This document shows positions 1-64,000 of a stretch of DNA of 64,000 nt, piece after piece (within the stretch, counting starts at the first letter, position 1; each line of letters starts with the position of its first letter). The notes beneath the pieces are model-generated. The model saw only the letters and a program-made list of their open reading frames with translations. It had not been told where the DNA came from and did not search any database. The translations under genes and the position numbers were made by a program. Origin of the DNA: Acetobacterium malicum subsp. dehalogenans DSM 11527 (lineage in GTDB: Bacteria > Bacillota > Clostridia > Eubacteriales > Eubacteriaceae); the NCBI RefSeq assembly GCF_000472665.1, contig NZ_AXAC01000016.1:1-64000 (forward strand), in the 5' to 3' direction.

Positions 1-297
1 AATTTGTCACTCCTTAAAATTATTGCAATGGATAAATACCAGTTTGACTCATTGCCTATTCAATCTACTGTGGTGTGACACGAACGTACTGTGGGACAGC
101 AGTTCAACCTGCATAAAACGAACGCTGCGAATGAGGAGCCGGTTATCAGTCTTTTTTACGGACGCGAAGTCCAAGAAAGGCAGACGATATACCTATTGCT
201 CTTACATTCTAACAGCTTAAGCAACAAGATGGATAATGTCCTAACTGGTTGTTAGGTACTATGACCATAAATATATTGTAGTAGAAAAGAGTATTAA
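1..297. other. Non-coding stretch upstream of argB, with candidate promoter
   Basis: I see no convincing gene here. Short open frames lack ribosome sites and recognisable motifs. A candidate promoter for argB is TTGTTA (249-254), a 17-bp spacer, then TATATT (272-277), which would give a very short leader before the ATG at 298. A small inverted repeat (CTAAC/GTTAG) lies at about 241-255 next to the -35 box and could be an operator; this is inference. No T-box core was found. Confidence 0.35.
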
Positions 298-1167
298 ATG
301 GAAAAATATATTGAAAAGGCCAAGATTCTGATTGAAGCCTTGCCCTATATCCAACAGTTTAAAAAGAAAACCATGGTCATTAAATATGGCGGTAGTTTTA
401 TGTATGACGAGGCCCGAAAACAATCGGTCATGGATGATATTTCGCTGATGCGGCTGGTTGGTATCCGTCTGATCATTGTTCATGGCGGCGGCAAAGATAT
501 TTCCGGGATGCTTAATGACCTCGAGATCCAAACTGAATTTGTGGAGGGTCTGCGGATCACCAATGAAAAGGTCGTCGAAATTGCCGAAATGGTCTTATCC
601 GGAAAAATCAACAAGGAAATTGTACAGCTGCTCCAGAACCGGGAAATGAACGCCGTCGGGCTTTCTGGCAAGGACGGCGGGATGATCAAGGTTAAGAAGA
701 AATTTATCAATAATCTGGACATCGGTTTTGTCGGAGATATTATCCGGGTCGATAACCGGCTCTTGAATACGCTGTTAAAAGACGACTATCTGCCGGTGAT
801 TGCGCCGATTGGCACTGATAAAACCGGCCAGAGCTATAACATTAATGCTGACCATGTGGCCTATGCCATTGCCAAAGCGATGAAGGCCGAAAAGCTGATC
901 TATCTCACCGATACCGATGGGGTCTATATGGATCCGGATAACCCGGATTCGATTATTCGGCGGCTATTTGCTGAAAATGTGCCCAAGCTGATTGAAGAGG
1001 GGATTATCTCCGGTGGAATGATTCCCAAGGTCGAAAACAGCGTCGACGCCTTGAACCAGGGGGTCAATTCAGTACATATTTTAGACGGCAAGGTGGAACA
1101 CTCGATGTTACTGGAGCTGTTCACTGCTGCCGGGGTGGGGACGATGATTCGACGTTCCATTATTTAG
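298..1167 (+). CDS. argB: Acetylglutamate kinase
   Basis: Phosphorylates N-acetyl-L-glutamate with ATP, the second step of cytoplasmic arginine/ornithine synthesis. The 289-residue length fits the family. Amino-acid-kinase fold motifs are clear: KYGG at 29-32 (phosphate-binding Lys), HGGGKDIS at 62-69 (most homologues have HGGGPEI), FVEGLRIT at 81-88 with the substrate-binding Arg, SYNINADHVA, and LTDTDGVY near the nucleotide site. The ATG at 298 has only a weak upstream purine run (GAAAAGAG). argD follows after 9 bp, so the two are probably co-transcribed. argC and argJ are not in the window and may lie upstream. Whether the enzyme is feedback-inhibited by arginine was not judged; it has no obvious long N-terminal extension. 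Confidence 0.96.
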   Translation: MEKYIEKAKILIEALPYIQQFKKKTMVIKYGGSFMYDEARKQSVMDDISLMRLVGIRLIIVHGGGKDISGMLNDLEIQTEFVEGLRITNEKVVEIAEMVLSGKINKEIVQLLQNREMNAVGLSGKDGGMIKVKKKFINNLDIGFVGDIIRVDNRLLNTLLKDDYLPVIAPIGTDKTGQSYNINADHVAYAIAKAMKAEKLIYLTDTDGVYMDPDNPDSIIRRLFAENVPKLIEEGIISGGMIPKVENSVDALNQGVNSVHILDGKVEHSMLLELFTAAGVGTMIRRSII

Positions 1168-1176
1168 GAGGACAAT

Positions 1177-2349
1177 ATGGATTTAATAACACGAGGAAAC
1201 AAGGTGATCATGGAAACCTATAAGCGTTTTCCATTGGTCTTTGATAAGGGTCAGGGCTGTGTCCTGACGGATAATAATGGCAAAGAATATCTGGATTTTG
1301 TGGCTGGGATTGCTGTCGATGCCTTGGGGCATTCCCATCCGGGTCTGCTGGCGGCGATGCAGGCGCAAATGGAAAAACTGGTTCATATTTCCAATCTTTA
1401 CTGGTCCGAACCGGGAATTGAACTGGCCGAAATGCTGACTAAAGCCAGCGGGCTGGACAAGGTTTTCTTTTGCAACAGCGGGGCGGAAGCCTGTGAAGCG
1501 GCCTTAAAACTGTGCCGGGTTTACGGCAAGCTCAAGAAAAATAAGGAAGCCGTGGAAATCATTGCCATGCAGCAGTCCTTCCATGGCCGAACCTATGCTG
1601 CGATTACCGCCACCGGTCAGCCAAAATACCAGGAAAACCTGGAACCGCTGATGCCGGAAATCTCACATGTGCCTTACAATGATATCGGCGCCCTGAAGGC
1701 TCAGATCAGCCCTAAAACCTGCGGCATTATTTTAGAACCGATTCAGGGCGAAGGGGGAATATATCCTGCCGGCCCGGATTATTTAAAAGAAGTCCGGAAA
1801 ATTTGTGATGAACAAAACATCGTGCTGATTTTTGATGAGGTGCAAACAGGCATCGGCCGTTCGGGAAAACTGTTTGCCTATCAGCAATACGGAGTGGTCC
1901 CGGATGTGGTGACCATGGCTAAAGGCTTAGGGGGTGGGGTCCCCATCGGCGGCATTATTGCCAAAGATCACGTGGCCGAAGTTTTTACCCCGGGTACTCA
2001 TGCTTCCACCTTTGGCGGCAATCCATTTGTGACAGCCACGGCCAAATATGTCATTGAAACCCTGACCGCACCAGGATTCTTTGAAGCGGTGGTTGAAAAA
2101 GGGGACTATCTGAAAACTAAACTGGAAGCGTTGAAAAAAGTCCATCCAACCATTAAAGAGGTTCGCGGGATGGGACTGATTGTGGGGATTCAGATTGATG
2201 CTGATCTGGGGGCCATCGTTGCCAAAGCGATGGAAAAAGGCTTACTACTGATCACCGCCGGTAGCAATGCGATCCGTTTTGTGCCACCCCTGGTGGTTAC
2301 CAAAGCCGAAATTGATCAGGCTGTTCAGATTTTTTCTGAATGCCTATAA
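1177..2349 (+). CDS. argD: Acetylornithine aminotransferase
   Basis: PLP-dependent class III aminotransferase that converts N-acetylglutamate semialdehyde and glutamate to N-acetylornithine and 2-oxoglutarate. It has 390 residues. Visible motifs are FCNSGAEACEAALK, FHGRTYAAI, the cofactor-binding Asp in IFDEVQTGIGRSG, and the Schiff-base lysine K249 in TMAKGLGGGVPIGG. The ATG at 1177 sits 7 nt after a strong AGGAGG. The gene lies directly behind argB, so arginine synthesis is more likely than the related ornithine or GABA aminotransferase roles. A terminator hairpin begins just after the stop codon. Confidence 0.95.
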   Translation: MDLITRGNKVIMETYKRFPLVFDKGQGCVLTDNNGKEYLDFVAGIAVDALGHSHPGLLAAMQAQMEKLVHISNLYWSEPGIELAEMLTKASGLDKVFFCNSGAEACEAALKLCRVYGKLKKNKEAVEIIAMQQSFHGRTYAAITATGQPKYQENLEPLMPEISHVPYNDIGALKAQISPKTCGIILEPIQGEGGIYPAGPDYLKEVRKICDEQNIVLIFDEVQTGIGRSGKLFAYQQYGVVPDVVTMAKGLGGGVPIGGIIAKDHVAEVFTPGTHASTFGGNPFVTATAKYVIETLTAPGFFEAVVEKGDYLKTKLEALKKVHPTIKEVRGMGLIVGIQIDADLGAIVAKAMEKGLLLITAGSNAIRFVPPLVVTKAEIDQAVQIFSECL

Positions 2350-2354
2350 AAATA

Positions 2355-2377
2355 AAACAGGGCGATCTGCCCTGTTT
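2355..2377 (+). terminator. Hairpin after argD (left copy of a duplicated terminator)
   Basis: Perfect hairpin with arms AAACAGGGC and GCCCTGTTT around GATCT, 5 bp after the argD stop. It lacks a long T-run. A near-identical hairpin, with the fifth base pair changed from A-T to G-C, lies at 2520-2543 on the other side of the 98-bp hairpin repeat. Confidence 0.6.
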
Positions 2378-2401
2378 CAGACTGTCAAAAAAGATAACCT
2401 A

Positions 2402-2499
2402 GTACCGACAATTGTTACATCATGTTGTACGCATCGGAGCGGACACGGCAGAGCCTGTCCGATTCCGCGGCGTACAACAGATTAACAATTGGTCGGTAC
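2402..2499 (+). repeat. 98-bp hairpin repeat element, copy 1
   Basis: Starts GTACCGACAATTGTTA and ends TAACAATTGGTCGGTAC, so the ends are inverted repeats except for one extra G on the right. The whole unit folds into one imperfect hairpin. The middle stem here is TTGTACGC/GCGTACAA and the apical stem GGACACGGC/GCCTGTCC. The flanks GATAACCTA (left) and GGTAGTTT..GACAACCTCA (right) are shared with copies 2 and 6, so a longer unit of about 140 bp may move together. It lies between the convergent genes argD and the histidine kinase. No transposase is present. Confidence 0.9.
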
Positions 2500-2519
2500 G
2501 GTAGTTTATCGACAACCTC

Positions 2520-2546
2520 AAACGGGGCGATCTGCCCCGTTTTATT
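2520..2546. terminator. Bidirectional terminator (right copy) between argD and the kinase gene
   Basis: Hairpin AAACGGGGC-GATCT-GCCCCGTTT followed by a T-rich tract. It is one base pair different from the hairpin at 2355-2377. The minus-strand histidine kinase gene ends at 2548, so the hairpin can end transcripts from both sides. Confidence 0.7.
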
Positions 2547-2547
2547 T

Positions 2548-4026
2548 TTAATGTTTTTTCAATAAAATGGTAGCCTGGGTGCCCTTGTTTAATTCACTGG
2601 TAATGACCAGTCTACCGCGATGAATACTGATGATGCTGTCAATAATTGATAAACCGAGGCCGGAACCGCCAGTGGATCGGGAACGATCGCTGCTGATGCG
2701 GTAAAAGCGTTCTTTGATTTTTTCAAGTTCGGAGGGGGGAATCCCACAGCCTGTATCGCTGACTATGATTTCATTCATGGTTTTGCTGTGGACTCGACAG
2801 CTCAGGGTGATGGTTCCGCCAACCGGAGTGTATTTGCGGCTATTGTCCAGCAGACCCCGAATGGCCTGAATTAACAGGCCTTCATTACCTCGGACAAAGG
2901 CATGATCACAGGATTCCATGATGTATTGGTGGTCCGGATCGATCATTTGACACTGAAAGAATATTTTTTCCAATAACGTCGAAACATCCAGAATAATAAA
3001 ATCTTCATCAAAATAATTATTTTCAATTCGCGTAATCAACAGTAAATCTTCGACCATCTTATTCATACCCTGAATTTCATCCCGAATCGCCTCGATCGAT
3101 TCATCCCGGAGCTGGGGATCGTTTTTGCCCCAATCCGATAAAATATCGATATAGCCCTGTATGACTGTCAGGGGAATCCGCAGCTCATGGGAGGCGTCAG
3201 AAACAAAGCGTTTCTGGTTATTAAAAGCCGACTCCAGTTTTCTAATCATTTGATTCAGAGACATGATCAGCTGATCCAGTTCATCCTTGTTTCCGGTTTC
3301 TTCGATCCGGACATTGAGGTTGTTTTCGGTAATGTTTTTGGCTGTTTCGGAAATTTCTATCAACGGTTTCAGGGTTTGTTTGGTACCATAAATACCGATC
3401 AGGATAATTGCAATCATTCCCAGAATGCTGATAGCGATCATCAGGACAAACAAGGTGGTCATAAACACGTAACTGTCATTAAGGTTTTTGATAATTTGCA
3501 GATAGATAATATCGCCGTCCTCAAGAACATAGTAAGACCCCAGATAATAGTATTCGATCTGGTTGTAGCGCAGGGAGTTGACCGAGATCATCTGATTATT
3601 ATCGTCATTAAAACTGAACTCGAATAAATGAAAATTGTATTTTTCCAGATTTTCAGCAACCAGCAGATCAGTCAGAATTTCCGAGGACTGATAAATATTG
3701 CCCTGGGTGTCTTTGAGCTGATAGGCAATCAGGGAGTTGTCTTTAACATAGGGGTACAACTTATCAGAAATGAATTCCAGTCGCTGGTCCGCTGGTAAAC
3801 TTAGCAGAGTGGCCATGTTTTCATCCAGGGTATTGATGACATAATTATTAAACCGGATCATCGTCGATTTGCTTTCGTTTAAAATAAGCTGTTGCGAAAA
3901 AAAGAACACCATTAAAAACGAAAGGGTCAGAACAGCGGTGAGGGCCAGAATAAAAAAGAAAACAATGCGGTGATAAATTTTCAACGGCTTTTTGCGACCC
4001 GGGATATTCAGCTTATCGAACCACAT
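2548..4026 (-). CDS. Sensor histidine kinase with HAMP domain (ArlS/CssS-like)
   Basis: Membrane sensor kinase of 492 residues, partner of the response regulator just upstream. Membrane segments lie at about 20-44 and 188-214, enclosing an extracellular sensor region of about 140 residues with no recognised motif. A HAMP linker follows at about 215-265. The DHp domain carries the phospho-accepting H280 in SHELRIPLT (Ile where Thr is usual), and the ATPase domain has the N box LLDNSRKYTP, the G1 box DTGCGIP and the G2 box GGSGLGLSI. The ATG lies inside the end of the regulator gene (14-bp overlap), implying translational coupling. The signal sensed is unknown; the general layout resembles ArlS-type kinases. 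Confidence 0.92.
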   Translation of the reverse strand: MWFDKLNIPGRKKPLKIYHRIVFFFILALTAVLTLSFLMVFFFSQQLILNESKSTMIRFNNYVINTLDENMATLLSLPADQRLEFISDKLYPYVKDNSLIAYQLKDTQGNIYQSSEILTDLLVAENLEKYNFHLFEFSFNDDNNQMISVNSLRYNQIEYYYLGSYYVLEDGDIIYLQIIKNLNDSYVFMTTLFVLMIAISILGMIAIILIGIYGTKQTLKPLIEISETAKNITENNLNVRIEETGNKDELDQLIMSLNQMIRKLESAFNNQKRFVSDASHELRIPLTVIQGYIDILSDWGKNDPQLRDESIEAIRDEIQGMNKMVEDLLLITRIENNYFDEDFIILDVSTLLEKIFFQCQMIDPDHQYIMESCDHAFVRGNEGLLIQAIRGLLDNSRKYTPVGGTITLSCRVHSKTMNEIIVSDTGCGIPPSELEKIKERFYRISSDRSRSTGGSGLGLSIIDSIISIHRGRLVITSELNKGTQATILLKKH

Positions 4027-4690
4027 AGCCTCGCCCCCGAACGGTCTGGATCAGTTTTTCATCAAAATCCCGGTCAATTTTGTCGCGCAGATATTTAATA
4101 TAAACATCAACAATATTATCCCCACCGTCATAATCAAAGCCCCAGACCTTGTCCAGGATCTGTTCCCGAGACTGAACCAGATCATGGTTGAGGACGAGAT
4201 AATAAAACAGATCAAATTCGGTCCGGGATAAGCTTATTTCCCGGGATTGGCGTTTGACGCTGAAGGAGTCCAGATCGATTTCAATGTCTTTAAAAACCAG
4301 ATGGGTGTTCAGTGCTGCTTCCGGCGTGTTTTTCCTTATATTGGCTTTGATCCGGGCCAGCAGCTCGTCAAAATTAAAGGGCTTAGTCACATAATCATCG
4401 GCCCCTAATTCAAAACCAGTTACCACATCGTTGGTATCATCCCTGGCGGTTAACAGGATAATCGGCAGGTGATGATTCTGGGCTTTGATATATTTGAGAA
4501 CATCATAACCGGAGACTTCCGGCAGCATAATATCAAGTAAAATCAGATCAACGGCTGGGTTTTGGTGATAGGCTTCAATCCCTTCCCGACCGGTAAAAGC
4601 CTTAACCGTTTCAAAGCCTGCATGCTTAAGTTGCAGCTCGATGATCCGGGATATTTTCTTATCATCTTCAATAATAAGTATTTCTTTCAT
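4013..4690 (-). CDS. OmpR/PhoB-family response regulator
   Basis: Two-domain transcription factor of 225 residues. The receiver domain has the acidic pair at E8-D9-D10, the phosphorylated D53 in LLDIMLPEVSG, the Thr switch in LLTARDD, and the Lys in DDYVTKPF. The C-terminal winged helix includes LSRTEFDLFYYLVLN and ends in the typical KIDRDF..QTVRGRGYVVR. It is transcribed first, with the kinase gene overlapping its 3' end. The start is preceded by GAGGTTCCTC-type sequence on the minus strand, with a usable GGAGG. Its target genes cannot be read from the window. Confidence 0.93.
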   Translation of the reverse strand: MKEILIIEDDKKISRIIELQLKHAGFETVKAFTGREGIEAYHQNPAVDLILLDIMLPEVSGYDVLKYIKAQNHHLPIILLTARDDTNDVVTGFELGADDYVTKPFNFDELLARIKANIRKNTPEAALNTHLVFKDIEIDLDSFSVKRQSREISLSRTEFDLFYYLVLNHDLVQSREQILDKVWGFDYDGGDNIVDVYIKYLRDKIDRDFDEKLIQTVRGRGYVVR

Positions 4691-4774
4691 GAGGAACCTC
4701 CATAACCAATCGATAAGTTGAAAAACAAAAGCAATACCAACAATGACTTGGGGGTCAAACCCTTGTCAAAATAA

Positions 4775-4801
4775 ATTAACAAGTGGTCGGTATGGTAGTT
4801 T
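4775..4801 (+). repeat. Decayed right end of the hairpin repeat
   Basis: ATTAACAAGTGGTCGGTATG followed by GTAGTTT matches the right end of the 98-bp element and its flank (ATTAACAATTGGTCGGTACG, GTAGTTT) with two mismatches. The preceding TTGTCAAAA resembles the left flank of copies 1 and 2 (CTGTCAAAAA), so this may be an element that lost its middle. It lies in the 226-bp region between the two divergent two-component systems. No left arm is present. Confidence 0.6.
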
Positions 4802-4916
4802 TCAATTATTTTAAAATAATATCATAGTTTCCTTGTTTTATATAGCTTTAAGATTTCAGATCTATAATTAGACGTTAGCTTATAATCAAAATTCAAAATA
4901 TGGAAGGAGTCGCTTT

Positions 4917-5585
4917 ATGCGTATACTATTTGTAGAAGACGAAAAGAAAATAACCGATGCACTCCAGGAATTATGTAAAATACAAAACATCGATTGTGAC
5001 ATTGCCAACGATGGGGAGGAAGGTCTGTTATTTGCACTAAACCCTATTTACGATGTCATTGTTTTAGATATTATGCTGCCGATCAAAAGCGGGATCGAAA
5101 TTCTGCAGCAGATCCGCGACCAGGGCATTAATACCCCGGTGCTGATGCTAACCGCAAAAGGGACCATTGATGATAAGGTCAAAGGCCTGGATTTGGGCGC
5201 CGATGACTATTTGATCAAGCCATTTTCAGCCAAAGAACTGTTTGCCCGGATTCGGGCCCTGGGCCGCCGCCCGGATCATGGGATCAAGGGCGAAACAATC
5301 GTCTTTGAAGACGTCAGCTTCAATACCAAAAAAAATATCCTGCAAACCGAAAACAAGGAATTCAAACTGTCTGTTAAAGAAGCGAAGATTCTGGAAATGC
5401 TGTTAAAACGGCCCAATCAGGTTTTCACCCGCGAACAGATTCTGGATCGGGTGTGGGGGTTTGATAAAGAAGTCAATGAGAATAATATTGAGATCTATGT
5501 TCATAACCTCCGTAAAAAAATTGTTGATACGCAGGTTAAAATTGATACCATCCGAGGGGTAGGATATACGCTTGGGAAAAAATAG
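4917..5585 (+). CDS. OmpR/PhoB-family response regulator (second system)
   Basis: DNA-binding response regulator of 222 residues. The receiver has E7-D8-E9, the phosphorylated D51 in VLDIMLPIKSG, LMLTAKG, and K in DDYLIKPFSAKELFARIRAL. The C-terminal winged helix contains LSVKEAKILEMLL and the recognition segment NENNIEIYVHNLRKKI, ending DTIRGVGYTLG. ATG 4917 follows GGAAGGAGT at good spacing. The kinase gene follows after 18 bp. It is divergent from the first system and not a close copy of it. Two TATAAT boxes lie upstream (4863, 4881), but neither has a convincing -35 box. Confidence 0.93.
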   Translation: MRILFVEDEKKITDALQELCKIQNIDCDIANDGEEGLLFALNPIYDVIVLDIMLPIKSGIEILQQIRDQGINTPVLMLTAKGTIDDKVKGLDLGADDYLIKPFSAKELFARIRALGRRPDHGIKGETIVFEDVSFNTKKNILQTENKEFKLSVKEAKILEMLLKRPNQVFTREQILDRVWGFDKEVNENNIEIYVHNLRKKIVDTQVKIDTIRGVGYTLGKK

Positions 5586-5603
5586 GTTGGAGAGTTAAGG
5601 CCC

Positions 5604-6899
5604 ATGTTTAAAGAAATTAAGCGAAAAATTACCTTGTTCAATACCCTGATCCTGGTTATTTTCATGTTTATGTTTATCTTTCTCCTGGGTTTTTTAGTGA
5701 ACTGGAGTCTTACGCTTTCCGGAGAAATGTATTTGACAACGGTGGCCAAGGAAATCATCTCAAACAACGGCCAAACAACCGCTCAACCGATCAATTCCGG
5801 GGATTCGGTTCATGATAAATTTGGTTATCAATTTATTATGTGGGACAGCAGCCACGTTGTTAAATCGATGAAGGTAGAAGACCGCAATTTGATTATGATG
5901 GGTTACGAGCTGGCCATTAAGAAAAATGAAACCCCGCAGTTTAATCTGCTGGTCTCGGAAAATGTCGAGTATCGGGTGTATACCTTGCCATACTCCAATA
6001 ATTCCAACGACTATGTACTCCAGGTCTTTCAGCAAGTATCGACTGAACGGTCCATTATAGCTTATGTTATTTCATTTTTGTTTTTAATTGGGTTAGGGTC
6101 CATTGCTGTGCTGATTCCGATCTCTTATTTTCTGGCCGGGAAATCGCTGCAGCCGATTAAAGATACCTTTGAGGATCAGAAAAAATTTATTGCCAATGCT
6201 TCCCATGAGCTGCGAACCCCGCTGACGGTTATCCAAACCAATGTTGAGGTGCTAAAGCTCAAAGAGGATGAACAGATCAAGGATAACATGAAGTGGCTGA
6301 ACAACATTGCCAGCGAAGGGGAAACCATGGCCAAACTCATTTCGGAGTTATTGTTGCTGGCCCAGGCCGAAAATCAACGGCTGGCTATTGATAAGGAGCT
6401 TTTTGATTTATCTTCCATGTGTCAGCAAATGGTCGAGCTGATGACTGAATTGGCCAACGAAAAAGAAATAGAACTTAGTGAGAACATTTCACCCGGGATC
6501 CAGTACCGGGGGGATGAAGAACGACTCAAACAGGCAGTTCGGATTTTAGTGGATAATGCCATTAAGTACACGCCGATGGGTGGAAAGGTGCAATTATGTC
6601 TGGTCCAGGGAAAACGACACCTGGTTATCGAGGTTAAAGATACCGGAATCGGGCTTACCGAAGAAGAAAAGGCAAAAGTGTTCAGCCGTTTTTATCGGGT
6701 CGACGACGCCAGAAACCGGGAAACTGGGGGTGTCGGGCTGGGGTTAAATATTGCCGACTATATCGTTAAAAAACATAATGGTAAAATTAAAATTGACTCG
6801 ATTCCCAACAAGGGCAGCACCTTTTCGATTGTTTTACCCAAAAGTAATCAAAAGCCGGATTCAAAGAAGAATAATATTAAAGGGGATACCCTTCAATAA
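5604..6899 (+). CDS. Sensor histidine kinase lacking a HAMP domain (CiaH-like)
   Basis: Membrane kinase of 431 residues, cognate to the preceding regulator. TM1 is at about 13-34 and TM2 at about 152-176, with a sensor loop of about 115 residues between them. Only about 15 residues (AGKSLQPIKDTFEDQ) separate TM2 from the DHp helix, so a HAMP domain is absent. Conserved parts are H201 in SHELRTPLTVIQTN, the N box DNAIKYTP, the G1 box DTGIGLT and the G2 box GGVGLGLNIA. This arrangement resembles CiaH/BaeS-like kinases of Firmicutes. The tail after the ATPase core is Lys/Asn-rich and probably disordered. A terminator follows at 6933. Confidence 0.92.
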   Translation: MFKEIKRKITLFNTLILVIFMFMFIFLLGFLVNWSLTLSGEMYLTTVAKEIISNNGQTTAQPINSGDSVHDKFGYQFIMWDSSHVVKSMKVEDRNLIMMGYELAIKKNETPQFNLLVSENVEYRVYTLPYSNNSNDYVLQVFQQVSTERSIIAYVISFLFLIGLGSIAVLIPISYFLAGKSLQPIKDTFEDQKKFIANASHELRTPLTVIQTNVEVLKLKEDEQIKDNMKWLNNIASEGETMAKLISELLLLAQAENQRLAIDKELFDLSSMCQQMVELMTELANEKEIELSENISPGIQYRGDEERLKQAVRILVDNAIKYTPMGGKVQLCLVQGKRHLVIEVKDTGIGLTEEEKAKVFSRFYRVDDARNRETGGVGLGLNIADYIVKKHNGKIKIDSIPNKGSTFSIVLPKSNQKPDSKKNNIKGDTLQ

Positions 6900-6932
6900 A
6901 ATGATTAATAAACATAACCAGTAATAAAAGTT

Positions 6933-7010
6933 CAATTTCTTTGTTGGTGTTAAGAGCACCCCGGATTTCCGGGGATGATCTTAAAAAAAGAAAGAAATTG
7001 GGCTTTTTTT
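6933..7010 (+). terminator. Terminator after the second two-component system
   Basis: Outer arms CAATTTCTTT (6933-6942) and AAAGAAATTG (6991-7000) enclose an inner hairpin CCCCGG-ATTT-CCGGGG (6959-6974). GGC and a run of seven T follow. Confidence 0.75.
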
Positions 7011-7056
7011 CGATTATAATAAAATATGCAAATAATTTTAATGAAAAGGAATAAAT

Positions 7057-7521
7057 ATGAATATTTTACTGTATCAACCAGAAATTCCCCAAAACACCGG
7101 AAACATTGCCAGAACATGTGCATTGACAGAGACGAATCTTCATTTGATTAAACCGTTGGGTTTTTCATTGGACGAAAAACATTTGAAGCGGGCTGGCCTG
7201 GATTATTGGGAGCTTGTCAATGTGAGCGTTTACGATTCATTCGATCAGTTCATGGAAAAAAATCCCGAGGCAAAACTTTATATTTTAACGACCAAAGCCA
7301 CCAAATTTTATCACCAGATTGAATATGATCAGGAAGCATTTCTGATGTTTGGGAAAGAAACTGCCGGAATTCCCCCGGAAATTCATGAAGCCCATCCCGA
7401 TAACCGGTTCCGTATCCCGATGCGAAATCATGAAAAGGCCCGTTCTCTGAATCTTTCGAATGCTGTTAACATTGTCTTATATGAAGCGCTACGACAACAC
7501 GAATTTCAGGGATTGATTTAG
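7057..7521 (+). CDS. trmL: tRNA (cytidine/uridine-34-2'-O)-methyltransferase
   Basis: SPOUT-class methyltransferase that uses SAM to methylate the ribose at the wobble position of leucine tRNAs. At 154 residues it matches the short TrmL family, not the longer TrmH/SpoU type. Signature motifs are the N-terminal YQPEIPQNTGNIARTC, the knot segment MFGKETAGIPPEI, and IPMRNHEKARSLNLSNAVNI, which forms the SAM-binding trefoil knot. ATG 7057 follows AAAAGGA. It stands alone between a terminator and the next gene's promoter region. Confidence 0.93.
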   Translation: MNILLYQPEIPQNTGNIARTCALTETNLHLIKPLGFSLDEKHLKRAGLDYWELVNVSVYDSFDQFMEKNPEAKLYILTTKATKFYHQIEYDQEAFLMFGKETAGIPPEIHEAHPDNRFRIPMRNHEKARSLNLSNAVNIVLYEALRQHEFQGLI

Positions 7522-7622
7522 TATGAAAATTCATGAAAATTTCATGAAAATAGCTGAAAATTACATTACTTTACCATAACAGTGTGTTATAATTAGTTCA
7601 ATTGAAATTAGGATGGTACACA

Positions 7623-8723
7623 ATGGATCAAGCAGGAAGTAAAGAAAAGTTTTGGAAATCAGAATTTTGGAAAAAATACTCGAGCTATTTGTTCTTTGTT
7701 TTTTTAATCAGTGCAACAGCAATTGTGATCTTAACCCAAGTTGATCCGGAAACCTTTATAAGAACAATTAAACAGGCCAATGGTTATTTTCTCATTCTTG
7801 GAATTGGTTGTGTTTTTGGCTATTGGATATTAGAAGCTTATATGTTGTTAAAGCTGATGCGGCGGGATAATCCCAGTGAGACCTTTCATTTTGCCTGGAC
7901 CGTGACAATGATCGGCCAGTATTATAATCTAATCACTCCCAGTGCCACCGGAGGACAGCCCCTTCAGCTCTATGAAATGTCCAGAAAGAACTATGGCTTT
8001 GGTTCGGGTACGGCAGTGCTGGTACAAAAATATGCATTGTATCAAGTGACGGTCACATTTCTGGCCATCATCGCTACAATACTCAGTATTACGACATTGC
8101 ATCAGAGTTTGGATGCGGCCAAATGGCTGATTGGGATTGGCTTAATTGTGAACGTAGCCGGGGTGGTGCTGATATTTATCCTGGCCTTTAACGCCAATGC
8201 CGCAAAAGGAATTATGATGGCCTGCGTGCGGCTTTTATTAAAGCTTCGTATTTTAAAAAATGCGGAAAAATATGTTGAAAAGGTCAATCACTTTATCAAA
8301 GAATACCAGCTTGCCATCGATGCGCTGAAGAATCATAAAATGCAAACTGCAAAAATGTTTGTTGTTTCAATTTTACAGATCCTGATCTTTTACTCAGTCA
8401 ATTACTGCGTGTATCGTTCATTGGGATTAAATGAAACCAACGCCATTACGATCATTTCACTTCAGGCGATTCTTTATGTGGCGGTAGCCTTTGTACCGAC
8501 GCCAGGAGCCGCCGGAGGTGCAGAAGCAGGGTTTTTACTTTTATTTGGACCGATTTACGGCCCCGGCAATACAGCGGTGGCGATGATCCTGTGGCGTCTG
8601 ATCACCTTTTATTTCGTCATTCTCTTTGGCGGAATCTATCTTTCCATCCACTCCATTAGAGTTGGAAAAGATAAAGCGAAGCAAATTGAAAAAGAGTGTG
8701 ATGATCAAGTGGATAGCCTATAG
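7623..8723 (+). CDS. Lysylphosphatidylglycerol synthase-like (UPF0104/AglD) membrane protein
   Basis: Polytopic membrane protein of 366 residues with about eight hydrophobic segments, resembling the flippase-type N-terminal half of MprF but without the aminoacyl-transferase half. Family signatures are GQYYNLITPSATGGQP followed by LYEMSR, and FVPTPGAAGGAEAGF. The role is probably lipid or polyprenyl-linked substrate handling; the substrate is unknown. A TTG at 7602 extends the frame, but ATG 7623 follows TTAGGATGG at good spacing and is preferred. A TATAAT box at 7588-7593 could belong to its promoter. The fumarase genes follow 27 bp downstream, so read-through is possible. Confidence 0.85.
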   Translation: MDQAGSKEKFWKSEFWKKYSSYLFFVFLISATAIVILTQVDPETFIRTIKQANGYFLILGIGCVFGYWILEAYMLLKLMRRDNPSETFHFAWTVTMIGQYYNLITPSATGGQPLQLYEMSRKNYGFGSGTAVLVQKYALYQVTVTFLAIIATILSITTLHQSLDAAKWLIGIGLIVNVAGVVLIFILAFNANAAKGIMMACVRLLLKLRILKNAEKYVEKVNHFIKEYQLAIDALKNHKMQTAKMFVVSILQILIFYSVNYCVYRSLGLNETNAITIISLQAILYVAVAFVPTPGAAGGAEAGFLLLFGPIYGPGNTAVAMILWRLITFYFVILFGGIYLSIHSIRVGKDKAKQIEKECDDQVDSL

Positions 8724-8750
8724 AAAATCATTAAAAATAAGGAGAGTGCA

Positions 8751-9593
8751 GTGAAGAAAATTGGAATTCAGCAGATTATCGATCATGTGGCTGAAATGTG
8801 TATTGAAGCCAATACCTTTTTATCAGCAGATATGATGGAAGGTCTGCATCGGGCAAAGGGGTCAGAGGAATCAGAAAATGGCAAAGAGATTCTGGAAACC
8901 ATGCTTTGTAATTTCGAAGTAGCTAAAAATAAAAATATTCCCATTTGCCAGGATACCGGCATGGTTGTGATGTTTGTCACTTTTGGGCAGGATTTGACCA
9001 TTGTCGGGGGAAGTCTTGAAGAGGCCCTCCAGGCTGGCGTTGCCAAAGGATACGAGCAAGGCTATCTGCGGAAATCCGTTGTCGCCGATCCTTTTATTCG
9101 AACCAATACTGGGAATAATACCCCGGCAGTGATTCATTATCAGGTTGTGGCTGGTGACGGTTTAAAAATAAAAATCTTGCCCAAGGGCTTTGGTAGTGAA
9201 AATACCAGTGCGCTGAAAATGCTGAAACCTTCAGATGGTATGGCTGGCGTTAAAGAGTTTGTCCTCCAGACGGTGGAAACCGGCAGTCCCAATGCCTGTG
9301 CCCCAATTGTCGTCGGCGTTGGGGTTGGTGGCACGATGGAAAAAGCGGCGATTATGGCAAAGGAAGCCTTAAGTCGGCCGTTAGGAAAACATAATCCGCT
9401 GGGGCATATTGAAGCCTTGGAAGATTACCTTTTAGAAGCCAGTAATGCCCTGGGCATCGGGCCGATGGGGCTTGGCGGAATTAACACCGTGTTGGGCGTC
9501 AATGTGGAAGTCTTTCCGACCCATATCGCCGGCTTGCCGGTGGCGGTTAATATAACCTGTTACGTTAATCGACATGTGGAAAGGGAATTATAA
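8751..9593 (+). CDS. fumA: Fumarate hydratase class I, alpha subunit
   Basis: N-terminal subunit of the oxygen-sensitive [4Fe-4S] fumarase (TtdA/FumA-N type), which interconverts fumarate and malate with the beta subunit encoded next. It has 280 residues. The three expected cluster ligands are visible: C66 in NIPICQDTG, C183 in GSPNACAPIVVG and C270 in NITCYVNRHVE. The GTG start at 8751 follows AAGGAGAG and is the best-placed start. The related L-tartrate dehydratase has the same architecture, so substrate specificity is inferred; fumarase is the commoner role in anaerobic Firmicutes. Confidence 0.92.
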   Translation: MKKIGIQQIIDHVAEMCIEANTFLSADMMEGLHRAKGSEESENGKEILETMLCNFEVAKNKNIPICQDTGMVVMFVTFGQDLTIVGGSLEEALQAGVAKGYEQGYLRKSVVADPFIRTNTGNNTPAVIHYQVVAGDGLKIKILPKGFGSENTSALKMLKPSDGMAGVKEFVLQTVETGSPNACAPIVVGVGVGGTMEKAAIMAKEALSRPLGKHNPLGHIEALEDYLLEASNALGIGPMGLGGINTVLGVNVEVFPTHIAGLPVAVNITCYVNRHVEREL

Positions 9594-9594
9594 A

Positions 9595-10158
9595 ATGGCT
9601 GTTGTTGAGATCAAAACACCTTTAGATAAAAAAACCAGAAAGAAATTAAGAGCCGGCGATCATGTGCGGATTTCCGGGATCATTTATACAGCCCGGGATG
9701 CGGCCCACAAACGGATGATGGAAGCCCTGGAAAAGGGACTGCCTTTACCCATGGATTTTGCCGATGAAATTATTTACTATGTGGGTCCCTGTCCGGCGAA
9801 GCCCGGGGAAATTATTGGTTCAGCCGGACCAACAACCAGCGGTCGGATGGATATTTATACTCCAGAGCTGCTGGATCGCGGGCTGGCCGGTATGATTGGC
9901 AAGGGCAATCGCAGTGAACGGGTTATCAATAGCATGATGAGCAATGATGCGGTTTATTTTGCCTGTGTCGGTGGCGCCGGAGCGTTATTGCAGGACTGCA
10001 TCAAGTCAGTTGAAATAATCGCCTATGAAGATCTGGGTACCGAAGCGATCCGAAAAATAGAAGTCGAAGATTTTCCGGCGATTGTCGTCATTGACACCCT
10101 GGGGAACAATTTATACGAAACTGAAAGAAAAAAATTTACAAATAAACTATGGATTTAG
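9595..10158 (+). CDS. fumB: Fumarate hydratase class I, beta subunit
   Basis: C-terminal subunit of the two-part class I fumarase, 187 residues. It shows the family motifs LRAGDHVRISGIIYTARDAAHKR, YVGPCPAKPGEIIGSAGPTT, SGRMD and GKGNRS. The ATG at 9595 begins one base after the end of the alpha gene; a longer in-frame start at 9574 would lie inside the alpha gene and lacks support. The start site of the next gene is only 11 bp past the stop, so alpha, beta and the aminotransferase probably form one transcript. Confidence 0.93.
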   Translation: MAVVEIKTPLDKKTRKKLRAGDHVRISGIIYTARDAAHKRMMEALEKGLPLPMDFADEIIYYVGPCPAKPGEIIGSAGPTTSGRMDIYTPELLDRGLAGMIGKGNRSERVINSMMSNDAVYFACVGGAGALLQDCIKSVEIIAYEDLGTEAIRKIEVEDFPAIVVIDTLGNNLYETERKKFTNKLWI

Positions 10159-10169
10159 TGGGAGGAAAC

Positions 10170-11426
10170 ATGAAAAAAGCAGAAATGGTTATTGAAACGT
10201 CGTTGCGGGAGGGTGGTACCGACCCGATCTTCAGAATTGCTGGAGAAGCAGCAAATCGTACTAAAGAATTGGGACCGGAGGCTGTCATTAATTCAACCAT
10301 CGGAGCTCTGATGGATGACAATGGCGAATTGGTGACATTCAAATCAGTTTATGATACATTGAAAGGTTTGCCGAATAATCTGATTGCTGATTACTCAGGA
10401 CTGGCTGGTCAGCCGGATTTTTTAGAAAAAATTACGGAAGCTTGTTTTAAAGACTGTAAACCGGAAGGTTATATCCGGGCTGTTGCAACTCCCGGCGGAA
10501 CTGGTGCGGTGCGCCATTCGTTTTGCAACTATACCCAGTTGGGCGACACGATTTTACTGACCGACTGGTATTGGGCAGCCTATGCCACTATCGCCGATGA
10601 AAATCACCGAAAGGTAACCACCTTCCCACTTTATAATGAAGCAGGCGGATTCAATTTAGAAGGCTGGAAAAAAAGCATGCTGGAGTTACTGGAAAAACAA
10701 CAGCGCGTTTTAACCGTTCTCAATACCCCAGCTCATAATCCCACCGGCTATACCATTTCACTGGAAGAATGGGAAGCGATTAAGACCTTTGTTACCGAAA
10801 CAGCCAAGGCTCAGCCTGAGTCCAAAATTATTCTGCTGGTAGATCTGGCTTACATTGATTTTGCCGGCGAAGGAGATGAAGCCCGCCAGTTTATGAAAAT
10901 GCTGACCGGGATGCCCAATAACGTGTTGACTCTCTACGCATTCAGCTGTTCAAAGGGGTATACCATGTATGGACTGAGAAACGGTGCCATTCTTTGTGTG
11001 GCACCCACCGAAGAAATCGCCAGTGAATTTGCCAATGCCTGTACCTATTCCAACCGCGGCAATTGGTCAAATGGCACCCGAGGTGCAATGGAAACCATCA
11101 CTAAAATTTTCAATAATGACGAATTGTATAATCAGGCCATGGCTGAACAGAGCTTCTACAAAAGTATCTTAAGACGTCGGGCCGCCGCCTTTGTAGAAGA
11201 AGCCCAAAAGATAGGTCTGGAAATGGTTACCTACTGTGACGGATTTTTTATCAGCATTCCCTGTGATAAACCAAAAGAAGTCAGCAGTCATTTAATGGAA
11301 AAAAACACTTTTGTTGTCGCATTGGGAAAAGGTCTCCGCTTTGCACCCTGCGCCGTGTCAGAAGAAAAATGCCGCCGTTCGCCCCAGTTAATCCTGGAAG
11401 CTATCAAAGAGGTGGAAGGCTGTTAA
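10170..11426 (+). CDS. PLP-dependent class I/II aminotransferase (aromatic/aspartate-like)
   Basis: Fold-type I aminotransferase of 418 residues. Visible cofactor residues are NTPAHNPTGY, LLVDLAYIDFAGEG (Asp and Tyr contacting PLP) and the Schiff-base lysine K262 in FSCSKGYTMYG. LRFAPCAVSE near the end carries the substrate-carboxylate Arg. ATG 10170 follows GGAGG at good spacing; an earlier ATG at 10149 lies inside the fumarase gene and lacks a site. An aromatic or aspartate-type amino donor is a guess. Placement behind fumarase suggests a link between C4-dicarboxylates and amino acids, for example aspartate and oxaloacetate. A hairpin follows the stop. Confidence 0.82.
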   Translation: MKKAEMVIETSLREGGTDPIFRIAGEAANRTKELGPEAVINSTIGALMDDNGELVTFKSVYDTLKGLPNNLIADYSGLAGQPDFLEKITEACFKDCKPEGYIRAVATPGGTGAVRHSFCNYTQLGDTILLTDWYWAAYATIADENHRKVTTFPLYNEAGGFNLEGWKKSMLELLEKQQRVLTVLNTPAHNPTGYTISLEEWEAIKTFVTETAKAQPESKIILLVDLAYIDFAGEGDEARQFMKMLTGMPNNVLTLYAFSCSKGYTMYGLRNGAILCVAPTEEIASEFANACTYSNRGNWSNGTRGAMETITKIFNNDELYNQAMAEQSFYKSILRRRAAAFVEEAQKIGLEMVTYCDGFFISIPCDKPKEVSSHLMEKNTFVVALGKGLRFAPCAVSEEKCRRSPQLILEAIKEVEGC

Positions 11427-11444
11427 TAATCGGCCGATAAATAA

Positions 11445-11487
11445 GTGATTGCGGATTAAAAGTTGCTGACGGCAGCTTCGCAATCAC
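11445..11487 (+). terminator. Hairpin after the aminotransferase gene
   Basis: Arms GTGATTGCG (11445-11453) and CGCAATCAC (11479-11487) with a smaller GCTG/CAGC stem inside. Only a weak T-rich tail (CTATTGTTT) follows, so it may be a partial terminator or an operator-like structure for the LacI-type gene. Confidence 0.5.
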
Positions 11488-11518
11488 CTATTGTTTATGA
11501 AATTTGAAAGGTAAAGAG

Positions 11519-12532
11519 ATGAGAGTAAAAATAGTAGATGTTGCCAGAGAAGCAAACGTTTCCGTTGCAACAGTATCCCGAGTTGTCAATAATATTCCCT
11601 TAGTAAACGAAGAAACAAAGGAACGGGTATTGGAAGCTATCAAAAAAACCGGTTACAAACCCAATGCCATTGCCAGAAGTCTAAAAATTCAAAAAACGAA
11701 TACCATGGGGATTATGATCCCAGATATTACGAATCCCTATTATACCGAGATCGTCCGTGGGGCCGAAGATGTTTGCGGTATCTATCATTACAACATCATT
11801 TTGAGTAATACCGATTTCGATCCAGAAAAAGAAAAAAAATCACTGAATGTATTGGTCGAAAAACAATGTGACGGGATCATCTACGTCGGCAAAGATCTCA
11901 GTGCGGAAATGCAGGCCGAACTGATTGACGCTCCCAGCGAAGTCGTTTTAGGCTGTATTCCCGATGATAGCGGATTTCTCAGCGGGGTATTAATTAATAA
12001 TGAAACAGCGGCTTACGAATTAGCCATGGAACTAATTAAAATGGGCCATAAAAAATTCATGCTGTTTTTCGATGAATTGGAAGAAGGCTATATTTATCAG
12101 GAACGAAAAAAAGGTTTTATCAAAGCATTTGAAGAAAATAACATCGAATTTGATGACAGCCGTATCCTAAGAGAAAAGCTGAGTCTTTCCGGCGGTTACA
12201 CGATGATGCAGGAAGCCATTAATACAGGGGTCGATTTCACCTGCGTGTTCTGTTTTAATGATCAGACCGCGCTGGGGGCGATTCGCTGTGCCGAAGAGAT
12301 GGGCAAGAAAATTCCCGAAGACATCAGTATCTGCGGCTTTAATAATTTCTGGATTGCCGAATGGACCAGACCACAGATTACGACGGTGGCCCAACCGATG
12401 TACGACATCGGAGCGATTGCCATGCGGATGTTGATCAAACTTTGCGAAAAAGACGGCGACCGAACCGTGAAAAATGTTTATGTACCGCACGAGGTTCATA
12501 TTCGGGGTTCGGTAACAGAAATAAAGAAATAA
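11519..12532 (+). CDS. LacI-family transcriptional regulator
   Basis: Repressor-type regulator of 337 residues. The N-terminal HTH reads VKIVDVAREANVSVATVSRV, followed by the hinge helix GYKPNAIARSLK. The periplasmic-binding-like sensor domain contains TNTMGIMIPDITNPYYTEI, GYIYQERKKGF and PEDISICGFNN. ATG 11519 follows GAAAGGTAAAGAG; a TTG at 11504 is less likely. The lipoate ligase gene starts 11 bp after the stop, so the two are probably co-transcribed. The effector is unknown. It carries no obvious CcpA/HPr contact signature that I could confirm, so CcpA is not assigned. Confidence 0.9.
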   Translation: MRVKIVDVAREANVSVATVSRVVNNIPLVNEETKERVLEAIKKTGYKPNAIARSLKIQKTNTMGIMIPDITNPYYTEIVRGAEDVCGIYHYNIILSNTDFDPEKEKKSLNVLVEKQCDGIIYVGKDLSAEMQAELIDAPSEVVLGCIPDDSGFLSGVLINNETAAYELAMELIKMGHKKFMLFFDELEEGYIYQERKKGFIKAFEENNIEFDDSRILREKLSLSGGYTMMQEAINTGVDFTCVFCFNDQTALGAIRCAEEMGKKIPEDISICGFNNFWIAEWTRPQITTVAQPMYDIGAIAMRMLIKLCEKDGDRTVKNVYVPHEVHIRGSVTEIKK

Positions 12533-12543
12533 CTGGGCTTTTC

Positions 12544-13530
12544 ATGAAATACATCGATTGGAAAGAAACCGATCCACAAATAAATCTGGCCTTTGAAGAG
12601 TATGTGTTTAATCAAATGGATAAAGACGAGAGCTATTTTCTGTTGTGGCAAAATGATAATGCCGTCATTGTCGGAAAACACCAGAATACCATTGAGGAAA
12701 TCAACCAGGAGTATGTCAGGGAAAAGGATATTAAGGTGGTCCGCCGACTTTCGGGGGGCGGGGCAGTTTACCATGATTTGGGAAACCTGAACTTCACCTT
12801 TATTGTCAACGATCATGGTCAGGAACAATTTGATTTCCAGACCTTTACCCGGCCCCTGGTGGAGGCCCTTAAAACCCTTGGCGTCAATGCCGAATTTAAC
12901 AGCCGCAATGATATTGCCATCGATGGAAAAAAGTTTTCCGGCAACTCCCAGTATGCAAAAAGAGGACGGATTCTTCACCACGGCACGATCTTGTTCAATT
13001 CAAATCTGGCGACCATCCAGAGTGCCTTAAAAGTAAAAAAGGATAAGATTGAATCCAAGGGGATCAAATCGGTTAAAAGTCGGGTCACTAACATTTCTGA
13101 CTATCTGGATGAAGAGTATACGCTGGATGATTTCAAAACGGCGTTGCTGAAAGCGATGTTTGAAAATGATAATCTGGAAACGATCACGCTTTTAGAGGAA
13201 GAGATCCAGGCCATCGAACAATTAAAAACAGAAAAATATGCAACCTGGGATTGGAATTATGGAAAATCCCCCCAATATAATCTGAGAAAAGAACGAAAGT
13301 GTGACTTCGGCTTGATCACAGTCCTACTTCAGGTTGTCAAGGGTGAAATCAAAGAGATTCATTTTTATGGCGATTATTTTGGCAATGGGGATATCCAAGA
13401 ACTGGAAGCCCTGTTTACAGGGATCAAGCCGACTGAAGAAGCCTTGCTGGAAGTATTGAAAAATATTGAACTGGCCGATTATATTAATGGACTGGATTCA
13501 AAAACATTAATTGATTTAATTTTATATTAA
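12544..13530 (+). CDS. lplA: Lipoate-protein ligase A
   Basis: Activates free lipoate (or octanoate) with ATP and attaches it to lipoyl domains, such as GcvH of the glycine cleavage system. It has 328 residues with an LplA-type catalytic domain plus a C-terminal accessory domain. Motifs are RRLSGGGAVYHDLGNLNF and the catalytic lysine region DIAIDGKKFSGNSQ, then ILHHGTILF. The ATG at 12544 is chosen because homologues begin MKYI(D/E)-like; the open frame continues upstream inside the LacI gene but has no ribosome site. No lipoylated protein gene is in the window. A strong terminator follows. Confidence 0.93.
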   Translation: MKYIDWKETDPQINLAFEEYVFNQMDKDESYFLLWQNDNAVIVGKHQNTIEEINQEYVREKDIKVVRRLSGGGAVYHDLGNLNFTFIVNDHGQEQFDFQTFTRPLVEALKTLGVNAEFNSRNDIAIDGKKFSGNSQYAKRGRILHHGTILFNSNLATIQSALKVKKDKIESKGIKSVKSRVTNISDYLDEEYTLDDFKTALLKAMFENDNLETITLLEEEIQAIEQLKTEKYATWDWNYGKSPQYNLRKERKCDFGLITVLLQVVKGEIKEIHFYGDYFGNGDIQELEALFTGIKPTEEALLEVLKNIELADYINGLDSKTLIDLILY

Positions 13531-13555
13531 ACTCAGCAATTAGGCGTTAGAAGAG

Positions 13556-13603
13556 CTGGTCAGCGTGATTGATTTTGGATCATACTGCGCTGACCAGTTT
13601 TTC
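13556..13603 (+). terminator. Terminator after lplA
   Basis: Perfect 10-bp arms CTGGTCAGCG (13556-13565) and CGCTGACCAG (13588-13597) followed by TTTTTCTG. Confidence 0.8.
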
Positions 13604-13629
13604 TGTTGGGCCTGAAGAAAGGAAGTTCA

Positions 13630-14796
13630 TTGGAATCAAATATTACACGGCTTAATTATAATGGCAAAGAAATTATTTTAATTGGTACGGCTCACGTTTC
13701 CAAAAACAGTGTCGATGAAGTCCGGGAAACCATAACAGCGGAGCAGCCTGATTCCATCTGTATCGAACTCGATCAACAGCGGTACGAAGCGATCAACCAG
13801 AAAGACAAATGGTCTAATACCGATCTGGTTCAGATCATCAAAAGCAAACGGGCCGGTTTTATGTTTGTTAATATTCTCTTGTCCAACTATCAACGCAAGC
13901 TTGCCGAGCAGTTCGGGATCGAATCCGGTCAGGAAATGATGGAAGGGATCGCCTGCGCCAAGGAGTATGGCGCGGAACTGGTATTGGCTGACCGCAGCAT
14001 TCAGATTACCTTCAACCGGATCTGGCGGGGCTGCAGTTTATGGGAAAAGGTCAAGGTGCTTTTTTCGATTGTGCTCAGCGTGGTGGATGATGAAGAAATT
14101 ACCGAAGAAGATCTGGAAAACCTGAAATCTGATGATATGCTGACCGCCGCTCTTTCAGAAATGGGTTCGGCTTTTAAAGGTGTTAAAAAATATCTGGTCG
14201 ATGAGCGGGATCAGTACCTGGCCTATAAAATCAAGAACGCCCCGGGAAATAAGGTTGTCGCCGTCCTTGGCGCTGCCCATGTGCCGGGGATTAAAGAAGA
14301 AATATTTAAAGAACAGAATATTGCGGAGTTGGAGGTTGTTCCCCCTAAATCCAATGTCGGCAAGGTGATTGGCTGGATGATCCCAATCATTCTGCTGGCG
14401 CTGATTGTGGTGACCTTTATTGCCAACCCCAGTTCCGGTTGGGAGCAGGCCAAAACCTGGATCCTCTGGACGGGTCTGTTGGCGGCGTTGGGAACGCTGC
14501 TGGCTGGCGGGCATATCCTGTCGATTCTGACCGCGTTTGTGGCAGCACCGATTACGACGCTCCATCCGTTGCTGGCCGCGGGATGGTTTGCCGGAATGAC
14601 CGAAGCTCATTTCCGGAAACCAAAGGTCGAAGATTTTGAATCACTGCCCAAAGATCTTGGCAGTATCAAAGGTCTCTGGCGGAATAAGGTTACCAAGGTG
14701 TTGATGGTGGTCGTTTTTGCTAACTTGGGAAGTAGTATTGGCACCTGGTTGGGCGGACTCAACATCATCGGAATTTTCATCAATACCTTTTCATAA
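13630..14796 (+). CDS. TraB/PrgY-family membrane protein
   Basis: Protein of about 388 residues with an N-terminal cytosolic TraB domain and several C-terminal membrane helices (about 250-270, 275-310 and 345-385). Typical TraB motifs are LIGTAHVSKNSVDEV near the start, CIELDQQRYEA, and ERDQYLAYKI. TraB relatives shut down pheromone signalling in enterococci, where a protease-like fold is suspected. In chromosomal homologues of Clostridia the role is unknown. The start chosen is TTG 13630, eight bases after GAAAGGAAG; another TTG at 13606 has no site. The gene is not tightly linked to its neighbours. Confidence 0.85.
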   Translation: MESNITRLNYNGKEIILIGTAHVSKNSVDEVRETITAEQPDSICIELDQQRYEAINQKDKWSNTDLVQIIKSKRAGFMFVNILLSNYQRKLAEQFGIESGQEMMEGIACAKEYGAELVLADRSIQITFNRIWRGCSLWEKVKVLFSIVLSVVDDEEITEEDLENLKSDDMLTAALSEMGSAFKGVKKYLVDERDQYLAYKIKNAPGNKVVAVLGAAHVPGIKEEIFKEQNIAELEVVPPKSNVGKVIGWMIPIILLALIVVTFIANPSSGWEQAKTWILWTGLLAALGTLLAGGHILSILTAFVAAPITTLHPLLAAGWFAGMTEAHFRKPKVEDFESLPKDLGSIKGLWRNKVTKVLMVVVFANLGSSIGTWLGGLNIIGIFINTFS

Positions 14797-14852
14797 GAAG
14801 TGAATAAAGCTTCTCACAGATCGTTTAAATATGCATTGGGTTTTAAAAAAAC

Positions 14853-14881
14853 TTGTTAATGTTTACAAAATAATATATAAT
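14853..14881 (+). promoter_or_regulatory. Candidate promoter of the amino-acid ABC transporter
   Basis: TTGTTA (14853-14858), 17-bp spacer, TATAAT (14876-14881). The AAAGGAGAAG ribosome site and ATG of the binding-protein gene follow at 14915. Confidence 0.65.
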
Positions 14882-14914
14882 TAACAACATTAGGAATTTA
14901 GAAAGGAGAAGACT

Positions 14915-15745
14915 ATGAAAAGAAAATTATTAGGTCTATCACTGGTTGTTTTACTGTTATCGGCACTTGTTCTGACTGGCTGTTCCTCCGGAGGATCTAA
15001 AACATCAGAAGATGCTTTAGCGGATGGTGTGTTAAGCATTGGTGTGGATGATACTTATTTGCCAATGGAATTCAGAGATGATCAAAATGAATTAGTTGGT
15101 TTTGACATTGACTTTGCCAATGCCTTAGCTGAAGAATTAGGGGTTAAAGTGGAATTCCAGACAGTTGCCTGGGATGGTATTTTCAATGGCTTAAATGCTA
15201 AACAATACGATGCTATTATTTCCAGCACAAGTATTACCCCAGAACGTCTTGAAGGCTTCAGTATGACAGATCCTTACGTTGCCAACGGAATTGTAATTGT
15301 TTCAAGAAAAGACGCAACTCCAGTTAAAACTTTTAAAGAACTTGAAGGAAAAACCCTGGGTGCCCAAATTGAAACCACAGCCGATATTGCGGCAGAAAAA
15401 TTAAAGGTTGAAGAAGGCGTCAATGTTGAAATCAAAAAATTTGACGGTATGTTAGATGCATTCGCAGCTCTTCAAGGCAAACAAATTGATAACGTCATTA
15501 CTGATGTCGGGGTAGCGATGTACTACGTTGCTCAAAATCCTGACCTGTATGTTGTCAGTTCTGATGTCTTAACTAATGAACCAATCGGAATAACCTCCCG
15601 CTTAGCTGACACCGCCACAACTGAAAAGTTTAATGAAGCCATTAAAGCTTTACAGGAAAGCGGTAAAATGACAGAGATTTCGATGAAATGGTTTGGCGAA
15701 GATATGACAAAAGATATCGATACCAAACTGGTTGTCATTGAATAG
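14915..15745 (+). CDS. Amino-acid ABC transporter, substrate-binding lipoprotein
   Basis: Extracellular solute-binding protein family 3, 276 residues. A lipoprotein signal peptide ends in LVLTGC with the lipidated C23. The mature domain has LSIGVDDTYLPMEFRD, LVGFDIDFANALAEELG, VEFQTVAWDGIFNGL and SSTSITPERLEGFSMTDPY, all typical for polar amino-acid binders. Permease and ATPase genes follow on the same strand. A gap of over 300 bp with a hairpin right after this stop may let the binding protein be made in excess of the membrane parts. The ligand is not predictable from sequence alone. Confidence 0.92.
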   Translation: MKRKLLGLSLVVLLLSALVLTGCSSGGSKTSEDALADGVLSIGVDDTYLPMEFRDDQNELVGFDIDFANALAEELGVKVEFQTVAWDGIFNGLNAKQYDAIISSTSITPERLEGFSMTDPYVANGIVIVSRKDATPVKTFKELEGKTLGAQIETTADIAAEKLKVEEGVNVEIKKFDGMLDAFAALQGKQIDNVITDVGVAMYYVAQNPDLYVVSSDVLTNEPIGITSRLADTATTEKFNEAIKALQESGKMTEISMKWFGEDMTKDIDTKLVVIE

Positions 15746-15776
15746 GATTGTCAATAACTGAATAAATCAATGGAAT

Positions 15777-15807
15777 AGGACTTGGTACAGTTTCTGTGAC
15801 AAGTCCT
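15777..15807 (+). terminator. Hairpin between binding-protein and permease genes
   Basis: Arms AGGACTTG (15777-15784) and CAAGTCCT (15800-15807) followed by GTTCATATGTTT. The weak T-tract suggests a leaky terminator or mRNA 3'-end stabiliser rather than a full stop. Confidence 0.5.
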
Positions 15808-16068
15808 GTTCATATGTTTACAGGGCGGAAGTGATCCGGATAAGTATTGCCAGATTATCCCTCTGTAACGCTAAATGAAGAAATCCACCCCGTGTGTTTC
15901 TGTGCATCGTGAGCAAATGTTCGTGAGGGTTGGAGACAAAGTAATTAAGCTGTTAATGTCTTTTTCAGTGATGTGTATGACTGCGTTTTTGCATGGTTGA
16001 AAAAGGTTTTGTCTGCAGTCTGACATGAGTCAGTGTTCAAATTTTTTAATGACGAAGGGAAGATCAAC
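15808..16068 (+). other. Long untranslated stretch before the permease gene
   Basis: About 260 bp with no convincing gene on either strand. It contains a small hairpin GGATAA/TTATCC near 15838-15861 and several GT-rich segments. I do not recognise a riboswitch class. An in-frame GTG at 16033 extends the permease frame but lacks a ribosome site. Confidence 0.3.
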
Positions 16069-16731
16069 GTGTTAACTGAAATCCAATTATGGGCAATTTT
16101 TAACGGAACCATTGTAACGCTTGAAATTGCAATTGTAGCAATTGTTTTTGGTGCGATTTTCGGCGTAGTTGTTGCTCTTGGGAGACTCTCGAAAAGCAAG
16201 GTAGCCAATGCGCTATCCTGGTTTTATATCTGGTTTTTTAGAGGAACCCCATTATTGCTCCAATTATTTATTATTTATTATGCCATTCCAATTATATATC
16301 TGGATGCAACCGGCATTACATTCGAAATCAATCCGATGATTTGTGCTTTTGTGGCATTTTCTTTGAATGCGACAGCTTATCTGGCGGAGATTATTCGGGC
16401 GGCTATTGAATCCATCGATGGTGGTCAAATGGAAGCCTCAAAGGCGTTGGGAATGAGCTATCGCCAGGCGATGACAAAAATTATTATTCCTCAAACCTAT
16501 AAACGGCTGGTAGCCCCCCTGGGAAACGAGCTGATCATGCTGTTAAAGGATACCTCGCTGGTATCTACAATCGCTTTATTTGATTTATTAAGAACCACGA
16601 AAACAATGGCAAGTGCAACCGGATCATGGATTTACTACATTTATGCAGCCGCCATTTATCTATTCTTAACAACTATTATCCAGGTAGTATTTGATAAGAT
16701 GGAAAAGAAACTTGGAATTTACGAAAGATAG
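16069..16731 (+). CDS. Amino-acid ABC transporter permease (HisM/GlnP family)
   Basis: Inner-membrane component of about 220 residues with five hydrophobic segments. The EAA loop that contacts the ATPase reads [20 protein letters not shown]. The segments [20 protein letters not shown] and [13 protein letters not shown] are typical of polar amino-acid importers. GTG 16069 is preferred over GTG 16033 because GAAGGGA lies at proper spacing before it. The ATPase gene begins 10 bp after the stop. Confidence 0.9.
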
Positions 16732-16741
16732 GGAAATGAAT

Positions 16742-17500
16742 ATGAGTATGGTAAAATTAGTGAACGTCCGAAAATCTTTTGGAGATTTGGAAGTGCTCAA
16801 GGGTGTTAATCTTGAGGTTCAGCAAGGCGAAGTAGTCTGTATAATTGGTGCCAGCGGCTCAGGAAAAAGTACCATGCTGCGTTGTCTTAATCAATTAGAA
16901 CGGATTTCCGATGGCGAAATATATATTGAAGATGTCCTCACGGATAAACGTGCCAACGACAAAGATCTGATGAAGATTGATCCCGTCACGGTGCAGTCAT
17001 TGTGTACCGAACTGGGAATGGTTTTTCAGAACTTTAATCTGTTTCCGCATCTGACGGTAATCGATAATGTCACCATTGCCCCCCTGATTGTAAAAAAAAC
17101 CGATAAAAAAATAGCCGAAACCAGAGCCCTGGATCTGCTCAGTATGGTCGGTCTGTCTGAAAAAAAAGACGAATATCCCTCCCGTTTATCCGGTGGTCAG
17201 CAACAGCGGGTAGCGATTGCCAGAGCTCTGGCCATGGACCCCAAGATTATGATGTTTGATGAGCCGACATCAGCGCTGGATCCCGAACTGGTTGGGGAAG
17301 TCTTGGCAACGATGCGGCAGCTGGCTGAAAAAGGAATGACAATGCTCATTGTAACCCATGAGATTGGCTTTGCCCGGGAAGTGGCCGATCGGGTTATCTT
17401 TATGGATGGTGGCGTGATCTGTGAAGAGGGAACCCCCGAAGAAGTGCTTCTCAATCCTAAAGAAGAGCGGACCAAAAGCTTTCTTAATAAAATTTTATAA
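16742..17500 (+). CDS. Amino-acid ABC transporter ATP-binding protein (GlnQ/HisP family)
   Basis: Cytoplasmic ATPase of 252 residues that powers the importer. Motifs are Walker [11 protein letters not shown]-loop [14 protein letters not shown], signature [15 protein letters not shown], Walker [15 protein letters not shown] and switch His in [11 protein letters not shown] short insert (residues about 65-85, [15 protein letters not shown]) after the first beta sheets is somewhat longer than in classic GlnQ. Starts at 16736, 16742 and 16748 are all in frame; 16742 best fits the upstream AGGGAAA. It is the last gene of the transporter operon and is followed by a terminator. Confidence 0.93.
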
Positions 17501-17512
17501 ACATGCTTTAAA

Positions 17513-17540
17513 AAAATTGTCGTATTGGCAATTTTTTTTT
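17513..17540 (+). terminator. Terminator of the amino-acid transporter operon
   Basis: Short A/T hairpin AAAATTG (17513-17519) and CAATTTT (17529-17535) ending in a T-run to 17540. Confidence 0.6.
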
Positions 17541-17601
17541 ATTTGCTTTACAATACATGTCATGATACAATCATCACATGCAAACTTTTGGAGGGATCAA
17601 A

Positions 17602-18453
17602 ATGTTACTGGCAAATTATCACGTTCATTCAGATTATTGCGATGGCACCAATACCCTTGAAGAAATGGTACAAGCTGGAATTTCAGCGGGACTAACCAGT
17701 TTGGGTCTGTCAAGCCATTTTCCCCTGCCATTTGCTAATGACTGGACAATGAAAGAAGAGAATATCGAGAGTTATCTGGACGACATCAAAAATCTGAAAG
17801 AAAAGTATGCATCACAAATTGAACTTTACTGCGGCATGGAAATTGATTTTTTCATCGATCGTCAGGATATCAGCGATCTGGCCAAAGCCGTGTTACCCCG
17901 ATTGGACTACACGATTATGTCCATTCATACCTTGGGAAAAACCACCGGCGATGATGTTTCCTACATTGATGAATCCCAGCAGGATTTTAAGCGGGGCATC
18001 GAAAAATATTATCAGGGAGACACGCAGGCTTTTATTAAGGATTATTACCAGGGCATTGAAAAGATGGTGGAGATCTTTGAACCTGATATCTTGGGGCATG
18101 TAGATTTAATCAAAAAATACAATCAGAACAACTATTTTTTTAATGAAAATGATAACTGGTATCAGGAAACGGTGCGAGCCTGCCTAGATGGCATCGCAAA
18201 AAAAACGACGCGACTGGAAATTAATACCGGCACGAATATGCGGATTCCCGGAGTGGGTCGTTACCCCTCTGATTGGATGGTACCAGAAATGAGAAAAAGA
18301 AATATTCCCATTACAATTGGTGGTGACAGCCACTCCGTTGCGGGAATTGTTTTCGAATATAACCAGGCAGAAGTGTATTTAGAAAAATGTGGCTATCACG
18401 AATATTGGGTACTAAAAAAAGGCCGATGGGAAGCACAGCCTCTGGGAGTGTAA
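17602..18453 (+). CDS. PHP-domain phosphatase, histidinol-phosphatase (HisK/HisJ) family
   Basis: Metal-dependent phosphoesterase of 283 residues. PHP metal-binding motifs are visible in order: NYHVHSDYCDG, the Glu in GMEIDFF, SIHTLG, GHVDLIKKY and the C-terminal IGGDSH. The closest family by layout is the monofunctional histidinol-phosphatase, which makes histidinol for histidine synthesis. No other his gene is nearby, so the substrate is inferred. ATG 17602 follows GGAGGG; an ATG at 17578 has none. A candidate promoter is TTGCTT (17544) and TACAAT (17566) with a 16-bp spacer. The ComEA-like gene starts 1 bp after the stop. Confidence 0.85.
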   Translation: MLLANYHVHSDYCDGTNTLEEMVQAGISAGLTSLGLSSHFPLPFANDWTMKEENIESYLDDIKNLKEKYASQIELYCGMEIDFFIDRQDISDLAKAVLPRLDYTIMSIHTLGKTTGDDVSYIDESQQDFKRGIEKYYQGDTQAFIKDYYQGIEKMVEIFEPDILGHVDLIKKYNQNNYFFNENDNWYQETVRACLDGIAKKTTRLEINTGTNMRIPGVGRYPSDWMVPEMRKRNIPITIGGDSHSVAGIVFEYNQAEVYLEKCGYHEYWVLKKGRWEAQPLGV

Positions 18454-18454
18454 T

Positions 18455-19033
18455 ATGGATAAGCTCGATCGCAATAAAATCCTGTACATTCTCATCGTGC
18501 TTGTTTTTTTGGGCGTTTTTTGGGGTTGGTATCATTTTAAAGAAAGTAATGAGGCAACACTACGGGTTGCCGATACCACCGCTGTAAAAGAGGCAGACGG
18601 CGAAAACAGCCAGGCCGGTGAGAGCCGAATAATGGTGCACATCACTGGTGCAGTCAACAAGCCTGGGGTCGTTTCACTAAATCAGGACGCCCGGCTGATC
18701 GAGGCCATTGAAATGGTTGGTGGATTGACAGAATCTGCTGATGTTAATTCCTTGAATCTGGCCAGAAAATTACAGGATGAAGAGAAAATTCATATCCCTG
18801 CTATTGGTGAGGTTTCACAAACAACGACCGCCAGTGAAAATACTAAAGTAAATATCAATACTGCCAGTCTGGAAGAACTGAAAAGCCTGCCGGGGGTTGG
18901 CGACGTCATTGCTCAGGGGATCATCGATTACCGCGAAAAGAATGGTGGATTTACACAATTGGACGAATTAAAGAATGTGACACGGATAGGTGATAAAATA
19001 TATGATGGACTATCTGAATCAATAACGATATGA
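18455..19033 (+). CDS. comEA: ComEA-family helix-hairpin-helix DNA-binding protein
   Basis: Membrane-anchored protein of 192 residues. One N-terminal membrane helix (about 9-27) is followed by an SLBB domain (about 60-113, VHITGAVNKPGVVSL) and then a double helix-hairpin-helix domain (about 130-192) with VNINTASLEELKSLPGVGD and FTQLDELKNVTRIG. In competent bacteria ComEA binds incoming double-stranded DNA outside the membrane and passes it to ComEC. comEC is not adjacent here, so a competence role is inferred. The gene starts immediately after the phosphatase stop and is probably co-transcribed. Confidence 0.9.
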   Translation: MDKLDRNKILYILIVLVFLGVFWGWYHFKESNEATLRVADTTAVKEADGENSQAGESRIMVHITGAVNKPGVVSLNQDARLIEAIEMVGGLTESADVNSLNLARKLQDEEKIHIPAIGEVSQTTTASENTKVNINTASLEELKSLPGVGDVIAQGIIDYREKNGGFTQLDELKNVTRIGDKIYDGLSESITI

Positions 19034-19098
19034 AAAAGGTTACATGCAAACAAAATGATAAAAAATTATCAATAGAGTTTAAAAAAATATTTTAACTG

Positions 19099-19126
19099 TT
19101 TACAATAGAACGATATGTGTTATACT
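19099..19126 (+). promoter_or_regulatory. Candidate promoter of the CcpN-like/PPSR/ppdK operon
   Basis: TTTACA (19099-19104), 16-bp spacer, TATACT (19121-19126). The AAAGGGG ribosome site of the first gene lies just downstream at 19144-19150. Confidence 0.6.
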
Positions 19127-19156
19127 TAATAAATCAAACAGTCAAAGGGGTTGAAG

Positions 19157-19795
19157 ATGGAGTTATCAAATAGACAAAAAGAAATTATCGAAATTGTTAA
19201 GGAAAAGCAACCCGTAAAAAGCAATGAAATTTCGGAGCTGCTCAATATCAACCGGGCGACGATTCGCCCTGATCTTAAGATTTTGACGATGATGGGTATT
19301 TTAGAAGCAAAACGAAAAGTCGGCTATTATTATACGGGCCGATCATTGTTGCATATTTTGGGAAGCTATATCAAAACCATTAATGTCATGGACATCCAGA
19401 CAGAGCCAACAGTTGTAGAGGAAACATCATCCATCTACGATGGTATTATTACCATGTTTACCAAAAATGCCGGAACCTTATACGTTGTTGACGGGAAATA
19501 CCTTTCCGGGATCGTGTCCCGAAAGGACTTTATTAAGGCCATGATTGGAAGAAAAGAGGTAGAGTCGCTGCCGATTCCGATGATTATGACCCGGATGCCC
19601 AATATTATTTACCTGGAACCAACTGAATCTGTATATGATGCCGCTTATAAAACGATGTTTTATGAGGTCGAATCGCTGCCTGTTGTGACCAAAGAAATTG
19701 ATGAAAAGGGCGCTTCGCGGTTAGTCCTGATTGGTAAGGTTTCACGAACAAATATTACCCGCTATGTGGTTAACATGGGAAAAAGTGTTGAATAA
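19157..19795 (+). CDS. CcpN-like transcriptional regulator (HTH plus two CBS domains)
   Basis: Predicted regulator of 212 residues. The N-terminal winged HTH contains NRQKEIIEIVKEKQPVKSN and INRATIRPDLKILTMMG. It is followed by paired CBS domains (about 85-205) that bind adenine nucleotides in this family. In Bacillus, CcpN represses gluconeogenic genes and is encoded next to yqfL. Here the same family sits in front of the PPSR and ppdK genes, so control of the pyruvate/PEP step is a reasonable inference. ATG 19157 follows AAAGGGG at 6 nt; TTG 19151 lies too close to that site. PPSR begins 12 bp downstream. Confidence 0.88.
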   Translation: MELSNRQKEIIEIVKEKQPVKSNEISELLNINRATIRPDLKILTMMGILEAKRKVGYYYTGRSLLHILGSYIKTINVMDIQTEPTVVEETSSIYDGIITMFTKNAGTLYVVDGKYLSGIVSRKDFIKAMIGRKEVESLPIPMIMTRMPNIIYLEPTESVYDAAYKTMFYEVESLPVVTKEIDEKGASRLVLIGKVSRTNITRYVVNMGKSVE

Positions 19796-19807
19796 TGAGG
19801 TTAAAAC

Positions 19808-20611
19808 TTGAAGAGCATAGTAATTTTCGTCGTTTCAGATACGCCCACTGAAATTGGTGAGCTGCTGGTAAAAGCAGGGACCAGCGTATTTGAAAACTCC
19901 ATCCGGGAAGTACGGTTTCATCCCTTTGTGGATGATAAGCTGAGTATTGACTACCTGTTGGATTTGGCAAAACAGGAAAACGGATTGGTCGTTTATCGTT
20001 TTGCGTCAATCGAATTAAAACATCATATGGAAACTGAAGCTAAAATTAAGGATGTTCCCATCTACGATGTGATGGGGTCACTGATGGAAACACTGCGCAG
20101 CATAACTGGTGAAGAACCGGTCAGGAACTTGAAGTCCAGTCGGGAACTGGATGACCATTACATAAAAAAAATTGAAGCCATTGAATTTGCTGTAAAGTAT
20201 GATGATGGCAAGAACACTTCCGACCTCGATGAGGCGGATATTATTCTGATTGGGGTGTCAAGAACATCCAAAACACCAATCAGTATCTATTTGGCCAACA
20301 ATAATTACAAGGTGGCCAACATTCCGTTAATGCCGGAGGTTGAACCACCGCAGGAATTATTCGAGATTTCAAAAAATAAAATATTTGGGCTGATCCTGGA
20401 TCCAAACCATCTGGTCAATATCCGCTCAGAAAGAATCCGGGCCATGGGGCTTACCGGAACATCAAACTATGGAAGTTACGAAAGAGTTATGTTGGAGTTA
20501 GAAAAAGCACAACAGCTTTTCGATAAATTGGGGTGTACTGTCATTGACGTCACATCAAAAGCAATTGAAGAAATTGCAGCGATAATACTTGCAAATATAA
20601 CGAGGAGGTAG
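19808..20611 (+). CDS. Pyruvate, phosphate dikinase regulatory protein (PPSR/DUF299)
   Basis: Bifunctional kinase/phosphorylase of 267 residues that inactivates PPDK by ADP-dependent phosphorylation of a threonine next to the catalytic histidine and reactivates it by phosphorolysis. Family motifs are VVSDTPTEIGELL, the P-loop-like IGVSRTSKTPISIYLANN and LDPNHLVNIRSER. The start is TTG 19808, preceded by GAGGTT; no better start exists. It lies 5 bp ahead of ppdK, its expected target. The target threonine (T453) and histidine (H455) are both present in the PPDK encoded next, which supports the pairing. Confidence 0.93.
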   Translation: MKSIVIFVVSDTPTEIGELLVKAGTSVFENSIREVRFHPFVDDKLSIDYLLDLAKQENGLVVYRFASIELKHHMETEAKIKDVPIYDVMGSLMETLRSITGEEPVRNLKSSRELDDHYIKKIEAIEFAVKYDDGKNTSDLDEADIILIGVSRTSKTPISIYLANNNYKVANIPLMPEVEPPQELFEISKNKIFGLILDPNHLVNIRSERIRAMGLTGTSNYGSYERVMLELEKAQQLFDKLGCTVIDVTSKAIEEIAAIILANITRR

Positions 20612-20616
20612 AGGAA

Positions 20617-23262
20617 ATGTCAAAAAAATGGGTTTATTTGTTTAAAGAAGGTAATGCAAACATGAAGGAGCTGCTGGGGGGAAAAGGTGCAAACCTTGCG
20701 GAAATGACAAACATCGGTTTGCCAGTTCCAGGAGGCTTTACTGTAACCACCGAGGCTTGTACTGAATATTACAATCAAGATAAAAAACTTTCCGATGAAA
20801 TAGTCGGTCAAATTAATGACTACATGAGTGTTCTGGAAAAAGAATGCGACAAAGAATTTGGCAATGCCGATAATCCGTTGCTGGTTTCTGTTCGTTCGGG
20901 AGCCAAGTTTTCGATGCCAGGAATGATGGACACCATCCTGAATCTTGGACTCAACGATGAAACCGTGGCAGGAATTGCCAAAGCGACTGACAACGAACGG
21001 TTTGCCTTTGACAGCTACCGACGTTTTATTCAAATGTTTGGGGATGTTGTTCAGGAAATTGGTAAAGAAAAATTCGATCATGTTCTGGAAGCTGCTAAAG
21101 AAAAAAATGGCTATAAAGATGATACCGAACTGACTGCCGACGATCTCAAAGCAATTGTTGTTGCTTATAAAAAAATCGTCAAAGACGAAACCGGGGAAGA
21201 TTTTCCCTTGGATCCCAAAGATCAATTATTGATGGCGATTGAAGCAGTATTCAGATCCTGGAATAATAATCGAGCCATCAGTTATCGAAATATGAATGAT
21301 ATTCCTCACGATATTGGTACCGCTGTCAATGTTCAATCGATGGTTTATGGAAACATGGGAAATGATTGCGGAACCGGGGTGGCTTTCACTCGAAATCCCG
21401 CCACCGGACAGAAAAAATTGTTTGGTGAATTCTTGATTAATGCCCAGGGCGAAGATGTTGTGGCTGGAATCCGGACTCCCAAGGATATTGATGAGCTGAA
21501 AGATATTATGCCAGCAGTTTACAAACAATTCCATGAAACCGCCGAATTGTTGGAAAAGCATTATAAAGATATGCAGGATATTGAGTTTACCATTGAAAAA
21601 AGCAAACTCTTTATGCTGCAAACCCGAACCGGTAAGCGTACAGCTGCTGCTGCGATCTGTGCTGCCGTGGAAATGGTCGAAGAAGGGCTGATCACAAAAG
21701 AAGAAGCCATTCTGCGACTGGATCCGATTGCCCTGGATCAATTGTTGCACCCGACTTTCGAAGCGGCCGCTTTAACAGCCGCCGAACTTCTGGCCACTGG
21801 TCTACCGGCTTCACCGGGAGCTGCCACTGGTAAAATTTACTTTACTGCCGAAGCAGTTTGCGCCGCTGTCGCTAATGGCGAAGAAACCCTACTAGTCAGA
21901 AAAGAAACATCCCCAGAAGATATTGAAGGGATGTACGCCGCCAATGGGATTTTAACCGCCCGAGGTGGAATGACCTCCCATGCAGCGGTTGTTGCTCGAG
22001 GAATGGGAAAATGCTGTGTGGCTGGATGCGAATCCATCAAGGTAGACGAGGCAGCTAAACAATTCACCGTCGGTAACCAAGTTTTCAAAGAGGGGGATTA
22101 TATCTCTTTAAATGGAAGCACCGGCAGTGTTTACAAGGGCAGTATCAAAACCGTCACCCCAGAACTATCAGGACATTTTGGACAGATCATGGCCTGGTCC
22201 GATGAATTCAGAACCCTGAAAGTCCGAACCAATGCTGACACTCCCAAAGACGCCTCTGTGGCTGTCGGTTTCGGGGCGGAAGGGATTGGCTTGTGCCGGA
22301 CCGAGCACATGTTTTTTGATGAGCATCGGCTACCCAGTGTTCGTCGGATGATTCTCTCCGAATCAAAAGAACAACGGGAAAAAGCCCTCGCTGAAATTCT
22401 GCCAATGCAGAAAGAAGATTTTATCGGCATTTATAAAGCGATGGAAGGCCGACCGGTTACCGTTCGTTTGCTTGATCCACCACTCCATGAGTTCCTGCCC
22501 AAAGAAACCAAAGATATCGAAGCCTTGGCAGTTGATATGGGTTTTGCAGTGGAAGATATGCTGACCATTATTCAGGGATTGGAAGAATTCAACCCAATGC
22601 TGGGTCATCGTGGTTGTCGTCTGGCCATTACTTATCCTGAAATTGCCGAAATGCAGACTCGGGCCATTATGGAAGCAGCTATTGAAGTCAAAGAGAAATA
22701 TGGCTTCAATGTAATCCCTGAAATTATGATTCCCTTAATTGGCATTAATGAAGAATTAACCTACCTGGATAAGGTGGTAAGAAATACAGCTGAAGTGATT
22801 CGGGATGAGAAAAAATCGGATATTGAATACCTGGTGGGGACCATGATGGAAATCCCCCGGGCGACTCTGATTGCCGATCAAATTGCTGAAACCGCCGAAT
22901 TCTTCTCCTTTGGCACCAATGACCTGACTCAAATGACCTATGGTTTCTCTCGTGATGATGCCGGTAAGTTTATTACTGACTATAAAGAAAAAGGTATTCT
23001 GCCAAATGACCCATTCCAGAGCATTGACGTCGAAGGCGTTGGTAAGCTGGTTGAAATGGGTGTGACCTTGGGTCGTAAAACCAAGCCTGATCTTAAAATT
23101 GGGGTTTGCGGTGAACACGGCGGCGATCCTAAATCGATTTTCTTCTTCCACAGTGTTGGCTTGAGCTATGTTTCCTGCTCACCATTCCGGGTGCCAATCG
23201 CCCGTCTGGCAGCAGCGCAGGCTGCTTTAAGCAACAATAAAAGCGCCTTCACCGATAAATAA
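20617..23262 (+). CDS. ppdK: Pyruvate, phosphate dikinase
   Basis: Interconverts pyruvate, ATP and phosphate with PEP, AMP and pyrophosphate. It has 881 residues: N-terminal nucleotide-binding domain, central phosphohistidine domain and C-terminal TIM-barrel. The phospho-carrier is H455 in GGMTSHAAVVARG, T453 in the same motif is the expected PPSR target, and C831 in GVCGEHGGDP is the catalytic cysteine of the pyruvate site. These positions match the numbering known for the Clostridium symbiosum enzyme. ATG 20617 follows a strong AGGAGG. In an acetogen it would supply PEP for anabolism from pyruvate. A terminator hairpin follows. Confidence 0.97.
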   Translation: MSKKWVYLFKEGNANMKELLGGKGANLAEMTNIGLPVPGGFTVTTEACTEYYNQDKKLSDEIVGQINDYMSVLEKECDKEFGNADNPLLVSVRSGAKFSMPGMMDTILNLGLNDETVAGIAKATDNERFAFDSYRRFIQMFGDVVQEIGKEKFDHVLEAAKEKNGYKDDTELTADDLKAIVVAYKKIVKDETGEDFPLDPKDQLLMAIEAVFRSWNNNRAISYRNMNDIPHDIGTAVNVQSMVYGNMGNDCGTGVAFTRNPATGQKKLFGEFLINAQGEDVVAGIRTPKDIDELKDIMPAVYKQFHETAELLEKHYKDMQDIEFTIEKSKLFMLQTRTGKRTAAAAICAAVEMVEEGLITKEEAILRLDPIALDQLLHPTFEAAALTAAELLATGLPASPGAATGKIYFTAEAVCAAVANGEETLLVRKETSPEDIEGMYAANGILTARGGMTSHAAVVARGMGKCCVAGCESIKVDEAAKQFTVGNQVFKEGDYISLNGSTGSVYKGSIKTVTPELSGHFGQIMAWSDEFRTLKVRTNADTPKDASVAVGFGAEGIGLCRTEHMFFDEHRLPSVRRMILSESKEQREKALAEILPMQKEDFIGIYKAMEGRPVTVRLLDPPLHEFLPKETKDIEALAVDMGFAVEDMLTIIQGLEEFNPMLGHRGCRLAITYPEIAEMQTRAIMEAAIEVKEKYGFNVIPEIMIPLIGINEELTYLDKVVRNTAEVIRDEKKSDIEYLVGTMMEIPRATLIADQIAETAEFFSFGTNDLTQMTYGFSRDDAGKFITDYKEKGILPNDPFQSIDVEGVGKLVEMGVTLGRKTKPDLKIGVCGEHGGDPKSIFFFHSVGLSYVSCSPFRVPIARLAAAQAALSNNKSAFTDK

Positions 23263-23269
23263 ATCGCAA

Positions 23270-23287
23270 GAAACCCTTCGAGGTTTC
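23270..23287 (+). terminator. Hairpin after ppdK (left copy of a duplicated terminator)
   Basis: GAAACCC-TTCG-AGGTTTC, with one mismatch next to the loop and no T-run. The same hairpin with a perfect stem recurs at 23431-23448 beyond the hairpin repeat. Confidence 0.55.
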
Positions 23288-23308
23288 TGAGGTTGTCGCT
23301 AAACTACC

Positions 23309-23406
23309 GTACCGACCAATTGTTAATCTGTTGTTCTCCGCGGAATCGGACAGGCTCTGCCGTGTCCGCTCCGATGCGTACAACATGATGTAACAATTGT
23401 CGGTAC
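23309..23406 (-). repeat. 98-bp hairpin repeat element, copy 2
   Basis: Inverted orientation relative to copy 1. In the copy-1 reading direction it differs in only two adjacent-region bases (GCGGAGAACAAC for GCGGCGTACAAC), which disturbs the middle stem. Its flanks CTGTCAAAAAGACAACCTA and GGTAGTTTAGCGACAACC (then TCA) closely match those of copy 1. It lies between ppdK and galE. Confidence 0.9.
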
Positions 23407-23430
23407 TAGGTTGTCTTTTTGACAGTTTGA

Positions 23431-23456
23431 GAAACCCTTCGGGGTTTCTTTTTTTT
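23431..23456 (+). terminator. Terminator (right copy) before galE
   Basis: GAAACCC-TTCG-GGGTTTC followed by eight T and then C. It is a canonical Rho-independent terminator for transcripts coming from ppdK and is a near-duplicate of the hairpin at 23270. Confidence 0.8.
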
Positions 23457-23518
23457 CGAAAAAGATCTATAATAAAGAGACGTTAAGGATTAAATAATAA
23501 AAATAGAAATAGAGGAAC

Positions 23519-24511
23519 ATGATGAAAATTTTAGTATGTGGCGGCGCCGGGTATATTGGATCACATGTGGTCAGGGTGCTGGTGGAGCGGGGCTATGAGG
23601 TGGTGGTGCTGGATAACTTCTCTACTGGACACCCGGGAGCGGTACCTGACGAGGCAGTGATTGTAGAAGGTGATATCCGGGATCAGGATTTTCTCGGCCA
23701 GGTTTTTGAGAACCACCAGATTGACTGTGTCATGCATTTTTGTGCCAATTCCCTGGTGGGAGAGTCGATGGAGCAACCGATCAAATATTACCATAACAAT
23801 GTTTATGGCACCCTTTGTCTGCTGGAAACAATGGTGGCACATGGGGTTAAACGTTTTGTTTTCTCGTCCACCGCAGCTGTATACGGGGAACCGGAGGAAA
23901 GTCCGATAACGGAAGACAGTAGCAAAAATCCCACCAATACCTATGGTGAGACAAAACTGGCGGTCGAAAAAATGCTGCCGTGGATGGATCAGGCCTATGG
24001 TTTAAAATCGATGACCTTCCGTTATTTTAATGCCGCGGGGGCCCATCCCAGCGGAGAAATCGGCGAAGATCACAATCCCGAAACCCATTTGATCCCGTTG
24101 ATTTTAAAAACCGCCCTGGGTCAGCGCGATAAAATCAGTATTTTCGGCGAAGACTATCCTACTCCTGACGGCAGTTGCATCCGGGATTATATTCATGTCA
24201 TGGATATTGCCTCGGCCCATATTTTAGGGATGGAAAAACTACTGGCCGGGGCCGAAAGCGATGTATATAATTTGGGCGACGGCAAAGGTTTTTCTGTCAA
24301 AGAAGTCATTGCCAAAACAAAAGTGCTGACCGAAAAAGTCTTTGCTGTAGAAGTCACCGCCCGCAGAGTCGGAGATCCGGCTGAACTGATTGCTTCTTCT
24401 CAAAAAGCCCAGCAGAAATTGGGCTGGACTCCAGTCTATTCAGATTTAGGTGAGATCATAAAAACAGCCTGGAAGTGGCATCAAAACCACCCCCAAGGCT
24501 ATGGCGAATAA
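23519..24511 (+). CDS. galE: UDP-glucose 4-epimerase
   Basis: NAD-dependent short-chain dehydrogenase of 330 residues that interconverts UDP-glucose and UDP-galactose. The NAD-binding motif GGAGYIGSH is at about 8-16. VLDNFSTGHPGAVP, FSSTAAVYGEPE (catalytic Ser/Thr region) and the YxxxK pair in TYGETKLAVEK follow, with RYFNAAGAHPSGEIGEDH and CIRDYIHVMD later. Two ATGs (23519 and 23522) lie behind AGAGGAAC and either could be used. It stands alone between the ppdK terminator and the convergent ArsR gene. It likely provides sugar nucleotides for cell-surface glycans. Confidence 0.95.
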   Translation: MMKILVCGGAGYIGSHVVRVLVERGYEVVVLDNFSTGHPGAVPDEAVIVEGDIRDQDFLGQVFENHQIDCVMHFCANSLVGESMEQPIKYYHNNVYGTLCLLETMVAHGVKRFVFSSTAAVYGEPEESPITEDSSKNPTNTYGETKLAVEKMLPWMDQAYGLKSMTFRYFNAAGAHPSGEIGEDHNPETHLIPLILKTALGQRDKISIFGEDYPTPDGSCIRDYIHVMDIASAHILGMEKLLAGAESDVYNLGDGKGFSVKEVIAKTKVLTEKVFAVEVTARRVGDPAELIASSQKAQQKLGWTPVYSDLGEIIKTAWKWHQNHPQGYGE

Positions 24512-24540
24512 AATATTGTTAAGCATGTAGAATAGTCAAT

Positions 24541-24572
24541 AGATTAATAATTGATCGCGATAATTAGTTTCA
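24541..24572 (+). repeat. Possible strongly decayed right end of the hairpin repeat
   Basis: AGATTAATAATTGATCGCGA followed by TAATTAGTTT loosely resembles the right end AGATTAACAATTGGTCGGTA plus flank GGTAGTTT. About two thirds of bases agree and no left arm is present, so chance similarity is quite possible. Confidence 0.2.
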
Positions 24573-24596
24573 GAGCGGTTAAAGATAAAAAATAAG

Positions 24597-24893
24597 TTAG
24601 AATTCCAGGGTGCTGAAATACTCGGCTGCCGTTAGATCCATGGCAGCGAGCAGTTTTTCAATGCCCTTTAATTTTACTGAATAGTGCATTTCCACACCGA
24701 TTTTGCGGTTTTCGAGAATCCCGGCTTCCCGAAGTATTTTCAGGTGTTGGGACAGGTTGGCCTGGCTGTAGTCAAATAACTGATTCAGGACGCATACACA
24801 CTGGGGTTCAATTAAAAGAAATTTTACGATTTGTAAGCGAACCGGATGTCCCAACGCTTTGAAGATTTTTACTGAAACATCATCAGCATTCAT
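24597..24893 (-). CDS. ArsR/SmtB-family transcriptional regulator
   Basis: Winged-helix repressor of 98 residues. The core reads KALGHPVRLQIVKFL, with the metal- or thiol-sensing type motif CVCVLNQLF, then the recognition helix YSQANLSQHLKILREAGI. ATG 24893 is used because AGAGG lies 6 nt ahead; the longer frame upstream runs through the rhodanese sequence. It lies 16 bp behind the rhodanese module in the same direction and so probably regulates the CoA-disulfide reductase/rhodanese operon. The CxC pair could sense persulfides, as in SqrR/BigR-type relatives, or thiophilic metals. Which one is inference. Confidence 0.85.
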   Translation of the reverse strand: MNADDVSVKIFKALGHPVRLQIVKFLLIEPQCVCVLNQLFDYSQANLSQHLKILREAGILENRKIGVEMHYSVKLKGIEKLLAAMDLTAAEYFSTLEF

Positions 24894-24909
24894 AATTGCC
24901 TCTTTTCTG

Positions 24910-25176
24910 TTAATCTTCTTTGGTGGCATCATAAAACTGAAAGCCCCCGGAGAGATTAAATACGTTTTTAAAGTCATGGTTAAGTAAAATGTTCTGGGTT
25001 GCATTACCGGTGACGCCCTTATTGCAATAGGTAATCACTGGTTGGGTCTGATCGAGTAGCGCCAGTTTGTTGCGCAGATCCTGATGGGGAATGTTTTGCG
25101 CTTCCGGCAGATGACCGGCAGCGTATTGTTCAGTTATCCGGGTATCAATAATTTGATAAGTTTCCCCATTATTCAG
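24910..25176 (-). CDS. Rhodanese domain in the -1 frame of the CoA-disulfide reductase gene
   Basis: Translating the minus strand from CTG at 25176 gives 88 codons of a complete rhodanese-like fold ending in TAA at 24910. Visible parts are YQIIDTRITEQYAAGHLPEA, which begins as rhodanese domains do, the active-site loop YCNKGVTGNA with its persulfide-carrying Cys, and FNLSGGFQFY near the end. No in-frame ATG, GTG or TTG lies ahead of the active-site strand. The preceding gene ends exactly where this frame begins, so the domain is best explained as the C-terminal part of a CoA-disulfide reductase-rhodanese fusion. Expression would need a -1 frameshift, transcriptional slippage, or a base missing from the assembly. 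Confidence 0.7.
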   Translation of the reverse strand: MNNGETYQIIDTRITEQYAAGHLPEAQNIPHQDLRNKLALLDQTQPVITYCNKGVTGNATQNILLNHDFKNVFNLSGGFQFYDATKED

Positions 25177-26549
25177 TTTTTTTTTAAGTCCTCGGGAGTG
25201 ATCAGTTTTCGCCCTTTGTTCAGGGCGTTGTCCAGGATCATCCCGGTATAGTGAACCGGATCCTTGGTCGTTGAAAATGGTGGGGCATAAGCCAAATCCA
25301 GATTAAAGATTTCAGCCACGGTGGCGCCATAGGTAATCAGGGTGACAAAGACATCCAGTCGCTTGTCAACTCCTTCATAGCCGATGATCTGAACCCCCAG
25401 GAGTTTTTCGGTGGCCCGGTCGGCAATGGCTTTGATCAGCATTTCTTGCCCGCCATAATAGCCCGGCTTATCGGGTTTGATATTATGAGCAATCTCGACA
25501 TCATAACCTTGGCTGCGGGCTTCCGATTCCGATAAACCGGTACTACCGATGCTGATATCAAAGACCTTAAAGATACCGGTACTCAGATTGCCCGGGTAAA
25601 GCACATCGCCCCCGGTAATATTATCACCACAGATGCGACCGGTTTTATTGGCAGTAGAGCCCAGCGGCCGGTAATGGGGTTTTTTAGTGACCGTCGACCA
25701 GGTCTCAATGCAGTCGCCACAGGCATAAATATCGGTATCGATGGTCATCATCCGCTCATCAACCCGAATGGCTCCGGTAACTCCCAGCAGTAAGCCAGCT
25801 TCCCGGGCCAGGGTTACATTGGGTTTTACACCGGTGGCCACAATGATCATTTCGCCCGGGATCAGCGTACCATTTTCCAGAACGACACCCTGGCTGGTGG
25901 CTTCAACGACATTGGCGTTTTTTAGAATGGGTATTTCTTTTTTGCTCAACAGTTTTTCAAGATATAAAGACATATCTTCGTCAAGGTTGGGGGTCAGTTT
26001 ACCAGCCCGTTCAACCAGCGTTACCTTAATGCCACATTCGATCAGATTTTCCATCACTTCAAAGCCAATAAAGCCGGTTCCGACAACCACGGCGGTTTTA
26101 GGATGCTGACTGTTCATAAAGGCTTTGATTTTTACGGCATTTTGAACATTTCTAAGAAAAAAGACATTATCTAAATCAATTCCCTTTATTGGTGGAACAA
26201 AAGCTTGGGCACCAGTACTGAGAATCAGTTTGTCATAGGGATCTTCAAAAACGGCTCCAGATTGTAGATTTTTAACCACGACCGTTTTACCCGGAGTATT
26301 AATCTTTAAGACCTCATGGCGGATACGCACGTCAATATTGTATTTGGATTTAAAAAATTCAGGCGTTCGGGGGGTCAAGGCCATGATCGATGGGACTTTT
26401 CCGCCAATAAAATAAGGAAGCCCGCACCCGGAATAAGAAATATCCTGATCTTTTTCATAGATAATAATTTCGGCCGAGTCATCATTTCGTCGGGCTTTGG
26501 CTGCCGCCGAGGTTCCTCCGGCTACTGCTCCTATGACTATAATTTTCAT
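25173..26549 (-). CDS. CoA-disulfide reductase / NADH-dependent flavin disulfide oxidoreductase
   Basis: FAD- and NAD(P)H-binding enzyme of 458 residues. The FAD motif is VIGAVAGGTSAAAKARR, the single redox Cys is C42 in DISYSGCGLPYF, the NAD motif is VVGTGFIGFE, and the second FAD motif is IYACGDCIE. It reduces CoA disulfide, CoA persulfide or polysulfide in known relatives. Fusions with a C-terminal rhodanese domain (about 550 residues) are well known, and the rhodanese frame follows here directly in the -1 frame. The 0-frame product ends LKKN at a TGA after A AAA AAC. The start ATG 26549 follows AGGAG on the minus strand. A candidate promoter is TTGCTT (26658-26653), 17 bp, TATAAT (26635-26630). 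Confidence 0.88.
   Translation of the reverse strand: MKIIVIGAVAGGTSAAAKARRNDDSAEIIIYEKDQDISYSGCGLPYFIGGKVPSIMALTPRTPEFFKSKYNIDVRIRHEVLKINTPGKTVVVKNLQSGAVFEDPYDKLILSTGAQAFVPPIKGIDLDNVFFLRNVQNAVKIKAFMNSQHPKTAVVVGTGFIGFEVMENLIECGIKVTLVERAGKLTPNLDEDMSLYLEKLLSKKEIPILKNANVVEATSQGVVLENGTLIPGEMIIVATGVKPNVTLAREAGLLLGVTGAIRVDERMMTIDTDIYACGDCIETWSTVTKKPHYRPLGSTANKTGRICGDNITGGDVLYPGNLSTGIFKVFDISIGSTGLSESEARSQGYDVEIAHNIKPDKPGYYGGQEMLIKAIADRATEKLLGVQIIGYEGVDKRLDVFVTLITYGATVAEIFNLDLAYAPPFSTTKDPVHYTGMILDNALNKGRKLITPEDLKKN
25176..25182 (-). other. Candidate -1 slippery heptamer A AAA AAC
   Basis: On the minus strand the frame reads TTA AAA AAA AAC TGA, with nine A in a row. Its last part is the classical -1 slippery heptamer A AAA AAC, immediately followed by the 0-frame stop. 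A single slip back places the ribosome on CTG AAT AAT GGG, the first codons of the rhodanese frame. The same A9 run could also cause RNA-polymerase slippage or a sequencing error. Confidence 0.5.
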
Positions 26550-26901
26550 GGTTTTCTCCTTTATTTTAAATCAGACTGTCGACAGCAGGCAGAAAGATAA
26601 AGCGCGTGCCTGAAAATAACGTTAACTACATTATAATCAATCAATGATTCAAAAGCAATGAAGATTTAGGGAATCGGGTTGCGAATCGCAGTAAGAAAAA
26701 TCGGCTCAGGGGTAATTTATGGCTTTGTCGATGGCAGTGAAAATTTACCCCATGAAATCAGTTTCAATGAATATAAAAAGTGATAAAATAGTGAGGCTGA
26801 GAAAACTAGGTAATAGTAGCCGCTTTGTGTTTCAATTTAAAAAAAAATTGGTATAATAAAAAGAGCAGCAAAACTTTGAAAAGAACAGATGAGGAGAAAA
26901 A
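26550..26901. promoter_or_regulatory. Divergent promoter region between the CoA-disulfide reductase and smsC
   Basis: No gene is seen in this 352-bp gap. On the minus strand TTGCTT (26653-26658) and TATAAT (26630-26635) are 17 bp apart and face the reductase gene. On the plus strand a TATAAT (26852-26857) with an upstream TTTCAA (26830-26835) faces smsC. A hairpin with arms GGGGTAATTT (26709) and AAATTTACCCC (ending 26751) lies between them and may separate the two transcripts or bind a regulator. Confidence 0.5.
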
Positions 26902-27630
26902 ATGTTAAAACTCGAAAATATTTCGTTTGAAGTCGAAAATGAAAAAGAAATTTTGAAAGATGTTAATTTAACCATCGAAAAAGGTAAATTTATCGCCATA
27001 ACTGGTCCAAACGGCGGTGGGAAATCAACTCTGGCCCGAATTATTTCCGGAGTATTGAAACCCACAAAAGGTAAGATTACTTTTTATGGCGAAGATATAA
27101 CCAATTTATCGATCACTGAACGGGCCCAAAGAGGGATCAGCTTCGGCTTTCAGCAACCCGTGCGGTTTAAGGGAATCACTGTCCATGATCTGGTCAACAT
27201 TGCCAAGGGTGAGGACCTGTCAGTAATGGAGGCCAGCCACTATCTGTCTGAGGTTGGTCTTTGTGCCAAGGATTATATCCATCGAGAGCTTAATGATGGC
27301 TTATCAGGTGGGGAAATCAAGCGGATCGAAATTGCCACCATCATTGCCCGAAATACGAAACTGTCAATTTTTGATGAACCGGAGGCCGGTATTGATTTGT
27401 GGAGCTTTAATCACCTCATTGATATTTTTATGAAAATGCATCAGAGCAAGGAAAATTCCATCATCATCATTTCCCATCAGGAACGGATTTTAGACGTTGC
27501 CGATGAAATCATTGCCATGGTTGATGGTGCTATTGTCAAGCGAGGCGCCAAAGAAAGCGTATTGCCGGAGCTCCTGCATTGTGAAGATCCGAAAAACTGT
27601 TTAAACTGTCAAGATATATTGGAGGCATAA
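26902..27630 (+). CDS. smsC: SufC-type Fe-S assembly ATPase of a minimal SUF (SMS) system
   Basis: Cytoplasmic ABC-type ATPase of 242 residues. Walker A is GPNGGGKST, the signature LSGGEIKRIEIA, Walker B LSIFDEPEAGIDLWS, and the switch His lies in IIISHQERI. It pairs with the SufB/D-like scaffold encoded 3 bp later. Together they form the two-gene SMS-type Fe-S assembly system known in many anaerobes, without sufD, sufS or sufU nearby. An oddity is the C-terminal tail with three cysteines in the pattern C-x5-C-x2-C (CEDPKNCLNC). Ribosome site GAGGAG precedes ATG 26902. Confidence 0.88.
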   Translation: MLKLENISFEVENEKEILKDVNLTIEKGKFIAITGPNGGGKSTLARIISGVLKPTKGKITFYGEDITNLSITERAQRGISFGFQQPVRFKGITVHDLVNIAKGEDLSVMEASHYLSEVGLCAKDYIHRELNDGLSGGEIKRIEIATIIARNTKLSIFDEPEAGIDLWSFNHLIDIFMKMHQSKENSIIIISHQERILDVADEIIAMVDGAIVKRGAKESVLPELLHCEDPKNCLNCQDILEA

Positions 27631-27633
27631 GGA

Positions 27634-28554
27634 ATGAACGACATTGCAAAAAAATTATTAAAAGAAGTCAGTGGTTTGGATGAAATGCCAAAAGGGGCCT
27701 ATAATATTCGCGAAAATAGCAAAAGTGTGGCCAGACAGTCAAGCGAAAACATCGAGATCGTCAGCAAAGAGGACAAATCCGGCATCGATATTATTGTTAA
27801 ACCCGATACAAAATCAGAAAACGTCTTTATTCCGGCGCTCGTTTCATGTAGCGGGGTTCATGATCTGGTCTATAACGATTTTTTTATTGGCGAAAATGCT
27901 GATATCACCATTATTGCCGGCTGCGGCGTCAGTACCGGGGACAGCTGTGACGGATCGGAGCATAATGGAATTCATCGTTTCTTTTTGGGAAAAAATTCAA
28001 AGGTTCGTTACGTTGAAAAACACATCGGTGAAGGAACGGGTACCGGTAAACGGGTTATCGATCCGGTCACCGAGGTGATACAGGAAGAGGGCAGCTACAT
28101 GGAAATGGAAACAACCCAGATCAAAGGGGTTGATTCCACCCGACGCTTTACCACCGCCAAACTTAAAGATGGGGCAAAGCTGGTTATCAAAGAAAAACTG
28201 ATGACCCATGGTGAACAATTTGCCGAATCCAAGTTTGAGGTGGACATGGATGGGGAGGATTCCAGTGTTAACCTGATTTCCCGCTCCGTCGCCCGGGATT
28301 ATTCGCGACAGACCTTTATTTCTAAAATTAACGGCAATACCCGCTGTATGGGTCACTCCGAGTGTGATGCGATCATCATGGACCATGGCGTCGTCAGTGC
28401 GATTCCCGAAATAACGGCCAATAGTCTCGATGCCACCCTGATTCATGAGGCGGCGATCGGAAAAATTGCCGGCGACCAGATGATTAAGCTGATGACTTTG
28501 GGTTTGACCGAAGGGGAAGCTGAAGCAAAAATTATTGATGGCTTTTTAAATTAA
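27634..28554 (+). CDS. smsB: SufB/SufD-like Fe-S scaffold of the minimal SUF (SMS) system
   Basis: Scaffold protein of 306 residues, shorter than SufB (about 470) because the N-terminal helical part is reduced. It contains the beta-helix core and a C-terminal helical part with DATLIHEAAIGKIAGDQMIK and LMTLGLTEGEAEAKII, typical of the SufBD family. ISKINGNTRCMGHSECDAII holds conserved Cys, His and acidic residues expected near the nascent cluster. ATG 27634 follows GGAGGCATAAGGA. The only neighbour in the operon is smsC. A terminator follows the stop. Confidence 0.88.
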   Translation: MNDIAKKLLKEVSGLDEMPKGAYNIRENSKSVARQSSENIEIVSKEDKSGIDIIVKPDTKSENVFIPALVSCSGVHDLVYNDFFIGENADITIIAGCGVSTGDSCDGSEHNGIHRFFLGKNSKVRYVEKHIGEGTGTGKRVIDPVTEVIQEEGSYMEMETTQIKGVDSTRRFTTAKLKDGAKLVIKEKLMTHGEQFAESKFEVDMDGEDSSVNLISRSVARDYSRQTFISKINGNTRCMGHSECDAIIMDHGVVSAIPEITANSLDATLIHEAAIGKIAGDQMIKLMTLGLTEGEAEAKIIDGFLN

Positions 28555-28570
28555 TCGATTCCGGAACTGA

Positions 28571-28605
28571 GAACTTCTGATTGCTTTTATCAGAGGTTCT
28601 TTTTT
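28571..28605 (+). terminator. Terminator after smsCB
   Basis: Arms GAACTTCTGAT (28571-28581) and ATCAGAGGTTC (28589-28599) around TGCTTTT, followed by six T. Confidence 0.8.
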
Positions 28606-28606
28606 A

Positions 28607-28723
28607 GCCGATGCGGAACAATTTGAATATAAACGCAGCAATTGGGTAAGAAATCATGGAGTCATTGAAATTTATAGCGACCACGGTTTAATCTGTGTTG
28701 GTGCCAAAAGCGACATTGGATAA
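28607..28723 (+). pseudogene. Short open fragment without start codon, unidentified
   Basis: The frame from 28607 gives 38 codons ending at TAA, with a protein-like composition (EYKRSNWVRNHGVIEIYSDH, then GLICVGAKSDIG). It has no start codon or ribosome site and begins inside the tail of the smsCB terminator. It could be the 3' remnant of a lost gene. I do not recognise the family. Confidence 0.25.
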
Positions 28724-28782
28724 GAGTTAAAAATGCCGCTGGAAAAATAAACTAAATTTAGATTTTTAAGGGGAACCGCATC

Positions 28783-30381
28783 ATGAATAAAGACATGGAC
28801 ATCAATACCCTTCAAGCCAAAAAAAAACGAAACCAAAGCAGTCTCAAAATGCGGGCGTGGTCTTATAATTATTTAATGAAACCATCGACTCTGGGGGTGC
28901 TTGTTTTGTTTGGGCTGCTTTTAGTTGTTTTGTTTATACCACCGGTCATCGGAATGGGTGACGATGGCAGCACCGCCGCCATTATTTCGGGCAGTAATCT
29001 TTATAATCTCGGGGAACTGAGTCCCAAAGAAGCGCTGGCTTTTTTTCAAAAAGACTGGGGTATTATGGAATATTTCAACGATACCGGTAATGCTCAGATC
29101 ACTGCCCAAACGCCTTTTCTTAATGCCGCAAGAAATCTGGATCGGGCCTATACCTGGGATGGGCTGTTTGATATGCGGTTTTACGGTGCTGTCATTGCGT
29201 TTTTTTATCTGATTGCGATGTACTTTTTATTTGAAACAGTTACCTATGGCAAGCGTGCCACGTGGACTTATATCATTGTTGGTCTGGGGGTGATTATTTT
29301 CGGAGATACGGCCTATACCGCCTGGGTCAATTCGTTTTACCCCCAGGCCCTCAGTTTTTTTCTGGTGACCATTCTGGGGTCATCGCTTATTCTAATGGGG
29401 CAGGAAAAGCTGAATGATTATCTCCTGATTGGCTGCTTTTTCTTAAGTGCGCTATTGCTTTGCCTCTTAAACCAGCAATATGCCCTGCTTGGTCTTTTTT
29501 TGGGAATTCTGGGGATCAATCTCAAATACGTGGATGAAAAAAAACACTTTCAACGAATTTGTGTTATTTGTGGCAGTCTGCTGTTACTATCTTCACTGGC
29601 GGCATTTTTTATCATGCCCAATGAATTGTCAAAGCTAAGTACTTATCATAGTATGACTCGGGGGGTATTGATGACTGCCGACAACCCGGAGCAAGCCCTG
29701 GAAGAATTTTCAATCAATCCCCAGTACGCCGTTTTAACCGGAACCTCCTATTATCAGGCGATTTCGCCGGAAACCATGGACAGTCCGGAGATGGCGGCGA
29801 CTTTTTTCAGCAAGGTAAATCCCACCGGGGTGGCGATTTATTATCTGGCCAATCCCGGTCAATTATATGAAATGCTCAATCGCTCGGTGGACAGCAGCTT
29901 TAATATCCGACCAGCCTGGCTTGGTAATTACGAAATAACCCAGGGTTATCCGCCGGGAGCTCAAACCAGCTTTTTTACCCTATGGAGTTATCTCAAAGCC
30001 AATTACTTACCAGGAAATTTTGGCTTTATCATCATCTGGACAGGGGTGCTTATTGGGGTTTACGTCCGCTTTTTCAGAAAAGGGATCATCGAAAAAAACG
30101 AACGCAATACCCTGCGTTTTGTGGGGCTGATGACCTGGCTGTTTATCGGGCTCTGGGAATTGTATGTGGCGATTATCACTTCCGGGGATACCGATACCCT
30201 GGGCCATTTATTTATTTTTTCGCTGACTTTTGATCTGATATCATTTGTTATTCTGGGGAAATTCATCCATTGGCTTGAGAAACAATTGCGAAAGGTTGAT
30301 TGGGAGGCTCGCAAACAGGCATTTTTGCAGCGGAACAAGGATAAGCAAAAGAATCGGGAACAGCGAGGTTATCGACTATGA
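28783..30381 (+). CDS. Polytopic membrane protein of the exopolysaccharide locus
   Basis: Large membrane protein of 532 residues with roughly 10-12 hydrophobic segments beginning at about 35-55. A sizeable extracytoplasmic loop lies at about 280-385 and the tail is highly basic (about 505-530). I cannot assign an enzyme family; the layout is reminiscent of GT-C-type glycosyltransferases or glycan polymerases. Its stop overlaps the ATG of the DUF2334 gene by 4 bp (ATGA). It is therefore translationally coupled to the putative synthase operon and probably helps make or modify the polymer. The start ATG 28783 has AAGGGG upstream. Confidence 0.7.
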   Translation: MNKDMDINTLQAKKKRNQSSLKMRAWSYNYLMKPSTLGVLVLFGLLLVVLFIPPVIGMGDDGSTAAIISGSNLYNLGELSPKEALAFFQKDWGIMEYFNDTGNAQITAQTPFLNAARNLDRAYTWDGLFDMRFYGAVIAFFYLIAMYFLFETVTYGKRATWTYIIVGLGVIIFGDTAYTAWVNSFYPQALSFFLVTILGSSLILMGQEKLNDYLLIGCFFLSALLLCLLNQQYALLGLFLGILGINLKYVDEKKHFQRICVICGSLLLLSSLAAFFIMPNELSKLSTYHSMTRGVLMTADNPEQALEEFSINPQYAVLTGTSYYQAISPETMDSPEMAATFFSKVNPTGVAIYYLANPGQLYEMLNRSVDSSFNIRPAWLGNYEITQGYPPGAQTSFFTLWSYLKANYLPGNFGFIIIWTGVLIGVYVRFFRKGIIEKNERNTLRFVGLMTWLFIGLWELYVAIITSGDTDTLGHLFIFSLTFDLISFVILGKFIHWLEKQLRKVDWEARKQAFLQRNKDKQKNREQRGYRL

Positions 30382-31985
30382 AGCAGAGCATTTTGATTCT
30401 CATCGTGTTGACTTTAATCGTTTTGCCGATGCCGGCTATTGATGGAGAAGAGGCTGACGCGAAAGATAACCTCACCATGACCACAAAGGAGGTATTACTG
30501 ATCTATGACCAGTTGGCCGTGGACACGGTTTATCGCGATAATCTCAACACCGTGGAAACTCTGTTGAGTGCGCTGTCCCAGACGGCGGAAATAGTTGCCA
30601 TCGATGATTACGATGCTGGACAGATGTCCGGTTATCAAAAAGTGATCATCTTAAAAAATACCAAAAATGTCATTAATAACCCAGCTTTTATGGCAGACTG
30701 TCAGAATTATTCCGGGGCACTGCTTTATATCGGCTTTGTTGCTCCGGGACTGATTCCAAGTCTGGACAGTGTTCCGATCAGCCGTCAAATGGGACGGACA
30801 GTGTCTGTGAATCTGAATGGCCTGGCTAGCAACAGCATCTGGGTTGATGATTTACGGGTAGTTGATGAACAGCCTGGTCCCGGACAAACAGCCATCAGCG
30901 TTGGGACATCAGTCTATCCGTTTTCCAAAACGATGGAGCGACTGACCTTTGTACCGACATTGATTGGTGATCCAGGGTTTACCCTGGGCCTGGGAGAAAC
31001 CCTGAAAGACTGGTTTGGGCTGGCAGCAACGGCCCAGATGACCCTGTTAATCCCGGATATTTATCCTTTTTCGGATTTAAATATGGTCATCGAAACCAGT
31101 AATGCTTTTTACGCCAACGGTATCCCTTTTGCTCTGGGGGTGGTTCCCATCGATGATAACATGGATTTTCCGGCTATGGCCCGTTTTTATCAGGTATTGC
31201 GATATGTTCAGTCAAGAAATGGTACCATCATTGTCCACCGCCCCAGTCCTGCCACCGTGAGCGACGGCAATGCGGTGCTATCGGAAAAAATGTATGCGGT
31301 CATTACCAAAATGGTTGAAAACGGCGTCTATCCTCTGGGTCTGGCAACTGGAGAAAGCCTGTTTTTTGATGAAGTCAGCAACGTTAATCCCTTAAATCTT
31401 TTTTCATCAGGAATTATCCTGCCAGATTCCGGTGTTACTGAGCCAGGTAGCAAAGAAACCTGGGCGCTGCGTTGGGCCAGCCTGGGAGTCAGTCTTGAAA
31501 CGATTGCCGGTACCAGCAGCCAGAATCGCAACTTTGGCAATTATCCCATTAATACCACCATTATTATGCCGCTGCCGGCAAATGAAGCGGCCCTGGCTGC
31601 CCAGCTGGGGATTATTAATAATAAGTGGCTTACGCTGACAGATTATAAACGGCTGAATAATTATTGGACCATCGGCCAGAATACCATCGCAAGCAGTGCT
31701 TCGGGAATTTGGGTCAATGGTCTTCCGGTCTCGCTGAGCTATGATGAAGAACCCATCGAAGCCGATTATCGCTATCAAAAAGCGCCGGAGTATAGTCTGG
31801 AAAAAATATTTACGGCTGGCAACACCTTTCTGCTGACGGTGGTCGGGATCATCATTTTACTTTTTATCGTTATCGTCATTTTTAGTCGCCGGGTGTATCT
31901 GAACAAGTTCAGAAAAGTAGTCAGCAATGAAGAAAAAAAGGAGCCGGTCAAAAATTTACCAGATCAGGAGGACAACACCCCGTGA
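30378..31985 (+). CDS. DUF2334-type (polysaccharide-deacetylase-like) membrane-anchored protein
   Basis: Exported protein of 535 residues with a signal peptide (about 1-23), an extracytoplasmic domain, and a C-terminal membrane helix (about 478-500) followed by a charged cytoplasmic tail. The central part (LLIPDIYPFSDLNMVIETSN, FALGVVPIDD, NGTIIVHRPS) resembles DUF2334, a deacetylase-fold family. The Asp/His pattern of active NodB-type deacetylases is only partly conserved, so it may modify or merely bind the polymer. It overlaps the upstream gene by ATGA, and its stop overlaps the GTG start of the synthase gene by GTGA. This coupling ties it to the synthase. Confidence 0.65.
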   Translation: MKQSILILIVLTLIVLPMPAIDGEEADAKDNLTMTTKEVLLIYDQLAVDTVYRDNLNTVETLLSALSQTAEIVAIDDYDAGQMSGYQKVIILKNTKNVINNPAFMADCQNYSGALLYIGFVAPGLIPSLDSVPISRQMGRTVSVNLNGLASNSIWVDDLRVVDEQPGPGQTAISVGTSVYPFSKTMERLTFVPTLIGDPGFTLGLGETLKDWFGLAATAQMTLLIPDIYPFSDLNMVIETSNAFYANGIPFALGVVPIDDNMDFPAMARFYQVLRYVQSRNGTIIVHRPSPATVSDGNAVLSEKMYAVITKMVENGVYPLGLATGESLFFDEVSNVNPLNLFSSGIILPDSGVTEPGSKETWALRWASLGVSLETIAGTSSQNRNFGNYPINTTIIMPLPANEAALAAQLGIINNKWLTLTDYKRLNNYWTIGQNTIASSASGIWVNGLPVSLSYDEEPIEADYRYQKAPEYSLEKIFTAGNTFLLTVVGIIILLFIVIVIFSRRVYLNKFRKVVSNEEKKEPVKNLPDQEDNTP

Positions 31986-33238
31986 ATGTTTTTGATTATT
32001 TAATGCTGATCAACATCTTTTTAATCTGGAGTCTCTTATTTGTGAATATTGTCTTGATTGTGGCCGGATATGTTTATTATCTGAAGGTGGAAAAGGAGCC
32101 GCCACCGGAAATAATTGGCGAACATCCCTTTGTTTCGATTATGGTTCCGGCTCATAACGAAGGGGTGGTTATTGTCAAAACGGTGGCGGCGCTGCTGGCT
32201 TTTGACTATCCCTGGGATCGTTACGAAATTATTGTGATCAATGATAACTCATCGGATAACAGTGCCGAGTTGCTCAAAGAAATCCAGGACTCCAACCCCA
32301 GCCGCAACCTGACTGTCATCAATACCGATAATATAACCGGCGGTAAGGGCAAATCCAATGCTCTTAATATTGGCTATCAGCAGGCCAAAGGCGAGTTTAT
32401 TGCCATCTACGATGCTGATAATACCCCGGAACACAAGGCACTCACCTACCTGGCTGCCGAACTAAGGGCTGATGATTCGCTGGGGGCTGTGATCGGAAAA
32501 TTCCGGACCCGAAATAAGGAGGTCAATCTGCTGACCCGCTTTATCAATATTGAAACCCTGTCGTTTCAGTGGATGGCCCAGGCCGGTCGGTGGCAATTGA
32601 TGAAGCTGTCCACCATTCCGGGAACCAATTTCATTCTCCGGCGGACCATCATCGAAGCTATTGGCGGATGGGATGAAAAAGCTGTGGCTGAAGATACCGA
32701 AATCAGCTTCCGGATCTATCTGATGGGCTATAAAATTAAATTCCAGCCTAAGGCAGTAACCTGGGAACAGGAACCCCAAACCCTGGGAGTCTGGTTCAGA
32801 CAACGAACCCGTTGGGTCAAGGGCAATGTTTATGTGCTGATTAAAAATATCGGCTATCTGGTTGATAAGGATGCTAGGAAAATCCGTTTTGATATTTTCT
32901 ATTTCTTATCCACGTATTTTTTACTCCTGACGGCACTGGTGGTATCGGATGTTATTTTCTTTATGAATATGGCTGGGCTGGTATCGACGACCATCCAGGG
33001 ATTCAGCAATCTGCTCTGGTTTACTGCCTTCATCATGTTTATTTTGGGCGTCTTTATTGCGCTGACTACCGAAAAAGGGGAGATGACCGTTTCCAATTTT
33101 TTTATCATCGCGCTGATGTACTTTACTTATTGCCAAATGTGGATCATCGTAACCGTATACGGAGTTTTTCAGTATTTTATAGACCGCATAAAAAAACAGG
33201 ACAGCAAATGGTACAAAACCGAGCGCTTCCAGGGCTGA
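31982..33238 (+). CDS. Cellulose-synthase-like family 2 glycosyltransferase without PilZ domain
   Basis: Membrane processive glycosyltransferase of 418 residues, similar to the core of BcsA. One N-terminal helix (about 8-32) is followed by the GT2 domain: VPAHNEGVVIVKT, IINDNSSDNSAE-type nucleotide-binding Asp (VINDNSSDN), the DxD-like IYDADNTPEHK, the general-base motif AVAEDTEISFR and the polymerase motif QRTRWVKGN. Three or four helices follow (about 300-400). It ends without the PilZ domain that lets BcsA respond to c-di-GMP. The GTG start overlaps the preceding stop and has AGGAGG upstream. The BcsB-like gene follows after 128 bp. The polymer is presumably a beta-glucan or related glycan, not proven cellulose. 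Confidence 0.85.
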   Translation: MNVFDYLMLINIFLIWSLLFVNIVLIVAGYVYYLKVEKEPPPEIIGEHPFVSIMVPAHNEGVVIVKTVAALLAFDYPWDRYEIIVINDNSSDNSAELLKEIQDSNPSRNLTVINTDNITGGKGKSNALNIGYQQAKGEFIAIYDADNTPEHKALTYLAAELRADDSLGAVIGKFRTRNKEVNLLTRFINIETLSFQWMAQAGRWQLMKLSTIPGTNFILRRTIIEAIGGWDEKAVAEDTEISFRIYLMGYKIKFQPKAVTWEQEPQTLGVWFRQRTRWVKGNVYVLIKNIGYLVDKDARKIRFDIFYFLSTYFLLLTALVVSDVIFFMNMAGLVSTTIQGFSNLLWFTAFIMFILGVFIALTTEKGEMTVSNFFIIALMYFTYCQMWIIVTVYGVFQYFIDRIKKQDSKWYKTERFQG

Positions 33239-33366
33239 AAGGATCGTATTTTAATACGAAACGGTCGTTAGCTTTAGGAACAATTTTTACACTGCACATA
33301 AAGAAAGCTTTGAACAACTTTATAGCTTCAAAAAGACCTCACTAAAATGACACAAAGGAGGAGAAG

Positions 33367-35478
33367 ATGAAACGATTAACGATCATGATAATTTTACTGA
33401 GTTTGTCGCTGACGATGTTGATACAGCCGGTCAGCGCGGCCAATTATGGTGGGGTACCGCAGTCGGAAGCGCGGACGGCGCCCCAGACCTTTGTTACTAA
33501 TTTTTCTGATCATTCCATGAAGGGGCTGTTTTCAACCGCCGAACAAACCTTCTGGATTGCCAAAGACTGGAATGTGGAATCGGTGCTGCTGCATCTCGAA
33601 TATCGGGTCACTCAATTGGCCGACACGCAGCTGTCCAGTCTGACGGTGGCGATTAACGAGACTTATTTTTATTCGTTGCGCCCGGCTGATAATTCCGGAA
33701 ACCGTCATGGCATCGATATCTATGTGCCACTGGAGTCACTTCAGCAGGGCTACAACAATATCAGAATTGACGGCTACATGCGGACCCAAAATGCGCTGCC
33801 CTGTGTCGATGATGTCAGCGAGGCCAATTGGCTGGATATTTTCAAAGAATCGAATCTTTCGGTCAGGTTTGACAAAAACGCTTTTACCACCAGTATTGAT
33901 TCCTTCTATAATCGTTTTTTTGAAGTGGATGCCCTGAGATATGGGGAATCGGCGTTTGTTATTTCAGACGCTGACAATCCGGCGGAACTGAATGCCGCCC
34001 TGTTGGGAATCTCTGGTGTATCCAATCAGACCATTTATCCTGATGGATATTTTCCGATTTTGACATTCAGTGATCCAGCCGCAAATCTGCCACTGAACAG
34101 AATCGTTATCGCCGGGTACGATCAGCTTCCGGATAATTACCGGAGTCAGGCTGACCAGAATGGCATCAATGATGAGGATGCCCTATTGGTTCTAATCAAC
34201 GAAGGAAGCGGAACGAATACCCTGATCATTACTGCCAAAAACGATGTGGCCCTGATCAATGCCGGTCGGATGTTGGGAAACCCGGCCTTGATGAATCAAT
34301 TGCAGTCGACCACCAAGCTATTGGGAAAAACTGCAGACATTAAAACCCAAGTTTATGAGGCGGAAACCTATATCAGTTTTGCCGGTTCAGAAGGAACCTA
34401 TTACAAAGGGCCCTTTCATCAGGTTAAAGAATTTGCCATCAATTATCCGTCCAATCGCAGTTTGACCAATGCCAGTGAATTCTACCTCAATTACCGGTAT
34501 TCAGAAAACCTTGACTTTGACCGGTCATTGATGACAGTTTATATTAATGACGTTCCCGTTGGCAGCAGGAAGCTTTCACAGCATATGGCCGGGGGGGATG
34601 AGGCCACGATTCCGATTCCCACCGATATTGATATCGGGGGTTCATTTCAGGTGAAGGTGACCTTTGATCTGGAAATCAAAGATCTCTGGTGCAGTTTGCG
34701 CCAGGGCGATATGCCCTGGGCATACATCACCCCCAGTACGATGTTAAAAATCAACTCCGTCGCCAATCAGGATCTGGTTTTTGAAAACTATCCCGCCCCC
34801 TTTGTCACTGATTATAGTTACAACGCGGTCAGTCTGGTGGTGCCGGATCAGTTGGATGGTGAAACCACCAACCTGCTGGCCAAAATGTTTCGGGTGATGG
34901 GACGCTATACCAAAGGGAATACCGGGGAGATAACCGTGCTTTATCCCGAAGAAATGAACGAGGCGGCACTTTACGCCAATATTATTGCGGTGGGTACCTA
35001 TGACAATAATAGCTTTATCAAAAGCAATAACGATAAGCTGTATTTTCAGTTTAACGAAGACGGTACCAGCTTCCTGTCCAATGAAAAGCTGGTAATCGAC
35101 CCGTCCTATGGTAAGACCCTGGGTTCGGCCCAGCTGCTGGATTCCTTGTACAGTAAACCGGGCCGGGCCAGTCTGATGGTTGTGGCACCGGATCAGACGG
35201 GTTTGGTGGCGATCGGCAATAACCTTGGCGAAATGAAAAACCTGGGCAGACTGTCAGACGATGCCACTTTGGCAGACGCCAATGGTAAGGTGCTGACCTA
35301 TCGCTTTAAAGCACCAAAAAATCCCACCATTGCAGTAGCACAACAAATCGCTGTGAGTCAGGAAGCCCAGATTTTTCTGGTCGTCAGCATTATGGTGCTG
35401 ATTCTGCTGGCAGTGGGGTTGGTTATGGTGGTTCGCAAAAATGGGATTGAAATCAGGAAGGGAGGATGGCGAAAATGA
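33367..35478 (+). CDS. BcsB-like glycan synthase accessory protein
   Basis: Exported, membrane-anchored protein of 703 residues. It has a signal peptide (about 1-24, ending PVSAA), two repeated beta-rich carbohydrate-binding-like modules and a single C-terminal membrane helix (about 672-695). The first module contains SVLLHLEYRVTQLADTQLSS and the central one FYLNYRYSENLDFDRSLMTV followed by YINDVPVGSRKL; both resemble BcsB lectin-type repeats. In cellulose synthase this subunit guides the polymer and anchors the catalytic subunit. ATG 33367 follows AAAGGAGGAG. Its TGA overlaps the next start (ATGA at 35475). Confidence 0.82.
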   Translation: MKRLTIMIILLSLSLTMLIQPVSAANYGGVPQSEARTAPQTFVTNFSDHSMKGLFSTAEQTFWIAKDWNVESVLLHLEYRVTQLADTQLSSLTVAINETYFYSLRPADNSGNRHGIDIYVPLESLQQGYNNIRIDGYMRTQNALPCVDDVSEANWLDIFKESNLSVRFDKNAFTTSIDSFYNRFFEVDALRYGESAFVISDADNPAELNAALLGISGVSNQTIYPDGYFPILTFSDPAANLPLNRIVIAGYDQLPDNYRSQADQNGINDEDALLVLINEGSGTNTLIITAKNDVALINAGRMLGNPALMNQLQSTTKLLGKTADIKTQVYEAETYISFAGSEGTYYKGPFHQVKEFAINYPSNRSLTNASEFYLNYRYSENLDFDRSLMTVYINDVPVGSRKLSQHMAGGDEATIPIPTDIDIGGSFQVKVTFDLEIKDLWCSLRQGDMPWAYITPSTMLKINSVANQDLVFENYPAPFVTDYSYNAVSLVVPDQLDGETTNLLAKMFRVMGRYTKGNTGEITVLYPEEMNEAALYANIIAVGTYDNNSFIKSNNDKLYFQFNEDGTSFLSNEKLVIDPSYGKTLGSAQLLDSLYSKPGRASLMVVAPDQTGLVAIGNNLGEMKNLGRLSDDATLADANGKVLTYRFKAPKNPTIAVAQQIAVSQEAQIFLVVSIMVLILLAVGLVMVVRKNGIEIRKGGWRK

Positions 35479-36338
35479 AAAATCGGGATCAGGTTTTATC
35501 CGATATGGGGATTGTTTTCTTTCTGGTTTTAACCTTTGTTACCATTACCTTTACCGCCCAGGATTCCGCCCACTATATTCAGAATTTAGTGATGTTGAAC
35601 GTTACCTTTCTGGTTATCCTGATTACTTATTTTAGTAATATAACCCTGGGTCTGGTCACCAACGGGATCGTGATTTTTTTCTATATCTCCTACACGATTT
35701 TTCTGGTGCTGGTCAATGGCGAACCCTTGACAGCTTCCTCATATTTCTGGATTGTGCTGCTGCCTCTGTTCACCTATGTGGTCAGCTTAATGACCGGAAG
35801 AAATCTGGCGCTGCAGAACCGGGTTAAAGAGCTGGAAGATGAAAATGTCAGTTTGTCCACCGTCGATCCGGCTACCGGACTGCGGAATTTTCGAACCTTG
35901 ATCAGCGATGCCAAAATTTTCATCGGTATGTCAAAACGGGGACAGATTGAGTTATCGTTGATGATGATCAAATTTCGACATTATAAAGAAATCAAACGAA
36001 TTTTGGGAGAAGAGCGGTTGCCGCTGTTTATCCGGCAAATGACGGAGGTGATGCACCGCAGTCTGCGGTCAGAAGATACCCTCTATTTGGTCGAAAAAGA
36101 CGATATTACCTTTGGCTTGTTTTTAATTACCGATACGGCCGGAACAAAAATTGTCGAAAACCGGATCAGAAGTCACATGAAAAGCGAAGAATTTTATACC
36201 ATTACGGCCCCTTATGAGGTGGAAATTGATCTAAAAATCGGAGTGTTCCATTGTGACGAGTGTAAATCGGGGGAAGCAGTTTCGCCGCTGGAATTTATTG
36301 AAAAAGCCCGAAAAGAAATGGAATACGATGTTGGTTAG
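35475..36338 (+). CDS. Membrane protein with degenerate GGDEF domain
   Basis: Protein of 287 residues with about four N-terminal membrane helices (up to about residue 105), a short coiled segment (RVKELEDENVSL) and a C-terminal GGDEF-like domain. The domain start DPATGLRNFRTLISD matches the diguanylate cyclase pattern. The active-site GGDEF is replaced by EKDDI (in YLVEKDDITFG), so catalysis is unlikely. It may sense nucleotides or act structurally. ATG 35475 is chosen because GGGAGG lies at correct spacing and its ATGA overlaps the BcsB-like stop. Being coupled to a synthase without PilZ, it is a candidate regulator of polymer production. Confidence 0.75.
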   Translation: MKNRDQVLSDMGIVFFLVLTFVTITFTAQDSAHYIQNLVMLNVTFLVILITYFSNITLGLVTNGIVIFFYISYTIFLVLVNGEPLTASSYFWIVLLPLFTYVVSLMTGRNLALQNRVKELEDENVSLSTVDPATGLRNFRTLISDAKIFIGMSKRGQIELSLMMIKFRHYKEIKRILGEERLPLFIRQMTEVMHRSLRSEDTLYLVEKDDITFGLFLITDTAGTKIVENRIRSHMKSEEFYTITAPYEVEIDLKIGVFHCDECKSGEAVSPLEFIEKARKEMEYDVG

Positions 36339-36363
36339 GACTGAAATAGTTTTATGAGTTGTA

Positions 36364-36414
36364 AAAAAGACCAGGATTTATAGTGCTTTGGCACAAAAAT
36401 CCTGGTCTTTTTTT
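36364..36414. terminator. Bidirectional terminator between the synthase operon and wecB
   Basis: Long arms AAAAAGACCAGGATTT and AAATCCTGGTCTTTTT with A- and T-runs on the two sides. It serves both convergent genes. Confidence 0.85.
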
Positions 36415-37534
36415 ATAAGTTAAAATATTCGGCGATGGCCGTACAGATGCGGTGGGACGTTTTGCCATCGCCATAGGGGTTAACGGCATGAGCCATGGTT
36501 TGGTAGGCATCGGGGTCGTCCAGCAGCTGCTGGGTGATTCGGATAATGTCGTTTTTATCAACGCCGCCCATCACGACGGTTCCGGCAGTGACGGCTTCGG
36601 GCCGTTCGGTTTCGTGGCGCAACACTACCACTGGCTTGCCCAGCGCCGGGGCTTCCTCCTGAATGCCGCCAGAATCGGTGAGCACCAGATAGGCACGACC
36701 CATCAGGTTGGACATTTGGCTGTAATCCAGAGGTGCCAGAATATGAACCCGGTCAAGATCAGCGAGCAACGGCAGGGCTGTTTCGGCAATCAGGGGATTG
36801 GGATGCATCGGAAAAACCACCTCCACATCCGGATTGGCCAGAACCAGTTCACGGATGGCAGAGAAGATATGTTCCATCGGCACACCGATATTTTCCCGGC
36901 GGTGCGAGGTCAATAAAATCACCCGCCTGTTTTGGTAGTCGATGGTGTTAAGAAGCGGGTTTTCAAAATGGTAGTCGGCCTTAACGGTCATGAGTAACGC
37001 ATCGATGACCGTATTGCCAGTAATAATAATTTGGTTTTGGGGAATATCTTCCCGGATCAGATTATCCCGATTGCCGACGGTGGGGCAAAAATGCAGATCC
37101 CCCAGCTGGCTGATGAGGGTCCGGTTCATTTCTTCCGGGTAGGGGGAGTACTTATTTTTAGTCCGCAGGCCAGCTTCGACATGACCAATCGGGATCTGTT
37201 CATAAAAAGCCGACAGGGCTGCGGCAAAAGCGGTGGTGGTATCGCCATGAACCAAAATCATATCCGGAGCCTCAGCTGCCAGGATCGGTTTCAGCTCGTT
37301 GAGAATACTGGCCGTGAGATAGGACAGGGTTTGGCCGGGCTTCATCAGGTTCAGATCATAATCGGCGGTGATAGAAAAGAGTTCCAGCACCTGATCCAGC
37401 ATTTCTCGGTGTTGGGCGGTCAGCGTTACCAGCGTCTGGAAACGGGGATCTTTTTTTAAAGCAATTACCAGCGGCGCCATTTTGATGGCCTCCGGCCGGG
37501 TTCCAAAAAGAATCATGATTTTGATTTTTTTCAT
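36413..37534 (-). CDS. wecB: UDP-N-acetylglucosamine 2-epimerase (non-hydrolysing)
   Basis: Converts UDP-GlcNAc to UDP-ManNAc for surface polysaccharide or teichoic-acid synthesis. It has 373 residues, the usual length. Motifs are LFGTRPEAIKMAPL, VHGDTTTAFAAALSAFY, GHVEAGLRTKNKYSPYPEE, LLTSHRRENIG and LTDSGGIQEEAPALGKP. The ATG at 37534 is well placed at the N-terminal beta strand (MKKIKIMILFGTRPEA). It lies among the exopolysaccharide genes but on the opposite strand, with its own upstream region that contains hairpin repeat copy 3. Confidence 0.94.
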   Translation of the reverse strand: MKKIKIMILFGTRPEAIKMAPLVIALKKDPRFQTLVTLTAQHREMLDQVLELFSITADYDLNLMKPGQTLSYLTASILNELKPILAAEAPDMILVHGDTTTAFAAALSAFYEQIPIGHVEAGLRTKNKYSPYPEEMNRTLISQLGDLHFCPTVGNRDNLIREDIPQNQIIITGNTVIDALLMTVKADYHFENPLLNTIDYQNRRVILLTSHRRENIGVPMEHIFSAIRELVLANPDVEVVFPMHPNPLIAETALPLLADLDRVHILAPLDYSQMSNLMGRAYLVLTDSGGIQEEAPALGKPVVVLRHETERPEAVTAGTVVMGGVDKNDIIRITQQLLDDPDAYQTMAHAVNPYGDGKTSHRICTAIAEYFNL

Positions 37535-37617
37535 GGTTACTCACTTTCTTCCAGTTCTAACATATCGATTTTTAGCGAGCGAGTGGGAGTCGCTGAGATA
37601 TAAAAAAAGCTAAAGCA

Positions 37618-37715
37618 GTACCGACAATTGTTATATCATGTTGTACGCATCGGAGCGGACATGGCAAAGCCTGTCCGATGCCGCGGCGAACAACAGATTA
37701 ACAATTGGTCGGTAC
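37618..37715 (+). repeat. 98-bp hairpin repeat element, copy 3
   Basis: Complete element with both terminal arms intact (GTACCGACAATTGTTA and TAACAATTGGTCGGTAC). The apical stem is GGACATGGC/GCCTGTCC with loop AAA. It lies between the end of the GH8-like gene and the start region of wecB. The flanks differ from those of copies 1, 2 and 6, which confines the mobile unit to the 98-bp core here. Confidence 0.9.
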
Positions 37716-37745
37716 GGATCCATTAAGGAATCCTGGTGCGAGCGA

Positions 37746-38903
37746 TTATTTGTTATAAACCAGCCCCAGCAGAGCCTGAAGGTTATCGTAGGAGTAGGCA
37801 TTATTGTTATAGCCGAAACCACCGTAGAAAGGACTCTGGGAATCGGCATTCTGATGTTTTTTTAGTTGGGTCAGGGAGTTGCCGGTTAAAAACTCATTTC
37901 CCAGCATCGCACCAATCTGAGCGGCGATGCCGTAGGCAGCTGAAGATTCCTGAGTATCCAGGGCCGCTCCGGTATGGGGATCATAATAAGAATAGAGGGT
38001 GCCACTGGCGACCTTTTCTTCCAGCCAATCAATGGATTGGGGGGAATAGATTCCGGCTTGAGCCAGATTCTGGATCACCATCAGGCTGTCCAGAATGTTT
38101 ATTTTTCCGTCAGCATCGGTATAGCTGCGCTTTTGAGGATCATAGCTTTTATGATGAAGCGGCAGGGTTTCGCTAATAAAGCTGCCCAGCAGAATCTGCT
38201 GGTTTGTATTCACGGCTGTGGTGATTTCAGGTTTTGCAGCCGCCAGCGTCTGGAGGGCCGAAAGGTTGATATAAGCCACTTCGACGGTTTTATCCTGGGT
38301 GGGACTGGTGGCGCTGTAATAACTGACCAGGTAGTCGGACTGAAACCCCCTGATCGGTAATTGATTTTCCAGCATCTCAAGAATTTTCGACGCTGAATCA
38401 TCGAGCGGCCATTGTGCTTTGGCCAGGGCCAGGGTCTGGTAAATCCGCAGATCATCGATGGTGGCTGAAACATTGGTGATCGGATCACTGTTTTCGACGA
38501 TGCGCCACAACAAAATATCATCGAAGATCAGATGATCCTGGATATAGTCAGTGGTTTCATGAAAAAGTTGTTGGTCCCCGGTTAAGCGGGCATACTCCAA
38601 TAATAATCCCATCGACTCAGAAAGAACCTCATGACCGGTCGATAGGTCTCCGGTTTGTGCAGTGTTCTGATAATTGGTATAAATACCGCCATCAGGAGAA
38701 GTCAGCTGATTGTGGATAAAGGCCTGGCAGTTCAGAGTTTCCCGGGAAAGCGGGTTGATCGGTGCTAACGGGGCAGATTTAATAGGGGCATAATCAGCCA
38801 GTTGGGTCGTATCCTCTGGCCGGGAAAAAAAAGATCCCCAGATTACCACAATCAAACCGGCCAACCCAACCAGAATAAGCGACCATTTAAGTTTTTTTGC
38901 CAT
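37746..38903 (-). CDS. Family 8 glycoside hydrolase-like protein (BcsZ-like)
   Basis: Exported, signal-anchored protein of 385 residues with one N-terminal hydrophobic segment (about 6-26). The rest fits an (alpha/alpha)6 barrel. The segment EVLSESMGLLLEYARL holds E96 where GH8 enzymes have the proton-donor Glu, and VSATIDDLRIYQTLALA holds the Asp pair (D150, D151) seen as ATDxD in GH8. C-terminal FYGGFGYNNNAYSYDN is also barrel-like. BcsZ hydrolases of this family trim cellulose during secretion, which suits the neighbouring synthase-like locus. Identity to a specific GH family is moderately sure. The gene overlaps the exporter gene upstream by 17 bp. Confidence 0.68.
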   Translation of the reverse strand: MAKKLKWSLILVGLAGLIVVIWGSFFSRPEDTTQLADYAPIKSAPLAPINPLSRETLNCQAFIHNQLTSPDGGIYTNYQNTAQTGDLSTGHEVLSESMGLLLEYARLTGDQQLFHETTDYIQDHLIFDDILLWRIVENSDPITNVSATIDDLRIYQTLALAKAQWPLDDSASKILEMLENQLPIRGFQSDYLVSYYSATSPTQDKTVEVAYINLSALQTLAAAKPEITTAVNTNQQILLGSFISETLPLHHKSYDPQKRSYTDADGKINILDSLMVIQNLAQAGIYSPQSIDWLEEKVASGTLYSYYDPHTGAALDTQESSAAYGIAAQIGAMLGNEFLTGNSLTQLKKHQNADSQSPFYGGFGYNNNAYSYDNLQALLGLVYNK

Positions 38904-39366
38904 GATTTAACTTCTTTCCTATTTTTGAAGAACCTTTCAGCATCACCTTACGAACCAGATTAACAGTGGATGAGACCATAATAATGCCCACCGCCAGTGC
39001 TCCGGAGATCAGCAGGGTGTGAATGCCGGTGGAGATCCCAAGATCGATCTCGCCGTTGATAAAATAAAGCATGGTATAGTAGATGCCGCCGCCGGGCACT
39101 AGTGGAATCAGAGCCACGGCCAGATAAATGGTGGTGGGTGATTTGGTTAAACGGGCCAGCACCTCAGCATAGAGTGAGATCGCAATGGTGGCTAGCAGAT
39201 AGAGAAGGACGTCATTGGAAATAACCAGTTGAAAAAGGACATAAACCAATTGTCCCAACATCCCGCCCAGAGCGGCAAGGAGCAGCTTGTTCCGGGGGAT
39301 ATTAAAGACGATGGCAAAGGCCAGGGACGCGCCAAAAGCATATAAACAGGGTGTGATATAATTCAT
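38887..39366 (-). CDS. ThrE/YjjB-type exporter small subunit
   Basis: Membrane protein of 159 residues with about four to five helices, matching the small (YjjB, DUF3815) half of split threonine/serine exporters. The motif ALIPLVPGGGIYYTMLYFIN is characteristic. It is encoded 4 bp after the large subunit and overlaps the following hydrolase gene by 17 bp. Split ThrE-type exporters move threonine and serine (Corynebacterium) or succinate (E. coli YjjPB); the substrate here is unknown. Confidence 0.85.
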   Translation of the reverse strand: MNYITPCLYAFGASLAFAIVFNIPRNKLLLAALGGMLGQLVYVLFQLVISNDVLLYLLATIAISLYAEVLARLTKSPTTIYLAVALIPLVPGGGIYYTMLYFINGEIDLGISTGIHTLLISGALAVGIIMVSSTVNLVRKVMLKGSSKIGKKLNHGKKT

Positions 39367-39370
39367 GGCT

Positions 39371-40135
39371 TCAACCTCCCCAGAATGGTCGCAATAAACT
39401 CAGAGGTACAGCTACCCCGGCGGCAATGGCCGCACCAATCAGCAGGGCCTCAATGCCCTTGGTCAAACCGGAAAGATAATCCCCGGCGATAATATCCCGG
39501 ATCGAATTGGTAATCGCCAGTCCGGGTACCAGCGTCATAATTGAGCCAATAATAATGGTATCCATATTGGTGCTCAGCCCCAGACCGGCAGCAGTTAGGG
39601 CAACCGTGGAGACGATTAAGCCCCCGACAATATTGGTGAAAAAAACATTGGCCTCAAAGCGACCCATGATATCCATTTGCAGTTTAATTCCAATACCAAT
39701 CAGAAATCCGACGCAGCTATCCATCAGACTTCCCCCAAAAAACAGGGTGAACATCTGAGAAATAAAGGCGAAAGCTAAAACATGAAGATAGTAAGGATAA
39801 GAGGGGATGGTATCGATACGTCTGATTTCTGCCAGTAGATCTTTGTAGTTGGTGGGTTCAAAGCAGATCTGACGGGACAAATGATTAATTTCCGAGACCT
39901 TGGTCAAATCTATTTTACGGGAGTGAATCCGTCGCGTTCGGGTCAGCGGAAGCTCCCCTTCCAGAGTGACAGAGATGATGATGGTGGTCGGGACAACAAA
40001 AATTTCAGCCTCCTTGGCACCAAGGGCAATACAGATCCGATGCATGGATTCTTCCACCCGGTAGGTTTCCGCACCATTGGAAAGGAGGATAACCCCCATT
40101 TCCATGGCAACATGACTGAGTTGGTTAATGGTCAT
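39371..40135 (-). CDS. ThrE/YjjP-type exporter large subunit
   Basis: Protein of 254 residues (DUF1212 type). The N-terminal cytosolic part carries the family motif MGVILLSNGAETYRVEESMHRI, split here for length, and FVVPTTIIIS. Four to five membrane helices follow, with IGSIMTLVPGLAITNSIRDI and AGDYLSGLTKGIEALLIGAAIA. It pairs with the small subunit downstream. Its ATG shares one base with the coaBC stop (TAATG), so translation is coupled. Confidence 0.87.
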   Translation of the reverse strand: MTINQLSHVAMEMGVILLSNGAETYRVEESMHRICIALGAKEAEIFVVPTTIIISVTLEGELPLTRTRRIHSRKIDLTKVSEINHLSRQICFEPTNYKDLLAEIRRIDTIPSYPYYLHVLAFAFISQMFTLFFGGSLMDSCVGFLIGIGIKLQMDIMGRFEANVFFTNIVGGLIVSTVALTAAGLGLSTNMDTIIIGSIMTLVPGLAITNSIRDIIAGDYLSGLTKGIEALLIGAAIAAGVAVPLSLLRPFWGG

Positions 40136-41334
40136 TACAGTTCATCCAGGATCGCATCAAGAATCCGGTGGGCCACCGCTTCTTTGGATAAAAGGGGCAG
40201 GGCCTCGGTTTTTTCCAGGGTAATAATCGTCACCCGGTTGGTGGCGGTATTAAAACCGGCTCCCTTTTCCTTTAAATTGTTGGCCACCATCATATTCACA
40301 TTTTTAAAATAAAGCTTTTCTTTGGTGTTCTCGATCATATTTTCAGTTTCCATCGAAAAACCGCAGATAAACTGGTCGGACCGCTTTTTTTCGCCAATTG
40401 TTTTTAAAATATCGATGGTCGGAGTCAGGTTGATAACAGGCCGTCCATCCCGTTTTTTGATTTTTTCAGTGGCCACTTCAGTGGGTTTGAAATCGGCAAC
40501 GGCGGCGGCCTTAATGACGATATCGGTAGCCTCAAAATGATCCATTACCTGGGAGCACATGTCACTGGCGGATACGACCGGGACAAGATTGACAAAGGCT
40601 GGCGGGTTTAAAGCGGTTTTGCCACTGATCAGGGTCACATCAGCGCCCCGGAGCATCGCGGCCTGGGCCAGGGCATAACCCATTTTTCCGCTGGAATGAT
40701 TGGTAATGTAGCGGACCGGGTCGATAGCCTCACAGGTCGGGCCAGCGGTAATCATAATTTTTTTGCCCTTGAGATCATGAAAAAAGGCAATTTCCTGAAG
40801 AATATGATTAACCAGTAGCTCCTCATCCGGAAGTTTCCCAGCACCGACATCCTTACAGGCCAGCATACCCACCGCCGGATTGATGATCTTGTAGCCCAGC
40901 TTTTTCAGGCTTTTGAGATTGTTTTGGACGATCGGATTTTCGTACATGGCGGTATTCATCGCTGGTGCGATCAGCTTGGGACAGTGGCAGGCCATGATCG
41001 TGGTGGTGAGCATATCGTCGGCAATCCCGGCATTGATTTTGCCGATCACATTGGCTGAAGCTGGTGCCACCATAAAAAGATCGGCTCGTTTGGCCAGACT
41101 GATATGGGCCACATCATAAGAGATATTGCGGTCAAAGGTATCAACAATACACTTATTGCCGGTTAAACTCTCGAAGACCAGGGGGGCAATAAACTCCTGG
41201 GCGTTTTTTGTCATTATGACTTGAACATCGCAGCCCATTTTGGCCAGACTGCTGGCCACGTTGGCCATTTTATAAGCGGCGATACTTCCGGTAATGCCCA
41301 GAACAACAGTTTTATTTTTTAATATATTTTTCAT
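40135..41334 (-). CDS. coaBC: Bifunctional phosphopantothenoylcysteine decarboxylase / phosphopantothenate-cysteine ligase
   Basis: Catalyses two steps of CoA synthesis: joining 4'-phosphopantothenate with cysteine (CoaB half) and decarboxylating the product with FMN (CoaC half). It has 399 residues from ATG 41334. The CoaC part has GITGSIAAYKMANV, LIAPAMNTAMYENP and the Cys-containing AVGMLACKDVGAGKLP; the CoaB part starts at ITAGPTCEAIDPVRYITNHS and includes KIKKRDG. ATG 41334 is preferred over 41361 because AAAAGGAAAG lies just before it. It is divergent from a pantothenate-type transporter gene, which fits one vitamin pathway. Confidence 0.95.
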   Translation of the reverse strand: MKNILKNKTVVLGITGSIAAYKMANVASSLAKMGCDVQVIMTKNAQEFIAPLVFESLTGNKCIVDTFDRNISYDVAHISLAKRADLFMVAPASANVIGKINAGIADDMLTTTIMACHCPKLIAPAMNTAMYENPIVQNNLKSLKKLGYKIINPAVGMLACKDVGAGKLPDEELLVNHILQEIAFFHDLKGKKIMITAGPTCEAIDPVRYITNHSSGKMGYALAQAAMLRGADVTLISGKTALNPPAFVNLVPVVSASDMCSQVMDHFEATDIVIKAAAVADFKPTEVATEKIKKRDGRPVINLTPTIDILKTIGEKKRSDQFICGFSMETENMIENTKEKLYFKNVNMMVANNLKEKGAGFNTATNRVTIITLEKTEALPLLSKEAVAHRILDAILDEL

Positions 41335-41443
41335 CGACTTTCCTTTTCCGGTTGTTTTCATTAGTTTTCATAATCATTATACCAAACCCGGGGGTCAGGA
41401 GTAAATATAAGTTTTTATTGTATTCAGATAGCCGGTTGCTACC

Positions 41444-41542
41444 GTACCGATCAATTGTTAATCTGTTGTTCGCTGCGGGTTCGGACAGGCTATCGCCATG
41501 TTCGCCCCGATGCGAACAACATGATGTAACAATAGTCGGTAC
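41444..41542 (-). repeat. 99-bp hairpin repeat element, copy 4 (most divergent)
   Basis: Inverted relative to copy 1 and one base longer in the apical loop (GGC-GATA-GCC). The middle stem is GTTCGC/GCGAAC (copy 1 GTACGC/GCGTAC) and the lower apical stem CGGG/CCCG (copy 1 CGGA/TCCG), both compensatory changes. It lies in the divergent region between coaBC and the ECF gene. AT-rich segments AGTAAATATAAGTTTTTATT (41400) and TAATATAAATTTTTATTG (41573) flank it as imperfect direct repeats. Confidence 0.88.
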
Positions 41543-41664
41543 TACGTTTTTTTTTAGAAGTAAATCAAATGTTAATATAAATTTTTATTGAAAATAAGTT
41601 AAAAAGGCGTTAAAATGTAGGTGCATTGTATCCGGCGTGACTGGAACGATAGCGGGAGGTTAAA

Positions 41665-42294
41665 ATGAAAAATACAAAGACCAACGATTTGGTCAAACTA
41701 TCCTTTTTTGTAGCGATTATTATTTTGTTGGCGGCGACACCGTTTCTTGGCTATATCCCCCTGGGATTCACCCGTGCTACCATTATTCATATCCCCGTCA
41801 TTATTGGCAGTATTATTCTGGGACCATTCTATGGTGCTTTTCTGGGATTTGTTTTTGGACTGACTAGTTTAATCAATAACACCTTTAATCCCACGGTGAC
41901 ATCATTTGTTTTCACGCCGTTCTATTCCCTGGGAACTTATTCTGGTAATTTCTGGAGTCTGGTGATCTGTTTTGTCCCCCGAATTCTGGTCGGCGTAGTG
42001 CCCCATTATGTTTTTAAGGGGATGAAGAAAGTAAAGAACAATGATGTGTTGGCATTGACCCTTGCTGGAGTTGCTGGTTCATTGACTAATACTCTGCTGG
42101 TCATGAATTTTATTTATCTGTTTTTTGGACAAAGCTATGCCGAAGCCAAAAATGTGGCATTATCGACTTTATACGGCGTCATTCTGTCAGTAATTGCGAT
42201 CAATGGTATTCCCGAAGCGATTGTGGCGGGAATTCTCACCACAGCGATTTGTAAGGCGCTATTGCGATATACCGGTAAACCAGCCCTGCAATAA
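41665..42294 (+). CDS. ECF transporter S component, probably for pantothenate
   Basis: Integral membrane substrate-binding subunit of 209 residues with about six helices. Features typical of S components are FLGYIPLGFTRATIIHIPVI, GSIILGPFYGAFLGFVFGLT and an AxxxA-like helix that docks to EcfT. The ATP-binding and EcfT parts are not here and are probably shared with other S components. Pantothenate is inferred from the divergent coaBC gene; riboflavin-type S components look similar. ATG 41665 follows GGGAGG. A terminator follows. Confidence 0.75.
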   Translation: MKNTKTNDLVKLSFFVAIIILLAATPFLGYIPLGFTRATIIHIPVIIGSIILGPFYGAFLGFVFGLTSLINNTFNPTVTSFVFTPFYSLGTYSGNFWSLVICFVPRILVGVVPHYVFKGMKKVKNNDVLALTLAGVAGSLTNTLLVMNFIYLFFGQSYAEAKNVALSTLYGVILSVIAINGIPEAIVAGILTTAICKALLRYTGKPALQ

Positions 42295-42328
42295 GCCACT
42301 GGTTTTAGATTAACAATAATAAAAATGT

Positions 42329-42365
42329 AAACTGTTTCGGGCGAAAATCCTGAAGCAGTTTTTTT
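42329..42365 (+). terminator. Terminator after the ECF S component
   Basis: Arms AAACTGTTTC (42329-42338) and GAAGCAGTTT (42352-42361) followed by a T-run. Confidence 0.75.
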
Positions 42366-42451
42366 GTTAGTTTTTTGATCGGTTTTTATGGTATTAATTT
42401 GCGTAATGAATTAATTTTAATAAATTGAGTTTAATAAATTGATTTTATTAC

Positions 42452-42480
42452 TTTGATATCCTGCGAAAAGAATATATAAT
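42452..42480 (+). promoter_or_regulatory. Candidate promoter of the 5'-nucleotidase gene
   Basis: TTTGAT (42452-42457), 17-bp spacer, TATAAT (42475-42480). The AAAAGGAG ribosome site follows at about 42507-42514. Confidence 0.6.
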
Positions 42481-42519
42481 GAAGATAAAATAACCGCAGA
42501 TTAGTAAAAAGGAGTTGTG

Positions 42520-44442
42520 ATGAAACAGATTAATAAGGTTCTTGGTTTACTGCTGATCGTGCTGATGATAATGGGATGTTGGGGATCCATGACCTTTGCG
42601 GCAACGGTCAATGATGATCAGACCATCACCCTCAAAATCATTCATACGAATGACACCCATTCCCGTTATAGTTACAGTGCCAAGAACAATACCATCGGCT
42701 ATGCCAAGCTTAAGACCATTATCAATCAGGAGAGTCCTGATTTGACTGTTGATGCCGGGGATATCTTTCATGGCCAGTCCTTTGCTACCATCGAAACCGG
42801 CGGTTCGATTGCCGAACTGATGGCGGCGGTAGGCTTTGATGCCATGGCCCCCGGGAATCATGATTTTAATTATGGGAGCGCGCGATTGCTGGAATTGGGA
42901 ATCATGGCCAACACCAAAATTCTGGGCAATAATGTGACCGATAGTGATTCCGGAAATCCTTTTTTTAATGATGACTACCTGATCAAGGAAATTGCGGTGG
43001 ACGGCGAGATCTTAAAAATCGGCGTGTTTGGACTGATCAGTCCGGACATTTATGGGGATACGGCTCCGGCCAACGTAGCGGGACTAACCTTTGGCACCCG
43101 GGAGTCCGTCATTGCCACGGCCCAGCAGGCAGTAGCAGCTCTGGAAGCCCGGGACTGTGATGTGATTGTGGCTCTGACCCATATCGGTGATTCGGACAAT
43201 GGAACCCTGATGCGCAGCGATGCCATTGCCCAGGGGGCACCGGGAATCGATGTGATTGTCGACGGCCATACCCATGATGTGGAAAACCGGGAAGTTAACG
43301 ACACCCTGATTGTTCAGACCGGCTGTTTTTTTAGCGCGGTAGGTGAGGTTGAGATTACGCTGAAAAAAGCAGTAGCACTGGCCGCCCGGATTGAAATCCC
43401 GGAAGCTGAAAATACCGAAGCAGTACTAGCAGAAGAAACAGCAGAAGAAACAGCAAAAAATGAATTAATATCAGCTGAAATGATTGAACCAGAAATTCCG
43501 ACGGAGGAAACGGGAGTGGTGGCAGCAGCGACGGAAGTCTCCTATACGGTTGTGAGTAAAACAGCCAATCTGACAACCGTGGCCGAGGCGACTGATGATG
43601 TGATTCCGGCGGACCCGACGGTGGCGGCCCTGACGGCTGCTATCGAAGCTCGGGAAGATCCGATAAAAAAACAGGTGGTTGGCAATACCCCGGTAAAACT
43701 GGGCGGGAGTACCGACAATATCTGGCAGGATGTGCGGCTGGGTGAACTGAACCTGGGTCGAGCCCTGTCCGACAGTTACCGGTTTGTCACCGGTGCTGAT
43801 ATTGCCGCTGAAAATGCCGGGGGAATCCGGGCTCAGATTCCGGCTGGAGAGATCAACAAGGGTCAGGTTATCGACGTGCTGCCCTTTGGAAATTATCTGG
43901 TGACCAAGTCGGTTTCCGGAGCTGATGTTAAAAAAATGCTGGAAACCAGCATTGAGATTGGTGTCAATAACCAGATTGCCAATGATAAAAATGACAACTC
44001 ATGGCCCAGCAACAGCGGCAGCTACCTTCAGTGGAGCGGCATAACCGCCGCCTATGATTTAACGAAGCCCGTGGGCCAGCGGGTTTTCTCAGCCAAGGTG
44101 GGGACGGCAGACCTTGATCCCAATCGGATGTACACCATCGCCTGCAATAATTATCTGGCCACCAGTAGTGATTACCCGGGGTTACAGGCCGCCGCCATCA
44201 TTAATGAGTATTCGGCCTGTGACGAAGCCTTTATCAGCTATCTCCAGAATGCCGGCAACGAACGCTTTATAACGGCAATTAACAGCCCCAATGTGACTGC
44301 CGGAACAGCGCCAAAACCGACGCCCAATCCCCAGCCGATACAGCCGGCGCAAAAGCAGTCGGCCAATAATCCCCGAACCGGCTATCAGACATGGCCCTGG
44401 ACGATTATGTTCAGAGCAGTGCTTAACTTTGGGATTCTGTAA
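42520..44442 (+). CDS. Secreted 5'-nucleotidase / 2',3'-cyclic phosphodiesterase (UshA family)
   Basis: Exported metallophosphoesterase of 640 residues that releases nucleosides and phosphate from extracellular nucleotides. A signal peptide (about 1-29, ending TFAA) is followed by the metal-binding motifs IIHTNDTHSRY, DAGDIFHGQ, GNHDFNYG and DGHTHD. The C-terminal nucleotide-binding domain starts near 405 with ENAGGIRAQIPAGEI and DVLPFGNYLV. Between the two, a Glu/Ala/Thr-rich insert (about 285-385) is unusual. The C-terminus is Pro/Gln-rich and ends NNPRTGYQTWPW plus a short hydrophobic stretch, resembling a cut-off sortase-type NPxTG signal without a basic tail. ATG 42520 follows AAAAGGAG. 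Confidence 0.87.
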   Translation: MKQINKVLGLLLIVLMIMGCWGSMTFAATVNDDQTITLKIIHTNDTHSRYSYSAKNNTIGYAKLKTIINQESPDLTVDAGDIFHGQSFATIETGGSIAELMAAVGFDAMAPGNHDFNYGSARLLELGIMANTKILGNNVTDSDSGNPFFNDDYLIKEIAVDGEILKIGVFGLISPDIYGDTAPANVAGLTFGTRESVIATAQQAVAALEARDCDVIVALTHIGDSDNGTLMRSDAIAQGAPGIDVIVDGHTHDVENREVNDTLIVQTGCFFSAVGEVEITLKKAVALAARIEIPEAENTEAVLAEETAEETAKNELISAEMIEPEIPTEETGVVAAATEVSYTVVSKTANLTTVAEATDDVIPADPTVAALTAAIEAREDPIKKQVVGNTPVKLGGSTDNIWQDVRLGELNLGRALSDSYRFVTGADIAAENAGGIRAQIPAGEINKGQVIDVLPFGNYLVTKSVSGADVKKMLETSIEIGVNNQIANDKNDNSWPSNSGSYLQWSGITAAYDLTKPVGQRVFSAKVGTADLDPNRMYTIACNNYLATSSDYPGLQAAAIINEYSACDEAFISYLQNAGNERFITAINSPNVTAGTAPKPTPNPQPIQPAQKQSANNPRTGYQTWPWTIMFRAVLNFGIL

Positions 44443-44445
44443 ATA

Positions 44446-44481
44446 ATGGTTCGTAGGGGTGGTTATTAACTGTCCGCAAGG
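44446..44481 (+). repeat. Small palindromic repeat, GTAGGGGCGG family (copy A)
   Basis: GTTCGTAGGGGTGGTTATTA then ACTGTCCGC, a degenerate hairpin related to copies at 53222 and 54994. It begins 4 bp after the nucleotidase stop codon. Confidence 0.6.
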
Positions 44482-44541
44482 TTGATCTTATAACAAGGGC
44501 CACTGGTAGGATTGCTCTAGCCATGAATAGAGGGGGAAACG

Positions 44542-45018
44542 ATTATCGATAAAAAAAACAATCTGCAGAAGATCATGGCCCTGGCCATTGAAGCGGCAAA
44601 AGAAGGTGCGGCCAGAGGCGAGGTTCCGATCGGGGCGGTGCTGCTTTGCGACGGCAAGATCATCGCTCGGGCTCACAACCAGAAAGAAAGCCTAGCCGAC
44701 CCAACCGCCCATGCCGAAATGCTGGTGATCCGGGCCGGGGCACAGAAACTGGGCCGCTGGCGGCTGGATGACTGTCAGCTCTATGTTACCGCTGAACCCT
44801 GTGTGATGTGTATGGGGGCGATTATCCAGGCCCGGATTCCGGTACTGGTCTATGGTGTTGCCGAAAAGAGATTTGGCGGGGTCGAATCCACCGCCCGGTT
44901 GGGACAACACCCGATGCTGCCCAAACAGATGGAGATTTACGCAGGGATTTGTGAAGCTGCCTGCGAAGAAATGTTGACTACTTTTTTTGAGAATTTGAGA
45001 ACGGCAGAAAATGGTTGA
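44542..45018 (+). CDS. tadA: tRNA-specific adenosine deaminase
   Basis: Deaminates the wobble adenosine of tRNA-Arg(ACG) to inosine. The zinc-site motifs are HAEMLVIRAG (His and catalytic Glu) and AEPCVMCMGAI (two Cys), and GEVPIGAVLL is the usual N-terminal strand. The first ATG in frame, 44575, would remove about ten residues of the N-terminal helix present in relatives. Upstream codons ATT ATC GAT AAA AAA AAC read on into a helix-like segment, and AGGGGG lies 5 nt before ATT 44542. A rare ATT start is therefore proposed; 44575 is the conservative alternative. Confidence 0.88.
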   Translation: MIDKKNNLQKIMALAIEAAKEGAARGEVPIGAVLLCDGKIIARAHNQKESLADPTAHAEMLVIRAGAQKLGRWRLDDCQLYVTAEPCVMCMGAIIQARIPVLVYGVAEKRFGGVESTARLGQHPMLPKQMEIYAGICEAACEEMLTTFFENLRTAENG

Positions 45019-45132
45019 ATGGTGTTTTATTTTGGTTGCGATCAGACTAAGCAGCAATGTGGCAAAGGTCTAAAAACGGCTAATTTTTTAGATGGACCGA
45101 TTAACAGGAGCGATTATTTTGAAGGAGATGCA

Positions 45133-45708
45133 ATGAAGAAAATTTTATTTATCGATGCTTGTATGCGTGGGGAAGAATCCCGAACAAGAAAAATCTGTGA
45201 AAAACTAATTGAAAGTAGAATGGAAAAGGAAGACTATCAGCTGCAAACAGTTAAGCTGGAGAAAGAAAAGATTATCGCTCTGGATTGTGAGGCACTGAAT
45301 TATCGAACCCGTTTAATTGAAGCGAACAGTTTTTCTGACGAAATTTTTGATTATGCCAGACAATTTGCATCAGCAGATCTGATTGTAGTTGGGGCACCGT
45401 ATTGGGATTTATCATTTCCGGCTGTTTTAAAAAACTATTTTGAAGCAGTCAGTGTGTGCGGTATGGCCTTTTCATACGGCCCGGATGGCGTACCATATGG
45501 CTTGTGTCAAGCTGAGAAACTGTTTTATGTCACTACGGCGGGAGGTTTTATCGGAAGTTTGAATTTTGGTTATGATTATATCGCAGGATTGTGCGGACTA
45601 TATGGCATCAAGGAAGTTGAACAAATCAAAGCTGAAGGTTTGGATATTGAAGGATTTGATATTCAGACGATTCTTAATCAGGCATTCAATCAGGTAGTAA
45701 CCGCATAA
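45133..45708 (+). CDS. Flavodoxin-fold NAD(P)H-dependent oxidoreductase
   Basis: FMN-binding reductase of 191 residues in the NQO1/azoreductase superfamily. The N-terminal strand IDACMRGEESRTRKICEKL resembles the phosphate-binding loop, VVGAPYWDLSFPAVLKNYFE is the family's second motif, and YVTTAGGF lies near the flavin. The open frame continues upstream to 45019, but ATG 45133 follows GAAGGAGATG and matches the fold start. Its physiological acceptor (quinone, azo compound or other) is unknown. Confidence 0.88.
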   Translation: MKKILFIDACMRGEESRTRKICEKLIESRMEKEDYQLQTVKLEKEKIIALDCEALNYRTRLIEANSFSDEIFDYARQFASADLIVVGAPYWDLSFPAVLKNYFEAVSVCGMAFSYGPDGVPYGLCQAEKLFYVTTAGGFIGSLNFGYDYIAGLCGLYGIKEVEQIKAEGLDIEGFDIQTILNQAFNQVVTA

Positions 45709-45859
45709 GATGATGATCAGCCATGTATTCAGGATCAATTTGAAGGAATTTGACCTTGATAAAAAATAGAAAAACGATAAAATGTTTTAAATTAGAAACA
45801 ATTGTACTTCTATTAAGAACAATATCCCGAACAGAATTGATTAAATTATAAGGAGAAAG

Positions 45860-46999
45860 ATGATGAATCAAAAATCACAGGTTTATTTTACAACGCTGCG
45901 AACGACAGGATCGAATAACATTTTAAAAAAGCTGGAAAAACTGGTCACTGCGGCTGGGATGATGGACATTAATTTTGAGAATAAATTTGCGGCGATTAAG
46001 ATCCATCTCGGTGAACCGGGAAATCTCGCCTATCTCAGACCCAATTACTCCAAAGTTATTGTCGATATGGTTAAGGAAAAGGGCGGGAAACCATTTCTGA
46101 CTGACTGCAATACCCTTTATGTGGGACGACGTAAAGACACCCTGGAACACCTCGATGCCGCCTACGAAAATGGTTATAATCCCTTTGTCACCGGTTGCCA
46201 TGTAATTATTGGCGATGGCCTGAAGGGCACCGATGACATTGAGGTGCCACTGGCAGGCGGCGAATGTGTGGCCACGGCCAAAATTGGCCGGGCGATTATG
46301 GACGCCGATGTCTTTATCTCGATGACTCATTTCAAAGGCCACGAAAATACCGGCTTTGGTGGCGTCCTGAAAAATATCGGCATGGGCTGCGGTTCCCGGC
46401 GGGGAAAAATGGAAATGCATTCAAATAGTAAACCCTTTGTAAAAGAAAAGAAATGTCGGAGTTGCGAAATGTGCGGTAAGATCTGTGCCGTGCAGGCTAT
46501 TTCTTATGGGAAAGAAGATGGCAAAGCCAGCATCGACCACAACATTTGCGTCGGCTGCGGCCGCTGCATTGGGGTCTGTCCTTTTGATGCCATCTCACCT
46601 AAATATGATGAAAGCAATGATATCCTCAATAAAAAAATTGCCGAATATACCAAGGCGGTGTTGGACGGACGTCCGCATTTCCACATCAGCTTTGTTATCG
46701 ATGTTTCACCTAACTGTGATTGCCATGTCGAAAACGATCTGCCAATCATTCAGGATGTCGGCATTTTTGCCTCCATCGATCCGGTGGCCCTGGATATGGC
46801 CTGCGCGGATGCCTGCAATAACGCCCGGATTCTCCGGGGCAGCTGTGCGGAGGAACGGATTATTGAGAATGAAGAAAAGGATCTGTCAGAACTGGATGTA
46901 TTCACCCTGGTTCATCCGGATACAAACTGGAAGGTTTGTGTTGATCACGCCGTCAAGCTGGGTCTGGGTAATAAGGAATACGAAATTACCGAGGTTTAA
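45860..46999 (+). CDS. DUF362-domain protein with two [4Fe-4S] ferredoxin clusters
   Basis: Protein of 379 residues. The DUF362 portion (about 1-185, with KIHLGEPGN, DCNTLY and MTHFKGHENTGFGGVLKNIG) is followed by a bacterial ferredoxin module: CRSCEMCGKICAVQAI and CVGCGRCIGVCPFDAI, two complete CxxCxxCxxxC sets. A C-terminal DUF362 part follows with DPVALDMACAD. Such proteins are common in anaerobes; the redox partner is unknown. Two ATGs (45860 and 45863) lie behind AAGGAGAAAG. No terminator was recognised before the T-box region. Confidence 0.88.
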   Translation: MMNQKSQVYFTTLRTTGSNNILKKLEKLVTAAGMMDINFENKFAAIKIHLGEPGNLAYLRPNYSKVIVDMVKEKGGKPFLTDCNTLYVGRRKDTLEHLDAAYENGYNPFVTGCHVIIGDGLKGTDDIEVPLAGGECVATAKIGRAIMDADVFISMTHFKGHENTGFGGVLKNIGMGCGSRRGKMEMHSNSKPFVKEKKCRSCEMCGKICAVQAISYGKEDGKASIDHNICVGCGRCIGVCPFDAISPKYDESNDILNKKIAEYTKAVLDGRPHFHISFVIDVSPNCDCHVENDLPIIQDVGIFASIDPVALDMACADACNNARILRGSCAEERIIENEEKDLSELDVFTLVHPDTNWKVCVDHAVKLGLGNKEYEITEV

Positions 47000-47061
47000 G
47001 AGGATGCTTTGCGATGGTTCAATCTAGAAACCGATATCATCATTTCTTTGATATTTTGTGA

Positions 47062-47090
47062 TTGACAAAGGCAAAATAAATAGATATAAT
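47062..47090 (+). promoter_or_regulatory. Consensus promoter of the ilvC T-box transcript
   Basis: TTGACA (47062-47067), 17-bp spacer, TATAAT (47085-47090): perfect consensus at both boxes. It lies about 40 bp upstream of the T-box leader. Confidence 0.85.
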
Positions 47091-47130
47091 GACTCAAATA
47101 CAAAAGTTGTGATTGAAAAATAACCAAATA

Positions 47131-47430
47131 AAATAACTGCTATGACCAAGAGAAAGATACCAAAAATTGTATTTAAGAGAGTTGGAGAATGGTGTAATTC
47201 CAATAGTACAATGGTATGTAATACTCACTTGCGAGCTGCCAACCTGAAAATTTACCCAATTAGTAGGGAAGGCCGTGATCCCATCCGGGACGTCAACGTT
47301 AAATGACTATGGTTAGGTGCGCCTTGCGTTCAGACCAGAAGAGGAGATAGTTGTAAAGCTATTTCGAAGTTAGAGTGGTACCGTGGATACTTATATCCGC
47401 CTCTGTTGTTATACAGAGGCGGATTTTTTT
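47131..47430 (+). promoter_or_regulatory. T-box leader (tRNA-sensing riboswitch) of ilvC
   Basis: The leader begins near AACTGCTATGACCAAGAGAA and contains the T-box core TAGAGTGGTACCGTGG at 47371-47386. The UGGU part can pair with a tRNA 3' end ACCA, as expected for Ile, Val or Leu tRNA. The terminator arms CCGCCTCTG (47397) and CAGAGGCGG (47414) are followed by a T-run to 47430. Stem I includes GTTGG/CCAAC around the AG-rich distal part (GCGAGCTGCC). The specifier loop lies around CTGAAAATTTACC (about 47244-47258), and I cannot fix the specifier codon with certainty (ATT for Ile is one option). Uncharged branched-chain tRNA would allow transcription into ilvC. Confidence 0.88.
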
Positions 47431-47477
47431 AGTTTATAAAGCTATGCGGTTAAGAAAATTGAACAAACAAAAAGTAA

Positions 47478-47575
47478 GTACCGACAATTGTTACATCATG
47501 TTGTTTGCATCAGAGCGGACACGCCGTAGGCTGTCCGATTCTGCAGCAAACAACAGATTAACAATTGGTCGGTAC
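47478..47575 (+). repeat. 98-bp hairpin repeat element, copy 5
   Basis: Lies between the T-box terminator and the ilvC ribosome site. The middle stem is GTTTGC/GCAAAC and the outer apical stem CAGA/TCTG, both changed on the two sides compared with copy 1. The inner apical stem is GCC/GGC (others GGC/GCC). The terminal arms are identical to copy 1. It will be part of the ilvC mRNA 5' region. Confidence 0.9.
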
Positions 47576-47640
47576 GATTTACACAACTTACGTGAGTATA
47601 TAATGGTCACATCAAGTGAATTTATATAATTGAAAATTAA

Positions 47641-48666
<1,026 letters not shown>

Positions 48667-48688
48667 CACACACAAAAAAGACAACCCA

Positions 48689-48786
48689 GTACCGACAATT
48701 GTTACATCATGTTGTACGCATCGGAGCGGACACGGCAGAGCCTGTCCGATTCCGCAGCGAACAACAGATTAACAATTGGTCGGTAC
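48689..48786 (+). repeat. 98-bp hairpin repeat element, copy 6
   Basis: Nearly identical to copy 1 (GCAGCGAACAAC in place of GCGGCGTACAAC on the right middle arm). The flanks AAAAAAGACAACCCA and GGTAGTTATTTGACAACC (then TCA) match those of copies 1 and 2. It lies between the ilvC stop and the terminator at 48807. Unlike copies 1 and 2, no second hairpin copy is seen on its left. Confidence 0.9.
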
Positions 48787-48806
48787 GGTAGTTATTTGAC
48801 AACCTC

Positions 48807-48834
48807 AAAGGCAGAAGACCTTCTGCCTTTTTTT
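48807..48834 (+). terminator. Terminator between ilvC and leuA
   Basis: AAAGGCAGAAG-ACC-TTCTGCCTTT followed by T-run. It should separate the T-box-controlled ilvC transcript, at least partly, from leuA onward. Confidence 0.8.
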
Positions 48835-48869
48835 AAAACAAAAAAACAAAATAATTAGGAGGAGATGCA

Positions 48870-50423
48870 ATGAGCAGAATAGTAAAAATATTTGATACCA
48901 CCCTTCGAGATGGGGAACAGTCACCGGGTTGCAGTATGAACCTGAAAGAAAAATTAGAGATGGCGAAACAACTCGAACGTCTGAGAATTGACGTCATTGA
49001 AGCCGGATTTGCCATTGCATCTCCTGGTGATTTTGAATCGGTTCAACTGGTTGCCAATGAGATTAAAAATGCCACTGTTGCCAGTCTGGCCCGGAGCACC
49101 GAAAAAGATATCAGCACCGCCTATGAAGCCTTAAAAGGCGCGGTTAACCCACGAATTCATTACTTTTTGGCAACCTCGGACATCCATATGGAATACAAGC
49201 TGCGGATGTCCCCGGAAGCAGTGCTGGAAAAAGCCATTGCGATGGCCAAATTTGCCCGAAACCTTTGCGGTGAGGTAGAATTCTCTGCTGAAGATGCTTC
49301 CCGGACCCGACCGGAATTCTTATATCAGGTACTGGAAGGCGTTATCAATCAAGGGGTTACCATTGTCAATGTCCCGGATACGGTCGGTTATACCACCCCC
49401 GGTGAATATTTTAAATTCATTGAAGGCATTCGGAACAATGTACCAAATATCGATAAGGCCACCATTTCTGTCCATGTTCATGACGATCTGGGGTTGGGTG
49501 TGGCTAACTCGTTGGCCGCCATTCAGGCCGGTGCCGGTCAGGTGGAATGTACCGTTAACGGCATTGGCGAACGGGCCGGAAATGCGGCCCTGGAAGAAAT
49601 TGTCATGGCCCTTAAAACCCGCTACGATGTTTATCAGGTGGATACAAATATTGATACCACCCAAATCTATCGTTCCAGCCGCTTATTATCCAAGTTAACT
49701 GGGGTTCGGGTGCAGCCGAATAAAGCCATCGTCGGCGAAAATGCCTTTGCTCACGAATCAGGCATCCATCAGCATGGGATGATGGCCAATAAAGAAACTT
49801 ATGAAATCATGACGCCAGAATCGATCGGCTTAAAAGAAAACAAAATGGTGTTGGGAAAACATTCCGGCAAGCATGCCTTTGTGGATAAACTCACCTCGCT
49901 GGGCTATACCTTAAGTGACGAAGAGGTACTGGATCTGTTCAATCAGTTCAAGGTTCTGGCTGATAAGAAAAAAGTTATTTCTGATAAAGATATTCTGGCG
50001 CTGGTCGAACAAAAACAACTGGCCATTCCCGAAGTGTACTCGCTGGACCGCTTTGTCATCAGTACCGGGAATACCATTTCCACCGCCGCCACCATCCGCT
50101 TACGGAAAAACGGTGATCTCATCGAAGGGGTATCCCTGGCTGATGGACCCATCAGTGCCGGGTTTAAAGCCATCAGCGAATTGGTTGACTGTGAACTGAC
50201 CCTGATTGATTATGGGGTTACTGCAGTCACCGACGGTACCGATGCCCAGGGTGAAGCACAGGTGAAAATTTCTGATGGCACCCATGTCTATCATGGCCGG
50301 GGCTTGAGTACCGATATCATCGATGCCAGCTTGAAAGCTTATGTTGACGCCGTAAACCAGATGCTTTACATAAAAGACAGTCAAAGCAAAGAAATCCAGG
50401 AACAAACAAGTTCAAAACCGTGA
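48870..50423 (+). CDS. leuA: 2-Isopropylmalate synthase
   Basis: Condenses acetyl-CoA with 2-oxoisovalerate, the first committed step of leucine synthesis. It has 517 residues: catalytic TIM barrel with IFDTTLRDGEQSPGCSMN, VSVHVHDDLGLGVANSLAA-type metal site (SVHVHDDLGLGVANS), NGIGERAGNAALEE and GKHSGKHAF, then a C-terminal LeuA regulatory domain (about 385-505, with DAQGEAQVKISDG). The leucine-feedback domain is therefore present. ATG 48870 follows TTAGGAGGAG. cimA follows after 15 bp. Confidence 0.95.
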   Translation: MSRIVKIFDTTLRDGEQSPGCSMNLKEKLEMAKQLERLRIDVIEAGFAIASPGDFESVQLVANEIKNATVASLARSTEKDISTAYEALKGAVNPRIHYFLATSDIHMEYKLRMSPEAVLEKAIAMAKFARNLCGEVEFSAEDASRTRPEFLYQVLEGVINQGVTIVNVPDTVGYTTPGEYFKFIEGIRNNVPNIDKATISVHVHDDLGLGVANSLAAIQAGAGQVECTVNGIGERAGNAALEEIVMALKTRYDVYQVDTNIDTTQIYRSSRLLSKLTGVRVQPNKAIVGENAFAHESGIHQHGMMANKETYEIMTPESIGLKENKMVLGKHSGKHAFVDKLTSLGYTLSDEEVLDLFNQFKVLADKKKVISDKDILALVEQKQLAIPEVYSLDRFVISTGNTISTAATIRLRKNGDLIEGVSLADGPISAGFKAISELVDCELTLIDYGVTAVTDGTDAQGEAQVKISDGTHVYHGRGLSTDIIDASLKAYVDAVNQMLYIKDSQSKEIQEQTSSKP

Positions 50424-50438
50424 TAAGGGGGAATTGGA

Positions 50439-52022
50439 ATGTCAGAAAAAATATTAGTCTTTGATTCAACCCTCAGAGATGGGGCCCAGGCCGAAGGCAT
50501 ATCTTTCTCGGTAGAAGACAAAATCCGCGTGGTCGAAACGCTGGATAAAATGGGGATTGATTACATTGAAGCCGGAAACCCCGGTTCGAATCCAAAAGAC
50601 ATCGAGTTTTTCAATCGTATCAAAGGGATCCACCTTAATCATGCCAAGCTGGTTGCATTTGGCAGCACCCGCCGGGGTGGTATTGCCGTTGAGGATGATG
50701 CCAATCTTAAGGCGATTCTCGAAACAGAAACCCCGGGGGTAGCTATTTTTGGAAAAAGCTGGACCTTTCACATTACTGATATCATCAAAACGACCCTGGC
50801 CGAAAACCTGAAAATGATCGAAGAAACCATGGCCTATTTAAAAGCTCAGGGAAAAGATGTCACCTTTGATGCCGAGCATTTCTTTGATGGCTATAAGAAC
50901 GATCCGGCCTATGCCATCGAAGCCCTGCTGGCGGCTCAGGAAGGGGGGGCCGATTGTCTGGCCCTCTGTGACACCAATGGTGGCACCCTGCCCTATGAAA
51001 TTCAGGAAATCGTTACCGATGTTCGTCAAAAATTACGGATTCCCCTGGGGATTCATTGCCATAATGACAGCGGGCTGGCGGTAGCTAATTCATTGATGGC
51101 TGTTCATGCCGGTGCCCGTCAAGTTCAGGGAACCTTCCTGGGCTATGGTGAACGCTGTGGAAACGCCAATCTGGCCACCATTATCCCGAATCTGCAGTTA
51201 AAAATGGGATTCCATTGTCTGGCGGATGCGGAGCTTCAAAAACTGACATCTTCGGCGATTCGAATTGCCGAGATTTCCAATTACGCCCTCACCGGGCGTG
51301 AGCCCTTTGTGGGTAAATCAGCCTTTGCCCATAAGGGCGGCATGCATATCGACGCCGTCATGAAAAACCCGGCCTCTTTTGAGCATGTCTCACCAGAAGC
51401 GGTGGGAAATGAACGCCGGATTCTAATGTCCGAAGTTTCCGGCCGCAGCACCATCATTCAGCTGATCAACGAGGTCGACCCGAGCCTGACCAAGAAATCT
51501 GATGAAACCACCCGGGTGATGGATCGCATCAAAGAGCTGGAATACCAGGGTTATCAGTTTGAAGGGGCCGAAAGCAGCGTCAAACTGTTGATCCGCAAAG
51601 AGCTGGGGATGCACAAGCCATTTTTCACCCTGGAAGATTTCAAAACCATTGGTGAACAAACTCATACCAAAGAAGCCCTCAGCTCCTCCGCCGTGGTTAA
51701 AATCAACGTTGACGGTCAGTCGGAAATCAATGCTGCTGAAGGTGATGGTCCGGTCAATGCGCTGGATAAAGCCCTCAGAAAAGCGCTGGAAGTCTTTTAC
51801 CCCAAAATCAGCGAGGTTCGCCTGACCGACTTTAAGGTTCGTGTCATTGATTCCAAATCAGCCACCGCCTCCAAGGTTCGGGTACTGATTGAAAGCTCCG
51901 ATGGTGTGGACATCTGGACTAACGTCGGTGTTTCTACCGATATCATCGAAGCCAGTCTGATCGCTCTGATCGACTCCATCGAATATAAACTGTTAAACGA
52001 CGAGGAACGGGAAAATAAATAA
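50439..52022 (+). CDS. cimA: (R)-Citramalate synthase
   Basis: Homologue of LeuA with 527 residues, of the family that condenses pyruvate and acetyl-CoA to citramalate, giving a threonine-independent route to 2-oxobutyrate and isoleucine. Diagnostic features are VFDSTLRDGAQAEGISFS at the start (GAQ.EG rather than GEQSPG), DAEHFFDGYKNDP, CDTNGGTLPYEI and HCHNDSGLAVANSL. A C-terminal regulatory domain follows (about 400-515). It lies between leuA and leuB, as in other anaerobes that make isoleucine from pyruvate. ATG 50439 follows AAGGGGG. Confidence 0.94.
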   Translation: MSEKILVFDSTLRDGAQAEGISFSVEDKIRVVETLDKMGIDYIEAGNPGSNPKDIEFFNRIKGIHLNHAKLVAFGSTRRGGIAVEDDANLKAILETETPGVAIFGKSWTFHITDIIKTTLAENLKMIEETMAYLKAQGKDVTFDAEHFFDGYKNDPAYAIEALLAAQEGGADCLALCDTNGGTLPYEIQEIVTDVRQKLRIPLGIHCHNDSGLAVANSLMAVHAGARQVQGTFLGYGERCGNANLATIIPNLQLKMGFHCLADAELQKLTSSAIRIAEISNYALTGREPFVGKSAFAHKGGMHIDAVMKNPASFEHVSPEAVGNERRILMSEVSGRSTIIQLINEVDPSLTKKSDETTRVMDRIKELEYQGYQFEGAESSVKLLIRKELGMHKPFFTLEDFKTIGEQTHTKEALSSSAVVKINVDGQSEINAAEGDGPVNALDKALRKALEVFYPKISEVRLTDFKVRVIDSKSATASKVRVLIESSDGVDIWTNVGVSTDIIEASLIALIDSIEYKLLNDEERENK

Positions 52023-52140
52023 TGACTATGCAAATGAATTATATGGCGCATCGCGGTGGAGGTCTAACCCTTAGTCGTTCTCAACCGCCCGTAAACGTCC
52101 ATTTATAAAATAAAAACTGAAACCTAAAAGAGGAGAACAA

Positions 52141-53202
52141 ATGAATTATAAAATAGCCGTGATTCCCGGAGACGGAATCGGCCCTGAAATTGTCGGGGCC
52201 AGTATCAAAGTTTTAGATAAAATTGCTGAAAAATTCAACCATACCTTCAATTATACCGAAGTTTTGGCCGGCGGCGCCGCCATTGATGCCTGTGACAACC
52301 CGCTGCCCCAGGAAACCGTTGACGTCTGTTTAGCCAGTGACGCCGTGCTGTTGGGTGCCCTGGGCGGACCAAAATGGGACAATCTGCCTGGTGATAAACG
52401 ACCAGAAGCCGGTCTGCTGGGCTTGCGAAAAGCCCTGGGCCTGTATGCCAACCTGCGACCAGCGATTCTCTATCAGGAACTGAAAGCGGCCTGCCCGTTA
52501 AAACCGGAAATCATCGGCGACGGCCTGGATATCATGGTCGTTCGGGAACTGACTGGCGATGTCTATTTTGGCGAAAAAGGCCGGGACGGTGATTTTGCGG
52601 CCTGGGATATTATGAAATACACCCGGCCGGAAGTCCTGCGGATTGCCAAAAAAGCCTTTGAAATTGCCATGAAGCGCGATAAAAAAGTAACTAATGTCGA
52701 TAAAGCCAATGTTCTGGAAGTTTCCCGCTTCTGGCGCAGCTGTGTGGAAGAAGTGGCCAAAGACTATCCTGAGGTCGAACTGAATCATTTATATGTCGAT
52801 AACGCCGCCATGCAATTGGTCATCAACCCCAAACAATTTGATGTTATCGTGACTGGTAACCTGTTCGGTGACATCTTATCTGATGAAGCCAGCATGATCA
52901 CCGGTTCCATTGGAATGCTGCCATCAGCCAGTATGGCCGACGGCAAATTCGGGATGTTTGAACCAATCCATGGTTCCGCCCCAGATATTGCCAACCAGAA
53001 CAAAGCTAATCCCATTGCTACTATTGTTTCGGTAGCGATGATGCTGCGCTACTCCCTGGATCTGATCGCCGAAGCCGATGCCATTGAAGCCGCCGTTCAA
53101 AAAACGCTGGCGCAGGGCTACCGTACCGGCGACATCTTCAGTGAAGGGATGACCCTGGTCGGCACCGTCGAAATGGGCCAGAAAATTATCGAAAATTTGT
53201 AA
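52141..53202 (+). CDS. leuB: 3-Isopropylmalate dehydrogenase
   Basis: NAD-dependent oxidative decarboxylase of 353 residues. It serves leucine synthesis and, on 3-methylmalate, the citramalate route to isoleucine. Motifs are [11 protein letters not shown], the substrate loop [62 protein letters not shown] and the adenine-binding [15 protein letters not shown] 52141 follows AGAGGAG. leuC and leuD (isopropylmalate isomerase), expected beside leuB, are missing from this cluster. A 118-bp gap precedes it and contains a degenerate end (TCAACCGCCCG) of the small palindromic repeat. Confidence 0.96.
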
Positions 53203-53221
53203 AATCAGAATACCTGGTAGT

Positions 53222-53262
53222 TCCGGTTCATAGGGGCGAGTATTACCCGCCCGCAAACCGGA
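53222..53262 (+). repeat. Small palindromic repeat, GTAGGGGCGG family (copy B)
   Basis: Outer arms TCCGGTT and AACCGGA enclose CATAGGGGCGAGTATTACCC then GCCCGC. It lies between leuB and ilvD. Confidence 0.7.
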
Positions 53263-53297
53263 CCGCTGAATCAAAACCACAATAGAAAGGATATCAA

Positions 53298-54962
53298 ATG
53301 AAAAGTGATCGTGTAAAAAAAGGCGTCGAAACAACGCCGCAACGTTCTTTATTCAAAGCCATGGGTTATATCGACGAAGAACTGGAGCAACCCTTAATTG
53401 GCGTGGTTAATTCCTTTAATGAAATCATTCCCGGACATATTCATTTAAATACCATTACCAAAGCGGTTAAAGATGGCGTTCGCATGGCCGGGGGAACCCC
53501 CATCGAATTTCCGGCTATCGGGGTTTGTGACGGTATCGCCATGGGTCATGTGGGGATGAAATATTCTCTGGCTTCCCGGGAACTGATTGCCGATTCCATT
53601 GAAATCATGGCCACCGCTCATTCCCTTGATGCGCTGGTTTTGATTCCCAACTGCGATAAGGTCGTCCCCGGCATGCTGATGGCCGCCGCCCGGCTCAATA
53701 TTCCTGCCGTGGTAGTCAGTGGTGGTCCGATGCTTACCGGTAAAGCGGTGGGTCAGAAAGATACCGATTTAAATACCGCCTTTGAAGCGGTGGGAGCTTT
53801 TAACGCCGGCAAAATTGACGAAAAAGAGCTTAAATCCTTTGAAGACTCAGTTTGCCCCGGCTGCGGCTCCTGTTCCGGGATGTTTACGGCTAACAGTATG
53901 AACTGTCTGACCGAAGTGTTGGGGATGGGTTTGCCTGGCAATGGCACCATTCCTGCCGTTTTTGCTGAACGAGTGCGACTGGCAAAAAAAGCTGGGATTC
54001 AGGTCATGGAAATGTGGAAACGGGACATCAAGCCCCGGGATATCATGACCGATGCCAACTTCAGAAATGCCCTGGCCTGCGACATGGCGCTGGGTTGTTC
54101 GACCAACAGCATCCTCCATCTGCCTGCCATTGCCAACGAAGCCGGGGTCTGCATCGACCTTCAGGAAGTCAACGAGATCTCTGCTAAAACGCCCCATCTG
54201 TGTAAGCTGGCACCAGCCGGAGATCACCATCTGGAAGATCTGTACTACGCCGGCGGCATTCAGGCGGTGATGAAAACTCTCGCCGATGCCGATCTGATTG
54301 ATACCAGTTTAATGACGGTTACCGGCAAAACCATTGCCGAAAACCTGACCTGTGTCTTTAATAAAAACCCGGAAGTCATCCGCCCACTGACAAATCCTTA
54401 CAGCCCCACCGGCGGTCTGGCCGTGCTCTTTGGCAACCTGGCCCCCGATGGCGGCGTAGTTAAACAGGGGGCCGTGGCTCCGGAAATGTTAAAACATCAA
54501 GGCCCAGCCCGGGTGTTTAACTCGGAAGAAGACGCTACCGCGGCGATTAAAGCCGGCAAAATTGTGGCTGGGGACGTGGTTGTCATCCGTTACGAAGGTC
54601 CGAAAGGTGGCCCGGGAATGCGGGAAATGCTGTTCCCAACCTCTGCCATCGCCGGCATGGGACTGGATAAGGATGTCGCCTTAATCACCGACGGTCGTTT
54701 CTCGGGCGCGACCCGGGGTGCCTGCATTGGCCATGTCTCACCGGAAGCTGCCGCTGGCGGCACCATCGGCCTGATTGAAGAAGGCGATATTATCGCCATC
54801 GATATTCCTAACCGGTCGATTGCCGTAAAGGTGGACGATGCCGTTTTGGCTGAACGAAAAGCCGCCTGGGTTCCCATCGAACCAAAGATCAAGACCGGCT
54901 ATCTTTCCCGTTATGCCAGACTGGTAACCTCCGCCTCCACCGGCGCTGTCTTTGAAAAATAA
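53298..54962 (+). CDS. ilvD: Dihydroxy-acid dehydratase
   Basis: Fe-S enzyme of 554 residues that dehydrates dihydroxyisovalerate and dihydroxymethylvalerate to the 2-oxo acids of valine and isoleucine. Cluster ligands are visible as NCDKVVPG and [45 protein letters not shown] and [20 protein letters not shown] are family signatures. ATG 53298 follows GAAAGGATATC. It lies between leuB and ilvB in the same direction, separated from each by palindromic repeats. Confidence 0.96.
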
Positions 54963-54993
54963 AGAAATTTAAAATAAAAGTAGTAACTAAATG

Positions 54994-55073
54994 GTTTGTA
55001 GGGGCGGTTATCAACCGCCCGGAAAAGCAGTGTAACTAAACTTCAACAAGCGGGTACTAACGCCCCTACGACT
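54994..55073. repeat. Small palindromic repeats, GTAGGGGCGG family (inverted pair C/D)
   Basis: Copy C at about 54994-55021 forms the perfect hairpin GGGCGGTT-ATC-AACCGCCC (55002-55020). Copy D at about 55049-55073 is a related unit in the opposite orientation (GCGGGTACTAACGCCCCTAC). The pair resembles BIME-type arrangements. It lies between ilvD and ilvB. Confidence 0.7.
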
Positions 55074-55101
55074 ACACCAAAAGCAGAAAGGAAGTGAAAA
55101 T

Positions 55102-56763
55102 TTGAATAACAAAGAATTATTATTAGGGTCGGAAATCACCGTCCGTTGTCTGGAAGAACAGGGCATCAAACATGTCTTTTCATTCCCCGGTGGCGTCGTC
55201 ATTCCATTATTCGACGCCTTCTACCGACTTGATCACGATATTACCGAAATTGGCCCCTGTCACGAACAAAATGGTGTTCATGCTGCCGATGGCTACGCCA
55301 GAACCAGCGATACGGTGGGGGTTGCCATTACCACTTCGGGACCAGGTGCAACCAATGCGATCACCGGGATTGCCAATGCCTATCTGGACTCGGTACCGCT
55401 GGTTGTCATTACCGGACAGGTTGCTTCACCTTTGCTGGGCAAGGATTCCTTCCAGGAAATTGACATCACCAGCGTGACGATGCAGATCACCAAGCATAAT
55501 TATCTGGTCACTGATGTGGAAGATCTGGCTGATACCATCCGGGAGGCCTTTGTGATCGCCCAATCGGGACGACCGGGACCAGTTGTAATCGATATTCCCA
55601 AGGATATCTTCCTGGCGAAAACCGAATACGAAAAAATGTTTATTCCCAAACTGCGTCAGATTTATCCGGAAATCAAGGAGTCAAAAATACTTGAAGCGGT
55701 TGAAGCCATTAATGCCGCCGAACGGCCAATGATCTATGCCGGCGGTGGGGTGCTTAAATCCAAGGCGCACGAAGAATTGCTGGCTTTTGCCGAAAAATCC
55801 GGAATTCCGGTGGCCAACTCTTTAATGGGCTTAGGCGGTATTCCCCGCGATCACGAACTGTCAATGGGAATGGTCGGTATGCACGGTTTCCAGGAAACCA
55901 ATCTGGCTGTCATCAATTCTGACGTCCTGATTGCCATCGGCGCCCGCTTCAGTGATCGGGTCACCGGCAACTGCGATGCCTTTGTCAGAAATAAAAAAAT
56001 CATTCACATCGATGTGGATCCCACCGAATTCGCCAAAAATATCCCGGCTGAAATTCAGATTCAGGGCAATATCAAAGATGTTTTGCCGCTGTTGACGAAA
56101 GACATCGAGGAAAAATCCTACCCGGAATGGTACGAAAAAATCAAAAACTGGATCATTCCTTGTGCCGAAAAAGGGAATTATCATCCCAAGAATATTCTTA
56201 ACACCATCAATGCCGCCTATCCGGAAGCCTTTGTGGTCACCGAGGTGGGACAGCATCAGATGTGGGTGGGCCAATACTGGAACGTCAAGCGCCCAGCTCA
56301 GTTTATTACCTCCGGCGGTTTAGGCACCATGGGCTACGGCCTGGGGGCTTCCATCGGCGTTAAACTGGCCAATCCCGATGCCGATGTGCTGCTGGTTGCC
56401 GGGGACGGTAGTTTTCGGATGAACTGTCAGGAGCTGATTACTGTCAGTAAGTACAAGATCCCGTTGAAAATCTTCCTGTTTGACAACGAAGCCCTGGGAA
56501 TGGTGCGGCAATGGCAGAAGCTGTTCAGCGATAAACGCTATGCTCAAACCGACATCGTCCAATGTACCGACTATATCATGCTGGCTGCCGCCAGCGGGAT
56601 CCCCGGCTACAAGGTTACCAACATGACTGAACTGGACGAAACGTTAGAAGCGATCAAAGACCAACCAGGACCACTGTTGGTTCATGTAAAGATCTCAAAC
56701 GAAGAAGGGGTTTACCCCATTGTTCCGGCCGGCTGTGCCATAGATGAGATTTATTACGAATAG
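55102..56763 (+). CDS. ilvB: Acetolactate synthase, large (catalytic) subunit
   Basis: TPP-, FAD- and Mg-dependent enzyme of 553 residues that makes acetolactate from two pyruvates or acetohydroxybutyrate from pyruvate and 2-oxobutyrate. Motifs are VFSFPGGVVIPLFDA, the catalytic Glu region CHEQNGVHAADGYAR, SGPGATNAITGIANAY and the TPP-binding GDGSFRMNCQEL with LFDNEALGMVRQW. The start is TTG 55102 behind AAAGGAAG. No small regulatory subunit gene (ilvN/ilvH) follows, so it lies elsewhere or is absent. FAD-region motifs support an anabolic enzyme over the catabolic AlsS type. Confidence 0.94.
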   Translation: MNNKELLLGSEITVRCLEEQGIKHVFSFPGGVVIPLFDAFYRLDHDITEIGPCHEQNGVHAADGYARTSDTVGVAITTSGPGATNAITGIANAYLDSVPLVVITGQVASPLLGKDSFQEIDITSVTMQITKHNYLVTDVEDLADTIREAFVIAQSGRPGPVVIDIPKDIFLAKTEYEKMFIPKLRQIYPEIKESKILEAVEAINAAERPMIYAGGGVLKSKAHEELLAFAEKSGIPVANSLMGLGGIPRDHELSMGMVGMHGFQETNLAVINSDVLIAIGARFSDRVTGNCDAFVRNKKIIHIDVDPTEFAKNIPAEIQIQGNIKDVLPLLTKDIEEKSYPEWYEKIKNWIIPCAEKGNYHPKNILNTINAAYPEAFVVTEVGQHQMWVGQYWNVKRPAQFITSGGLGTMGYGLGASIGVKLANPDADVLLVAGDGSFRMNCQELITVSKYKIPLKIFLFDNEALGMVRQWQKLFSDKRYAQTDIVQCTDYIMLAAASGIPGYKVTNMTELDETLEAIKDQPGPLLVHVKISNEEGVYPIVPAGCAIDEIYYE

Positions 56764-56784
56764 TATCGAATAAATAAAAATCAC

Positions 56785-56823
56785 CGTGATTAAAAAAAAT
56801 CAAGGTGATTTTTTTTAATCACG
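56785..56823. terminator. Terminator after ilvB (17-bp perfect inverted repeat)
   Basis: Arms CGTGATTAAAAAAAATC (56785-56801) and GATTTTTTTTAATCACG (56807-56823) around AAGGT. A nested hairpin AATCACC/GGTGATT with T8 makes a normal terminator. It is symmetrical and can act in both directions. Confidence 0.85.
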
Positions 56824-57108
56824 ATAGGATTATGGTGCCAAGCACCTATTAGCTGCTCTTTGAAGAATGAAGTTTTTCTTCTAATATTCCCAAATTATCA
56901 AAGTGATTGAAGCCGGTACAGTTAATCAGGACTGATCGGCAGTTTTCTATTTGGTATTTATCTTTTATGATAAAAATTTTGGCACAGTGCGTGCCACACA
57001 TTGTCTAGTGTACTTCTCTGTGTTAAAATGAAAAGAATGGAACATTTTATATAAATAAATCTGCTTATGCAGGCTGAGTAAACGTTATCCAAGTAAGAAG
57101 GTGAAAAA
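56824..57108 (+). promoter_or_regulatory. Intergenic region upstream of the class II aldolase, with candidate promoter
   Basis: No gene seen. A candidate promoter is TTGTCT (57001-57006), 17-bp spacer, TAAAAT (57024-57029). A small hairpin GGCAC-AGTGC-GTGCC (about 56981-56995) lies just upstream of it and could be an operator. Confidence 0.5.
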
Positions 57109-57777
57109 ATGCTATTACAAAAAGAACGACAAGATGTGGTTAGCTATTGCCGTAAGATGATTAGTGCCGGGTTAACGAAAGGAACTGGCGGAAACATCAG
57201 TATTTTAAATCGGGACAGCGGACTGATGGCAGTCAGTCCCAGCGGCATTGACTATTTTGAAACCGAAGCGGAAGATGTGGTGGTTATGGATCTCGATGGG
57301 AAAACGGTAGACGGTCGAAGAAAACCGTCCAGTGAATATGAACTGCACCGGATTTTTTATGTCAGACGGGATGATATTGCAGCGGTGGTTCACACCCACT
57401 CGGTATATTCCACAGTGCTCGCAACGTTGCGACAGTCGCTACCGGCATCCAGTTACCTGGTGGCCTATTCCGGTTTGGATGTACGGTGTGCTGATTATGC
57501 CTCCTTTGGAACGATGGAGCTGGCTGAAAAAACCTTTGCAGCGATGACGGATCGCTATGCGGTTTTAATGGCCAACCATGGCTTGCTGACCGGCAGTAAG
57601 GATATCCTCAATGCCTTTAATATTGCGGAACAAATTGAACACTGTGCCGAGGTGTATGTAAAAGCCCGGTCCATTGGTGATCCGGTGATTCTGGATGAAA
57701 AAGAAATGAAAAAAATGATTGTAAAGTTTGGCAGTTCCTACGGACAAAAAGCGTCACAGGACGAATTGGCAGATTAA
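57109..57777 (+). CDS. Class II aldolase/adducin-family protein (L-fuculose-phosphate aldolase-like)
   Basis: Zinc-dependent aldolase-type enzyme of 222 residues. The zinc ligands are visible in VVHTHSVYSTVLA (two His) and in ANHGLLTG (third His), and the catalytic Glu in KPSSEYELH. GTGGNISI near the start binds the phosphate. Relatives cleave L-fuculose or L-rhamnulose phosphate, or act in methionine salvage and 5-deoxyribose disposal. No sugar kinase or isomerase gene is adjacent, so the substrate is open. ATG 57109 follows AGAAGGTG. Confidence 0.87.
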   Translation: MLLQKERQDVVSYCRKMISAGLTKGTGGNISILNRDSGLMAVSPSGIDYFETEAEDVVVMDLDGKTVDGRRKPSSEYELHRIFYVRRDDIAAVVHTHSVYSTVLATLRQSLPASSYLVAYSGLDVRCADYASFGTMELAEKTFAAMTDRYAVLMANHGLLTGSKDILNAFNIAEQIEHCAEVYVKARSIGDPVILDEKEMKKMIVKFGSSYGQKASQDELAD

Positions 57778-57903
57778 GCAGTTCGGTCAACTTAATGAAC
57801 AGACCGGTTTCTGGCAGTGCCTGCGAAACTAGGGTCTAATCATATCAAAAAGGCTTCGGATCGTTTGCGTCGCGGATCAGAATTCATTAGCGGGAGAGGG
57901 TTC

Positions 57904-58950
57904 ATGGAAAGAATAAAAAAGATCGCCGATTTAAAGAAAAACTACTTTGAAAATAAAACGACATCTCCGGAAAGTAAGGTCGCATCACGGGTCAAAGTTG
58001 TCATTTGTCTGATTTTATACTTTACTGCCATTGTTCTTGAATTACGTTTGTCAGCGACAACGAGTATTGCCGGTGTTGTGGCACAGCTACAGGTGATGGT
58101 GTCGGTCTATCTGGTGGTCGCCATCAGAGACAAGGGTTATCAGATTGCAGTAGTGATCAATATTCTGGTAGCTTTGATCGTCGCATTCATTGTGGTTATT
58201 GGCGCCGGAAATCTGAGTGCCATACCGGGGGTAATCGTACCGATCTGCACGATAATTACGATCAGTATTATTACATTTTATGAAAAAGGGTTTGAAAGTA
58301 AGTTGATCGAAGCAACCGAACAGAAAAAGGAGCTTAGTAACCTATACGATGAACTGGCAAGTACGGAAAAGAAAATTTTACAGCAGAATGTCAAGCTGAA
58401 GGAACTTAACAGAAAAATGAAACAGCGTGAGGTCAGACTTAATTACCTTGCCTTTACCGATGTTTTAACCGGATTGCCAAACCGTGAAATGCTAATTAAT
58501 AAGCTGGATTTTCTGGTAGATCGGTCGCCAGAGCAGTGCGAGCATTTTGCAGTGGTGTTTATTGATCTGGATAATTATAAAAAGATCAATGACTATAAAG
58601 GGCATTATATCGGCGATTTATTGATGAAAGCGATTGCTGATAGAATTAAGAAAATCGTCTTTCAACAGGATATGCTGGGACGTTTGGGTGGTGATGAATT
58701 TACGCTGATTATCCAACGTAATTTGACTGAACTGGAAATTTTTGAGTATGTCGAAAAAATCCGGACCGCATTGCTGGAGACCTTTGTAATTGAAAATATG
58801 GATTTGAATATCAGTGCCAGCTTCGGCGTTGCGCGCTATCCCCAGGATGGGATCAACGCCGCCGAACTGCTGAATTATTCAGATATCGCGATGTACAAGG
58901 CGAAAGAATTTGGAAAAAACCGGGTGCAATTCATCAATGAGCGGGTTTAA
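57904..58950 (+). CDS. Membrane-bound diguanylate cyclase (GGDEF)
   Basis: Protein of 348 residues. Four or so membrane helices occupy about 28-130, a coiled coil follows (about 140-180, EQKKELSNLYDELASTEKK), and the C-terminal GGDEF domain is intact: FTDVLTGLPNREM, FIDLDNYKKIND and GRLGGDEFTLI. The product inhibition I-site (RxxD five residues before GGDEF) is not present; the position reads FQQD. It should make c-di-GMP from two GTP. ATG 57904 follows GGGAGAGGG; the longer frame from 57817 has no site. It might supply c-di-GMP to the polysaccharide locus, but this is inference. Confidence 0.9.
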   Translation: MERIKKIADLKKNYFENKTTSPESKVASRVKVVICLILYFTAIVLELRLSATTSIAGVVAQLQVMVSVYLVVAIRDKGYQIAVVINILVALIVAFIVVIGAGNLSAIPGVIVPICTIITISIITFYEKGFESKLIEATEQKKELSNLYDELASTEKKILQQNVKLKELNRKMKQREVRLNYLAFTDVLTGLPNREMLINKLDFLVDRSPEQCEHFAVVFIDLDNYKKINDYKGHYIGDLLMKAIADRIKKIVFQQDMLGRLGGDEFTLIIQRNLTELEIFEYVEKIRTALLETFVIENMDLNISASFGVARYPQDGINAAELLNYSDIAMYKAKEFGKNRVQFINERV

Positions 58951-58973
58951 AGACCGACTGACAGGAGGACAAC

Positions 58974-60233
58974 GTGGGGAGTAAGTTTAAAGAAACAGCC
59001 GTGATGACTTTATTTGTGGCGGTGCTGGGCGGAACCATCGGTGGGATAACCTGGGCACTGCTTTTCATCATGAATCTGGGGATCAATTTTTTATGGACGG
59101 ATGTTAGAAATGCTGTGGATCTTACCCTCTATCCGGTAATTATCTGTGCCTGCGGTGGTCTGCTCATCGGGCTGTGGGAGCAGCGGTTTGGGCCCTATCC
59201 CCGGGAAATGGCGGAGATTTTGAAGGATGTTAAAAAGGGGGAACAGATTCCCTACAATAATTTACATATTATTGGCATATCAGCTCTGTTGCCGCTGATA
59301 TTTGGGGGCAGTCTGGGGCCGGAAGCCGGCCTAACTGGCGTGATTGTCGGGTTATGTTTCTGGTTTTCGGACCGGTTTAAGTATGTTATTTCAGAAACTG
59401 ATGAACTACCTCAGATCGGTATGGCTGCAACCATTGGTGTTATTTTCGGAGCACCGCTGTTTGCCTTTGTACAACAAATTGAAGATGAAAACAAACCGGC
59501 AGCAATTCCCAAAAATCTGAAAATGTTAATGTATTTTGTGGGGATCATTAGTGGTTATGGGGTATTAACCATACTACAGAACATTTTTGGTGGGAGGCTG
59601 GGTTTGGGACATTTTCCTGCCATTGAAAAAATATCGGGCACGGAATGGGCAGCAGCGATTCCTCTGGCACTTGTTGGGGTAGGAGCGGGCATGCTCTACT
59701 ATCTGTTTATGAAGATGACCAAGGCCGCGGTTAAACCATTGGCGCAGAAGATCCTGACTCGGTGTATTCTCGGTGGTGTGATCCTTGGTGGGGTGGGAAT
59801 TTTTCTGCCTTACACGATGTTTTCCGGCGAACACGAAATGGTTGAGGTGATGAACTCCTGGCCGAGCATGGGTTTTGCCATGTTGCTCCTAACTGGAATT
59901 GTCAAACTATTAATGGGCAATATCTGCCACGAAATGGGCTGGCGGGGCGGTAACATTTTTCCCACCATTTTTTCGGGGGTATCGATTGGTTATGCCTGTG
60001 CCTTGCTACTGCCCGTTGATCCGATCTTTTGTGTGGCGGTGGTGACTGCCGCCTTAACGGCGACAGTGATGCGAAAACCCCTGGCAGTGATTCTACTGCT
60101 ATTGATTTGTTTTCCCATTAACGGCATTATTCCAATGACCATCGGTGCGGTGATCGGCGGTGCCATTCCGGTGCCTAAATGGATTGCGGTTGCGGAAAAT
60201 CAGGAAAATGGGTTAATACAGCAACACCAATAA
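58974..60233 (+). CDS. ClC-family ion channel/antiporter (first of a tandem pair)
   Basis: Membrane protein of 419 residues with about ten or more helices. ClC hallmarks are the FGGSLGPEAGLTG segment at the place of the GREGP motif, FGAPLFAFVQQIED (like NAPLxGxxxxxEE) and GGNIFPTIFSGVSIG (like GxFxP). The gating glutamate of GREGP is replaced by Leu, while a Glu occurs three residues later. This points to the YfeO-like branch and leaves the transport mode and ion open (chloride, fluoride or other). GTG 58974 follows AGGAGG. The second copy starts 28 bp after the stop. Confidence 0.88.
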   Translation: MGSKFKETAVMTLFVAVLGGTIGGITWALLFIMNLGINFLWTDVRNAVDLTLYPVIICACGGLLIGLWEQRFGPYPREMAEILKDVKKGEQIPYNNLHIIGISALLPLIFGGSLGPEAGLTGVIVGLCFWFSDRFKYVISETDELPQIGMAATIGVIFGAPLFAFVQQIEDENKPAAIPKNLKMLMYFVGIISGYGVLTILQNIFGGRLGLGHFPAIEKISGTEWAAAIPLALVGVGAGMLYYLFMKMTKAAVKPLAQKILTRCILGGVILGGVGIFLPYTMFSGEHEMVEVMNSWPSMGFAMLLLTGIVKLLMGNICHEMGWRGGNIFPTIFSGVSIGYACALLLPVDPIFCVAVVTAALTATVMRKPLAVILLLLICFPINGIIPMTIGAVIGGAIPVPKWIAVAENQENGLIQQHQ

Positions 60234-60261
60234 AAGTTACAGTAAAAAAGCGGAGGTGAAT

Positions 60262-61494
60262 ATGAGCCTTAAATTTAAAAAGAACCTGGTCATGATTCTG
60301 GTCGTCGGATTTTTAGGTGCGGTTATTGGCGGTGTTACCTGGCTGTTGCTTTTTTTATTAAACCTCGGCATTGACTTTCTCTGGTCATTCATCCCGGCAA
60401 GAATTGACCTTACCTTTTATCCGCTGATGATTTGTGCTCTTGGCGGTCTGCTGGTCGGTTTATGGGAAAAGCGCTTTGGACCCTATCCCAGAGAACTTTC
60501 GGAAATCATGGCAGAGATGAAAACGGGCCAAAAGATTCCCTATAATAATCTCCATATCATTGGTGTGGCGGCCTTGCTACCGCTGATTTTCGGGGGAAGT
60601 CTGGGGCCTGAAGCTGGGTTGTCAGGAATTATTGTGGGGTTATGTTTCTGGTTTTCTGACAAGTTGAAATTTACCCTGACGGAAGTTGAGGAAATTGCCG
60701 AAATCGGTATGGCAGCCACGATGGGGGTTATTTTCAATTCACCGCTGTTTGGATTTATCAATCAGATAGAGGATGATGACAGTATCAGTAGAATACCGAA
60801 GAATACCAGGATGCTATTATATTTTGTTGGTATTCTTGGTGGTTTTGGAGCATTCCGGTTTTTGTCTGACCATATTGGCGGGGGATCAGGCCTGGGAAAT
60901 TTTCCCGCCATTGAAACCCTGGGAAACACGGAATGGACTCTGGTTATCCCCTTAGCTTTGGTTGGCAGTTTGCTGGGAATGCTTTATTTTGTTTTTAAGG
61001 GCCTGGTTAAACTGGCAATCCGGCCACTTAAGGACAAGGTAGTGGTCAAAGCTGTTTTGGCTGGGGTAATCCTTGGCGGTGTCGGAATGTTCTTACCCTA
61101 TACCATGTTTTCCGGGGAACACCAGTTGTCTGAGCTGATGCATGGCTGGGAAAGTATTGGTGTGGCGCTGCTTCTTGTGACCGCCATTGTCAAGCTGCTG
61201 ATTACCAATGTTTGTCTGGAAATGGGCTGGCGGGGCGGACATATTTTTCCGGTTATTTTTGCCGGGACAGCGATTGGTTACGCCTTTGCAATGATACTGC
61301 CGATTGATCCAATCTTCTGCGTAGCAGTGGTTACTGCTGCCCTCACGGGTGCGATTCTTCGAAAACCCTTGGCGGTGATCTTGTTACTGCTGATCATGTT
61401 TCCGATTAATGCGGTAATCCCCATGGCCATTGGGGCTGTTATTGGCGGAGCCATCCCGATTCCAGTATTTCCAGGGCTGGGAGAAAAAGAATGA
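60262..61494 (+). CDS. ClC-family ion channel/antiporter (second of a tandem pair)
   Basis: Paralogue of the preceding gene, 410 residues, collinear along its whole length. It shares FGPYPRE, IPYNNLHIIG, IFGGSLGPEAGLSG, LPYTMFSGEH and EMGWRGGHIFP. The Leu-for-Glu change in the GREGP-like motif is shared too. ATG 60262 follows CGGAGGTG; GTG 60256 overlaps that site. ClC proteins act as dimers, so the pair could form a heterodimer. By eye the paralogues differ at a substantial fraction of positions, so the duplication is not recent. A terminator follows. Confidence 0.88.
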   Translation: MSLKFKKNLVMILVVGFLGAVIGGVTWLLLFLLNLGIDFLWSFIPARIDLTFYPLMICALGGLLVGLWEKRFGPYPRELSEIMAEMKTGQKIPYNNLHIIGVAALLPLIFGGSLGPEAGLSGIIVGLCFWFSDKLKFTLTEVEEIAEIGMAATMGVIFNSPLFGFINQIEDDDSISRIPKNTRMLLYFVGILGGFGAFRFLSDHIGGGSGLGNFPAIETLGNTEWTLVIPLALVGSLLGMLYFVFKGLVKLAIRPLKDKVVVKAVLAGVILGGVGMFLPYTMFSGEHQLSELMHGWESIGVALLLVTAIVKLLITNVCLEMGWRGGHIFPVIFAGTAIGYAFAMILPIDPIFCVAVVTAALTGAILRKPLAVILLLLIMFPINAVIPMAIGAVIGGAIPIPVFPGLGEKE

Positions 61495-61589
61495 GCGGCA
61501 AATCGGTAAGTGGAATTTTATCATAAAATTGGCGAAAAGCAAAACAATAACATAATCAAGGGATTAAACCAGATTTTAAGATAAATAAA

Positions 61590-61627
61590 AAACAAAAGAT
61601 GTCTCAGACTCGAGACATCTTTTGTTT
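61590..61627. terminator. Bidirectional terminator between the ClC pair and hdeD
   Basis: Arms AAACAAAAGATGTCTC (61590-61605) and GAGACATCTTTTGTTT (61612-61627). Confidence 0.85.
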
Positions 61628-61662
61628 GCTTTAACAGAGTTTAAATGGTGGCAAGACGTTGT

Positions 61663-62208
61663 TTATTGTTCGCCAGGGTGGGATGACATGGTGGATGCGA
61701 AAAGAGCAATTCCGCCAACAATTAAATAGATTCCGGCAATGATCGAGAAGGCAAAAAGCATGACGTAGGGGTTAAAGAGAAAGAAAAATCCGAGCAGGGT
61801 ATTGATGATCCCGGCTGCCAGTAGCCACCCGGTTCCGGAACCGCCCTGTTTTTTTAGTACGGACGAAGCGGTGATCTGATTAATACCGGTGAATAAGGTC
61901 ATAAACGCCAGCATAAAGCCAAAGGTTTCAGCTCGGGAAAGAGCTGGGGCAAAAACCAGTAAAAAGCCAAGAATCACAGCCATGATGCCTGAAGTGAGAC
62001 TCCAACCGTTTTTTACTTCACTCTTGGCGTAGTCATAGATAAGAAATACACCATAAACCATCAGACCGATGACAAAGATCCAGATCATCATATTCAAGAA
62101 AAATTGCGGAGCTACAAATACCCCAATGCCAAGCAGTACCATGATGATTGAAGCGGTAATGCCTACTCCTTTGTGACCCTTGGTAGCATTACCAATTACA
62201 TTTTCCAT
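61663..62208 (-). CDS. hdeD: HdeD family (DUF308) membrane protein
   Basis: Small membrane protein of 181 residues with six helices arranged as three repeated pairs (for example GITASIIMVLLGIGVF, SLTSGIMAVILGFLLVF, LLAAGIINTLLGFFFLF), typical of HdeD. In E. coli it is linked to acid resistance at high cell density; the molecular function is unknown. ATG 62208 follows GGAGGT on the minus strand. It is divergent from the DUF6325-like/SHOCT pair, which are also commonly stress-associated. Confidence 0.85.
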   Translation of the reverse strand: MENVIGNATKGHKGVGITASIIMVLLGIGVFVAPQFFLNMMIWIFVIGLMVYGVFLIYDYAKSEVKNGWSLTSGIMAVILGFLLVFAPALSRAETFGFMLAFMTLFTGINQITASSVLKKQGGSGTGWLLAAGIINTLLGFFFLFNPYVMLFAFSIIAGIYLIVGGIALFASTMSSHPGEQ

Positions 62209-62419
62209 TTTCAGACCTCCTGTTTAAAATTATTTCGGTGAACTGTTATCAGTTCTATTCTATAAATTCCCATTTTTAAAAGTATTAAACAAAATTATAA
62301 AAAATGCTAAATTGATATTCTTTTGGGTAGATAGATAACAGCTTGACATGATAAATAACGTGATGAAAATATCAAAATAGGTAGGATATATCATAAGAAT
62401 ATACGGAAGGGAGAAAAAT

Positions 62420-62839
62420 ATGCGTGGCCCAATTGATTACATTGTTTTGGAGTTTGAGGGAAACCACTTTAAAGGTGAGGTATTGAATGCCTTGACTGAT
62501 GCTGTAAATAAAAGAATCATCAATGTACTGGATCTGGCATTGATTTACAAAGATCAAAACGGGAATGTCTCGGCACTTGAACTCAATAACCTGGGTGAAG
62601 AACTGGCCCGTTCGATAGAGGGGTTGCATCGGGAACGAGCTGGACTGATCAGCATTGAAGATACCGAAGAGGTCGGAGAGGTACTGGACCTGAATAATTC
62701 AGCCGGATTATTGATCATCGAGCATTTGTGGGCAAAAGATCTTAAGAAGGCATTGATCAATGCCAATGGCAAACTGGTTTCGGAAGGCCGAATCCATCCC
62801 GATGCGGCTGCAGAGTTAGATAAAGAGGAGGAAAATTAA
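62420..62839 (+). CDS. DUF6325/DUF1269-like small protein
   Basis: Soluble protein of 139 residues beginning RGPIDYIVLEFEGNHFKGEV, as typical for DUF6325-type stress proteins. It continues with VLDLALIYKDQNGNVSALEL and LLIIEHLWAKDLKKALINAN. No catalytic motif is visible. ATG 62420 follows GGAAGGGAG. Its stop codon abuts the ATG of the SHOCT gene (TAAATG). The pair is widespread in bacteria and likely works together at the membrane. Function is unknown. Confidence 0.78.
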   Translation: MRGPIDYIVLEFEGNHFKGEVLNALTDAVNKRIINVLDLALIYKDQNGNVSALELNNLGEELARSIEGLHRERAGLISIEDTEEVGEVLDLNNSAGLLIIEHLWAKDLKKALINANGKLVSEGRIHPDAAAELDKEEEN

Positions 62840-63136
62840 ATGGCTGGATTACTAAGAGGAATTGCCCGAACTGCAGTTATTTCCGGGACGGCCACAGCAG
62901 TATCAAACAATGTCAGCCGTCGTCAGGCTCAGCGGTTTGCTGAAAAAGATCAGCAGGCTTATGTCCAGCAGCAACAGGCCTATCAGCAGCAAGCTCCGCA
63001 ACAGCAAAGCTATCAGGAAGATGTGGACTTTGACGAACAACTGGCGCAATTATCCAAACTGGGACAGTTGCGGGATCAGGGGATTCTAACTCCGCAGGAG
63101 TTTGAGGCCAAGAAGCGACAGATTTTAGGCGTTTAA
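62840..63136 (+). CDS. SHOCT-domain protein
   Basis: Protein of 98 residues. The N-terminal part is short and hydrophobic (GLLRGIARTAVISGTATAV), the middle is Gln-rich (about 32-58), and the C-terminal 30 residues are a SHOCT domain (QLSKLGQLRDQGILTPQEFE, then AKKRQILG). SHOCT regions promote oligomerisation. It directly follows the DUF6325-like gene and shares its transcript; GAGGAGG lies before ATG 62840. Confidence 0.85.
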   Translation: MAGLLRGIARTAVISGTATAVSNNVSRRQAQRFAEKDQQAYVQQQQAYQQQAPQQQSYQEDVDFDEQLAQLSKLGQLRDQGILTPQEFEAKKRQILGV

Positions 63137-63150
63137 CGGAAACCAGCGCG

Positions 63151-63806
63151 ATGTATAATTTTAGTGAACTGCTGATCCTTTTTACCGGTGTGCTTTTCCT
63201 GGTGGTGATATTCAGCTTTATTAATGAAAAAACGATAAAATTACCCTATGAAATCGGATTGGTTGTTTTTGGATTCGGATTCTGTCTGATCCTGATCTTA
63301 TTGCAACAAATGCATGCATTGACGCTGCCGGAAGAATTGCTGGATTTGCTCAAACAATTCAATTTTAATGATTTTCTGGTTCACGGGGTTTTGTGTTTTA
63401 TGATTTTGGGGGGGTTACCGACAATCTGTTAAATGGCATCCTGTTTCTACTGGTCGGTCTATTGTTTGTGGATATCCGGAATATGGAAGGATTTTCGACA
63501 ATGGGAATTCTGGTAACAATCATTGGTGCGATTCTGATCAACACCATGGCTCGAGTCGTCGGTGTTTTTGGAAATATCGCCTTGGCAAAAAAATTGCCCC
63601 TTGATATGTCAAAATTCGGCTTTACTGTTTTTTTCACCTGGGCAGGTTTAAAAGGTGGCCTGTGTCTGGCTTTAGTGATGGGAACCGGAACTGTTCTTGC
63701 CTCGGATACCTATAACATTTTTCTGATTGCTACCTATGCCATCGTTTTGTTCACCACGGTATTCCAGGGACTCACAGTCGGGAAGGTCTATCAAAAACTC
63801 AAGTAA
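63151..63806 (+). pseudogene. Decayed CPA1-type Na+/H+ antiporter (internal deletion plus frameshift)
   Basis: The first frame from ATG 63151 gives an N-terminal antiporter part (FINEKTIKLPYEIGLVVFGF, FLVHGVLCFMILGG) and stops at 63432. The C-terminal part (NLLNGILFLLVGLLFVDI, FTWAGLKGGLCLALV) continues in another frame to 63806. The frames meet at a run of seven G near 63408-63414, where one extra G would join them. Even joined, the protein would have about 218 residues against about 400 for the family, because the middle helices with the ion-binding Asp residues are missing. A large deletion is therefore certain or nearly so; a working transporter is unlikely. Confidence 0.75.
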
Positions 63807-63837
63807 GAAAAACTGAGATTTAGAAATGGAGGTGAAA

Positions 63838-63879
63838 ATGATTGGATTAAAAAGTATTATTAAAATTAATTCAAAATGA
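63838..63879 (+). CDS. Possible 13-residue leader peptide
   Basis: ATG 63838 follows a strong GGAGGTG and encodes MIGLKSIIKINSK before TGA. The stop overlaps the next ATG (ATGA at 63876). It may be a coupled leader peptide, or the true start of the next gene if a frameshift separates them. Confidence 0.3.
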   Translation: MIGLKSIIKINSK

Positions 63880-64000
63880 CCGCCATGTTTCTCAATATCT
63901 GGGAATACGTCACAAAAGAACAAACGAAGTTGATGGATTATCGCAGTTTGACCTGGAATTATGAGTATGGAACATGGATTCATAATTCCGATACAGTGAT
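63876..64000 (+). CDS. Partial gene running off the window, unidentified
   Basis: Open frame of 41 codons from ATG 63876 to the window edge (MTAMFLNIWEYVTKEQTKLM, then DYRSLTWNYEYGTWIHNSDT). It has no ribosome site of its own and overlaps the preceding short frame by ATGA. Too little is present to name a family. Confidence 0.35.
   Translation, partial: MTAMFLNIWEYVTKEQTKLMDYRSLTWNYEYGTWIHNSDTV

Follow-up and report, generated by a model that had tools for sequence, protein, structure and literature searches.

The reductase-rhodanese fusion gene of Acetobacterium probably carries a conserved slippage-based recoding site, which is of a known kind, in an enzyme and a genus for which we did not find such a site in print. 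In the window, a stretch of 64,000 nt from Acetobacterium malicum subsp. dehalogenans DSM 11527 (positions 1 to 64,000 of contig NZ_AXAC01000016.1), the reductase and the rhodanese part of this gene lie in two reading frames, and their sequence makes it likely that both are joined by recoding at a tract of adenines, giving the reductase alone and a fusion of about 546 aa. An earlier note on the same DNA had tentatively assigned these two products to one site and to a possible -1 ribosomal frameshift. Recoding at a single site is retained here as likely, but the ribosomal mode is not favoured.

The reductase frame spans positions 25173-26549 of the minus strand (458 aa) and ends with TTA AAA AAA AAC TGA, and the reading of this end, of the heptamer A AAA AAC and of their coordinates in the earlier note was accurate. 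The nine As (A9 tract, 25177-25185, minus strand), which are the proposed slippage site, provide this heptamer together with the next base (25176-25182, minus strand) in the phase of the reductase frame, and the TGA stop (25173-25175, minus strand) follows immediately 3' of AAC. The rhodanese domain is found in the -1 frame (24910-25176, minus strand), with 88 codons from 25176 down to 24913, a TAA at 24910-24912 and the active-site loop CNKGVTG. Its identity, already named in the earlier note, was confirmed by a match of the 88 aa to Pfam PF00581 (Rhodanese, E 2.5e-17), as was the lack of a usual start codon, the -1 frame being open for 40 codons 5' of the tract without ATG, GTG or TTG. The only near-start codons of this frame are an ATT that lies 93 nt 5' of the tract and, on its 3' side, a CTG abutting the tract and then ATT and ATA codons. 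The 15-base junction site is present as a single copy in the 4.05 Mb genome, and the A9 word has 105 matches there (both strands, overlapping words in longer runs counted). Independent translation of the rhodanese was considered as the main route and rejected: none of the eight genomes with split frames described below has an ATG, GTG or TTG between the upstream stop and the tract, the only one of these three codons within 60 nt 3' of the tract in these genomes is a TTG 18 nt in (G017), and the CTG overlapping the stop is absent from G007 and G017.

From its domains, we propose that the gene encodes a CoA-persulfide-reductase-type protein in which reductase and rhodanese are fused. The short product is a CoA-disulfide-reductase-like FAD/NAD(P)H reductase (Pfam PF07992 and PF02852) with a CGLPY motif; the best NCBIfam model, TIGR03385, scored 453.2 bits and is below its cut-off of 578.8, so that the name CoA-disulfide reductase is given by likeness only. 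The order Pyr_redox_2, Pyr_redox_dim and Rhodanese, with a Cys in both active sites, is distributed over two frames in the window and contained in one frame in an in-frame relative (P0001 of G013). P0001 aligned end to end, over 2-541 and 2-543, with the solved rhodanese-containing CoA-disulfide reductase 3icr and with the E. faecalis CoA-persulfide reductase 8a56, and the cysteines of both active-site motifs align between P0001 and these two proteins. Of the two cysteines, the rhodanese one was found persulfidated in cells of E. faecalis (excerpt of PMC9405070). The frame breaks where the rhodanese domain begins (451-538 by Pfam match in the fused relative), and the short product would therefore retain the whole reductase and dimerisation domain; in this it is like the reductase-only CoA-disulfide reductases obtained in the search that gave 3icr and 8a56, e.g. 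1yqz (438 aa).

Directly downstream, and outside the recoding site, a gene for an ArsR/SmtB-family regulator was identified by ORF, NCBIfam and Pfam (24597-24893, minus strand), which, judging from the spacing only, may belong to the same operon as the reductase. The start of an ArsR-family gene directly follows in 11/13 genomes, the exceptions being G015 and G016. G011 and G012 have neither a rhodanese nor an ArsR gene immediately 3' of the reductase, and similar sequence is present directly downstream in these two genomes and in G015 and G016, which have the rhodanese and no following ArsR gene.

For the comparison within the genus, 19 Acetobacterium genomes were searched, with one genome per species and the window's own genome (G000) included. 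An orthologue of at least 69% identity was detected in 15 of them, the remaining G003, G004, G008 and G014 having none (best match at most 41% identity). The rhodanese follows in 13 of the 15; the copies of G011 and G012 stop at 445 aa, lack it and were excluded from every rhodanese count. Such a comparison had been suggested in the earlier note, and it returned the same out-of-frame site in eight of the 13 genomes, seven with A9 (G000, G005, G007, G015, G016, G017 and G018) and one with A11 (G009). The other five are in frame and all keep nine or ten As, with CTT A9 C in G013 and G002, TTG A9 C in G010, and CTA with nine As after it (A10 altogether) in G001 and G006. The shift needed is one extra A in seven genomes and of the opposite sense in G009, this opposite case being a single genome, and five genomes need none. 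Two of the eight split genomes are single-contig assemblies, the A11 genome G009 among them. On the reductase tree, the frame state changes at least four times, indicating more than one move of the site into or out of the frame, and near species differ in tract and frame (A11 in G009, A9 in G018). The rhodanese is full length in seven of the eight split copies, and its catalytic loop CNKG[VI]TG is present in all eight; in G005 the last ~20 residues are gone (the frame ends NHN and then a stop), from which the domain there may be decaying. The fused protein gave no match in 21 genomes of the family's other genera at E up to 1e-150.

The tract varies from A9 to A11, with at least nine As in 13/13 genomes, in frame or not, and nine As are the longest stretch that is invariant across all 13. 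The next-longest invariant runs reach at most 8 nt in the 1359 nt of the reductase and are all shorter than 6 nt over the first 201 nt of the rhodanese. Of the 22 Lys columns that are invariant, 18 mix AAA and AAG and four are AAA throughout, while AAA accounts for 72% of the Lys codons of 50 long ORFs in the window. As the test of the tract was post hoc and the genomes are related, no probability is attached to this conservation. Only two of the five A9 runs in the window lie within ORFs, which cover ~85% of it, but these counts are too few to judge avoidance. Another A9 is located at 28819-28827 (plus strand) inside the ORF 28783-30381, near its start. We also considered whether stops in the two unused frames after the tract point to selection for a short product with a clean end, and rejected this: one of the frames stops within 4 nt in 13/13 genomes, but the same holds for 20/60 relatives without the tract, many of these being the clostridial ones most like the query.

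A search for relatives led to 74 loci, 10 of them from Acetobacterium and 64 from outside the genus. Reductase and rhodanese share one frame in 60 of the 64 outside loci, with no A-run longer than 6 around the junction; the other four are affected by a contig edge (L068, L091 and L092) or a scaffold gap (L064). In L064, from Desulfosporosinus UBA5188, the gap of Ns past the junction (4700-5060) is probably the explanation for an odd two-frame match. As 60 of the 64 outside relatives are fused and free of the tract, the one-frame fusion is probably ancestral and the A-tract a feature of Acetobacterium. A plain in-frame fusion without a conserved slippery site, which the earlier note had expected to count against its reading, is thus what is found outside the genus; inside it, the in-frame relatives retain the A-run. 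Paralogues from the same genomes (L017-L019 and L021-L031) are single open frames at 14/14 loci, which speaks against a general assembly problem, and a domain scan of eight of these 14 detected a rhodanese in each. Two of them, L017 and L019 (from G014 and G004), have a 9-base A or T run at coding nt 1955 of an 826-aa paralogue, near the TusA/DrsE_2 boundary, and L018 has only a 6-base run at the matching position. L017 has the domains reductase-rhodanese-TusA-DrsE and is in one frame; its 9-base run and that of L019 are a possible second slippage site.

The rhodanese is under purifying selection on the split lineages and behaves as translated sequence, which agrees with the view of the earlier note that this frame is still translated. 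Nine of the 28 pairs of split genomes were run and gave pairwise omega values of 0.06-0.31, with omega = 1 rejected in 9/9 (2dlnL 8.5-59.0); one pair of in-frame genomes (G001-G006) was saturated. A branch model resulted in omega 0.159 for the out-of-frame branches versus 0.083 elsewhere, sizes that are rough, as we implemented the codon models ourselves and kept the tree fixed, some of its branches being long and close to saturation. On the split branches omega = 1 was rejected (2dlnL 70.4), and the gain over a single omega was slight (2dlnL 4.07). All rows in the branch models were trimmed to 84 codons and G005 to 67, the out-of-frame foreground includes one inner branch of unsettled placement (length 0.004), and a branch labelled out-of-frame may in part have evolved in frame. 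When the truncated G005 copy was left out, omega on the split branches was 0.142 and omega = 1 was again rejected (2dlnL 62.3); two sister pairs with both members split gave 0.148 (2dlnL 45.5). Values for single tips were 0.013 for G000 (2dlnL 20.4), 0.068 for G017 (8.1), 0.271 for G005 (5.2) and 0.295 for G007 (3.9), and the reductase gave 0.083 on a nearly identical set of branches. That 8/13 genomes share the break at this tract, together with purifying selection on the rhodanese there, argues for a junction that is more than chance, and a sequencing slip or a fresh pseudogene is unlikely.

Slippage of RNA polymerase on the A-run is, in our view, rather probably the explanation for the split, a reading that draws in part on one genome, G009. 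It is preferred over a -1 ribosomal shift because the shift that G009 requires is in the other direction, no RNA structure 3' of the tract is conserved, and slippage is known for runs of nine As. The linker of the fusion would have gained the A-run in the genus Acetobacterium, and RNA polymerase slipping on this run would generate transcripts with 9, 10, 11 or still more As. Those that keep the templated A9 would be translated to the 458-aa reductase ending LKKN, and those with one additional A to the 546-aa reductase-rhodanese fusion (LKKKLNNG...). Species that are in frame at the DNA level would produce mostly the fusion and some of the short form, out-of-frame species the reverse, with the short product acting as CoA-disulfide reductase, the long one as CoA-persulfide reductase, and both being used. 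The occurrence of recoding, its transcriptional stage, the product ratio and the use of both products are what we infer here. A needed direction that varies among orthologues is a criterion for transcriptional realignment in the excerpted text of Antonov 2013 (PMC3711429), where a 9-A cassette is also given with 40% frameshifting, and runs of nine As or nine Ts slip in bacteria (excerpts of PMC5009743 and PMC1088944). Single-base insertions during transcription predominate in A/T runs and rise with run length, and deletions inside homopolymers are rare in transcription of E. coli (both from part of PMC5574713); because of this rarity, the A11 genome G009 would need two extra As or the rarer event. 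According to a portion of Baranov 2005, 9-A runs may cause no slippage in those AT-rich bacteria in which such runs are not avoided. A more far-reaching form is a tentative suggestion, to which we give clearly less credence than to slippage itself: genus-wide slippage might make the DNA frame nearly irrelevant, so that both products are always formed, the tract drifts between A9, A10 and A11, the frame of a species sets the ratio, and stand-alone CoA-disulfide reductase and CoA-persulfide reductase are both in use.

In seven genomes the A9 tract is at the same time an in-phase site for -1 ribosomal frameshifting, and the site by itself cannot separate the mechanisms there. Programmed or simple frameshifting of this type, in which the tRNAs on A AAA AAC slip by one base in the 5' direction ahead of the stop and continue in the frame of the rhodanese, would fit the heptamer being in phase in 7/8 split genomes, followed by TGA or TAA in six and by GAC TAA in G017, and A_AAA_AAC is listed among A-rich heptamers in the excerpt of PMC3711429. 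We nevertheless regard it as unlikely, since such a shift would be useless for G009 and all 13 genomes keep the A-run. A stimulatory RNA structure downstream, which the earlier note had proposed to look for, is suggested in the window by the 80 nt after the site, which fold better than shuffles (z -2.34), with a weak hairpin ~10 nt and a stronger one ~54 nt past the tract. This fold is not shared by five other split genomes (z +0.75, +1.32, -1.59, -0.95 and +1.47; six of the eight, that of the window included, were folded), and the 48 nt after the tract gave z values of -0.92 to +1.28 in 13/13 genomes, nothing beyond chance. A weak A/U-rich hairpin motif, TATCAR-N4-YTGATA, is present in 5/8 split and 1/5 in-frame genomes, but the near hairpin is absent from G009, G018 and G017, and the consensus fold of the eight split genomes reached only -5.8 kcal/mol, its covariation term being unfavourable. 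No Shine-Dalgarno-like or other upstream pairing element before the tract is common to the genomes, and no Rfam match was obtained in 24500-26900 at E up to 1. A downstream stimulatory structure is not universal among known -1 frameshift sites.

Switching at the DNA level, in which replication slippage would toggle the rhodanese between on and off states within a population and selection would act while it is in frame, would likewise hold omega low and would agree with near species differing in tract length and frame and with the at least four frame changes. It appears distinctly unlikely to us, as most genomes have only nine As, which is a short run, the function of the enzyme looks metabolic and not surface-exposed, and MutS-like genes (PF00488, open frames of 885-911 aa) are present in 16/19 genomes including that of the window; of the three exceptions, which are fragmentary assemblies, G008 has a 408-aa piece, and G005 and G006 gave no hit. 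A decaying domain, left as a relic after independent losses of the frame with only the reductase being made, is a reading to which the relaxation on the split branches, the truncation in G005, the copies of G011 and G012 and at least one other intact reductase-rhodanese paralogue in the window's own genome (L023) would lend something. We give it very little weight against the rejection of omega = 1 on the split branches and in the sister pairs with both members split, and against the length and catalytic loop retained by the split copies. An error of sequencing or assembly in the A-run is most improbable of all: the assemblies are mostly drafts and the site is a homopolymer, but the identical break is found in eight separate assemblies, and the paralogue loci are all open.

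If RNA-polymerase slippage is true for this site, a metabolic enzyme of an acetogen genus would join the cellular genes whose two products are set by slippage of the polymerase, and the 13 species, with their several states of the tract, would form a natural series for testing how slippage, frame and product ratio evolve. It would also suggest that the persulfide-handling domain goes unnoticed in automatic annotation, which would show the reductase alone or a disrupted gene. Among openly licensed PubMed Central papers we found none in which this enzyme or the genus is linked to slippage or to frameshifting, and none of the best 15 of 6,449 loose literature matches contains Acetobacterium woodii. 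The terms 'rhodanese' and 'disulfide' are absent from the main text of PMC3711429 and from the searched part of PMC5009743.

The domain order is shared with the CoADR-RHD/CoA-persulfide reductases 3icr and 8a56, which are single-chain proteins, whereas here the frame breaks where the rhodanese begins. In dnaX of E. coli, an A-rich heptamer leads to a short and a long product, as proposed here. There the frameshift is of the ribosomal mode (excerpt of PMC1088944); unlike in E. coli, the Acetobacterium genomes share no stimulatory hairpin or upstream pairing element, and the shifted product would be the longer one. In dnaX of Thermus thermophilus, as here, a coding A9, nearby stops in the other frames and two length variants are found (parts of PMC1088944 and PMC5009743). 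Its long form is in frame in the DNA, in contrast to Acetobacterium with 8/13 genomes out of frame and five in frame, and the present case is another enzyme and comes from sequence alone. By analogy, the closest parallel to the Acetobacterium site is tssM, with a poly-A before the stop in tssM1 of Citrobacter rodentium and tssM3 of Yersinia pseudotuberculosis; in one of the two species the C-terminal domain is regained through additional As in the mRNA, and slippage shortens the product in the other (excerpt of PMC4256274). It differs in its A11 in C. rodentium and in being a secretion-system protein, whereas here both arrangements are read, from the DNA only, within one orthologous group of one genus.
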